Made by a program: the position numbers and the translations under genes. Below are positions 1 to 34,354 of a stretch of DNA of 34,354 bases, piece after piece. A model generated the notes under the pieces. The model saw only the letters and a program-made list of their open reading frames with translations, did not search any database and had not been told where the DNA came from. Position 1 is the stretch's first letter. Each line of letters begins with the position of its first letter. Source of the stretch: Desulfobacteraceae bacterium (GTDB lineage: Bacteria; Desulfobacterota; Desulfobacteria; Desulfobacterales; Desulfosalsimonadaceae); the NCBI GenBank assembly GCA_014237465.1, contig JABZFM010000040.1, positions 1 to 34,354 of the forward strand, in the 5' to 3' direction.

Positions 1-1
1 T

Positions 2-150
2 AAACGATTCGTCCGTCAACCCGGTGTTATCCGGATTATCCACTGTTTCCAGTCGATACAGATCATCATAGGCAAAATTATACGCCCCGTGTTCCGTATT
101 TTTGGTCTGGATATTATCCATTTTATCATGGGTATACTGATAATGGGACG
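2..150 (-). pseudogene. RHS/YD-repeat protein fragment, 5'-truncated
   Basis: Read on the minus strand, this stretch translates to two typical YD repeats, including YTHDKMDNIQTKN and YNFAYDDLYRLETVDNP. RHS proteins are large secreted or surface polymorphic-toxin and adhesin shells built from this repeat. The coding frame runs off the left edge of the window. Upstream, at about 150, it is cut by a short purine-rich repeat array, and no start or further RHS sequence is seen to the right. The 5' part is therefore missing and the fragment is probably non-functional, though whatever lies left of the window cannot be judged. The family assignment rests on the repeat motif alone. Confidence 0.7.
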
Positions 151-190
151 AAAGAGGAGCGAAAGAGGAGGGACGCGAAAGAGGAGGGAC
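150..190. repeat. Short tandem array of cgaaagaggag units
   Basis: Three near-copies of the 11-mer cgaaagaggag, the last two followed by ggac(g), sit exactly where the RHS reading frame loses its homology. This looks like slippage or an insertion scar. It is directly followed by the first copy of a 31-bp direct repeat. Confidence 0.6.
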
Positions 191-378
191 GTCCTTAAAT
201 ATTTCAATAACTTATTGCCCCCGTCATTCGAATGATTCCAGGTGACTTTACAATCAACACAATTTGTTTCTTTAATTGCCAAAAATAAAACTGACAGAAT
301 TCCGCAAATAAATTTTATGGCAGTTAAAAATATAACAAGTAAAACAAGGGACGTCTTTAAATAACTCAATAACTTATT
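186..378. repeat. Pair of 31-bp direct repeats flanking a ~130-bp spacer
   Basis: Copies at 186-216 and 348-378 match at about 28 of 31 positions; both begin gggacgtc and end caataacttatt. The segment between them has no recognisable protein. From memory, such gggacgtc-type repeats are common beside REP-associated (Y1-type) transposases in Desulfobacterota, but no transposase is present here. Confidence 0.6.
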
Positions 379-442
379 AAATCCTCGAATTACGGTGGTT
401 TAGGAAGATTCATTTTTTTTTAACCGCCATTTTCTTTTTTAT

Positions 443-468
443 GGTTCCGGGGACAGGTTCCGGGGACA
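443..468. repeat. Tandem 13-mer repeat
   Basis: The 13-mer ggttccggggaca occurs twice head to tail (443-455 and 456-468). It resembles the short G-rich repeats often scattered around IS200/REP-type transposases. From here to the 573-649 element (about 100 bases) nothing else is seen. Confidence 0.6.
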
Positions 469-572
469 TGATACATGATTATTCATAAAATCAATCATTA
501 TTTTTAACCCCATCCGTATATCGTTTTGTGGTTAATGTTTTAAACCGATGTACAATATCGGATAATGACATC

Positions 573-649
573 GTAGGGGCAACCCCCTGTGGTTGCCCGT
601 TTGTTTGTTGCCATTCATTGACCGGGCAGGTACGGGGGCCTGCCCCTAC
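573..649. mobile_element. MITE/REP-like inverted-repeat element
   Basis: The 77-bp element starts gtaggggcaaccccc and ends gggggcctgcccctac, so its ends are inverted repeats. The interior carries a second, weaker pairing (ggttgcccgt with accgggcag). It has no coding capacity. GTAGGGGC-ended palindromes of this kind are widespread non-autonomous repeats in bacterial genomes. Confidence 0.65.
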
Positions 650-754
650 AGGGTGACGGGGGGTCGAATGAACCATGCCTATCCAGTTAGAGTCATAGAG
701 TATCAAAGCTTGAATTATGAATTAAAACGGTCAAAAAGCTTTTTGACTGGAAGC

Positions 755-795
755 GCCATTTCAGCCGGAAGACGTAGTGTTTGACTTCAATAGCT
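755..795 (-). repeat. Partial copy of the 5618-5714 palindromic repeat
   Basis: This stretch matches the reverse complement of about 5650-5690 at 35 of 41 positions by hand alignment; both share the core gaagacgtagt and acttcaat. It shows that the palindrome before the acyl-CoA dehydrogenase gene belongs to a dispersed family. Only the inner part of the element is present here. Confidence 0.6.
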
Positions 796-833
796 TTCAA
801 TAATTCAAACTTGTTTCATGCTTCATCCCGCCC

Positions 834-939
834 CTCACAATTCGAGATCGCCGCAGCTACAAGGCGCAGGCCATGAAGCTGTGGTGTGCCACCGCGAATG
901 GCCTGCAACGCAGTAGATGTGGCGATCCCGAATTGTGAG
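834..939. repeat. 106-bp long imperfect palindrome abutting nadK
   Basis: The arms ctcacaattcgagatcgcc and ggcgatcccgaattgtgag pair almost completely, and pairing continues inward for about 40 bp per arm (aggcca with tggcct). The element ends one base before the NAD kinase stop codon, so a transcript would fold into a very long hairpin that could act as terminator or 3' stabiliser. It carries the core caaggcgc that recurs in other palindromes of this window. It may be a non-autonomous mobile repeat. Confidence 0.7.
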
Positions 940-1800
940 TTAGATGCGGCCGCCGCTCCAGCGTAACTTTGTCTTCAAAATATCAAAATAGTTCTGATCC
1001 GGAAAACTGATAATTTTAACCGGATGCGGGCTCTTTGAGATTAAAATTGTGTCCTTATCACTAATTTCAATAACTTTTTGACCGTCAAATGTTATAAAAA
1101 TATCGGTCGTTTTTTCAACCAGCCTGATTTTAATTTGAACCGTATTCGGAAGGATCATGCATCGATTCGTCAACGTAAACGGACAGATCGGGTTAATTAT
1201 AATTCCCTGTACTTCCGGGTGCATAATCGGCCCCCCGGCCGCAAGTGAATAGGCTGTGGAACCGGTCGGGGACGCGACAATCAGTCCGTCACTCCGGTAA
1301 GTCGTCAGGTAATGATCGTTGATATAGGTTTCAATATCAGCCAGCCGGGCCAGTGCCCCTTTATTGATCACCACATCATTTAACACGGTTTCCCTGGTAA
1401 TTTCCTTTTCTTCGCGAATAACTTTCACCAGCAGACGGGAGCGTTCTTCTATGACATAGTCATTTTCCAAAACCCGCCGGGCAGCAGAAAAAAGCTTTTC
1501 TCCGGCAGTCTCTGCCAGAAACCCGACTTCACCGAACTTGACCCCGATCAACGGAATATTATACTGCCCGACCCACCGGGAGGCGCTTAAAAAAGTCCCG
1601 TCTCCACCCAACACAAAAACGCAGAATAATTCTTTCGGGGCAGACTTATTGACCACAGTGTTTTTATTCCCCGGATCATCAGGAGAATAACTCTGGGCCC
1701 GGATCACTGAAATATTTTCTGAATTGAGCCACTTTTCCAGCGCATCCGCTTTTCGAAGAGCTTCCTCATCCTGCTTTACATATAACCCGATACTTTTCAC
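940..1800 (-). CDS. nadK: NAD kinase
   Basis: Cytoplasmic ATP-dependent NAD kinase, making NADP from NAD. The 286-residue length is normal for the bacterial family. The nucleotide-binding motif GGDGTF is at residues 65-70, NDVVI at 141-145, and the signature SDGLIVASPTGSTAYSLAAG at 170-189, followed by ICPFTLTNR, the usual C-terminal beta-domain signature. The stretch GVKFGEVGFLAE replaces the commoner GxNxGxLGFL form, which is a mild variation. The gene is transcribed alone and divergently from the symporter gene. A long palindrome lies immediately after its stop codon. The assignment is firm. Confidence 0.95.
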   Translation of the reverse strand: MKSIGLYVKQDEEALRKADALEKWLNSENISVIRAQSYSPDDPGNKNTVVNKSAPKELFCVFVLGGDGTFLSASRWVGQYNIPLIGVKFGEVGFLAETAGEKLFSAARRVLENDYVIEERSRLLVKVIREEKEITRETVLNDVVINKGALARLADIETYINDHYLTTYRSDGLIVASPTGSTAYSLAAGGPIMHPEVQGIIINPICPFTLTNRCMILPNTVQIKIRLVEKTTDIFITFDGQKVIEISDKDTILISKSPHPVKIISFPDQNYFDILKTKLRWSGGRI

Positions 1801-1913
1801 GCTCCGGATTCCTTTTCTATATTATTGTATTGCGAATATTACCGGATAAAAACTACACCTGTTCAAATTTTTCAAAGTTTATCTTCTTGCTTGCTAATCA
1901 GCAAGTATTTTCA

Positions 1914-1933
1914 ATAACCGGATCGACGGTTAT
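1914..1933. promoter_or_regulatory. Dyad between divergent nadK and symporter genes
   Basis: A perfect 7-bp inverted repeat, ATAACCG-6-CGGTTAT, lies in the 254-bp divergent intergenic region. A second small hairpin, CTTGCT/AGCAAG, lies about 25 bp before it. Either could be an operator, but no regulator can be named. No other feature is seen in this gap. Confidence 0.3.
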
Positions 1934-2054
1934 ATCCGGTGCTCCCTTTTATCCTTGAAAAATGAATATATATCAGTAAAATAGAAAAACTTTACTCTTC
2001 ACTTATCAGTCATTGATTTTCTGTCAATACAAAATAATGTAAGGGACGCATTGA

Positions 2055-3536
2055 ATGAAGCGCGAACAATGGGGAAGCCGAAGCGGCTTTATATTATCAG
2101 CGGTAGGATCGGCGATCGGTCTCGGTAATATCTGGCGATTTCCTTATATGGCATACGACAATGGCGGTGGTGCATTTCTTATTCCGTATTTCTTTGCCCT
2201 CCTGACCGCCGGAATTCCGATTCTAATACTGGAATTCGGCATCGGACATAAAATGAAAGGATCAGCCCCCTTAACTTTTGCCAGATTAAATAAAAACTGG
2301 GAGTGGCTGGGCTGGTGGCAGCTGGCCATCAGCTTTGTTATCTCTGTTTACTATGTAGTCATCATTGGGTGGGCCTTTAATTACATCTGGTTTTCATTAT
2401 CGCAGTCCTGGGGGGCGAATACGATTGTTTTTTTTACGGAAAATTTTCTCGGTCTGACCGGATCACCGTTTGATTTCGACGGCATCCGAATGCCGATTGT
2501 ATTCACCGTGCTGATTGTCTGGTCAATCAACTTTATTGTTCTGTATAGCGGTGTCAAAAAAGGCATTGAAGTATCGAATAAGATTTTCATGCCCATTCTC
2601 ATTATTATCCTGCTTATTCTACTCATCCGAAGCGTCACCCTGCCCGGTGCATCAAAAGGGCTGGAGCTGTTATTCAAACCCGATTTCTCAAGAATCCTTG
2701 ATGCCGGGGTATGGGTCGCCGCTTATGGCCAGATCTTTTTTTCACTGAGCATTGCATTTGGAATTATGATTTGTTATTCCAGCTATTTACCAAAAAAATC
2801 AGACATTGTAAACAATGCATTTATCACCGGTTTTGTCAACTGCGGATTCAGCCTGCTCTCGGGAATAACCGTGTTCGGCATTATCGGTTTTATGATGCAC
2901 CAATCCGGTGGTGAGTTGCCGGCCAAATTGTCCGGCGTTTTTCTGGCTTTTGCGACATTACCCGAAGCAGTTAACCAGCTTCCGGTCATGAAAACCGTTG
3001 TGGGAATTCTGTTTTTCATCTCCATTGTCTGTGCCGGTATGTCATCTGAAATTTCCATTAGTGAAACCGTGGTATCCGGTATTATGGACAAATTTAATCT
3101 GAGCAGAAAAAAAGTGGTCATTGGTTACTGTTTGACAGCCGGCTTGTTGAGCCTTGTTTTCACAACCGGTAGCGGACTATTAATTTTAGACATTGTTGAC
3201 CATTTTATTAATAATTTTAATATTGTTTTTGCCGGTTTAATTGAAGTGATCCTGCTGGGGTGGTTTTTCAACCTCAACAGTGTCAAAGATCATATCCATC
3301 CGATTTCAGATTTCAATGTCGGGGTCTGGTGGAATTTCTGCATTAAAATACTGACTCCCATCATCCTGGGCATTACAGCCGTTCAGAATTTTATCGGTGA
3401 TATTAAAACGCCCTATGGAGACTATTCCTTCACAACCCTTGCGTGTTTCGGCTGGGGCGTGTGGGTTTCTGCGATTGTTTTGAGCTTGATTCTATCGTTG
3501 ATTAAATGGAAAAAACCCATTATAATTACTAATTAA
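2055..3536 (+). CDS. Sodium-dependent transporter, NSS/SNF family
   Basis: Inner-membrane secondary transporter that would import an amino acid or related amine using the sodium gradient. The 493-residue protein begins with the family signature WGSRSGFILSAVGSAIGLGN and continues IWRFPYMAYDNGGGAF, the unwound TM1 substrate and sodium site. About 11-12 hydrophobic segments follow, typical of bacterial NSS proteins. The start at 2055 has an upstream AAGGGA. A 33-codon MetS-like gene follows 23 bases after the stop; in Corynebacterium a protein of this type is needed by the methionine/alanine NSS transporter MetP. That makes neutral amino acids a plausible substrate, but specificity cannot be read from sequence. 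Confidence 0.92.
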   Translation: MKREQWGSRSGFILSAVGSAIGLGNIWRFPYMAYDNGGGAFLIPYFFALLTAGIPILILEFGIGHKMKGSAPLTFARLNKNWEWLGWWQLAISFVISVYYVVIIGWAFNYIWFSLSQSWGANTIVFFTENFLGLTGSPFDFDGIRMPIVFTVLIVWSINFIVLYSGVKKGIEVSNKIFMPILIIILLILLIRSVTLPGASKGLELLFKPDFSRILDAGVWVAAYGQIFFSLSIAFGIMICYSSYLPKKSDIVNNAFITGFVNCGFSLLSGITVFGIIGFMMHQSGGELPAKLSGVFLAFATLPEAVNQLPVMKTVVGILFFISIVCAGMSSEISISETVVSGIMDKFNLSRKKVVIGYCLTAGLLSLVFTTGSGLLILDIVDHFINNFNIVFAGLIEVILLGWFFNLNSVKDHIHPISDFNVGVWWNFCIKILTPIILGITAVQNFIGDIKTPYGDYSFTTLACFGWGVWVSAIVLSLILSLIKWKKPIIITN

Positions 3537-3559
3537 AGTCTTAAAAAAAGAGGTATATT

Positions 3560-3661
3560 TTGACGCTCGGAGCCATTTTAATGATGATGTTCGGCATCTT
3601 CCTGACCTGGGGAGGCGCTAGTGTATGCATCGCGATCGCCATCAAAAAAAGAAATATCTAA
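3560..3661 (+). CDS. MetS-like small subunit of NSS transporter
   Basis: A 33-residue single-span membrane peptide starting MTLGAILMMMFGIFLTWGG and ending in the basic tail IKKRNI. The reading frame opens at a TTG (3560-3562) preceded six bases upstream by the ribosome-binding site AGAGG. This short hydrophobic-helix-plus-basic-tail form, directly behind an NSS transporter gene, matches the MetS family of accessory subunits. The gene is very easily missed because of its length and TTG start. It is probably co-transcribed with the symporter. The family call rests on pattern and context. Confidence 0.8.
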   Translation: MTLGAILMMMFGIFLTWGGASVCIAIAIKKRNI

Positions 3662-3767
3662 TTGATTTAATGGTCTTTATTTTTTATTGACTTTCCTGCA
3701 CAATTAATAGAAAATAATTAAATCTAAAAAATATTTTATGGGCAGATATCCATGTGTGGAGTCAAGT

Positions 3768-4430
3768 ATGAATTTTAATAAAATTTTATTGTTATTTATT
3801 TCTTGTGTGTTGATAACCATTGTCCTGCCAGTCAGTGGGTTTTGTGAATTAAAAGCCATGAATGACGAAGAGATGACAGATATATATGCCACCGGATTTT
3901 CTGATTTTCAAATTAACGATCTCGGCGGAGGCATCACCGAGACGGTCGCCTGGTTTAATATTCACACCTATGAATATATCGAAATCGATTCATTAAAACT
4001 CGGTTACCATGACGAATATGACTATAAAAATCCAACCCCTAGCTTCGACTGGGATCAAGACTGGGAAAATATCACCATTGGAACAGACTATGAAGACCCC
4101 AGTACGGATTTTCATGCCGAAGGATTTTATTTTGCTGCTGAATTTGAAAACATTAATAACCCGGCCACTCGTGAGTTGAAATCCTTCAGGTTTGGATTTG
4201 ATTATGTTCAGGGCGATATTTCAGCAGATTTTATCAACTTCAGCGGCACCATCGATAATTCCAACGATAACACCCCGGAATACAACGGCCACATCATGAA
4301 TCTGGGACCGGTGACAATCACTGCAGATCCAGGAAATATCGGGGACGGCGGATTCGAAATATCTCTTTCCATAGATGATTATGATAAAGGCTACTGGGTC
4401 ACATTTGACAGAGCTGTTGTAACACCTTAA
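3768..4430 (+). CDS. Predicted secreted protein, function unknown
   Basis: I do not recognise a function. The chosen start (ATG 3768, MNFNKILLLF...) has GGAG six bases upstream and gives a 220-residue protein with a clean Sec signal peptide ending near VSGFCE. An in-frame upstream ATG at 3738 would put ten polar residues before the signal and is less likely. The mature protein starts with ELKAMNDEEMTDIYATGF, resembling the N-terminal motif of DUF6160-type exported proteins (a DDxxL/M-x-x-V/I-TG-like pattern). The rest is acidic, rich in Asp, Asn and aromatic residues, and probably beta-rich. It is a single-gene unit with its own terminator. Confidence 0.75.
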   Translation: MNFNKILLLFISCVLITIVLPVSGFCELKAMNDEEMTDIYATGFSDFQINDLGGGITETVAWFNIHTYEYIEIDSLKLGYHDEYDYKNPTPSFDWDQDWENITIGTDYEDPSTDFHAEGFYFAAEFENINNPATRELKSFRFGFDYVQGDISADFINFSGTIDNSNDNTPEYNGHIMNLGPVTITADPGNIGDGGFEISLSIDDYDKGYWVTFDRAVVTP

Positions 4431-4457
4431 AAAACAGCTCAAAATTTAAATATTTTA

Positions 4458-4498
4458 AAAAGCCGGAAGTCACACATTGTGTTTTCCGGCTTTTTTTT
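4458..4498 (+). terminator. Rho-independent terminator
   Basis: A ten-base stem, aaagccggaa pairing with ttccggcttt, with a loop of about 15 bases, runs into a tract of eight T. It sits 28 bases after the stop of the secreted-protein gene. Confidence 0.88.
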
Positions 4499-4549
4499 CA
4501 CCTTTTGAGTTTTCAATATTTTAAAATGATAAAATCAGGAGTGCTGACG

Positions 4550-5401
4550 ATGGAAAATGAAAAACTCATCAATATGCTCAACAGGGATCTTGCGGATGAA
4601 CACGCCGCAATTATCCGTTATCTGATTCACAGCTATCTTGAAGGAGAAGACTCTCCCTTAGGTGCCGGCCTGCTGTCACGCGCCAGGGAAGAAATGTGGC
4701 ACATGCACTGGCTGGGAATGATCATCGGAAAGATGGACGGCGAACCGGATTTAATCCCGGCTCCCTACCCCTATGATCCGACAAACCGCAAAACCATATT
4801 CAAATCCTATGTGGCGTATGAAAAAAAATTAATTCCCCATTATATGAAGGAAGCGGATTTAATTGATGACCCGCATATTAAACGGGTGCTTCAGCGGGAA
4901 GCCTGGGAATCGGAAATGCATGCAAAAAAATTCCAGCGCACCCATGACAAACTGTCGCCGGAACAGGCCCAAAGCCTTCCGGGCGAAGAGAATGAGCTGC
5001 CGGAAATTTTTGTGGAAAAACTTCAGCAGGTTGTGGCAGTAAAGTATACCCAGATGCTTCAGGCCATCCGGGACGCGTGGGTTTTTCAGGGCAACGGACT
5101 TTCCGGCTGGCAGATTATTGATTTTTCATTCACCAAAATGAAACAGCTGGCCCATATGGCCGAAGAGGTTGCTGAAAACGGATTGGAACCTCGTTTAATA
5201 AAAGGCAATATATCCACCACTACTTCCATCGGGGTTGCTCTTAAAAACAGCCTGGAAAGTGTCCAGGCGACCCATGGTCTTCATGCAGATATGAAAAATG
5301 ATCCGGAAGCGCAGAAACATTCGGGTTTGATGACCAATCTGGACCTAACCCTCAAACAGGAAGCTTATGAAGCTGAAGAAATTGAGGACCGGCTTAAATA
5401 A
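4550..5401 (+). CDS. Ferritin-like diiron protein, two-domain
   Basis: A 283-residue protein from ATG 4550, chosen because AGGAG lies eight bases upstream; the frame stays open upstream to a TTG at 4505. The first half is a ferritin-like four-helix domain: DLADEHAAIIRY on helix 1, REEMWHMHW with the ExxH pair on helix 2, and QREAWESEMHAKKF further on. The second half shows a related helical pattern (QMLQAIRDAW and KQLAHMAEEVAENG) with fewer obvious iron ligands, suggesting a degenerate duplicate. Single bacterioferritin domains are about 160 residues, so the length fits two. Likely roles are iron or oxygen/peroxide handling in the cytoplasm; the exact activity is unknown. Confidence 0.8.
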   Translation: MENEKLINMLNRDLADEHAAIIRYLIHSYLEGEDSPLGAGLLSRAREEMWHMHWLGMIIGKMDGEPDLIPAPYPYDPTNRKTIFKSYVAYEKKLIPHYMKEADLIDDPHIKRVLQREAWESEMHAKKFQRTHDKLSPEQAQSLPGEENELPEIFVEKLQQVVAVKYTQMLQAIRDAWVFQGNGLSGWQIIDFSFTKMKQLAHMAEEVAENGLEPRLIKGNISTTTSIGVALKNSLESVQATHGLHADMKNDPEAQKHSGLMTNLDLTLKQEAYEAEEIEDRLK

Positions 5402-5409
5402 TCAACAAT

Positions 5410-5439
5410 GCGATTGCCGCTTTTTCCGGCGGCAATCGC
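5410..5439 (+). terminator. Strong hairpin after ferritin-like gene
   Basis: A perfect 11-bp stem (gcgattgccgc/gcggcaatcgc) with an eight-base loop, nine bases after the stop codon. There is no T-tract after it, so it may act as a transcript 3' stabiliser or need Rho. Confidence 0.6.
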
Positions 5440-5617
5440 AATCAAACTGTGATCCCTTCAGGTGAATCCTGTTTAACCCGCATTTCTCATGAAGAAAATT
5501 GAATAAACATAAAAAAATTATTATTTCAATTGATTAACTTTAAAAATAAGGCTTGTTTAAAACAACAGTCTGTTCAGGCATGTTAAAACAAACAAATTTA
5601 ATTTTCTTCACCTAAGG

Positions 5618-5714
5618 CGACCCGGAGCAATTCAGGAACTGCGTTATTCAGCCATTGAAGTAAAGAACTACGTCTTCAGGCTGAAATGCCTTGTTCCTGA
5701 ATCGCTCCAGCTCG
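5618..5714. repeat. Imperfect palindromic intergenic repeat
   Basis: Arms of 30 bp at 5624-5653 and 5679-5708 pair at about 23 positions (outer ggagcaattcaggaac with gttcctgaatcgctcc). The inner part recurs in inverted orientation at 755-795, so this is a dispersed repeat. It lies in the 466-bp gap between the ferritin-like and acyl-CoA dehydrogenase genes, in which nothing else but the 5410 hairpin and AT-rich DNA is visible. Confidence 0.65.
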
Positions 5715-5867
5715 TGAGAAAACGGGTTGATTTCCTTCATGCCCCTTGACTTTACTTTGTGATTATTCTAAAAATTTTTGCCAGAATCAAAAAAAATATT
5801 TATCATTAATATTTGATAATTGCTAATTGATACATACGAAAAAATTTATAAAAGGAGATGTATAATT

Positions 5868-7718
5868 ATGGCGCAATTGATTGCAGATCGCAGAGATGTG
5901 GACTTTGTACTCCATGAGCAGCTGGAAGTGGCTGAATTATCAAAAAACGAACAGTTCCAGGATTTTAACAAGAAAACAGTCGATATGATCGTTTCTGAGG
6001 CCCGGACGCTGGCCATAAAAGAAATACTGCCCACCCAACAAATCAGTGATGAAGGCTGCATATTTGACAACGGTGAGGTCAAAGTCCCGGAAGAATATCA
6101 CCGGGTTTTTAAGCTGTATAATGAAGGAGAATGGCTCGGCATGATCGATGACCCGGAATGGGGCGGTCAGGGCATGCCCAGACCCATATCACTTGCCGCA
6201 AATGAATATTTTTACGGCGCTAACCCGGCGTTCATGCTGTATCACGGCCTAACCCACGGGGCGGGAAAAATGATTGAAACCATCGGCACGGAAAAACAGA
6301 AAAAACTCTATCTGAAAAAAATATACTCCGGTGAGTGGTCCGGCACCATGCTGCTCACAGAAGCCAACGCCGGATCCGATGTCGGGGCTCTGGAAACAAG
6401 CGCTAAAAAAAATGATGACGGCACTTACACCATCACCGGAGCCAAAATTTTCATCTCCGGCGGTGAACACAATATGGTGGATAATATTGTTCACCCGGTC
6501 CTTGCCCGCATTGAAGGTGCACCCGCAGGAACTAAGGGAATTTCACTGTTCCTGGTACCCAAATACCTGGTTAATGATGACGGCAGTCTCGGCGAATTCA
6601 ATGATGTGGTTTGTACGGGTATCGAAGAAAAAATGGGACTTCATGGTAACTGTACCTGTTCTCTGACCCTTGGCGGCAAAGGAAATTGCATCGGTGAATT
6701 GATCGGGGAAGAAAACAAAGGCATGCGGGCCATGTTTCTGATGATGAACGAAGCCCGTCAACTGGTCGGACTCCAGGGTTTTGCCGTTTCAACGGCTTCA
6801 TATATTTATTCATTAAACTATGCCCGGGAAAGAATTCAGAGCAAGCACCTGACTGCCGGAAAGGATCCGGACGCCAAAGACGTGGCCATTATTGAACATC
6901 CGGATGTCCGCCGCCAGTTGATGAACATGAAAGCCTATGTTGACGGCATGCGGAGCCTCATCTATTACGGCGGTTATGTTCAGGATATGGAAGAACTTGC
7001 CACGGATGCGGCGGAAAAAGAAAGATATGAAGACCTGACCGCCATACTGACCCCCATTATCAAGGGGTATATCACCGACAAGGCGCTTGAAGTCACCAGT
7101 CACGGTGTTCAGATTTACGGCGGCTATGGCTACATTAAAGAATATCCGGTTGAACAGTTAATGCGGGACTGCCGAATCTTCATGATCTATGAAGGGACCA
7201 ACGGCATTCAGGCCATGGACCTTCTGGGACGAAAACTGGGAATGAAAAAGGGTAAACCGTTTATTGATTTTCTCGGACTCATGCAAAAAACCATTGCCGA
7301 GGCCAAAGGAATCCCTGCACTCAATCACCTGACGGAAAACTTTGAAACCGCGGTAAACCGTTTAAGCGAAACCGCCCTGTATCTTGCCAAAACCGCCATG
7401 TCGGACAATATTTTAAACGCGTTTGCATTTGCCCATCCGTTTCTTGAAACAACGGGCGATGTCACTTTTGCATGGATGCATCTCTGGAGATCCACCATTG
7501 CCATGGGCAAACTCATCAAACTTGCCGGCAGTGATGACCCGGCGGAAATCCGGGCCAAGGCGGAAAAAAACAAGGACGCAGCGTTCTACTATGGTCAGAT
7601 TAAAACCGCTGAATTTTTCATCCGATCCATTCTTCCCATCACCATGGGCAAATTTAACGCCATCACGGAAACCAACGGCGCGGCGATTGACATGCTGGAT
7701 ACCTCATTCGCCATATAA
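5868..7718 (+). CDS. Acyl-CoA dehydrogenase, long (~600 aa) type
   Basis: FAD enzyme oxidising acyl-CoA thioesters to enoyl-CoA in the cytoplasm, feeding electrons to ETF. ATG 5868 is chosen because AAGGAG lies ten bases upstream; the 616-residue product belongs to the longer subgroup with a C-terminal extension that includes DmdC-like and some FadE-like enzymes. Visible signatures are MLLTEANAGSDVGALET and ITGAKIFISGGEHNM (FAD/substrate site), then IYGGYGYIKEYPVEQLMRD and the catalytic-glutamate stretch MIYEGTNGIQAMDLLGRKL. The substrate is not predictable; long-chain or branched acyl-CoA and methylmercaptopropionyl-CoA are all used by relatives. No ETF or thiolase gene is adjacent, so it stands alone. 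Confidence 0.93.
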   Translation: MAQLIADRRDVDFVLHEQLEVAELSKNEQFQDFNKKTVDMIVSEARTLAIKEILPTQQISDEGCIFDNGEVKVPEEYHRVFKLYNEGEWLGMIDDPEWGGQGMPRPISLAANEYFYGANPAFMLYHGLTHGAGKMIETIGTEKQKKLYLKKIYSGEWSGTMLLTEANAGSDVGALETSAKKNDDGTYTITGAKIFISGGEHNMVDNIVHPVLARIEGAPAGTKGISLFLVPKYLVNDDGSLGEFNDVVCTGIEEKMGLHGNCTCSLTLGGKGNCIGELIGEENKGMRAMFLMMNEARQLVGLQGFAVSTASYIYSLNYARERIQSKHLTAGKDPDAKDVAIIEHPDVRRQLMNMKAYVDGMRSLIYYGGYVQDMEELATDAAEKERYEDLTAILTPIIKGYITDKALEVTSHGVQIYGGYGYIKEYPVEQLMRDCRIFMIYEGTNGIQAMDLLGRKLGMKKGKPFIDFLGLMQKTIAEAKGIPALNHLTENFETAVNRLSETALYLAKTAMSDNILNAFAFAHPFLETTGDVTFAWMHLWRSTIAMGKLIKLAGSDDPAEIRAKAEKNKDAAFYYGQIKTAEFFIRSILPITMGKFNAITETNGAAIDMLDTSFAI

Positions 7719-7754
7719 ACTGACGGATCGTTTCATTCTTTTAATCATTAATAC

Positions 7755-7785
7755 GGGTAATGCCGAATACAAATCGGCATTACCC
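7755..7785 (+). terminator. Hairpin terminator after acyl-CoA dehydrogenase
   Basis: Perfect 12-bp stem gggtaatgccga/tcggcattaccc with a seven-base loop, 36 bases after the stop codon. No long T-run follows, only ttga. Confidence 0.65.
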
Positions 7786-7790
7786 TTGAT

Positions 7791-7930
7791 GGCTTCGTAA
7801 AAAGCCCAACTTCTATTTTATATTTGTGTTGCGCTGCATTCTTCGTTTCTTCATAGTACGACAAGTACGAATCATCACTGACGAATTTGCGCGCCTTGCC
7901 AATTTTTATAAGAATGTTGGAACTTTTTTC
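7791..7930. repeat. Palindromic intergenic element (cttcgtaaaaag type)
   Basis: The ends ggcttcgtaaaaagcccaac and gttggaactttttt form an imperfect inverted repeat around an interior with gtacgacaagtac and the decamer gcgccttgcc, the latter also found at 11816 in another palindrome. An open frame runs through it into the UbiB gene, which tends to produce a false upstream start at 7826. Confidence 0.6.
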
Positions 7931-7969
7931 TTTGCCATCGAAATTTTTACTTTTTACGAGTTTATCAGT

Positions 7970-9667
7970 ATGTTAAGTATTCGAAAAATCAGTGCCGCCG
8001 GCCTCACATACCGTCACTTTGCCCGTTACCGTCAAATCGTCACCATTTTATTCAAGTACGGCTTTGAAAATATTCTGGGTGCATTTAAAATCGACAAATA
8101 CATTAACGTCGGCCTGAAACTAATTTCCCGGAAACGACGGGAACTGATGGATAACCATTCCCGCCCCCAACGGGTTCGAATGGCTCTGGAAGATCTCGGG
8201 CCCACATTTATTAAACTCGGCCAGGCCCTGTCCATGCGCCCTGATTTTGTTTCCGTTGAATTTATCAATGAGTTATCCAAGCTCCAGGACATGGTTCCCC
8301 CATGTGATTTTCCTGAAATAAAAGCAATCATTGAATCCGAGTTTAACCTAGAGATAGATGAAATATTTGATTTTTTTGATATAACTCCTATCGCATCCGC
8401 GTCCATCGGCCAGGTGCACAAAGCCCGTTTAAAGGATGGCCGCGAGGTGGCGGTCAAAGTCCAGCGCCCGGATCTGGACAAACTGATCGCCGTGGACTTA
8501 GGGATTATGTACCATCTGGCATCTCTGATCGAAAATAATATAGCGGAAATATCATTTATCCGACCGGTCAAAATTGTTGAAGAATTTACCCGAATTATAG
8601 CAAAGGAACTTGATTACAATATTGAAGCCAATCACCTGGAACGGTTTGCGCGGGATTTCTCTGATGACCCCACCATCCATATTCCCGAGGTCTATCGGAT
8701 ACTGACCTCAAAAAGGGTGCTGACAATGGAATTCATTTACGGCACCAAAGCCTCGGATATCAAAAGTCTCGAAAAAGCAGGGATCGATAAAAAGAAGATT
8801 ACCTGTAATGGCGCTAATCTTCTTTTAAAACAAATATTTGACCATGGATTTTTCCATTCAGACCCCCATTCGGGAAATATTTTTATTCTGGCAAACAACG
8901 TCATTGCCATGCTGGATTTCGGTCAGGTGGGCGCGGTGGATCAGCAGTCCAAAGAAGACTTTGTTGATTTAATCGAAAGTGTCGTGCTTCAAAATCCATT
9001 CAAAGCAACACGCCAGCTTCTTAGAATCACATATTGGGACAAAAAACCGGATATCCGGCGACTTGAAAAGGAAGTCGCTGATTTTATAGGCAACCACTTG
9101 CATAAACCCTTAAAAGAATTGAATATAAGCCTCCTGATCCAGGATCTTTTAAACATTGTTTCCCGTTACAAACTGAGGATTCCGCCGGATATTTTTTTAA
9201 TGATGAAAGCACTGGGCACTATTGAAGGAATTGCCCGGCGCCTGGATCCTGATTTTGACATGATTGAACAGGCGGCACCATTTATAAAACAGATCAAAAT
9301 GGAGCGGGTAACGCCCCAGCGCCTTTCAGATGACCTCTACACACTTACCGGAGAATTCATTCAATTTTTCAAACAATTCCCCACGGATATGATGGAAATT
9401 TCACGTCTTATAAAGGAACAAAAGCTTTCCTTGAGAATCGACAAAAAAAGTTTAGAAACCATTCAGTCAGCAAACAATAAAACAGGCAATCGTATTTCCT
9501 TTTCAATCATCATTGCCGCATTGATCATCGGATCAGCCATTGTTATTATTGCCAAAACTCCGCCTTTTGTTTTCGGTATGTCCTTTTTGGGATTTTCTGG
9601 TATTGCCGTATCTGCTGTTATGGGTCTGTGGCTTTTTATCGGCATTGTCAGAAATGGGCGATTGTAA
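7970..9667 (+). CDS. ABC1/AarF/UbiB family atypical kinase-like protein
   Basis: A 565-residue protein from ATG 7970; the in-frame start at 7826 is rejected because its 48 codons lie inside a palindromic repeat and have no family character. The UbiB-family signature KLGQ is at 82-85 in LGPTFIKLGQALSMRPD, the Ala-rich nucleotide loop ASASIGQV at 142-149, and the lysine in AVKVQ at 161-165. FHSDPHSGN (about 295-304) and LDFGQVG (about 314-320) supply the catalytic and metal-binding Asp residues. Two hydrophobic C-terminal segments would anchor it in the membrane. Relatives assist quinone synthesis as ATPases. In an anaerobe this would more likely concern menaquinone or another lipid than aerobic ubiquinone. 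Confidence 0.9.
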   Translation: MLSIRKISAAGLTYRHFARYRQIVTILFKYGFENILGAFKIDKYINVGLKLISRKRRELMDNHSRPQRVRMALEDLGPTFIKLGQALSMRPDFVSVEFINELSKLQDMVPPCDFPEIKAIIESEFNLEIDEIFDFFDITPIASASIGQVHKARLKDGREVAVKVQRPDLDKLIAVDLGIMYHLASLIENNIAEISFIRPVKIVEEFTRIIAKELDYNIEANHLERFARDFSDDPTIHIPEVYRILTSKRVLTMEFIYGTKASDIKSLEKAGIDKKKITCNGANLLLKQIFDHGFFHSDPHSGNIFILANNVIAMLDFGQVGAVDQQSKEDFVDLIESVVLQNPFKATRQLLRITYWDKKPDIRRLEKEVADFIGNHLHKPLKELNISLLIQDLLNIVSRYKLRIPPDIFLMMKALGTIEGIARRLDPDFDMIEQAAPFIKQIKMERVTPQRLSDDLYTLTGEFIQFFKQFPTDMMEISRLIKEQKLSLRIDKKSLETIQSANNKTGNRISFSIIIAALIIGSAIVIIAKTPPFVFGMSFLGFSGIAVSAVMGLWLFIGIVRNGRL

Positions 9668-9671
9668 AGAT

Positions 9672-9705
9672 GGTAGAAGGTTTAAGGTGGAAGGTAGAAG
9701 GTTTA
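9672..9705. repeat. Short direct repeat of 13 bp
   Basis: The 13-mer ggtagaaggttta occurs at 9672-9684 and 9693-9705, just after the UbiB-family gene. It is low-complexity, purine-rich DNA of unknown origin; nothing else is seen before the minC promoter. Confidence 0.5.
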
Positions 9706-9822
9706 CTCAAAACAACCCCGTACAGCATAAATTAATCTGTGAATATTTACAAAATAATTTAAAAGTTCTGCCCTCACCCATCTCTTCGAAAAATTTTTTT
9801 TTACCTTCTGTTTTTTTCTCGC

Positions 9823-9852
9823 TTGACATATATGTTGTATTTTTAATATATG
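9823..9852 (+). promoter_or_regulatory. Candidate sigma-70 promoter for minCDE
   Basis: A perfect TTGACA at 9823-9828 is followed after 18 bases by TATATG at 9847-9852, about 55 bases before minC. The T-rich stretch just before it may include the end of the preceding transcript. Confidence 0.5.
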
Positions 9853-9906
9853 TATCTACTAAATGTATGGCATTAAATTAATCCTTAAATTCTCAAAATC
9901 GACAAA

Positions 9907-10602
9907 ATGAATCACAATGAGGTTCCACCGGTCAAATTAAAAGGCGTTGGCGACAGTCTCTGGGTTTCCGTGAATCCGTCCCTGCCGGTTGAACAGTTAA
10001 AAAAAGAATTGGTCAAACCTTTTGAACGCCTCAAGCACCTGGCGATTAACGCCAGGGTCATCATTGATACGGGCAGGGATGATCAGGAAGATAATGATCA
10101 ATTAATTGAAAAACTGGGCAGCTATTTAAAAGCAGAATTTCAGGTCGGCCATGTAACAAAACCCACTCCCCCGAAGCGCTCGGTGAATAAAAACAGAATC
10201 CGGCAGCAGGATATGGGAAATGCCTGGCACCACTACAGAAACGATGGTTTGCTGATTGCCGGGCGTGTTCGATCGGGCCAGAAAATCCAGGCAAAAAAGC
10301 ATCTCATCATTCTTGGTGATTTAAACCCCGGCGCCGAAGTCATTGCCGGCGGGGATATTATTATCATGGGATGCCTGCAAGGCAAGGCGTCGGCCGGACA
10401 GCCGGACAACGAAGAGGCCATCATTATGGCACTGGAATTCAAACCCACACAGATTCAAATCGGCGGGTTTGTAGCTGCCGGAATAGCCGACTCATCCGGC
10501 AACCGGCCGGAATTCGCGTCCGTGGAAGATAACGCCATCATCGTCGTTGATTATATAAAAGGGAATCCGTTCAGGCGGTTAGCATGGCCGGAGGTCCGCT
10601 AG
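9907..10602 (+). CDS. minC: Septum site-determining protein MinC
   Basis: Inhibitor of FtsZ ring assembly, recruited to the membrane by MinD to keep division at mid-cell. The 231-residue length is normal. The N-terminal FtsZ-interacting domain is divergent. After a proline-rich linker near residues 86-92, the conserved C-terminal beta-helix begins with GLLIAGRVRSGQKI, continues LIILGDLNPGAEVIAGGDI and closes with QIGGFVAAG. It is the first gene of minCDE. Beside minD and minE the identification is secure. Confidence 0.94.
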   Translation: MNHNEVPPVKLKGVGDSLWVSVNPSLPVEQLKKELVKPFERLKHLAINARVIIDTGRDDQEDNDQLIEKLGSYLKAEFQVGHVTKPTPPKRSVNKNRIRQQDMGNAWHHYRNDGLLIAGRVRSGQKIQAKKHLIILGDLNPGAEVIAGGDIIIMGCLQGKASAGQPDNEEAIIMALEFKPTQIQIGGFVAAGIADSSGNRPEFASVEDNAIIVVDYIKGNPFRRLAWPEVR

Positions 10603-10660
10603 CAGTTTTAGCACCGGTTAATTTTTTAAACAGCAAATCTTTTGGCCAAAGAGGTGAAGT

Positions 10661-11461
10661 GTGGATGGAAAAGTCATAGTTGTAACTTCAGGAAAAGGGG
10701 GCGTCGGTAAAACAACCATATCCGCCTCACTTGGTGCGGCACTTGCAATGCAGGGAAAACGCGTCGCTGTTGTGGACATGGATATCGGTCTCAGAAATCT
10801 GGATGTAGTCATGGGACTTGAAAACCGGATTGTCTTTAATATTGTCGATATTATCAAAGGCCGCTGTAAAATAAAACAGGCGGCAATCAAGGATCGGCGA
10901 ATAGACAATCTTTTTCTTATTCCTGCTTCACAGAGTGATGACAAAGATGCCATCAAACCGGAAAATATGATCTGGCTGACTAACAGACTCAGAAAAGAAT
11001 TTGATGTCACGCTTCTAGATTGTCCGGCAGGAATCGAACAGGGTTTCAAAAATTCCATCGCTGCTGCCGATGAGGCTGTGGTGGTCTGCACACCGGAGGT
11101 GTCTGCCGTCAGGGATGCGGACAGAATTATCGGCCTGCTCTATGCCCAATCCATCACACCGAAACTGATTGTTAACCGAATTGTTCCCGAAATGGTAAAA
11201 AGCGGTAATATGCTGAGTCATGAAGACGTTGTTGAGGTCCTTTCGATTGATTTGATCGGACTAATTGAGATGGATGACCGGGTTGTTGTGTCCACCAATA
11301 CCGGAACACCTCTGGTTTTACAGGAAGAATCCAAAGCCGGAATGGCCCTGAAACGTATTGCCTTACGGCTTGATGGACACCCCGATCTTCCCATTGAAAA
11401 TCCCATGGATAAAAAAAGCTTCTGGAAAAAACTCGGTTCGAAATTCAACCGAAAAAATTAA
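10661..11461 (+). CDS. minD: Septum site-determining ATPase MinD
   Basis: Membrane-cycling ATPase that carries MinC and is displaced by MinE. The start is a GTG at 10661 (an ATG four bases on is out of frame), with GAGGTG just upstream. The 266-residue protein has the deviant Walker A KGGVGKTT at 12-19, VDMDIGLRNLD near 39-49, DCPAGIEQGF (switch II) and PEVSAVRDADR. It ends in a basic amphipathic helix, KKSFWKKLGSKFNRKN, the expected membrane-targeting sequence. It lies 58 bases after minC and nine before minE. Confidence 0.96.
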   Translation: MDGKVIVVTSGKGGVGKTTISASLGAALAMQGKRVAVVDMDIGLRNLDVVMGLENRIVFNIVDIIKGRCKIKQAAIKDRRIDNLFLIPASQSDDKDAIKPENMIWLTNRLRKEFDVTLLDCPAGIEQGFKNSIAAADEAVVVCTPEVSAVRDADRIIGLLYAQSITPKLIVNRIVPEMVKSGNMLSHEDVVEVLSIDLIGLIEMDDRVVVSTNTGTPLVLQEESKAGMALKRIALRLDGHPDLPIENPMDKKSFWKKLGSKFNRKN

Positions 11462-11470
11462 GGATCACCC

Positions 11471-11752
11471 ATGAATTTTAACACACTGCTGAAGAAATTA
11501 ATGAATAAAAGCGACAGCAAGGATATTGCAAAAAAACGGCTTAAATTTGCACTGCTGACGGACAAGCTTGAAATTAAAACAGATACGCTGGGAAATCTTC
11601 AAAAAGACCTGGTGGAAGTTATCTCGCGATACTTTGAAATTGATAATGAATCAATCAAAATCGATATTCAGCGCTCAGAAGAATGCTCCGCACTGATTTT
11701 CAATACACCGATTATTTCAGCCCATAGACAAATGGGAATTCCGGCGGCATAA
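11471..11752 (+). CDS. minE: Cell division topological specificity factor MinE
   Basis: Stimulates the MinD ATPase and drives pole-to-pole oscillation. At 93 residues it is of normal size. The N-terminal membrane/MinD-binding helix region reads AKKRLKFALLTDKLEI at 20-35, matching the family's AKxRL core, and the C-terminal dimerisation domain follows (LVEVISRYFEIDNESIKIDI). It lies nine bases after minD, so it is probably translationally coupled. A palindromic repeat follows it directly. Confidence 0.92.
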   Translation: MNFNTLLKKLMNKSDSKDIAKKRLKFALLTDKLEIKTDTLGNLQKDLVEVISRYFEIDNESIKIDIQRSEECSALIFNTPIISAHRQMGIPAA

Positions 11753-11753
11753 T

Positions 11754-11873
11754 AGGGGCTCTCGCAAAAACAACTTCACATTTTAAGCGTCGATACATCC
11801 CGACTGTTATTTTTTGCGCCTTGCCATCCGGGCGTCTCAGCACTTAAAATTGTAAATTGATTTCGTGAACCCT
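11754..11873. repeat. Palindromic element between convergent minE and HD gene
   Basis: Outer arms aggggctctcgcaaaaacaa and its imperfect complement near 11855-11873, with inner ttttaag/cttaaaa pairing, make a 120-bp imperfect palindrome. It contains the decamer gcgccttgcc (11816-11825) shared with the 7791-7930 element. Lying between two convergent genes, it may serve as a bidirectional terminator. Confidence 0.6.
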
Positions 11874-11888
11874 ATAACAGGGTGGCTT

Positions 11889-12653
11889 TTATAAATATTC
11901 GGCAAATTCGGATTGAATAAATTTATAGATATCTTCGCCAATACTAAGGCCGAGATCAATAAACTGAGGTCCGTACTTCCGTCCCGTGGGAGTACGAAAC
12001 GTATCCTTAATTTTTTCCAAAAAGGAGACCCCCCTCGGATACAAAGCCATAAATTTATTAATGGGGATATTGGCATACGACACCATGGCCCAGACGGTAT
12101 GGGTAAAATTTTCCGTTCCCCACCGGAATTTATCCGCATCATAGAGACAGCCTGAAAGGAGTTCGCCCGCAGGGGTTCTGCACACCTTGATGTCCCCAAA
12201 AGCCTCATGGTTCTCGATTGCCAGACAGATGTCGGTAACATCCTCTTCGGCAAAAAGATACTGCTCAAGTACTTTTTCTGAAAAAACAGCACCTTCTTTT
12301 GCATGGTTTTTATGCTTCCGCTTGATATCATGAAGCAGGCCGGCACACTGGGCCATGCGCACCCGATGTTTTAACTCACTGCCGAATCCGGCACCTTCTA
12401 TTCTTTGCCCTTCGATGATTGCCAGGGTTCCGGCATCATGGGCCACTTTCCGGACATGATCCAGCCCATGACCGAAATCATCTTCAATATTCTCCGCCAC
12501 ATAATCATACAGTTCCCTTACTACCGGATCGGTTGAAAAAAATTGCAAAGAAGAATCGACCTGGTCCGGATAATCCTGATAAAAATCCGCTTCAGGGTAT
12601 TGCTCAGCGATCCTCAACGCCTGCTTGTGAATTTTCCTATAAAGTGAATTCAT
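11889..12653 (-). CDS. HD-domain phosphohydrolase
   Basis: A 254-residue protein of the metal-dependent HD superfamily, probably cytoplasmic. The motif residues are H66 in GHGLDHVRKV, H108-D109 in LLHDIKRKH, a following His in NHAKEGA, H149 in ENHE, and D172/D174 in YDADKF. This order fits a two-metal HD phosphohydrolase acting on a nucleotide or phosphate ester; the substrate is unknown. The N-terminal 60 residues are helical. It is convergent with minE and followed upstream by an amidohydrolase gene 71 bases away on the same strand, so the two may share a transcript. Confidence 0.85.
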   Translation of the reverse strand: MNSLYRKIHKQALRIAEQYPEADFYQDYPDQVDSSLQFFSTDPVVRELYDYVAENIEDDFGHGLDHVRKVAHDAGTLAIIEGQRIEGAGFGSELKHRVRMAQCAGLLHDIKRKHKNHAKEGAVFSEKVLEQYLFAEEDVTDICLAIENHEAFGDIKVCRTPAGELLSGCLYDADKFRWGTENFTHTVWAMVSYANIPINKFMALYPRGVSFLEKIKDTFRTPTGRKYGPQFIDLGLSIGEDIYKFIQSEFAEYL

Positions 12654-12724
12654 TCCAATATACTCAACATATTTTTAACACGCAGTTAACCGGCAACCAA
12701 TGACATCTATAAACCTGTTTTTTA

Positions 12725-13564
12725 TCAGACATTAAACAGATGCGAAGCATTTACACCGCAAATCAATTTCTTCTCATCATCGGACAGTCCGGCTGTTTCC
12801 ATTTCCTTATAGTACCTTGCCGGTTTGATCAGCGGATAATCGGTTCCCATCAGTATTTTATCCATACCTGCCATTGTTTTTGCCGCCTGGTATATTTCCG
12901 GAGAATACAGAAACGGCGATGCCGCCGTATCATAATAAATATTTTTCAGCGTTTCCTTGACTTCTTTTTTAAGCAGGGTATAGAAAAAAATCCCACCCCC
13001 CCAGTGGGCCAGAATAATTTTATTGTCCGAAAATTTTTTTGCCATATCATATATCTGCGACAGCGTATTGGGTGTCTTTCCCGGGTACTGGTACCCCACC
13101 GGCTCATTGGTGTGTATCATAACAGGCACATTTTTTTCCCGGCATAATTTCATGACCGGTTCCAGCATTTTAATCGCTTCTGCTTCAATTCCAGACTGGT
13201 AAAATGCCAGTTCCCCAACACCGGAAAGCCCACCATCAAGACATCTTTGAACCTCTTTTGCCGCGCCCTTGCTATACATATCAACACAGCAGAATCCGAT
13301 TAACCGGTCCGAAAATTTATTGACCGACTCCAGAATATAATCATTATTTTTCTTAAAATATTCATCCTTTTTCCAAGGAAACCCGAATGTTACCGATTTA
13401 TCAACCCCGTTTTCATCCATGGACCGAACCAGGTCCTCTGCCGTGACGAGTCTGGATTTCGGGGAATTATATAAAAGTTGAAACGGTTCTTCTCCTTTAA
13501 AATAGTTTTCACGATGCTCGCAGACATCTTTCGGAAATATATGGGTATGCACATCAATAATCAT
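12725..13564 (-). CDS. Amidohydrolase-2 family TIM-barrel hydrolase
   Basis: A 279-residue metal-dependent hydrolase or decarboxylase-like protein of the amidohydrolase-related (ACMSD-like) family. It opens with the HxH metal motif in MIIDVHTHIFP; further metal ligands appear in VMIHTNEP, IILAHWGGGIFF and LMGTDYPLI. Start ATG 13564 is supported by GGAGGAAG four bases upstream. The reaction cannot be assigned. It probably precedes the HD-domain gene in one minus-strand unit. Confidence 0.85.
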   Translation of the reverse strand: MIIDVHTHIFPKDVCEHRENYFKGEEPFQLLYNSPKSRLVTAEDLVRSMDENGVDKSVTFGFPWKKDEYFKKNNDYILESVNKFSDRLIGFCCVDMYSKGAAKEVQRCLDGGLSGVGELAFYQSGIEAEAIKMLEPVMKLCREKNVPVMIHTNEPVGYQYPGKTPNTLSQIYDMAKKFSDNKIILAHWGGGIFFYTLLKKEVKETLKNIYYDTAASPFLYSPEIYQAAKTMAGMDKILMGTDYPLIKPARYYKEMETAGLSDDEKKLICGVNASHLFNV

Positions 13565-13609
13565 TTTCTTCCTCCGTTTATGAACAAATTACCTGTAAGA
13601 GCTTTTAAC

Positions 13610-13639
13610 TTGACTGGTTCAATTGGTATGCTCTATATT
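13610..13639 (+). promoter_or_regulatory. Candidate sigma-70 promoter
   Basis: TTGACT at 13610-13615 and TATATT at 13634-13639 with an 18-base spacer, about 80 bases before the pyruvate-kinase-like gene. A second -10-like TATAAT lies at 13670-13675. This gap is divergent from the amidohydrolase gene. Confidence 0.4.
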
Positions 13640-13718
13640 TATTAAAAATAACGATTTTGTAAATACTATTATAATGCGTCTCTCAAATGAAAACAAACTC
13701 TCAACAAGGATTTAACAA

Positions 13719-14288
13719 ATGAGCATGGGAACATTATTCACGCATTTCGAAGAACCGGGAAAAATTAATACTCAGCAAACACTTGAGTTTGCTTATGATC
13801 GGGGGAAAGAAGCAGGGTTAAGCGAAGTCGTGGTGGCTTCAACCACCGGGGAAACCGCCTACAAGGCGATGGAAATATTTAAAGGGTTCAAAATTACCGC
13901 TGTCACTTATCATTGTGGATTCAAGGAACCTTTTAAAAAAACCATGAAGGATGATGTTCAAAAAGACCTGGAAGTTGAGGGTATCCGAGTTGTCCAGGCC
14001 ACTCACGCCCTTTCCGGCGTTGAGCGATCCATTGCCAAAAAATACACCGGGAGTTACCCGGTTCTGCTGATAGCCGATACATTAAGACTTTTTGGCCATG
14101 GAACCAAGGTCGCGGTTGAAATCACAATCATGGCCGCCGATGCCGGTGCCCTGACCGGCAATGATATTATCGCCATTGGCGGAACAGCCAAGGGAGTGGA
14201 TACTGCCTTAATCGTCAAACCCGCCCACCAGTCCAATTTTTTTGACCTTCGCATCAAAGAGATTATCTGCAAACCAAGAACATTTTAA
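13719..14288 (+). CDS. Stand-alone pyruvate kinase C-terminal-domain-like protein
   Basis: A 189-residue protein resembling only the regulatory alpha/beta (C-terminal) domain of pyruvate kinase, without the catalytic barrel. The pattern SEVVVASTTGETAYKAMEIF at about 36-55 corresponds to the segment that binds allosteric effectors, and IIAIGGTAKGVDTALIVKPA ends the fold. Small stand-alone proteins of this kind occur in many bacteria and archaea with no known function; a ligand-sensing or uncharacterised enzymatic role is possible. It has AAGGA eight bases upstream and is followed after 22 bases by trmL, so the pair is probably one operon. Confidence 0.8.
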   Translation: MSMGTLFTHFEEPGKINTQQTLEFAYDRGKEAGLSEVVVASTTGETAYKAMEIFKGFKITAVTYHCGFKEPFKKTMKDDVQKDLEVEGIRVVQATHALSGVERSIAKKYTGSYPVLLIADTLRLFGHGTKVAVEITIMAADAGALTGNDIIAIGGTAKGVDTALIVKPAHQSNFFDLRIKEIICKPRTF

Positions 14289-14310
14289 ATATTGAAAAAC
14301 TGATTTGTAA

Positions 14311-14796
14311 ATGAGCTCTTCGATTGAGCGTCACGTGGTTCTCATCGCCCCGGAAATACACTGGAATACCGGAAATATCGGGCGAAGCTGCATCGGCACC
14401 GACGCATACCTGCACCTGATTAAACCGCTGGGTTTTTCCTTAGACAGCCGGGAAGTGAAGCGGGCCGGATTAGACTATTGGTCCAATGTCAAACTTTCGG
14501 TGTGGGATCACTTTCACGCCTTTTATACATCCAGTCATGTAGAAAAAAATGAAGTGGCCCTGTTTACAAAAACAGGAAAGAATTCGGTCTGGAGCCTCCC
14601 CCATCTCCAAAGACTTTTTTTAATTTTTGGATCTGAAACCAAAGGGATTCCCGAAAATATCAGAAAGCAGTTTAACGAGGAGTCCACCTATCACATCCCC
14701 ATCCGCAATGAAATCAGGAGTCTGAACCTTTCAACATCGGTCGGGATCGCCCTGTATGAAAGCCTGCGCCCTTTTCCATCCTTTCATCAATGGTAA
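14311..14796 (+). CDS. trmL: tRNA (cytidine(34)-2'-O)-methyltransferase
   Basis: SPOUT-class enzyme methylating the wobble ribose of leucine tRNAs with SAM. The 161-residue size is typical of the minimal TrmL form without extra RNA-binding domain. Motif 1 is NTGNIGRSC near 19-27, motif 2 FGSETKGIP near 110-118, and motif 3 IRSLNLSTSVGIALYE near 134-149, which form the trefoil-knot cofactor site. It follows the pyruvate-kinase-like gene by 22 bases. Confidence 0.92.
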   Translation: MSSSIERHVVLIAPEIHWNTGNIGRSCIGTDAYLHLIKPLGFSLDSREVKRAGLDYWSNVKLSVWDHFHAFYTSSHVEKNEVALFTKTGKNSVWSLPHLQRLFLIFGSETKGIPENIRKQFNEESTYHIPIRNEIRSLNLSTSVGIALYESLRPFPSFHQW

Positions 14797-14864
14797 AACC
14801 CGAATTTCTCCGGACGATTGGCACTCAACAGTGACGGCAGATGCATGGGATTACCGTTCTGTCC

Positions 14865-15779
14865 TCAACCTCTTTCTTTAATCAGCCCCCCTCGTTTCAG
14901 ATGCTGCTGATAGAACAGCCGGCTTTTTTTACCGTCACCTAATATTGATTTTAAATATTTGATATTATTTCTAATGGATTCGGTATACAGATCCCGGTCA
15001 ACTTGCCATCGATATTTGAAGTGATTTGACATGTTTAACGAAATATTGTCAAAATCATATGTCAGGCGTTTTCGGGTGACATTATTATAAAACCCTTCGG
15101 TCTTCTCAAGAAGCTCTCCTTCGGAATCAAAACCGGGAATACCGGCTTCTTCAAATTCCTTAAACAACAGGATCAATTTTTCCAGGTAATGGCGGTCCGC
15201 CATCTGGGCTAGCAAATCTGCAGAGCCGACTATCTTCCCAAGATTTTCAATTTCCTGCGACCGAAAAGAAATGTCTGCCACTTCAATTTTTAAATTAGTA
15301 CATTTGATAAGCTGGGCACAATCATCCATCTGCTGATCTGAAAAATCATTTGCCTTCAGATTTTTCTGCATAAACCTAACACTGCGCTTTTCATGTCCAA
15401 TGGTATATTTGGCGCCGGTCCCTTTTCTATCCTGCTTGGTCTGGATGAGTCCGGAATCATGAAACAATGCGGCAATCAACCCGAGCATGACATTTTCCGG
15501 TTCAAACCGGTAACCGCCCTTAACACTCCCGTGAATCAGCCGGGCAGTGGCCAGGGTGACCATGGTGGTATGTTCCAGATTATGATATTTGGTGTTGGAA
15601 GCCTGATAACCGGGATACTCACCGTTGAATAACCGAACAATATCCTGGTACACAGATTGAAACTGATCCATGATACTGTCAGAATCAAGCAGAGAAACAA
15701 TCGTAACAATTTCCGACAGAACCGCCTTATGATCCTGACTGTCGAGCAAATCATACAGTTTGGTTGCTTCTTTCTCCAT
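14865..15779 (-). CDS. HD-domain phosphodiesterase-like protein
   Basis: A 304-residue HD-superfamily protein. Candidate ligands are H66 and H70 in YHNLEHT, H107-D108 in FHDSG, H129 in GHEKRS, and Asp residues in GSADLLAQMAD. The arrangement YHNxxH/FHD resembles cyclic-nucleotide-phosphodiesterase-type HD domains rather than HD-GYP. No sensor domain is visible. It lies 71 bases downstream of the GAF/HD-GYP gene on the same strand, suggesting a signalling unit. The substrate is unknown. Confidence 0.8.
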   Translation of the reverse strand: MEKEATKLYDLLDSQDHKAVLSEIVTIVSLLDSDSIMDQFQSVYQDIVRLFNGEYPGYQASNTKYHNLEHTTMVTLATARLIHGSVKGGYRFEPENVMLGLIAALFHDSGLIQTKQDRKGTGAKYTIGHEKRSVRFMQKNLKANDFSDQQMDDCAQLIKCTNLKIEVADISFRSQEIENLGKIVGSADLLAQMADRHYLEKLILLFKEFEEAGIPGFDSEGELLEKTEGFYNNVTRKRLTYDFDNISLNMSNHFKYRWQVDRDLYTESIRNNIKYLKSILGDGKKSRLFYQQHLKRGGLIKERG

Positions 15780-15850
15780 CCATCGCTCCGGTTATCGCTA
15801 TCATAATTTGTAGATGATAAAACCAAAAGGCGCCACTGAACTTAACTCAT

Positions 15851-17083
15851 TTATGATTCTTTGTATTTAAGACGAATTGCCTTGATAACAGGAAGAATCT
15901 GAAAAAATATTTTCACGATTTCAGGATCAAAGTGGTTTCCGGCTTCTGCCTCAATCACTTCAAGCACATGCTTATCACTCCAGGGATCCTTATACGAACG
16001 TCGGGAAATTAAAGCATCATATACATCCGCCAGGGACACAATGCGCGCGCTTAACGGTATTTCCTCTTTTCTCTTGGGTGGCCCCAGTTTGACATCCGCC
16101 TTCATTATGTCTTCTATTTTACCGGGATATCCTTTCCCGTTCCACTTTTCATGATGATTCAAGGCAATTTGCATGCTCATTTTATCAAGACTCGATGTCT
16201 GATTCATAAACAAGCGCCCCCCATAAACCGTATGCCATTTGATGGTATCAAATTCCCGGTCAGTCAATTTATCCGATTTTTTTAAAATATTATCCGGGAT
16301 CCCGACTTTCCCGACATCATGAAGCATGGCCGCAAGACGGATCAAATCCTTTTTCCGGTTTTTTTCCTGCTTATCAATACCATGCCTTGTTGCCCAGCGC
16401 TGATAAATTTCAGCTGAATACGCACCAACCCTTTGAACATGGGCACCGGTTTCCGTCGGATCCCTGAGTTCAGCCATTTTAACCATTCGCAGGATCATCT
16501 CCCGGTTCATAATACCACGGTCAATCGCAACGGCGGCGTTATTGGCAAGCAATGGGATAAGATCCTGGATCTTTTTTAGAAATTGAATGACCTGACCGTT
16601 CTCATCTTTTGCGTTGATCAACTGCATGACCCCGACCATACGGCCATGAAACGTATACAAAGGAACAGCTAGAATAGACCGGGTTTTATACCCGGCCTTC
16701 AAGTCATATTCGGAATTTAACATAAACGGACTACCTGAGGGAAGGTTGTACGCATCGTCGATAACAAGTGTATTACCGGTTAAAGCCACATAACCGACGA
16801 TGGATTGGTCATCAATGGGTACTGAAAAATCGACATAGATTTCCTCATTGGCTTCATCTTTCTTAAACAGGGTATCATTATGAACATATCCGAACCGCAG
16901 GTGATCATCTTCAACAATAAAAATCGAACCGGCATCGGCATTGGAAAGATGGCGGGCTTCATCAAGAATTTTATCGAGGATGGCGTCAATGTCCTGCAGA
17001 TAGTTGAATTCCTCGATTCTTTTCATAATCGAGGCGATTTCACTCTTCGGGTACCGGGTGTATTGGGAATGCTGGAATCCCAT
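15851..17083 (-). CDS. GAF domain HD-GYP protein, c-di-GMP phosphodiesterase
   Basis: A 410-residue cytoplasmic response protein with an N-terminal GAF sensor domain (about 20-190, with DAGSIFIVEDD and a typical SILAVPLY stretch) and a C-terminal HD-GYP domain. Catalytic residues seen are H255-D256 in MLHDVGKVGIPDNIL, HH at 310-311, and the GYP at 318-320 in HHEKWNGKGYP, then LADVYDALIS. HD-GYP proteins hydrolyse c-di-GMP to GMP through pGpG. GAF suggests control by a small ligand or redox state. A GAGGAG ribosome-binding site precedes the ATG. It is transcribed divergently from clpB. Confidence 0.92.
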   Translation of the reverse strand: MGFQHSQYTRYPKSEIASIMKRIEEFNYLQDIDAILDKILDEARHLSNADAGSIFIVEDDHLRFGYVHNDTLFKKDEANEEIYVDFSVPIDDQSIVGYVALTGNTLVIDDAYNLPSGSPFMLNSEYDLKAGYKTRSILAVPLYTFHGRMVGVMQLINAKDENGQVIQFLKKIQDLIPLLANNAAVAIDRGIMNREMILRMVKMAELRDPTETGAHVQRVGAYSAEIYQRWATRHGIDKQEKNRKKDLIRLAAMLHDVGKVGIPDNILKKSDKLTDREFDTIKWHTVYGGRLFMNQTSSLDKMSMQIALNHHEKWNGKGYPGKIEDIMKADVKLGPPKRKEEIPLSARIVSLADVYDALISRRSYKDPWSDKHVLEVIEAEAGNHFDPEIVKIFFQILPVIKAIRLKYKES

Positions 17084-17301
17084 ACCGATTAATACTCCTC
17101 AATCATTAGGAATATCATATTCATATTAGTGTACCTGTCGATATTGAACAAATCACCCTCAAATATCGATATAAGGATAAAAAAAATTAAAATAAACGAT
17201 ATTTAAAAGCATATTATTTAAATTCAATTAGTTTCTATCGTATTGAAACTTGATGACAAAATCAAATAAAAATTAGTCTTTCCATTCACCAACGCACACG
17301 G

Positions 17302-17329
17302 TTGACACAACCCTGGAAGTGATTATTTT
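17302..17329 (+). promoter_or_regulatory. Candidate promoter for clpB
   Basis: TTGACA at 17302-17307 and TATTTT at 17324-17329, spaced 16 bases, about 80 bases before clpB. No clear CIRCE element or sigma-32 consensus was seen in the 328-bp divergent gap, so heat-shock control cannot be shown from sequence. Confidence 0.4.
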
Positions 17330-17411
17330 AATCAAGGACAATATGTTAGCAAATAGACCATAAATAAAAATACAAAACTCGCATAAATTACCAAAAACAA
17401 AAGGAGGAAAC

Positions 17412-20030
17412 ATGCGTTTTGATAAATTTACCTTGAAATCCCAGGAACTGGTTCAAGAAGCGCATGCCATTACATCTAAAAACAATCAGCAGCAAATTGA
17501 ACCGGTGCACTTTCTGTATGTTATGCTCAATGACGCCGACAGCATTGCGGCATCCATCCTGCGAAAAATTGGGACAACTCCTGATGATGTTGCCCGTGAA
17601 GTTTTAAAAACCATGGAGTCCTTGCCGAAAGTTCAGGGCGCTGTTGGTGATGCTTATTTATCCAGTCATTCCCGGAAAATGCTTGAAAAAGCGTTTAGTG
17701 AAGCATCGAACATGAAAGATCAATATGTCAGCGTTGAACATATCTTTCTTGCAATTTCAGATGTTCAAGACAGCCGACTTGAAAAAATTTTCAAACAATT
17801 CGGGATTAACAGGGAAAAAATCCTCAAAGTGCTGATGGGAATCCGGGGGAGTCAGACGATTACCGACCAGAATCCGGAGGATAAATACCAGGCCCTTGAA
17901 AAATATACCCGTGATCTGACCGAATATGCCCGTCTTGGAAAGATTGACCCGGTGATCGGCCGGGATGATGAAATCCGGCGCATCGCCCAGGTTTTGTCCC
18001 GGCGGACAAAAAACAACCCGGTACTGATCGGAGAACCGGGGGTCGGCAAAACTGCGATTGTCGAAGGACTTGCCCAGAGGATTGTTGAAGGAGATGTTTC
18101 CGAAGCCTTAAAAAATCGCCGGTTAATCGTTCTGGATATGGGAACGCTGATCGCCGGCGCAAAATACCGGGGAGAATTTGAAGACCGTTTAAAAGCGGTT
18201 GTTAAAGAAGTCGAAAAAGCCGAAGGAAAAATCATCCTGTTTATCGATGAACTCCATACGCTGGTGGGCGCCGGAGCCTCTGAAGGTTCGTTGGATGCCT
18301 CCAATATGCTAAAACCCGCCCTTGCCCGGGGGACGTTGCGATGCATTGGCGCCACGACCATCTCTGAATACCGAAAATATATTGAAAAAGACGCGGCCCT
18401 TGAAAGACGTTTTCAGCCCATCATGGCCGCAGAACCTTCAAAAGAAGACACCATTTCCATTCTCCGGGGGCTGAAACAAAAATATGAAGTGCATCATGGG
18501 GTGAAAATAAAAGATTCCGCCATTGTTGCGGCAGCCACCCTGTCCGATCGCTATATTACCGATCGGTTTCTCCCGGACAAGGCCATTGATTTGATTGATG
18601 AATGTGCATCACGTCTGCGGATTGAAATCGACAGCAAGCCAGCTGAAATCGATGAAATACAGCGCAAAATCACCCAGCTGGAAATTGAACGCGAGGCTTT
18701 AAAAAAAGAGACTGACAACGCCGCCAAAGACCGTTTGGAAAAACTTGAAAAAGACCTTGAATCATTGAAAGAAGATTTCCATCGCTTAAATGCCCACTGG
18801 CAGAATGAAAAAGAAATTATTGCCACGATCCAGGCCATTAAGTCCGAACTGGACCAGGTCGATATTGAAGAACAGCAGGCTGAGCGGGAAGGCAATCTTG
18901 AAAGAGTGGCCGAGCTCCGTTACGGTAAGCGAAATGAGCTGAAAAACCGTCTTGAACAGGCCAATCAAAAGCTTGTTGATCTTCAGGTGCATCGTAAAAT
19001 GCTTCGTGAAGAGGTGGATGCGGAAGATATTGCGGAAATCGTATCCAAATGGACCGGCATCCCGGTACAAAAAATGCTCGAAGGGGAGCGGGAAAAACTG
19101 GTGCACATGGAAGACCGTTTGAAAAAACGGCTGATCGGTCAGGAGGAAGCGGTGATTGCCGTATCCAATGCCGTCCGCCGGGCCCGTTCCGGACTCCAGG
19201 ATCCGAATCGTCCCATTGGCTCATTTATCTTTATGGGCCCCACCGGGGTCGGTAAAACCGAACTGGCCAAAGCCCTGGCGGAATTTCTGTATGATAATGA
19301 ACAGGCCATCATACGGGTGGATATGTCGGAATACATGGAAAAACATTCCGTAGCCCGTCTTATCGGAGCCCCTCCGGGATATGTGGGGTATGAAGAGGGC
19401 GGATATCTCACGGAAGCGGTCCGCCGGCGTCCCTATTCCGTTATTCTTTTTGATGAAATCGAAAAAGCGCATCCGGATATCTTTAATGTGCTGTTACAGA
19501 TACTGGATGATGGACGCCTGACGGACGGCCAGGGGAAAACCGTTGATTTTAAGAATACGCTGATCATCATGACATCCAACGTGGGGAGTCACCTGATACA
19601 GGAAGTCTCTGATACCAATCGCGAAGAAATGGAAGAAAAAGTTATCCAGGCTTTACGGGCCAGTTTCAAACCTGAATTTTTAAATCGGATTGACGAAAAT
19701 ATTATTTTCCATAACCTTACCCACCCGCAGATTCGCCAAATTGTTGATATTCAATTGGAGCGGTTGCGTAAACGCCTCGCAGACATGGGCGTCGATCTTC
19801 AACTGTCGGATGAAGCCAAGGATCTTCTTGCGGAAAAAGGGTTTGACCCGGTTTATGGCGCCCGGCCGCTGAAGCGGACGATTCAGCAATACATTGAAAA
19901 TCCGCTTTCAATGGAAATTTTAAAAGGCGATATGAGAGAATCAAGCCAGATCAAAGCCTATACGGAAGGGGATGAAATCTTATTTAATATAACCCCCATG
20001 ATTCCCAAAGATTCAACGCATGCCGCGTAA
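17412..20030 (+). CDS. clpB: ATP-dependent disaggregase ClpB
   Basis: Hexameric AAA+ chaperone that resolubilises protein aggregates with DnaK. The 872-residue protein has the Clp N-terminal repeats (about 1-145), the first ATPase domain with GEPGVGKT at 207-214 and [10 protein letters not shown], a long coiled-coil middle domain (about 400-525) that separates ClpB from ClpA and ClpC, and the second ATPase domain with GPTGVGKT at 609-616 and [12 protein letters not shown]. The D2-small domain ends normally. The ATG follows a strong AAAGGAGG. It is monocistronic and converges on feoB. Confidence 0.97.
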
Positions 20031-20216
20031 TCAGAAAAGAAAAAAATATAAAAAAATCAGCATTTATGGATTCACACGGTGGACCGTGGGAACCAGAAAA
20101 ATATAACAGTATTTAATCGGGTATAGGGCTCAATTGATTAAGAGTACAATTATGATTATGATGAAGAACAGGAATTACTTGTTGTGGTATGCCGAGAATC
20201 TGATGTCCATTAAAAA

Positions 20217-22409
20217 CTAAAACCCAAGTAATCGTCCCCCCTGAAAAACAATAAAAGACATTCCCCATGCCACGCCGGTGGTAAATGCAATATGAAATAG
20301 CGTCCACTTCATCGAACCGGTTTCACGGGTAATGGCGCCGATGGTTGCCAGGCAGGGAACATACAGAAGGACAAAAATCATCATTGAGAGTGCGGACAGG
20401 GGTGTCATCCCGGATTTTAAAAGCGCATTTCGTAAGGCATCGGATTCCGAATCTCCTTCTGAATCTCCTTCCGCGGCATACAGAACGCCCATGGTACTGA
20501 TTACGATTTCCTTTGCCACAAAACCGGTCAGCAAAGCGACACTGCCCCGCCAATCAATTCCGATGGGTTGAAAAAACGGTTCAATCACTTTACCGATCCG
20601 GCCAATATAGGATTTTTCTGCCCTTTCCGCTTCCTTTGCAGAGGCAATTTCCTTAATCAATGCCTCTTTTTTCAATCGGCGCCATGCTTCATCAATTGAT
20701 TCACCTGAGCTGATTTTCTTCTCATAGGCTTGATTCACCTGGGCAATCTGTGCATCATAATCTTTGGAATATTGAATATTTTGAGGAAAACTAGACAAAA
20801 CCCATATCACAATAGAACCGGCCAGTATGATGCCGCCCATTTTTTTTAAAAACATTTTGCTGCGGTCCCACATATGAATCAAAAGATTTTTCATCATAGG
20901 AACCCGGTAGGGAGGGAGTTCCATCACAAACGGCGCATCTTCACCTCTCAGCAACGCAGTTCGGAACAGCCGGCCGGTGATGATTGCCACAAGAATACCG
21001 AATAAATAGATAATAAAAATAACCGTACCGGCATGGGCAGCGAAAAAGGTGCCGGCCAGGGCAATGTACACCGGAAGCTTTGCCGAGCAGGACATAAACG
21101 GCGTAATCAGAATGGTTAAAATGCGATCTTTTCTGCTCTCTAAAGACCGGGTCGCTATAATCGCCGGCACATTACACCCGAACCCCATCAACATAGGAAT
21201 AAACGATTTACCATGCAACCCGATCAGATGCATGATCCTGTCCATCAGGAAAGCTGCCCGGGCCATATATCCGGTATCTTCAAACAGTGCGATACAGAAA
21301 AACAACAGTAAAATATTCGGCAGAAAGATAATAATGCTCCCGACACCCGCGATGATGCCATCCACAATCAGATCTTTCAACAGGCTGTCCGGCAGAACAT
21401 ATTCAAAAAAAACAGAGGCATATCCTACCCCTGCATCAATCCATTCCATGGGGTAGGCACCCAGGCTAAACGTTACCTGAAACATTGCCCAGATAAAGAA
21501 GATAAAAATCGGGAAGCCCAGAAACCGGTTGGTCAGAACCAGATCAATATTGCGGGAAATGTCCACCCGCTGGCGGGTAGAAATGGACAACACTTCCTTG
21601 ATGATACCGGCAATAAACCCGTACCGCTCATCGGTCATCACAATTTCAGGATCATCGTCAAAACGCCCGGACAATTTCCCCCGCAATTCTTCAGCTTTTA
21701 TCAGAATATTCCGGCTTTCCGCCCCGATTTTCTCGCGGATTCTGTCTTTAATAATTTTATCGTCTTCGAGCAGTTTGACGGCTGTCCACCGGAGATTGTA
21801 TGGAAAGGATAAGTCCACCCGGGGTTTAATAAAATTCCTTAATTCCAGAATCGCGGATTCTATATCATTGCTGTAACGGACCTTTCGTTCTTCGGGAATT
21901 TCAAGGGGTGATTCGGCAAGTGCTATCGCGGCTTTCAGCAGGTCATCCAATCCTTCATTTTTGTTCCCCACCGTAAAAACCACCGGCACGCCGAGAAGTT
22001 CGGACAATTTTGCAGCGTCAATTCTAAACCCGCGCGATTTGGCGACATCCGCCATATTCAAGGCAAATATCACCTTGCAGTCCAGCTCCCGGAGTTGATT
22101 GGCCAGGTACAAATTGCGTTCCAGATTTGACGCATCAATGATATCAATGACCACATCCGGATTTTCATCTAAAATAAAATCCCTGGCCACAATTTCTTCA
22201 ATGGAAAAAGGCGTCAGGCTGTAAGTACCGGGCAGATCAATAATTTTCATATCATACCCGAACTGATGGATATCCCCCTCTTTTTTCTCAACCGTTACAC
22301 CGGGCCAATTTCCAACTTTCTGCCGGGTTCCGGTCAGATTATTGAAAATGGTTGTTTTTCCGGAATTCGGATTTCCCGCAAGGGCGATTCTCAACTGACG
22401 TTTTTCCAT
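20217..22409 (-). CDS. feoB: Ferrous iron transporter FeoB
   Basis: Inner-membrane Fe(II) importer with a cytosolic G domain. The 730-residue protein has G1 GNPNSGKT at 12-19, G3 DLPG at 58-61 and the FeoB-type G4 NMAD at 118-121. A helical spacer domain and a membrane part with about eight to ten segments follow. The transport domain contains GFGCNVPAIIATRSLE and SCSAKLPVYIAL, the two Cys-containing gate motifs. It is the last gene of the feo block, 150 bases after feoA, and converges on clpB with a plain AT-rich gap. Confidence 0.96.
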   Translation of the reverse strand: MEKRQLRIALAGNPNSGKTTIFNNLTGTRQKVGNWPGVTVEKKEGDIHQFGYDMKIIDLPGTYSLTPFSIEEIVARDFILDENPDVVIDIIDASNLERNLYLANQLRELDCKVIFALNMADVAKSRGFRIDAAKLSELLGVPVVFTVGNKNEGLDDLLKAAIALAESPLEIPEERKVRYSNDIESAILELRNFIKPRVDLSFPYNLRWTAVKLLEDDKIIKDRIREKIGAESRNILIKAEELRGKLSGRFDDDPEIVMTDERYGFIAGIIKEVLSISTRQRVDISRNIDLVLTNRFLGFPIFIFFIWAMFQVTFSLGAYPMEWIDAGVGYASVFFEYVLPDSLLKDLIVDGIIAGVGSIIIFLPNILLLFFCIALFEDTGYMARAAFLMDRIMHLIGLHGKSFIPMLMGFGCNVPAIIATRSLESRKDRILTILITPFMSCSAKLPVYIALAGTFFAAHAGTVIFIIYLFGILVAIITGRLFRTALLRGEDAPFVMELPPYRVPMMKNLLIHMWDRSKMFLKKMGGIILAGSIVIWVLSSFPQNIQYSKDYDAQIAQVNQAYEKKISSGESIDEAWRRLKKEALIKEIASAKEAERAEKSYIGRIGKVIEPFFQPIGIDWRGSVALLTGFVAKEIVISTMGVLYAAEGDSEGDSESDALRNALLKSGMTPLSALSMMIFVLLYVPCLATIGAITRETGSMKWTLFHIAFTTGVAWGMSFIVFQGGRLLGF

Positions 22410-22437
22410 TAATTTGCCTGGTTTATTTTTGCAGGTT

Positions 22438-22562
22438 ATTGAAAAACGTCATGAGCGAAGGCCAGGCAAGGCAAAATTCGGCGAAATAGCGGAGTTTATG
22501 TCTATAAATGAGCATTTTGAGCCGAATTTTAACGCCGTATGGCCAAGCGCAATAGTTTTTCA
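22438..22562. repeat. Palindromic element between feoA and feoB
   Basis: The left arm begins attgaaaaacgtcatgagcg and pairs imperfectly with a right arm ending gcgcaatagtttttca; inner arms aaaattcggc/gccgaatttt pair perfectly. The element's right end includes the feoA stop codon (22560-22562). It separates two genes usually very close together, so it may modulate the FeoA:FeoB ratio by mRNA structure. Confidence 0.65.
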
Positions 22563-22784
22563 TAGTGCCTCAACATCTATTTCAGCAGCTTCCTTTACCC
22601 TTAATGACACATGGCATCCCCTTACAACCAGCTCCAGGGGATCTTTTAACGGGGCATATTTTTCAACATATATCTCGGAGCCTTTAGTCAGTCCCATTTC
22701 AAGTATTCGCCGCCTCAGCCTGGTTTCACCGCCGATCCGTAAAATTCGGCCCTGCTGGCCTTCCCGCATCTCACTCAACCGCAT
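22560..22784 (-). CDS. feoA: Ferrous iron transport protein FeoA
   Basis: A 74-residue SH3-like cytosolic accessory of FeoB. Its sequence has the family layout GQQGRILRIGG, then LRRRILEMGLTKGSEIYVE and the final VKEAAEIDVE. An AAGGGA ribosome-binding site lies about nine bases before ATG 22784. It lies between the Fur-FeoA fusion and feoB on the same strand. Confidence 0.93.
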   Translation of the reverse strand: MRLSEMREGQQGRILRIGGETRLRRRILEMGLTKGSEIYVEKYAPLKDPLELVVRGCHVSLRVKEAAEIDVEAL

Positions 22785-22864
22785 GTATATATTCCCTTAC
22801 CTGTCATAAAAACAGGATTCAATTAACAACTCATTTTATATCTTCAACGATAATTTGAAAAAAA

Positions 22865-22884
22865 ATAATAATTCGTAATTATCA
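22865..22884. promoter_or_regulatory. Candidate Fur-type operator before feoA
   Basis: The AT-rich 130-bp gap between the fur-like gene and feoA contains ATAAT/ATTAT inverted arms around a five-base centre within ataataattcgtaattatca. This is loosely like a Fur box (GATAAT repeats) and suits the context, but AT-rich DNA yields such matches by chance. Confidence 0.3.
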
Positions 22885-22914
22885 ATTGTTAATAATTAAT
22901 AATTAATTGAAAAT

Positions 22915-23595
22915 TTATGCTTCCTTCTGTCCCACAATCACTTTCTGGGACATGCCCCGTCCCAGCACATAGCGCTGGAAATCAACCGCTATCACCAGTT
23001 GCCCATGACCATTGTTGGTAATCACCTCAAGCTCATCACCAATTCTCAGGCCCATGCTTAAAAGACGCAAACGGGCTTTATTCCCGCCGATAAGGTCCTT
23101 GATAACCACCCGTTCTCCCTGCTTTGCGGCCAGAAGCGGCATCTGCTGTTCACGGGATTTTAAGCAATCCGAGCAAATCCCGTAAATCTCCATTCGATGC
23201 TGAAGCATATGAAAACCAAATCCCGAAACCACCTGAGTTTGAAGCTGTTCGAGCTGGTCGTTTTTAAATTCAATAATTTTCCCGCATTTGGTACAGATCA
23301 TGTGGTCATGATGCTGTCCCAGATGCCGATGTTCATAGTGAACAATGCCGTTATCAAACCGGTTTTTTTGCGCAAATCCGAATCGGCACATGAGTTCAAG
23401 GGTCTCTTCAATAAACTCTTTGGGCAATTCAATTTTTTTATCTTTTAAAATTGAAAATAATGCCTTCACCGTAACATGCTGCTCGGTCTGCAGAAAAACT
23501 TCCAGCACCTTGAAGCGGTCTTCAAAACGATCGATTTTCTCCTGCTTGAAAAGTTTTTCAAACTGCTGGCGCTCGTGTGAATGGATCTCTTTCAT
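22915..23595 (-). CDS. Fur-family regulator fused to a FeoA domain
   Basis: A 226-residue protein with a Fur-type winged helix and dimerisation domain (about 1-148) and a FeoA-like SH3 domain (about 155-224). The Fur part shows HHDHMICTKCGKIIEF with CxxC at 101-104 and a second CxxC at 141-144, a structural zinc site. The tail, ERVVIKDLIGGNKARLRLLS and MGLRIGDELEVI, matches FeoA. Fur represses iron-uptake genes when loaded with Fe(II). The fusion at the head of a feoA-feoB block suggests a local iron sensor for this transporter. The order Fur then FeoA is intact, with no frameshift. FeoA domains also form the C-terminus of DtxR regulators, a parallel arrangement. Confidence 0.9.
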   Translation of the reverse strand: MKEIHSHERQQFEKLFKQEKIDRFEDRFKVLEVFLQTEQHVTVKALFSILKDKKIELPKEFIEETLELMCRFGFAQKNRFDNGIVHYEHRHLGQHHDHMICTKCGKIIEFKNDQLEQLQTQVVSGFGFHMLQHRMEIYGICSDCLKSREQQMPLLAAKQGERVVIKDLIGGNKARLRLLSMGLRIGDELEVITNNGHGQLVIAVDFQRYVLGRGMSQKVIVGQKEA

Positions 23596-23634
23596 TTTAT
23601 TTAATCAACCTGTGCGTTAAATATTCAAAAAGCA

Positions 23635-23663
23635 TAAATAATACAGGATTCCGGGTATGTCAA
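23635..23663 (-). promoter_or_regulatory. Candidate promoter for fur-feoA gene
   Basis: On the minus strand, TTGACA (23658-23663) and TATTTA (23635-23640) are separated by exactly 17 bases and end about 40 bases before the start codon. This is the best sigma-70 match in the window. The rest of the 297-bp gap to the S26 gene shows no convincing gene. Confidence 0.6.
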
Positions 23664-23892
23664 TAAAACCGGAGAATATTTATCTGAGAATCCTTTGGTG
23701 CCATCTGTTAATGACTGAAGTTTAATTTTGTCTTATCTCGAAAAACAATGAACTATCATGTCTGAAATTTTCGCCAGTCCCACATTTATGACAGATTCCA
23801 TCATAATGATTACGTTGAAATGCTGCATGGTGAATAACAGGCAACGCCTTGAGCAATGAACACCGCTATAATAAATTCATAGAGAGGACAGA

Positions 23893-24360
23893 CTAACGGG
23901 CAAATTGTTTTCTTAATGCGCGAAACCGCAAACGAAAGACCATAATTAATTGTAGCAGAATCATGGCAGAATGGAATATCTGGCCGGATACTGACTCTAA
24001 ATTTATCATAAAAAAATTTGATCGGGATTTATTCAGTTTTTCGATTTTATATACTTTGCCCATAATTCTATCGGCTGTAACGCCAACATCCGGAATCAGT
24101 AGGCTGTCACCTTTTGTCCGGTAAACAGTGTGACCGACATAGCACTCTTTTTTAATCAGTCGATGAAGAATTAATGATCCGGAATAATTTTTAATTAACA
24201 ACAGATCACCGATTCTTATCTTTTCGACGGGAACTTTTTTGACTGTTACCACATCATCTGTGTTTATAACCGGCCGCATGCTCCGACCGGTTACTTTAAT
24301 CCGCAACTCAACACCCTGGTTCAAAATTTCTTCACATAGCCCGGAAATTTCAGTAGCCAT
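23893..24360 (-). CDS. S26 signal-peptidase-like protease of RiPP cluster
   Basis: Predicted Ser/Lys membrane peptidase of the S26 (LexA-fold) group. Start ATG 24360 gives 155 residues; the longer frame from 24465 would overlap the kinase gene by 68 bases. The catalytic-Ser motif is in VTGRSMRPVI, box-C-like GDLLLIKNYSGSLILHRLI follows, and YRTKGDSLLIPD carries the putative catalytic Lys or the TKGD/SxxD region. A hydrophobic C-terminal segment (FHSAMILLQLIMVF) would anchor it. Small S26 proteins of this kind often sit beside PqqD-like, radical SAM and HPr-kinase-like genes. Removing the leader of the upstream peptide is a reasonable but unproven role. The ribosome-binding site (AAGGA) is unusually far away. 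Confidence 0.78.
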   Translation of the reverse strand: MATEISGLCEEILNQGVELRIKVTGRSMRPVINTDDVVTVKKVPVEKIRIGDLLLIKNYSGSLILHRLIKKECYVGHTVYRTKGDSLLIPDVGVTADRIMGKVYKIEKLNKSRSNFFMINLESVSGQIFHSAMILLQLIMVFRLRFRALRKQFAR

Positions 24361-24397
24361 GAATACGGATGCGTCCTTCTTAAAATCTGCGGTTCCA

Positions 24398-25321
24398 TTA
24401 AAGGGCACTGATAAACTCCTTAAAAACAGTTGAAATATTTTTGCCCGGCTCAAAGCTGAGTTCATAAACAGGAATCTGATCTACTAATGCTTCGCAAAAA
24501 ATTAAATAATTTGATACAAGTTCAGGCTCATACCAGGGTATCGACAACACTGGCATTAATTTTTCAAAAGCATCCTGCCGATTCAGCGGCCTGATACGAT
24601 CCTCTTTGCTCTTATTAATGAAAAAAATCCCGCTGACAGGCAACCCAATATTTTCAGTGTATCCGTTTTCCCCGGGCCACGGCGTTCCGTATGCCATATA
24701 GTGATCTTTGTCCTTACGGATTAAAAGCCGATCATCATTAATCAATCTGAAATCTTTATCCATGTCGAATTGCCGGCACAATGTACTTTTACCTGCACCA
24801 GACTGCCCTGGAAATAAAAAGGCCCGATTATCCATGTAAATACCGCCGGCATGAAGCAGGCCGCTCTGTTTATTCGCGAGATAAAGCATTAAAAGAATCT
24901 GATCGATGGGATATTGAACCGGATTCTGAAAAACACCGTCATTATAACCTTTTATCTGCATATCTTTACTGCAATAAATCACGATATGATCAAAATCTTT
25001 ATTCACCCGTGCCATTCGAAACGGCTCATCCAAAGCAGGCATATGCAAGGATATTATAAAACCATCATTCTTATATATACTAATCGGTTCGGACTCGAAG
25101 ATTTTATCACAGGCGTTTGTTTCAGGCATATCATTTAAATCGAGTGTCACTTCAATATTTATCACGGCTTTATAATTTCTGCTTTTCTGTATAAAACGCT
25201 TATAAACAGCATCCGGTTCCGCAATAGTAATGGAACCCGGATAGGTGATATGAAACAAAATATCACCTATTTCAAAGAAAGCAGTTTTGCAGGCTGGATC
25301 TTTTATATTTTTAGATAGCAT
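24398..25321 (-). CDS. HPr-kinase-like P-loop protein of RiPP cluster
   Basis: A 307-residue protein with a C-terminal HprK-type kinase core. The Walker A GQSGAGKST is at 172-180, preceded by LLHAGGIYM and followed by INDDRLLIR (194-202), a Walker-B-like acidic pair. The N-terminal 140 residues lack the HprK DRTT-type domain and show no known motif. Homologues in lasso-peptide clusters phosphorylate the precursor's C-terminal serine, and many others of unknown role lie beside PqqD and S26 genes. The putative precursor here ends Gly-Ser, so it is a possible substrate. It lies between the maturase (54 bases away) and the S26 gene. Confidence 0.8.
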   Translation of the reverse strand: MLSKNIKDPACKTAFFEIGDILFHITYPGSITIAEPDAVYKRFIQKSRNYKAVINIEVTLDLNDMPETNACDKIFESEPISIYKNDGFIISLHMPALDEPFRMARVNKDFDHIVIYCSKDMQIKGYNDGVFQNPVQYPIDQILLMLYLANKQSGLLHAGGIYMDNRAFLFPGQSGAGKSTLCRQFDMDKDFRLINDDRLLIRKDKDHYMAYGTPWPGENGYTENIGLPVSGIFFINKSKEDRIRPLNRQDAFEKLMPVLSIPWYEPELVSNYLIFCEALVDQIPVYELSFEPGKNISTVFKEFISAL

Positions 25322-25375
25322 AAACGTTTATTATTCGCTGCTACAACTGTAATTTCAATCCCAATGAAAAATATT

Positions 25376-26473
25376 TTACAGCTTATTCTGTTTGTAATTA
25401 ATAATTTTTTCATACCGGTATTTTCCAATTTCGCATAAATAGCCGGCCCGTTGATTTGTAGAACCGTTTTCTAAAGCAAAAAACGCCGGACAGTATCCGC
25501 ACAAAGATCGTTTCTCGCACTGATTGCAAAACAGGATATCTCCACTGGCTTTTTCTTCACGGATTTTAGGCATTAAATCCTTCCAGCCTTTTATGAATCC
25601 GCCATCTTGTAAAATATTATACTTCATATGCGTTGAAATAAGACAGGGCTGAAGACTACCATACGCATCAATGTGAAAATTTGTAATACCGGCGCCACAC
25701 TGAAAAAGAGTATTGTCGGGTTTGATGTGTTTCATCCGCTGATAAAAATCAGTCCAGCTATGAATATGCTCTTCATCGGCCATTTCCACGTCCACCGCCT
25801 CCTTTGGGGAAACACGTAGGCTTAATGGGGCTTTGCTGCCGTCAATTCCACCAAATATGCATGCATCCGAGCGGAAGCCCACGTCATAGGATTTTGCCAT
25901 TTTTTTAATATCAAAAAATTCATGACGATTTGGTTTCATCAGGATCGTTTTGAGTTTTACCCGAATTTTACTGTTCAACAATTTATTTATATTGCTGATA
26001 CATTGATGATAAGCGACTTTGCTGCCTGTTATACGTTCATATGTTTCAGGCGTTGAGCCGTAGACGGTAATTTCTATGGTATATGGTGGGTATTTTTTAA
26101 AATGATTGACAATGTTATCTGAAATCAGGGTGCCATTGGTGAACAGGGTGATCAAAAGGCCTTTTTGTTTGGCGTAAGTATAAATTTCTAAAAAATCATT
26201 TCTTAAAAGAGGCTCGCCTCCGGTCATTAAAAGAAATAAACAACCGGATTCGGTGATTTCATCAAGTACCTGTTTCCATTGATTGGTATTGAGTTCCGCC
26301 TTGCTCTTCCTTGCATCTTTACCTGATCGTCCAAAATAGCAATGAATACATTTTAGATTACATGACCGGGTGAGTTCAATACTTCCTGAAACAGGCACAT
26401 GCTGCTGCATCAACTTCTTATTCAAAAGACGCGAATACTCTGAACTATGATATATTTCTGATGCACATTCCAT
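25376..26473 (-). CDS. Radical SAM/SPASM peptide maturase
   Basis: A 365-residue radical SAM enzyme. CxxxCxxC (C38, C42, C45 in SCNLKCIHC) binds the SAM-cleaving 4Fe-4S cluster, and MTGGEPLLR (83-91) is the SAM-binding GGE motif. The C-terminal SPASM domain supplies C259, C277, C316, C319, C325, C328 and C347, enough for two auxiliary clusters. Such enzymes make C-C, C-S or C-O cross-links in ribosomal peptides, as in PqqE and sactipeptide or ranthipeptide synthases. The start lies six bases after the PqqD gene, so translation is coupled. The reaction type cannot be read from sequence. Confidence 0.92.
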   Translation of the reverse strand: MECASEIYHSSEYSRLLNKKLMQQHVPVSGSIELTRSCNLKCIHCYFGRSGKDARKSKAELNTNQWKQVLDEITESGCLFLLMTGGEPLLRNDFLEIYTYAKQKGLLITLFTNGTLISDNIVNHFKKYPPYTIEITVYGSTPETYERITGSKVAYHQCISNINKLLNSKIRVKLKTILMKPNRHEFFDIKKMAKSYDVGFRSDACIFGGIDGSKAPLSLRVSPKEAVDVEMADEEHIHSWTDFYQRMKHIKPDNTLFQCGAGITNFHIDAYGSLQPCLISTHMKYNILQDGGFIKGWKDLMPKIREEKASGDILFCNQCEKRSLCGYCPAFFALENGSTNQRAGYLCEIGKYRYEKIINYKQNKL

Positions 26474-26479
26474 GCATGT

Positions 26480-26755
26480 TTACATAATTAATTGGGCGAT
26501 TTTGAGTTTATCGATAAAATCAACCAGGTCATTTTCTGCCTGATCCTGATCGATTTCAAAATTGTTCAATATACCATTGTATATACCATTCACCGGTGTC
26601 TGACCATCCAATCTTTCCCAAATAAATTCAGCCACTGGGTTTAAAGCAAAAATCCGCTGCATATCCGCAAGGTTTCCTGATATTGGTACTAAAATCGTCT
26701 CACCCACAACTTTACGAACAACAATTCCTTCAACTTTTTGAAATACTTTATCCAT
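26480..26755 (-). CDS. PqqD-like RiPP recognition protein
   Basis: A 91-residue protein from ATG 26755; a GTG four codons upstream (26767) is an alternative start. It has the PqqD fold pattern: ILVPISGNLADMQRIFALNP, then VAEFIWERLDGQTPV and a final helical part ending FIDKLKIAQLI. PqqD proteins bind the leader peptide and present it to the maturase. Its place between the peptide gene (45 bases before) and the radical SAM gene (six bases after) fits this role. No pqqA, pqqB or pqqC is nearby, so PQQ synthesis is unlikely. Confidence 0.88.
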   Translation of the reverse strand: MDKVFQKVEGIVVRKVVGETILVPISGNLADMQRIFALNPVAEFIWERLDGQTPVNGIYNGILNNFEIDQDQAENDLVDFIDKLKIAQLIM

Positions 26756-26800
26756 ATATTCTTGCACGATGAACTCACAATATATTAAAGAAAAAGAGGT

Positions 26801-26986
26801 TTATGAGCCATAAGTTACACAATTATTAACAATTCCACAATTTGTACTTTGGGCAACATTGATTCCGCTATCGAACATTTTACATCCAATCGCAAGAACT
26901 TCTTCGGCAGCAAGTTCAATTACTCTCAATATCGGCTTTTCATACTTTTTTTTATCCGTTGGCAATGTTTTCGTTTTATCTTCCAT
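26801..26986 (-). CDS. Putative RiPP precursor peptide
   Basis: A 61-residue peptide from ATG 26986 (a TTG four codons upstream is less likely). The first ~34 residues form a charged leader with KKYEKPILRVIELAAEEVLA; the tail from C35 onward has 27 residues, three Cys (35, 50, 56), several Gly, Asn and Thr, and ends YGS. The KP-hydrophobic-ELxAEEVLxxGCK layout is one I associate with radical-SAM precursor leaders, but I cannot name a family. There is no signal peptide. The ribosome-binding site is weak. It is first in the tight run precursor, PqqD, maturase, kinase, S26 peptidase. The likely cut is just before or after G34. Confidence 0.8.
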   Translation of the reverse strand: MEDKTKTLPTDKKKYEKPILRVIELAAEEVLAIGCKMFDSGINVAQSTNCGIVNNCVTYGS

Positions 26987-27124
26987 GATAACCCGCAATA
27001 CTTTTTTTATTAAATTTTTATTGTTTATCTATCTCAATTGCCCGGGCTACGCGATTCAAGCCGTAACAAAGCAGACGCGAAAAAGGACAAGCAATATACG
27101 TCAGTTCAGAGTTGACGAGACACT

Positions 27125-27153
27125 ATTATATATTCAACAATGTTCTCACTTAA
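27125..27153 (-). promoter_or_regulatory. Candidate promoter for the precursor operon
   Basis: TATAAT on the minus strand (27125-27130) with a weak -35, TTAAGT (27148-27153), spaced 17 bases. It would give a 5' leader of about 130 bases in the 291-bp gap after the C25 gene. An 8-bp inverted repeat, tgttctca (27141-27148) and tgagaaca (27233-27240), lies nearby and could be an operator half-site pair. Confidence 0.3.
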
Positions 27154-27277
27154 AATGTAGAAAACAACCACTTATCAAATATAACGGCAACTTCTCAATA
27201 AATCCAGAGAAAATATCACAATATGAACTTTTTGAGAACATACATGTAACGATATCAATATGTTCCAAAACAAACGG

Positions 27278-30200
27278 TTACCTGACAACCAGCGCAGGAT
27301 CACCCAGCAAGTTATATATATTGAGCATATATAACTTATCACCACGAACGCTGTAACCGTCTAAAGCCTGAACCACAGCCTTTCCAATCGTATTTGTCCC
27401 GTTATCATCAAATATAGCCTGGTAAAATTCTTCCCCAAGAATCAAAGCCTGGGAATCTTCGGACAGTCCTGCAGCGGCCCAAACAGCTGCGGCCCCGCCG
27501 TTTTCTTTCAGGACCAAAACTTCACTCAATGAATCAAACCCCGAAACTCCGAATCGACCCACAATGCATGAAAGGGCTGTCATCACAAACGGGGCCTGAT
27601 TGTTGGTCAATGCCGACGCATCGGAAGTCATCAACATACCGCTTGAAGACAGTCGGTCCAATCCCCCGTGGCCCACGTAATTAATAATAGCCAATTCTGC
27701 GTTTATGGCGGACATTACCTTTGTCCGAGCCTCAGAGATCGAATTCTCAGACAGATAAATTTTCTGCAACACATAATCCGATGGAAACAGTTCGGCTAAA
27801 CGATTACTTTGCGTCGGGAACGGGTCATCCGTTTTTGAATAATCCGCCAGCATCAAGGCCCGTTTTTTCCAACTCCCTTCTGTTTCAAACGAAATGACCT
27901 TGTCAATATACGCATCCATCTCTTTTGATGTTAATGCCGGAATCCTTCCGACGGCCATTTCCGGCACCCCATCATTCCCGGCCACATCTACAAACAGATT
28001 ATCCAGAGCAAACAGTCCGTCCGGCGTATTTCCCATCAGCGGGGGCATCAGACAATCCCCCTGGCCCTGGTTATTCTTATAATCATAAGAACCGGACCCG
28101 GCCAAAACCACGTATACCGGCGGCTGTTGCCAGTTGTGAAAAGCGTGTGCCAAAAAGTCCCTGATGGCATGGGGCGAAAAGATACCATAGTTAAATTGAT
28201 CCATAATATCTTCCAGTTGAACCACCATCGTGCTGAGGCCTTTTCGGGAACGATAATCGGCCAAACGTTGAGCCGCGTTTTGAAGCTCTATAGGAGTAAT
28301 CACCAGATAGTCCGCTCTGTTATAAGGCGACTTGAGGTCGGCAGCACTGTTATCCGCGTAAAATTCTTTTACCCTGTCCACTGCATCCAGGGAAACAATA
28401 AAATATGAACGATCCGGTGAAGTCGGTGTTATATCTGCCTGAAAGCTGCCATCCAGAGACTGATATGACCGGGTTGATATAAAAATTAGTGTTGTCGGAT
28501 CGGTAACATCAAATACGAATATATCCGGAGAACTGAAACCTGCAACGGTAAACACTGAATTACCGTCTGCCTGGCAAAACAGCTTATTCTCATCAGCACG
28601 ATAAAAACTTTGGTATGTGAGTGAAATGGAATCAATGTAGAAAATACTGTAAGCGGCGCCTGTATCCAGAATTCCCGTCACTTCAACAGTATTCTCACCA
28701 TTATTTAAGATAGAGGACGCAAAAGAAAGGATTACTTCCGCTTCCTCAGTCCCATCCCAATATCCTTCGCCGACCCATGTACCGTTAACCCGGATCTCAA
28801 CATGATGGTCCGGAGCCACGTTGGTATCTGTACCACCGATTAAATTAACGGCCAGAACAGCTGAATCCGCCCGTACGTCCACGCCCGGGCTGGGAACTGA
28901 AAACGTCCTTGAAGTCAAACCGGGATATCCGCTGAGAATCCAGTCCCAGAGCCACATATCGGCTTCCGGGTCATCAAAAAGAGCAGATGCCGGGTACCCA
29001 TCCACTTCCTTTTGGATTGTCCGCGTAAATGTTTCATATCCACTGGACTGTGAGGCCGGGCGGTATCTAATACTTTCCATCGTCGACCCGTTATTAATCT
29101 GTCCAATCCAGTAGATGTTATCATTGGTATAAATACTATCCGGCGCTTCACCATAAAAATAAATTCCTGCATTACTTTCGTCCGGAAGATATGCAATCTC
29201 ATTGTCCCGATGAAACATTGACAGATTTCGGGTTTTAATCAACCGGGATGCTGTTTTTGCGGAAATTCCCAGCATGGATGCGATTTCATCATCACTCACG
29301 TAATAAATTCCATCAGCAGCAATAACCAGTTTTCCCCAGTCATTCGTCCGATTCTTTTTCAATAATTTGGCCTCACGCTTGGCCGCCTTGGCGCTTTCAT
29401 TTCTGAGCTGTCTATCCGCGGAAACCGGGTTTGGCTGTGCATAATAATAGGACACCGGGGTATCCAGAGAATAGGCATTGCCCGCTTCTCCAATCGTGAC
29501 GGTAAACGGGCCATACGTATAATTATCGCCTTTGTTATCCAGCTCCACGAGTTTATAAGTGTATGTTTTACCGGCTATCGCTGTTTTATCCACATACCGG
29601 TATGTCCCGCCCTGCTGGGCGTGCGGCAGACTTGGCAGAAGTTCTTCATTGATCAGCCTGTAACTGCCGTTTTCTCCGTTTTGCCGATACAGATAGAATC
29701 CCACAGTCCCGATTTCTGAAACAGTCTGCCATTCGACAATGGCGGTGCCGGCGTCTTCAAATGCGTTAAATTCGGAAATAACGGCGACGGTTATGATAAT
29801 AGAAATATCCAGCGAACTGGATCCGTAAGTCCAGTCGGCAGGCTTATCCGTATCCACCCCGTCACTTATTCGATAAATCGCTTCCCCTTCATCAATCATT
29901 CCGATAGTAATGTCATCCACATCCCGGTAACTGTTGTCCGGCCACATATCTGAGGCAACCGCAAAAGAATCATCACTGTTAAAATCAAGCGTATTATCAG
30001 GCGTGGTACTCCATGAGACAAAATCCACCGCCTGGCTGGATGCGTCATAAAGCATAATCTGATCACCACCGTCAAAGGGATTGAACACAATACCGGTCTG
30101 TGACGATGACAATGTTTCGGTTAAGGTAATTTGTGTTTCACTGTCCACACTGGATACCGTATAGGTCCCGGCATCCGGGCCGGTGGCAATCACGAACGGA

Positions 30201-33073
30201 TCACCCGGCTGGACACCATCGGTAGAAAATGTTGAAGACGCGGATGTTACCACAGCAGACCCATATGTCACCAGGTCATCGGCCTCAGCCGGGTCTCCGA
30301 GCTCATCCGGTCCGGTGGCAGGGTATCCGGTAACTGTAGCATAAAAATAATATATCCCGTTCGTACTGTCATAATCAGGCGCCGGTGTGCCATCCGGCAC
30401 CAACACGATATATAATTTTTCTCCCGGCGCCAAGCCGACATCACTGCCGCCAAAAGTGGGGATCGTATAAGAAAAGCCGTCACTATCAGTAACACTGTAG
30501 CCGGTAACATTGACCGATGAATTGCTCGAATTGTAAAGCTGAATGTACTCCCGTTGAGTGGTGGTGCCACCGGGTATGGCCACATCCGGATCCGGATAAA
30601 ACAGCACTTCATTGATCACAATGGGCGGGGCATTATAAATCGCGTCATCCGTCTTAATATCATTGGTAGTTATGGTATCACCATCATCACAGTCATCATA
30701 GGATACGGTCAGACCATCCTCGTGTAAGGCCTCAAGATCTTTATCATTGGCTGTATAGCTGCTGTCATAGGTGCTGCTGACCAGCGGAACCGCGTTAAAC
30801 CCGATATCGTTCCGACTGTCAGAGAGGTTTTCCGTCAATGTGATCTGGGTTTCGCTGTCCACACTTGAAACCGTGTACATTCCCACATCCGGTCCGGTGG
30901 CAATGGCAAAAACATCTCCGGCGGTGACACCATCGGTAGCGAATGTTGATGAAGCGGAAGTTACGACTGCAGATCCGGCAGTGGTCACCAGGTCATTGAT
31001 GCGGTTCATGAAAACACCGGAACCTGAAAACGTTTCATACAGGGTGATGACCTCTGAATCACCCGTGTCGGAAGTAACTGTTACCTGAACTGTTTCAACA
31101 CCACCAATGGTTATGGTACATAGACCTGAAACGGCATTTTCATCCACGACTTTAATCCATACCGGCTGGTCTGCAGCATACAGCTCAACACCATATGTTC
31201 CCGCGCCATTGGTAAAATAAACCCGCCCGCCGCCGTCAGTAAAAAACAGTGTCGCGGTGGTTGAATAATCGATCGTATTATAAGTGAACATGGCGGTTAC
31301 ATCCGCCAGATCGACATCCTCCCAGACGTCATCCTCGGTGGTTTCCGTGCCGTCGGTAACCGCCGTGGTCAGGCCGGTGGTATTTATAAAAATGCCGGTA
31401 TCCGGACCGGTTTCCGTGAGGGTCAGTGTCTGCCCGTCGCGGCCGCTTAAAGTTACCGTGATGGTTTCCGCAACAAGAAAATTCGTATTTGAATCATCAT
31501 GATAAACCGTTACATACAGATCATCTTTCCCGAGTCCATAGCTGTCAGCAGGCGTAGTTTCGGAACGTGTGAACTGAATAAACGGTTCACCAGGCCCAAT
31601 GATTACGGCGGTGTCATCCAATGTCTTTCCCTTGGGATTGGTATCGGAATATGTAATGACATCTCCTGAAAATACCTGAAAATCACCGTCATCATCAGCT
31701 CCGGAAGCACTGGAAGAAGTCAGCTGATCACCCGCATAGGAATTGAAGGTAATGGTGTCACCGGTTGTGGGACCTTTTTTGCTCTCATAAAGGGTAAAAG
31801 AAATGGATCCGTCATCCGAGGTAAACAGACTGTCGGCCGTGGCTGTGGCTGTTTGGGTTCCGGAAACACTTCCTGCCACATCCCATGACGTACCGTTGTA
31901 TGTGAGTGTCCAGGACTCATTCTCGCTGATAACCGTTGTCTCAACATAGGGGATCCAGCCATCCGTCGGATTACTTGAAACCGGTTTACTGGCCCCACCC
32001 CGGTTACTGAAAATACCTGTATTGGGGCCGGTTTCCGTCAGGGTAACCGTCTCATCATCACCGGTAGCCGGATTGGTCACAGTCGCTGTCACGGTTTGCA
32101 CGGCGTCCGGATCTGAATTGGCAATATTATCCTTCAAATACAGATAAATATCATCTCCCACAGTATAAAAATCCGCCTCGGAAAGATCTTCATACGCAAA
32201 ATTCAGTATTGGGTCGCCGTTTGGCTCGACGAGATCGCCGAAAGTGATCGGGTCATTCAAGGTTAAAAAATCCAGATCCGCCATAAAGTCTTTTTGCAAT
32301 GGATCTGTGTTGGACGCACTGGTGGAAAATATAAACCCCACCGGTGAATCCGGAAACAACACCTGGTTCCCCAGAAGATCCTTAAAAGCGGTGATCGGAA
32401 CCTGCATATCAAGAAAATAATCCCCCGATGTGTCGACGGCTGCCCGAACCCGGGTATGAGACGTTGAAACGGTGCCGTCATTATTTGCTTCAAACTGTGC
32501 CACTCTTGCGGCTATGGGATCATCAATTTCCTGTGTATTTTCATTGTTGTAAAGAAGCCTTAGTTCATCGTAACTGTTCGCCGTATACCCGCCAAAAAGA
32601 TCCAGCCAGTATTCCTTGTATCCGTCTCCGTCGATATCAATAAGCACATTCCAGTGATATTGGGTAAAACCATCGGCTTTACTAGGATCCGCCACCAGGC
32701 GCATAACAAATACGATATAATCGTCTTCCATGGTGGAAGGATCTTCCGGATCATAATCTGTGCCGCCGTTGTAATAGCCGAAAGACGGCGTATCATATGG
32801 TCCCGGATCTGTATCATTGGGTGACCCGGACGCCAAATCGATCGAATCAGGCTCTACCGCTGCCCCGCCATTTGTCGGGTCGGATGAACCTTCATGGTCG
32901 CTGATCGGCTGCCCGTTAAATGTATAGGGCACTGTATACCCAGTGGGAGGATTAAACAGGTCCCAGTCAATGCGTATATCTGAAAAAGCTGCCAGAACAT
33001 GCGCCGGTAACAACACTGTCCAGCAAAATATTGTTATCAATCCGAGTATAATCGATCTGAATCTATTTCCCAT
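27278..33073 (-). CDS. Secreted C25 (gingipain-type) cysteine peptidase, multidomain
   Basis: A 1931-residue exported protein. A Sec signal peptide covers about 1-28 (ending LPAHVLAA). Asp-rich, beta-rich repeat regions with recurring TLTETGPxTGIF follow; one 60-residue unit (GSAVVTSASSTF to TLTE) appears twice. A lamin-tail domain lies near 815-1015 (IVINEVLFYPD to LDFNSD), then a fibronectin-like part near 1097-1200. The C25 peptidase domain spans about 1585-1931: catalytic His1802 in INYVGHGG and Cys1836 in TALSC, ending LLGDPALVV. Gingipains cut after Arg or Lys. No type IX C-terminal sorting domain follows, so the route beyond the periplasm is unclear. AAGGAG precedes the ATG. It is first on the strand carrying the RiPP genes; whether it belongs to them is inference. 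Confidence 0.88.
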   Translation of the reverse strand: MGNRFRSIILGLITIFCWTVLLPAHVLAAFSDIRIDWDLFNPPTGYTVPYTFNGQPISDHEGSSDPTNGGAAVEPDSIDLASGSPNDTDPGPYDTPSFGYYNGGTDYDPEDPSTMEDDYIVFVMRLVADPSKADGFTQYHWNVLIDIDGDGYKEYWLDLFGGYTANSYDELRLLYNNENTQEIDDPIAARVAQFEANNDGTVSTSHTRVRAAVDTSGDYFLDMQVPITAFKDLLGNQVLFPDSPVGFIFSTSASNTDPLQKDFMADLDFLTLNDPITFGDLVEPNGDPILNFAYEDLSEADFYTVGDDIYLYLKDNIANSDPDAVQTVTATVTNPATGDDETVTLTETGPNTGIFSNRGGASKPVSSNPTDGWIPYVETTVISENESWTLTYNGTSWDVAGSVSGTQTATATADSLFTSDDGSISFTLYESKKGPTTGDTITFNSYAGDQLTSSSASGADDDGDFQVFSGDVITYSDTNPKGKTLDDTAVIIGPGEPFIQFTRSETTPADSYGLGKDDLYVTVYHDDSNTNFLVAETITVTLSGRDGQTLTLTETGPDTGIFINTTGLTTAVTDGTETTEDDVWEDVDLADVTAMFTYNTIDYSTTATLFFTDGGGRVYFTNGAGTYGVELYAADQPVWIKVVDENAVSGLCTITIGGVETVQVTVTSDTGDSEVITLYETFSGSGVFMNRINDLVTTAGSAVVTSASSTFATDGVTAGDVFAIATGPDVGMYTVSSVDSETQITLTENLSDSRNDIGFNAVPLVSSTYDSSYTANDKDLEALHEDGLTVSYDDCDDGDTITTNDIKTDDAIYNAPPIVINEVLFYPDPDVAIPGGTTTQREYIQLYNSSNSSVNVTGYSVTDSDGFSYTIPTFGGSDVGLAPGEKLYIVLVPDGTPAPDYDSTNGIYYFYATVTGYPATGPDELGDPAEADDLVTYGSAVVTSASSTFSTDGVQPGDPFVIATGPDAGTYTVSSVDSETQITLTETLSSSQTGIVFNPFDGGDQIMLYDASSQAVDFVSWSTTPDNTLDFNSDDSFAVASDMWPDNSYRDVDDITIGMIDEGEAIYRISDGVDTDKPADWTYGSSSLDISIIITVAVISEFNAFEDAGTAIVEWQTVSEIGTVGFYLYRQNGENGSYRLINEELLPSLPHAQQGGTYRYVDKTAIAGKTYTYKLVELDNKGDNYTYGPFTVTIGEAGNAYSLDTPVSYYYAQPNPVSADRQLRNESAKAAKREAKLLKKNRTNDWGKLVIAADGIYYVSDDEIASMLGISAKTASRLIKTRNLSMFHRDNEIAYLPDESNAGIYFYGEAPDSIYTNDNIYWIGQINNGSTMESIRYRPASQSSGYETFTRTIQKEVDGYPASALFDDPEADMWLWDWILSGYPGLTSRTFSVPSPGVDVRADSAVLAVNLIGGTDTNVAPDHHVEIRVNGTWVGEGYWDGTEEAEVILSFASSILNNGENTVEVTGILDTGAAYSIFYIDSISLTYQSFYRADENKLFCQADGNSVFTVAGFSSPDIFVFDVTDPTTLIFISTRSYQSLDGSFQADITPTSPDRSYFIVSLDAVDRVKEFYADNSAADLKSPYNRADYLVITPIELQNAAQRLADYRSRKGLSTMVVQLEDIMDQFNYGIFSPHAIRDFLAHAFHNWQQPPVYVVLAGSGSYDYKNNQGQGDCLMPPLMGNTPDGLFALDNLFVDVAGNDGVPEMAVGRIPALTSKEMDAYIDKVISFETEGSWKKRALMLADYSKTDDPFPTQSNRLAELFPSDYVLQKIYLSENSISEARTKVMSAINAELAIINYVGHGGLDRLSSSGMLMTSDASALTNNQAPFVMTALSCIVGRFGVSGFDSLSEVLVLKENGGAAAVWAAAGLSEDSQALILGEEFYQAIFDDNGTNTIGKAVVQALDGYSVRGDKLYMLNIYNLLGDPALVVR

Positions 33074-33198
33074 TGGGAACTCCTTGCTTTTTTATTTCAA
33101 AAGATAGTCTTGAAATTTCAACAAACGCCAATCCAATGCAGATTTCATCCAACTTCAGCATTGCCACACCGGCTGATTTTTAAATTTATTATTTTAAA

Positions 33199-33360
33199 TT
33201 ACAATTTATTAATATAAATGCTTAAATTTTTTTTACAATACATGTCTTCAGGCACGGCCAATAACACCCGCAAAACCCCTTGCACAAGATAAAATTCATG
33301 AGTCATATATTCTTCGTCATCCCCGGGAATAAAATATTCTGAATACCCGGAGGGAACCAC
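33199..33360 (-). CDS. Possible small ORF, unrecognised
   Basis: A 53-codon frame opening at GTG (33358-33360), including SGYSEYFIPGDDEEYMTH and ending CKKNLSIYINKL. Its codon pattern looks more coding-like than the surrounding AT-rich DNA, but it lacks a good ribosome-binding site and the frame simply begins after a stop. It may be a remnant of a longer gene or chance. It lies 125 bases before the C25 gene on the same strand. Confidence 0.3.
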   Translation of the reverse strand: MVPSGYSEYFIPGDDEEYMTHEFYLVQGVLRVLLAVPEDMYCKKNLSIYINKL

Positions 33361-34250
33361 ACCATCTGAAATTGACTTTTTACCAGTTTATCCTGTATAC
33401 AACAAAAAAAGATATGCATATTTTAAATATTTTATAATAATATGCAATTTATGTACCATTATAATATGGATCCAGGCTCATTTATTAAATTTTTCATTAT
33501 ATGCTTTTTTAAAAAATTCCCCAATAAATCAGATAGATTTTAGCCCCAAAAATATTTTACGGCATTTTCGCTTATACACCCGTTATCTATATGACATTTT
33601 TTGTAATATTCTTGCCGCAATTTGCCACTATGGTAACCTACCGGATTGACATGAAATACTGAAACATTTAATTCAAATTCAGAATTTTTTATCCGATTCT
33701 AAAACCAACAGAGTCTTTAACAGCCTCAAACTCAAATGGATGATGAATGGAAATAGCACTATCAAAATTACAAGAAAAATGGAAAATTTCCTTGATTTTT
33801 CAGCCTGTTAATCCTCCCATTGTTAATACAGTTTTTTTTAAATACCAGAAATGCAAATCAATATTTGCGCAACTCAGTTCAAGTAAACGACAGGGCGCAA
33901 AACTGTAACTTTCAGAAACCTATTTACAGCCTGCGTCTCATGTGTATCACATTATGTGGCTCGCGAGACACAATAGATTTAAAATAGATTTAAAATACTT
34001 TTGATATAAAAAAATTCCATGATAAAATAAACAGATCAATCAAGTTTTGATTTTATGAATTTTCCTATAAAATCAATATACTGAAAAATTTATTAAAATA
34101 TTATCAAACCAAAACATAAAAAACTGATCAAACGGAACGAATTTTGCTTTATAAATATTTAAAATTTTTAGAATGCTATAACAAAATTGTTATGTTTTCT
34201 GATAACGGGAACAGGGTAACCGCATTTGGAAATTCGTTTGAATGAACACT
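33361..34250. other. AT-rich region without recognisable genes
   Basis: About 890 bases with stop codons in all frames at short intervals and no RNA gene I can recognise. A short tandem duplication of about 11 bp (aatagatttaa) is near 33970-33995. The start of the C25 transcript may lie further right of its gene, but no promoter stands out. Confidence 0.5.
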
Positions 34251-34279
34251 GTGGGAGCGGCATCCTGCCGCGAATTCGG
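34251..34279. repeat. REP-like palindrome
   Basis: The stretch beginning gtgggagcggcatcctgccg contains a GCGGCA/TGCCGC stem with a three-base loop and is followed by cgaattcgg. This is the form of widely scattered REP sequences. The remaining 75 bases to the window end show nothing. Confidence 0.55.
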
Positions 34280-34354
34280 AATTAGATATTGTGAATGATT
34301 TTCACGAATATCCATATCGTTGATATATTTCTAATGTGTAATGTTGATCCTTAA

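Follow-up and report, generated by a model that had tools for sequence, protein, structure and literature searches.

The window analyzed here, a stretch of 34,354 nucleotides from a Desulfobacteraceae bacterium, contains six consecutive minus-strand genes (positions 23893–33073) for a C25 peptidase, a 61-aa peptide, a PqqD-type RRE, a radical SAM/SPASM enzyme, an HprK-like kinase and an archaeal/SipW-type S26 peptidase. The data support a real cassette of the RiPP type. It probably makes a ribosomal peptide that is modified by the maturase, the kinase and the S26 peptidase and that may work with the C25 peptidase outside the cell. The cassette is widespread and seems to be related to a peptide family that was reported from Bacillota in 2026. 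All six genes were found at the positions and on the strand given by a first-pass annotation of this DNA, and its spacing of 6 bases between the PqqD and maturase genes was confirmed. The features are listed in Table 1.

Table 1. Coordinates of the genes and predicted features of the cassette.
Feature	Position	Strand	Size and basis
C25 (gingipain/PorU-type) cysteine peptidase, predicted secreted	27278..33073	-	1931 aa; Pfam Peptidase_C25 263.7 bits (cut-off 23)
C25 domain, extreme C-terminus of the protein	27287..28309	-	Pfam
Precursor peptide	26801..26986	-	61 aa, ATG start; homologue alignment
RRE-binding-type leader motif YEKPIL, residues 15-20	26927..26944	-	sequence; YxxPx[L/I/V] type
Predicted core, residues 33-61	26804..26890	-	inferred; assumes S26 cut after V-L-A32
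Ser61 codon, predicted phosphorylation site	26804..26806	-	inferred; terminal Ser conserved
Discrete PqqD-type RRE	26480..26767	-	95 aa, GTG start; Pfam PqqD 57.7 bits (cut-off 23.4)
Radical SAM/SPASM-type maturase	25376..26473	-	365 aa; Pfam Radical_SAM 75.6 bits (cut-off 29.5)
HprK-like peptide kinase (predicted)	24398..25321	-	307 aa; conserved residues, weak profile matches
Archaeal/SipW-type S26 peptidase, predicted leader peptidase	23893..24360	-	155 aa; TIGR02228

The small peptide matched no NCBIfam family, and Pfam gave two chance-level entries only (E 0.18–0.2). A chance open reading frame is nevertheless ruled out, because clear homologues sit in the same cassette in many other genomes. 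The peptide carries a Y15-x-x-P18 leader, C35-K36, C50, C56 and a C-terminal G60-S61; Y15, P18, L25, L31, C35, C50 and S61 are invariant among 14 aligned peptides. In the conserved plan, a YxxP leader is followed by a Cys at position 21 (the Tyr being position 1), and the peptide usually ends in C-x4-6-C-x3-G-S. The maturase clade of the window has 31 listed peptides (one truncated by a contig end); 29 of them have their first Cys at position 21, and 23 of the 30 complete peptides end exactly five residues after the last Cys. The segment that separates Cys1 from Cys2 is variable in sequence, and its length ranges from 11 to 19 residues in those peptides of the clade that have three Cys. The three peptides from Verrucomicrobia contain two core Cys instead of three, and one further peptide (L044) deviates from the usual Cys spacing. 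Two precursors are encoded in each of four loci (L134, L166, L173 and L196).

Further regularities were counted in group A; the two groups used here, A and B, are defined by score ranges of a single maturase profile. Ala, Gly, Ser or Thr follows V-L (or I-L, M-L) in 37 of 42 group A peptides. Ser is the last residue in 40 of the 42 complete peptides, whereas it makes up 7.6% of positions −15 to −2; this count includes the window and L120, whose peptide escaped the profile but was recovered by a pattern search. The group A counts are partly circular, because many loci were located with the peptide profile, and some of the loci counted had served to train the profiles.

The cassette recurs widely. 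In the 13 loci closest to the window in the kinase search, the peptide, PqqD and maturase genes are all present in 13/13, and the C25 and S26 genes are each present in 11/13. Homologous loci without the peptide gene had been named in the first-pass annotation as a finding that would count against its proposal, and the proposal withstood this comparison. The maturase search gave the peptide in 28 of 30 loci, or in 24 of 26 close loci after four duplicates (L122–L124 and L127) were dropped, and one of the two misses lies at a contig end. In five weaker kinase-search loci (L047–L051), no peptide of this family was detected by profile. Judged by record titles, the cassette is spread over about a dozen phylum-level groups, and the peptide, PqqD, kinase and S26 genes were all found in ten groups other than Bacillota. 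Most of the records are MAGs.

The PqqD protein would bind the leader at YxxPx(I/L) and offer the peptide to the enzymes. For lasso RREs, a leader motif of the form [Y/W]xxPx[L/V/I/F/A] has been reported, which is similar to that of the LPP leader (PMC13381572). The maturase has CxxxCxxC and seven more Cys with SPASM spacing, and these ten cluster Cys (38, 42, 45, 259, 277, 316, 319, 325, 328 and 347), as well as Cys78, are invariant in 21 sequences; the Pfam SPASM model did not match the window maturase. Its best solved relative is SkfB (E 3e-29), a sactionine-forming enzyme. The maturase may join at least one of the three core Cys to other residues, most likely through thioethers. We deduce this step, the phosphorylation and the cleavage from homology, from the conservation of residues and from relatives in the literature; the role of C25 is likewise inferred.

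The kinase would phosphorylate the conserved C-terminal Ser, in the manner of PadeK in paeninodin. It contains H157, a P-loop GQSGAGKST with K178, D196-D197 and a GTPW segment (212–215). These residues match the His-Lys-Asp-Asp motif described for lasso peptide kinases in the accessible text of PMC10368454. His and Lys are invariant in an alignment of 23 sequences, and the first Asp is present in 22. The scores are below the curated cut-offs (Hpr_kinase_C, 15.3 of 33.3; ScmC, 34.2 of 125), and therefore the label HprK-like depends on residue conservation and on HprK chains among solved structures, which the profile matched weakly (E 0.002). Five distinct sequences, matching little beyond the P-loop, outscored HprK in that structure search. 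The terminal Ser does not serve as proof of phosphorylation. Seven kinase-bearing loci have peptides with other ends, namely Ile (L101), Thr (L130 and L172) or, in the Chloroflexi loci L140, L144, L148 and L149, a non-Ser residue, and the peptide of L102 ends in Ser despite a degenerate kinase (EE for DD). Moreover, 11 multi-maturase loci have a peptide but no kinase was found in them; ten of these peptides end in Ser and that of L158 in Cys, so in such loci the terminal Ser is not linked to a neighboring kinase.

The S26 enzyme would cut the leader after V-L-(A/G/S) with the help of the PqqD protein, as proposed by comparison with LppS, the LPP leader peptidase. Its score against TIGR02228, the NCBIfam model of archaeal-type signal peptidase I, is 53.7 bits (cut-off 51.85), and that against Pfam Peptidase_S24 is just below the cut-off (21.6 of 23.3). 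An alternative start, ATG at 24465, would give 190 aa. The best solved relatives are SEC11C and SEC11A. Ser27, His66 and Asp85 are invariant (19/19 in each of two overlapping alignments); the window enzyme thus retains the Ser-His-Asp triad of LppS, which was tested by mutation (PMC13381572).

The C25 protein consists of a hydrophobic N-terminal stretch (KD 2.17), two Lamin Tail Domain (LTD) stretches and the C25 domain. Its active-site residues, His1802 and Cys1836, are conserved in 31/31 and 32/32 covering rows of the alignment, respectively, the window included; a regular-expression version of this count (17/33) was too narrow. The linkage of C25 to the cassette is non-random: among the 47 C25 genes of 34 genomes, 23 have a cassette within 10 kb, while 0.24 would be expected if the genes were evenly placed. 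These genomes are 34 of the 40 peptide-positive ones, with the genome of the window excluded. In 25 close loci, C25 is located upstream of PqqD on the same strand, with a gap of 5–326 bp in 22 of them. For 5 of the 31 rows in the maturase clade of the window, no C25 gene was detected. Two of the rows that lack it are on short contigs (L091 and L100), and L046 has a C25 gene approximately 13 kb away. Cassettes with a conserved peptide thus exist without C25 nearby, and therefore C25 is probably not the leader peptidase. In the least certain step of the proposed pathway, the peptide would be exported and act extracellularly with the secreted C25 as its substrate or partner.

The first-pass annotation reported no ABC transporter in the window, which holds for the 27 open reading frames in a Pfam scan, and took this as an argument against a classical bacteriocin. 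The argument against a secreted product is weaker than it appeared, because sister loci carry an exporter. With a model built from one sequence, an ABC exporter was detected in 7 of 58 close loci and 22 of 61 more distant loci. An ABC1 atypical kinase is encoded among the 27 frames; its family differs from ABC transporters. In the stretch examined for the 59 rows of the tree (58 close loci and the window), 7 have an exporter, 20 have neither an exporter nor C25, and none has both. A mutual substitution of C25 and exporter was not upheld: Fisher's test gave p 0.003, but too few pairs were informative for an independent-pairs test on the tree. The exclusivity may simply be a difference between two clades.

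The closest published system is LPP, the lpp cluster for linear polyphosphorylated peptides of Paenibacillus alginolyticus (PMC13381572, published in 2026 and available to us in part). The available text describes a discrete RRE, an HprK-like kinase, an archaeal/SipW-type Ser-His-Asp peptidase and a YxxPx leader motif. The RRE, the peptidase and the YxxPx motif have counterparts here: the PqqD protein scores above the Pfam cut-off, and the S26 enzyme is of the same type. The kinase is a candidate counterpart, which has the catalytic residues but scores under all curated cut-offs. NTP_transf_5, ABC exporter and polysaccharide genes recur beside loci related to that of the window, as in LPP, whose set of core genes is completed by the first two, and the second cassette of the window's genome includes an NTP_transf_5 gene. 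The cassette could be a radical-SAM member of LPP, in which phosphorylation is the main modification, the maturase catalyzes a reaction other than thioether formation, such as a carbon-carbon link or an epimerization, and C25 is a neighbor with a separate task. Four loci (L103, L104, L107 and L110) with peptide, PqqD and kinase genes but no maturase found nearby fit this alternative, although L104 and L107 begin too near a contig end for the absence to be judged. We consider it unlikely, but the strongest of the competitors. The three core Cys are conserved alongside the maturase in most close loci, and the similarity of the maturase to SkfB points away from it. Of the LPP leader YxxPxVLxHQxIxFETxxS, the window peptide has the YxxPx part only and lacks HQxIxFET. 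LPP is linear, with no primary cross-linking enzyme, and the term radical SAM does not occur in the main text of the paper (PMC13381572). Its NTP transferase and MsbA-like exporter are not among the 27 window frames scanned. In the part of the paper available, the core genes are described without a Cys core or C25, the family is said to be restricted to Bacillota, and the phosphorylated residue is core Ser3, in contrast to the terminal Ser predicted here. Membership in LPP was rejected on the leader motif, the NTP transferase and exporter, and the cross-linking enzyme.

Paeninodin-type lasso systems (PadeK, PsmK/PsmN) share a C-terminal Ser, a His-Lys-Asp-Asp kinase, a [Y/W]xxP leader, a discrete RRE and, in some relatives, a nucleotidyltransferase, as far as the accessible parts of PMC9266682 and PMC10368454 describe them. 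By sequence, the terminal Ser and the kinase residues are both present in the window. However, the cassette has a radical SAM enzyme and a leader peptidase of another family, and neither a macrolactam cyclase nor a cysteine leader peptidase B2 was matched by Pfam in the 27 frames, and membership in the lasso family was rejected. SynChlorMet (TIGR04248–TIGR04251) shares PqqD-like, HprK-like (ScmC) and SPASM proteins, and in NCBIfam the kinase matches ScmC best and the PqqD protein matches ScmD best. NCBIfam names two maturases (ScmE and ScmF) in that system but the window has one, and membership was rejected because the scores are well below the equivalog cut-offs (ScmD, 39.8 of 100; ScmE, 98.8 of 400; ScmC as above). 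Sactipeptides and ranthipeptides (SkfB, AlbA, PapB) share the SPASM-type maturase and the Cys-containing core, whereas the cassette adds the kinase, S26 and C25; of the 84 NCBIfam matches, the best 25 include no model of their maturases that reaches its cut-off. The cassette is so regarded as a radical-SAM relative of the LPP and paeninodin-type systems that belongs to neither.

An alternative somewhat less probable than membership in LPP is that C25 is the main product and that the small peptide, as its regulator or covalent attachment, controls or decorates a surface peptidase. C25 is linked to the cassette in seven phylum-level groups (by record titles) and in differing gene orders, before PqqD or, in Chloroflexi, after the kinase, far above chance; the genome of the window also has another C25 gene beside its second PqqD/rSAM/HprK cassette. 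However, the related cassettes without C25 do not fit, and contact between C25 and the peptide is itself conjectural. It is more doubtful still that C25 is a sortase-like transpeptidase, comparable to PorU, that joins the cross-linked phosphopeptide to a surface protein or polysaccharide. The C25 domain with its His and Cys is shared with PorU and gingipains, but the window protein ends with this domain, and its score against the T9SS sortase PorU model NF033707 (223.6 bits) does not reach the cut-off of 420, by which membership in PorU was rejected. A peptide-derived redox cofactor pathway like those of PQQ or mycofactocin would combine PqqD with a SPASM-type enzyme (mycofactocin model, 116.6 bits, far below the cut-off of 265) and account for a single peptide found and a missing exporter, but it is very unlikely: the core differs in length and sequence among the peptides, two precursors are encoded in some loci, and such pathways are not known to include a peptide kinase.

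The claim that the system is undescribed was only partly sustained. The chassis of RRE, HprK-like kinase and SipW-like peptidase was published as LPP (PMC13381572, available in part), and the distantly related SynChlorMet cassette is already in NCBIfam. To the extent of our searches, four features are new: the maturase, the core with its Cys residues, the occurrence outside Bacillota and the linked C25 peptidase. No paper on the pairing of radical SAM cross-linking with C-terminal Ser phosphorylation was found among the matches listed, in a search whose coverage excluded most subscription journals.

If the proposed chemistry is correct, one ribosomal peptide would combine two types of modification, radical SAM cross-linking and C-terminal Ser phosphorylation. 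If C25 were a transpeptidase, the cassette would be a surface-tagging system of many phyla and not a source of a secreted antibiotic. The present comparison traces the chassis of RRE, HprK-like kinase and SipW-like peptidase past Bacillota to ten other phylum-level groups, judged by record titles, supplies candidate precursors for related multi-maturase loci, and offers a testable partner for the C25 peptidases of these bacteria.

The first-pass annotation had described a cassette of six genes on the minus strand, with six bases between the PqqD and maturase genes. All six genes were confirmed at the same positions, and the gap was likewise found to be 6 bases. The window is an entire contig of a 5.09-Mb genome. 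Among its proteins, PqqD, Radical_SAM, and Peptidase_C25 exceeded the Pfam cut-offs, and a Pfam scan of the 27 ORFs in the window detected no ABC exporter, NTP_transf_5, or lasso cyclase. Beyond the cassette lie genes for a Fur-FeoA fusion, FeoA, and FeoB. Three related loci (L034, L037, and L039) likewise have a relative of the Fur-FeoA fusion downstream (82–89% identity), accompanied by FeoA and/or FeoB; this neighborhood may be no more than local synteny or may point to a connection with iron.

Positions of the cassette and of features discussed in the text
Feature	Location	Strand	Remark
Six-gene cassette	window 23893–33073	minus	
Precursor peptide gene	window, ATG start at 26986	minus	291 bases past the C25 stop; end 33 bases ahead of the PqqD start
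Fur-FeoA fusion, FeoA, FeoB	window 20217–23595		after the cassette
Second cassette of the window genome (L033)	G000:C51:32001–52000		
Small repeat protein of L051	L051:5324–5593		between the kinase and radical SAM/PqqD genes

The kinase was used to locate the same cassette in other genomes, and matches were found in 23 of 60 genomes, including the window's own. Nineteen stretches from this search were compared, one of which is the second cassette of the window genome. The maturase, PqqD, and the peptide are present in all 13 of the closest loci (L034–L046), with C25 in 11 and S26 in 11, while no peptide of the window's family was detected by profile in the five weaker ones (L047–L051). The usual gene order is C25, PqqD, maturase, peptide, kinase, and S26; unlike this arrangement, the peptide gene of the window lies between C25 and PqqD. 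Matches to the peptide profile were found in 34 of the 389 genomes searched in the order and in 8 of the 395 in the phylum, both counts including the window's genome. A maturase scan of named public genomes gave 79 loci, taken from the best 80 of a longer list. Among the matches listed, the peptide is present in 24 of 26 close, non-duplicate loci, and one of the two misses is at a contig edge. The titles of the peptide-bearing records listed name Planctomycetota, Nitrospirae, Desulfobacterales and kin, Omnitrophota, Cloacimonadales, Aerophobetes, Aminicenantes, Acidobacteria, Verrucomicrobia, Myxococcales, Chloroflexi, and Elusimicrobia. Because most records are MAGs, any individual assignment may be in error. 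At least one locus with the peptide, PqqD, kinase, and S26 was found in ten of these groups among the matches listed. The Planctomycetota locus yielded no S26, and the contig from Cloacimonadales stops short of any kinase gene.

The precursor peptide has no NCBIfam family match and nothing meaningful in Pfam. Tyr15, Pro18, Leu25, Leu31, Cys35, Cys50, and Ser61 are invariant in 14 aligned precursors. Of the 31 peptides listed for the window's maturase clade, one is truncated at a contig edge, and 29 have their first Cys at position 21 when counting starts at the Tyr. In the 26 complete clade peptides with exactly three Cys past the Tyr, the Cys1–Cys2 gap is 11–19 residues and the Cys2–Cys3 gap is 4–6. 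The last Cys is followed by exactly five residues in 23 of 30 complete clade peptides, 22 of which end in C-x3-G-S. Two score bands of one maturase profile, A (close) and B (more distant), were compared. Of the complete group A peptides, 39 of 41 (or 40 of 42 when L120 is included) end in Ser, against a Ser background of 7.6% at positions −15 to −2; some of their loci were located via the peptide itself. A terminal Ser is also found in 13/13 peptides from the kinase-search loci and in 11 of 15 from group B, where the exceptions are four Chloroflexi. Among all annotated loci, seven with a kinase and a peptide have no Ser-ending peptide, and Ser-ending peptides occur in 10 of 11 multi-maturase loci where no kinase was found. 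In 37 of 42 group A peptides, V-L (or I-L, M-L) is followed by A, G, S, or T; the rest have Q, M, or I, and group B is more varied at this position. This pattern would be consistent with, though not proof of, a signal-peptidase-like cut at that site.

The S26 protein narrowly passes the NCBIfam threshold for archaeal-type signal peptidase I, and its top solved relatives are SEC11C and SEC11A. Ser27, His66, and Asp85 have the order of the Ser-His-Asp residues of LppS, the leader peptidase of linear polyphosphorylated peptides (LPP), and are invariant in both alignments. The maturase has three radical SAM cluster cysteines and seven more invariant Cys in the alignment, the latter with the spacing of SPASM domains; the window maturase gave no match to the Pfam SPASM model. 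Among solved structures it is closest to SkfB (E 3e-29) and PqqE, and from the maturase family we infer cysteine cross-linking. The kinase falls below every NCBIfam and Pfam cut-off; its top family matches, ScmC and the HprK-related kinases A and B, score ahead of HPr(Ser) kinase. His and Lys are kept in all 23 cassette kinases and the first Asp in 22, and the second Asp is replaced by Glu in four. The lasso-peptide kinases PadeK, ThcoK, and SyanK are reported to phosphorylate a C-terminal Ser, and His-Lys-Asp-Asp is common to kinases of this type (PMC9266682; PMC10368454). The LPP kinase targets core Ser3 (PMC13381572).

The C25 peptidase is often linked to the cassette. Across 34 peptide-positive genomes, 23 of the 47 C25 genes, spread over 22 genomes, sit 10 kb or less from a cassette, whereas even placement would give 0.24. 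In 25 close loci, a C25 gene is ahead of PqqD on the same strand. Counting rows that cover the site, the catalytic His is kept in 31/31 and the Cys in 32/32. Of the four C25 genes in the window genome, two adjoin PqqD/radical SAM/HprK cassettes. These observations support a functional tie of some kind between C25 and the cassette. A quick maturase tree of the window and 58 close loci divides into two halves: C25 is found in 26 of 31 loci and an ABC exporter in 0 of 31 in the window's half, and the other half has 6 of 28 and 7 of 28, respectively. Branches with good support require four or more changes of C25; therefore, the association arose or was broken repeatedly.

Several variant loci were observed. 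In the second cassette of the window genome, the small peptide is a different one and PqqD is joined to radical SAM/SPASM in a fusion protein; the cassette also has an HprK-like kinase, a separate C25 propeptide gene, a C25 peptidase, S26, PqqD, a SPASM-only protein, and NTP_transf_5. In four loci of the window's order (L103, L104, L107, and L110), the peptide, PqqD, and kinase are present and the surroundings yielded no maturase; L104 and L107 start near a contig end, and L107 and L110 contain NTP_transf_5. These four are possibly phosphorylation-only, LPP-like systems. The small protein of L051, with repeated Cys- and Gly-Ser-containing units, is a candidate multi-core precursor. Loci with several maturases (L151, L153, L156, L158–L164, L166, L168, L173, L177, L180, L194, and L196; L158 from the named complete genome of Desulfosediminicola flagellatus) mostly contain PqqD and S26. 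All except L160 have a candidate peptide, most with W-x-x-P-type leaders and some by weak matches, and these are candidate precursors for SynChlorMet-like loci. Two different candidate precursors are present in each of L134, L166, L173, and L196.

Genes of a Wzz (chain-length determinant) cluster recur near 18 cassette loci and those of a polysaccharide export protein cluster near 11 (for example, L091, L096, L109, L112, L116, L120, L128, and L130), each cluster being identified from one representative. LPP are likewise reported near capsular polysaccharide loci. A term search found no mention of kinases in PMC12710340 and PMC8326336. No description of the cassette's combination was recognized among the matches listed in a literature search whose scope took in few subscription journals; therefore, the cassette is classed as a radical-SAM relative of the LPP and paeninodin-type systems, belonging to neither.
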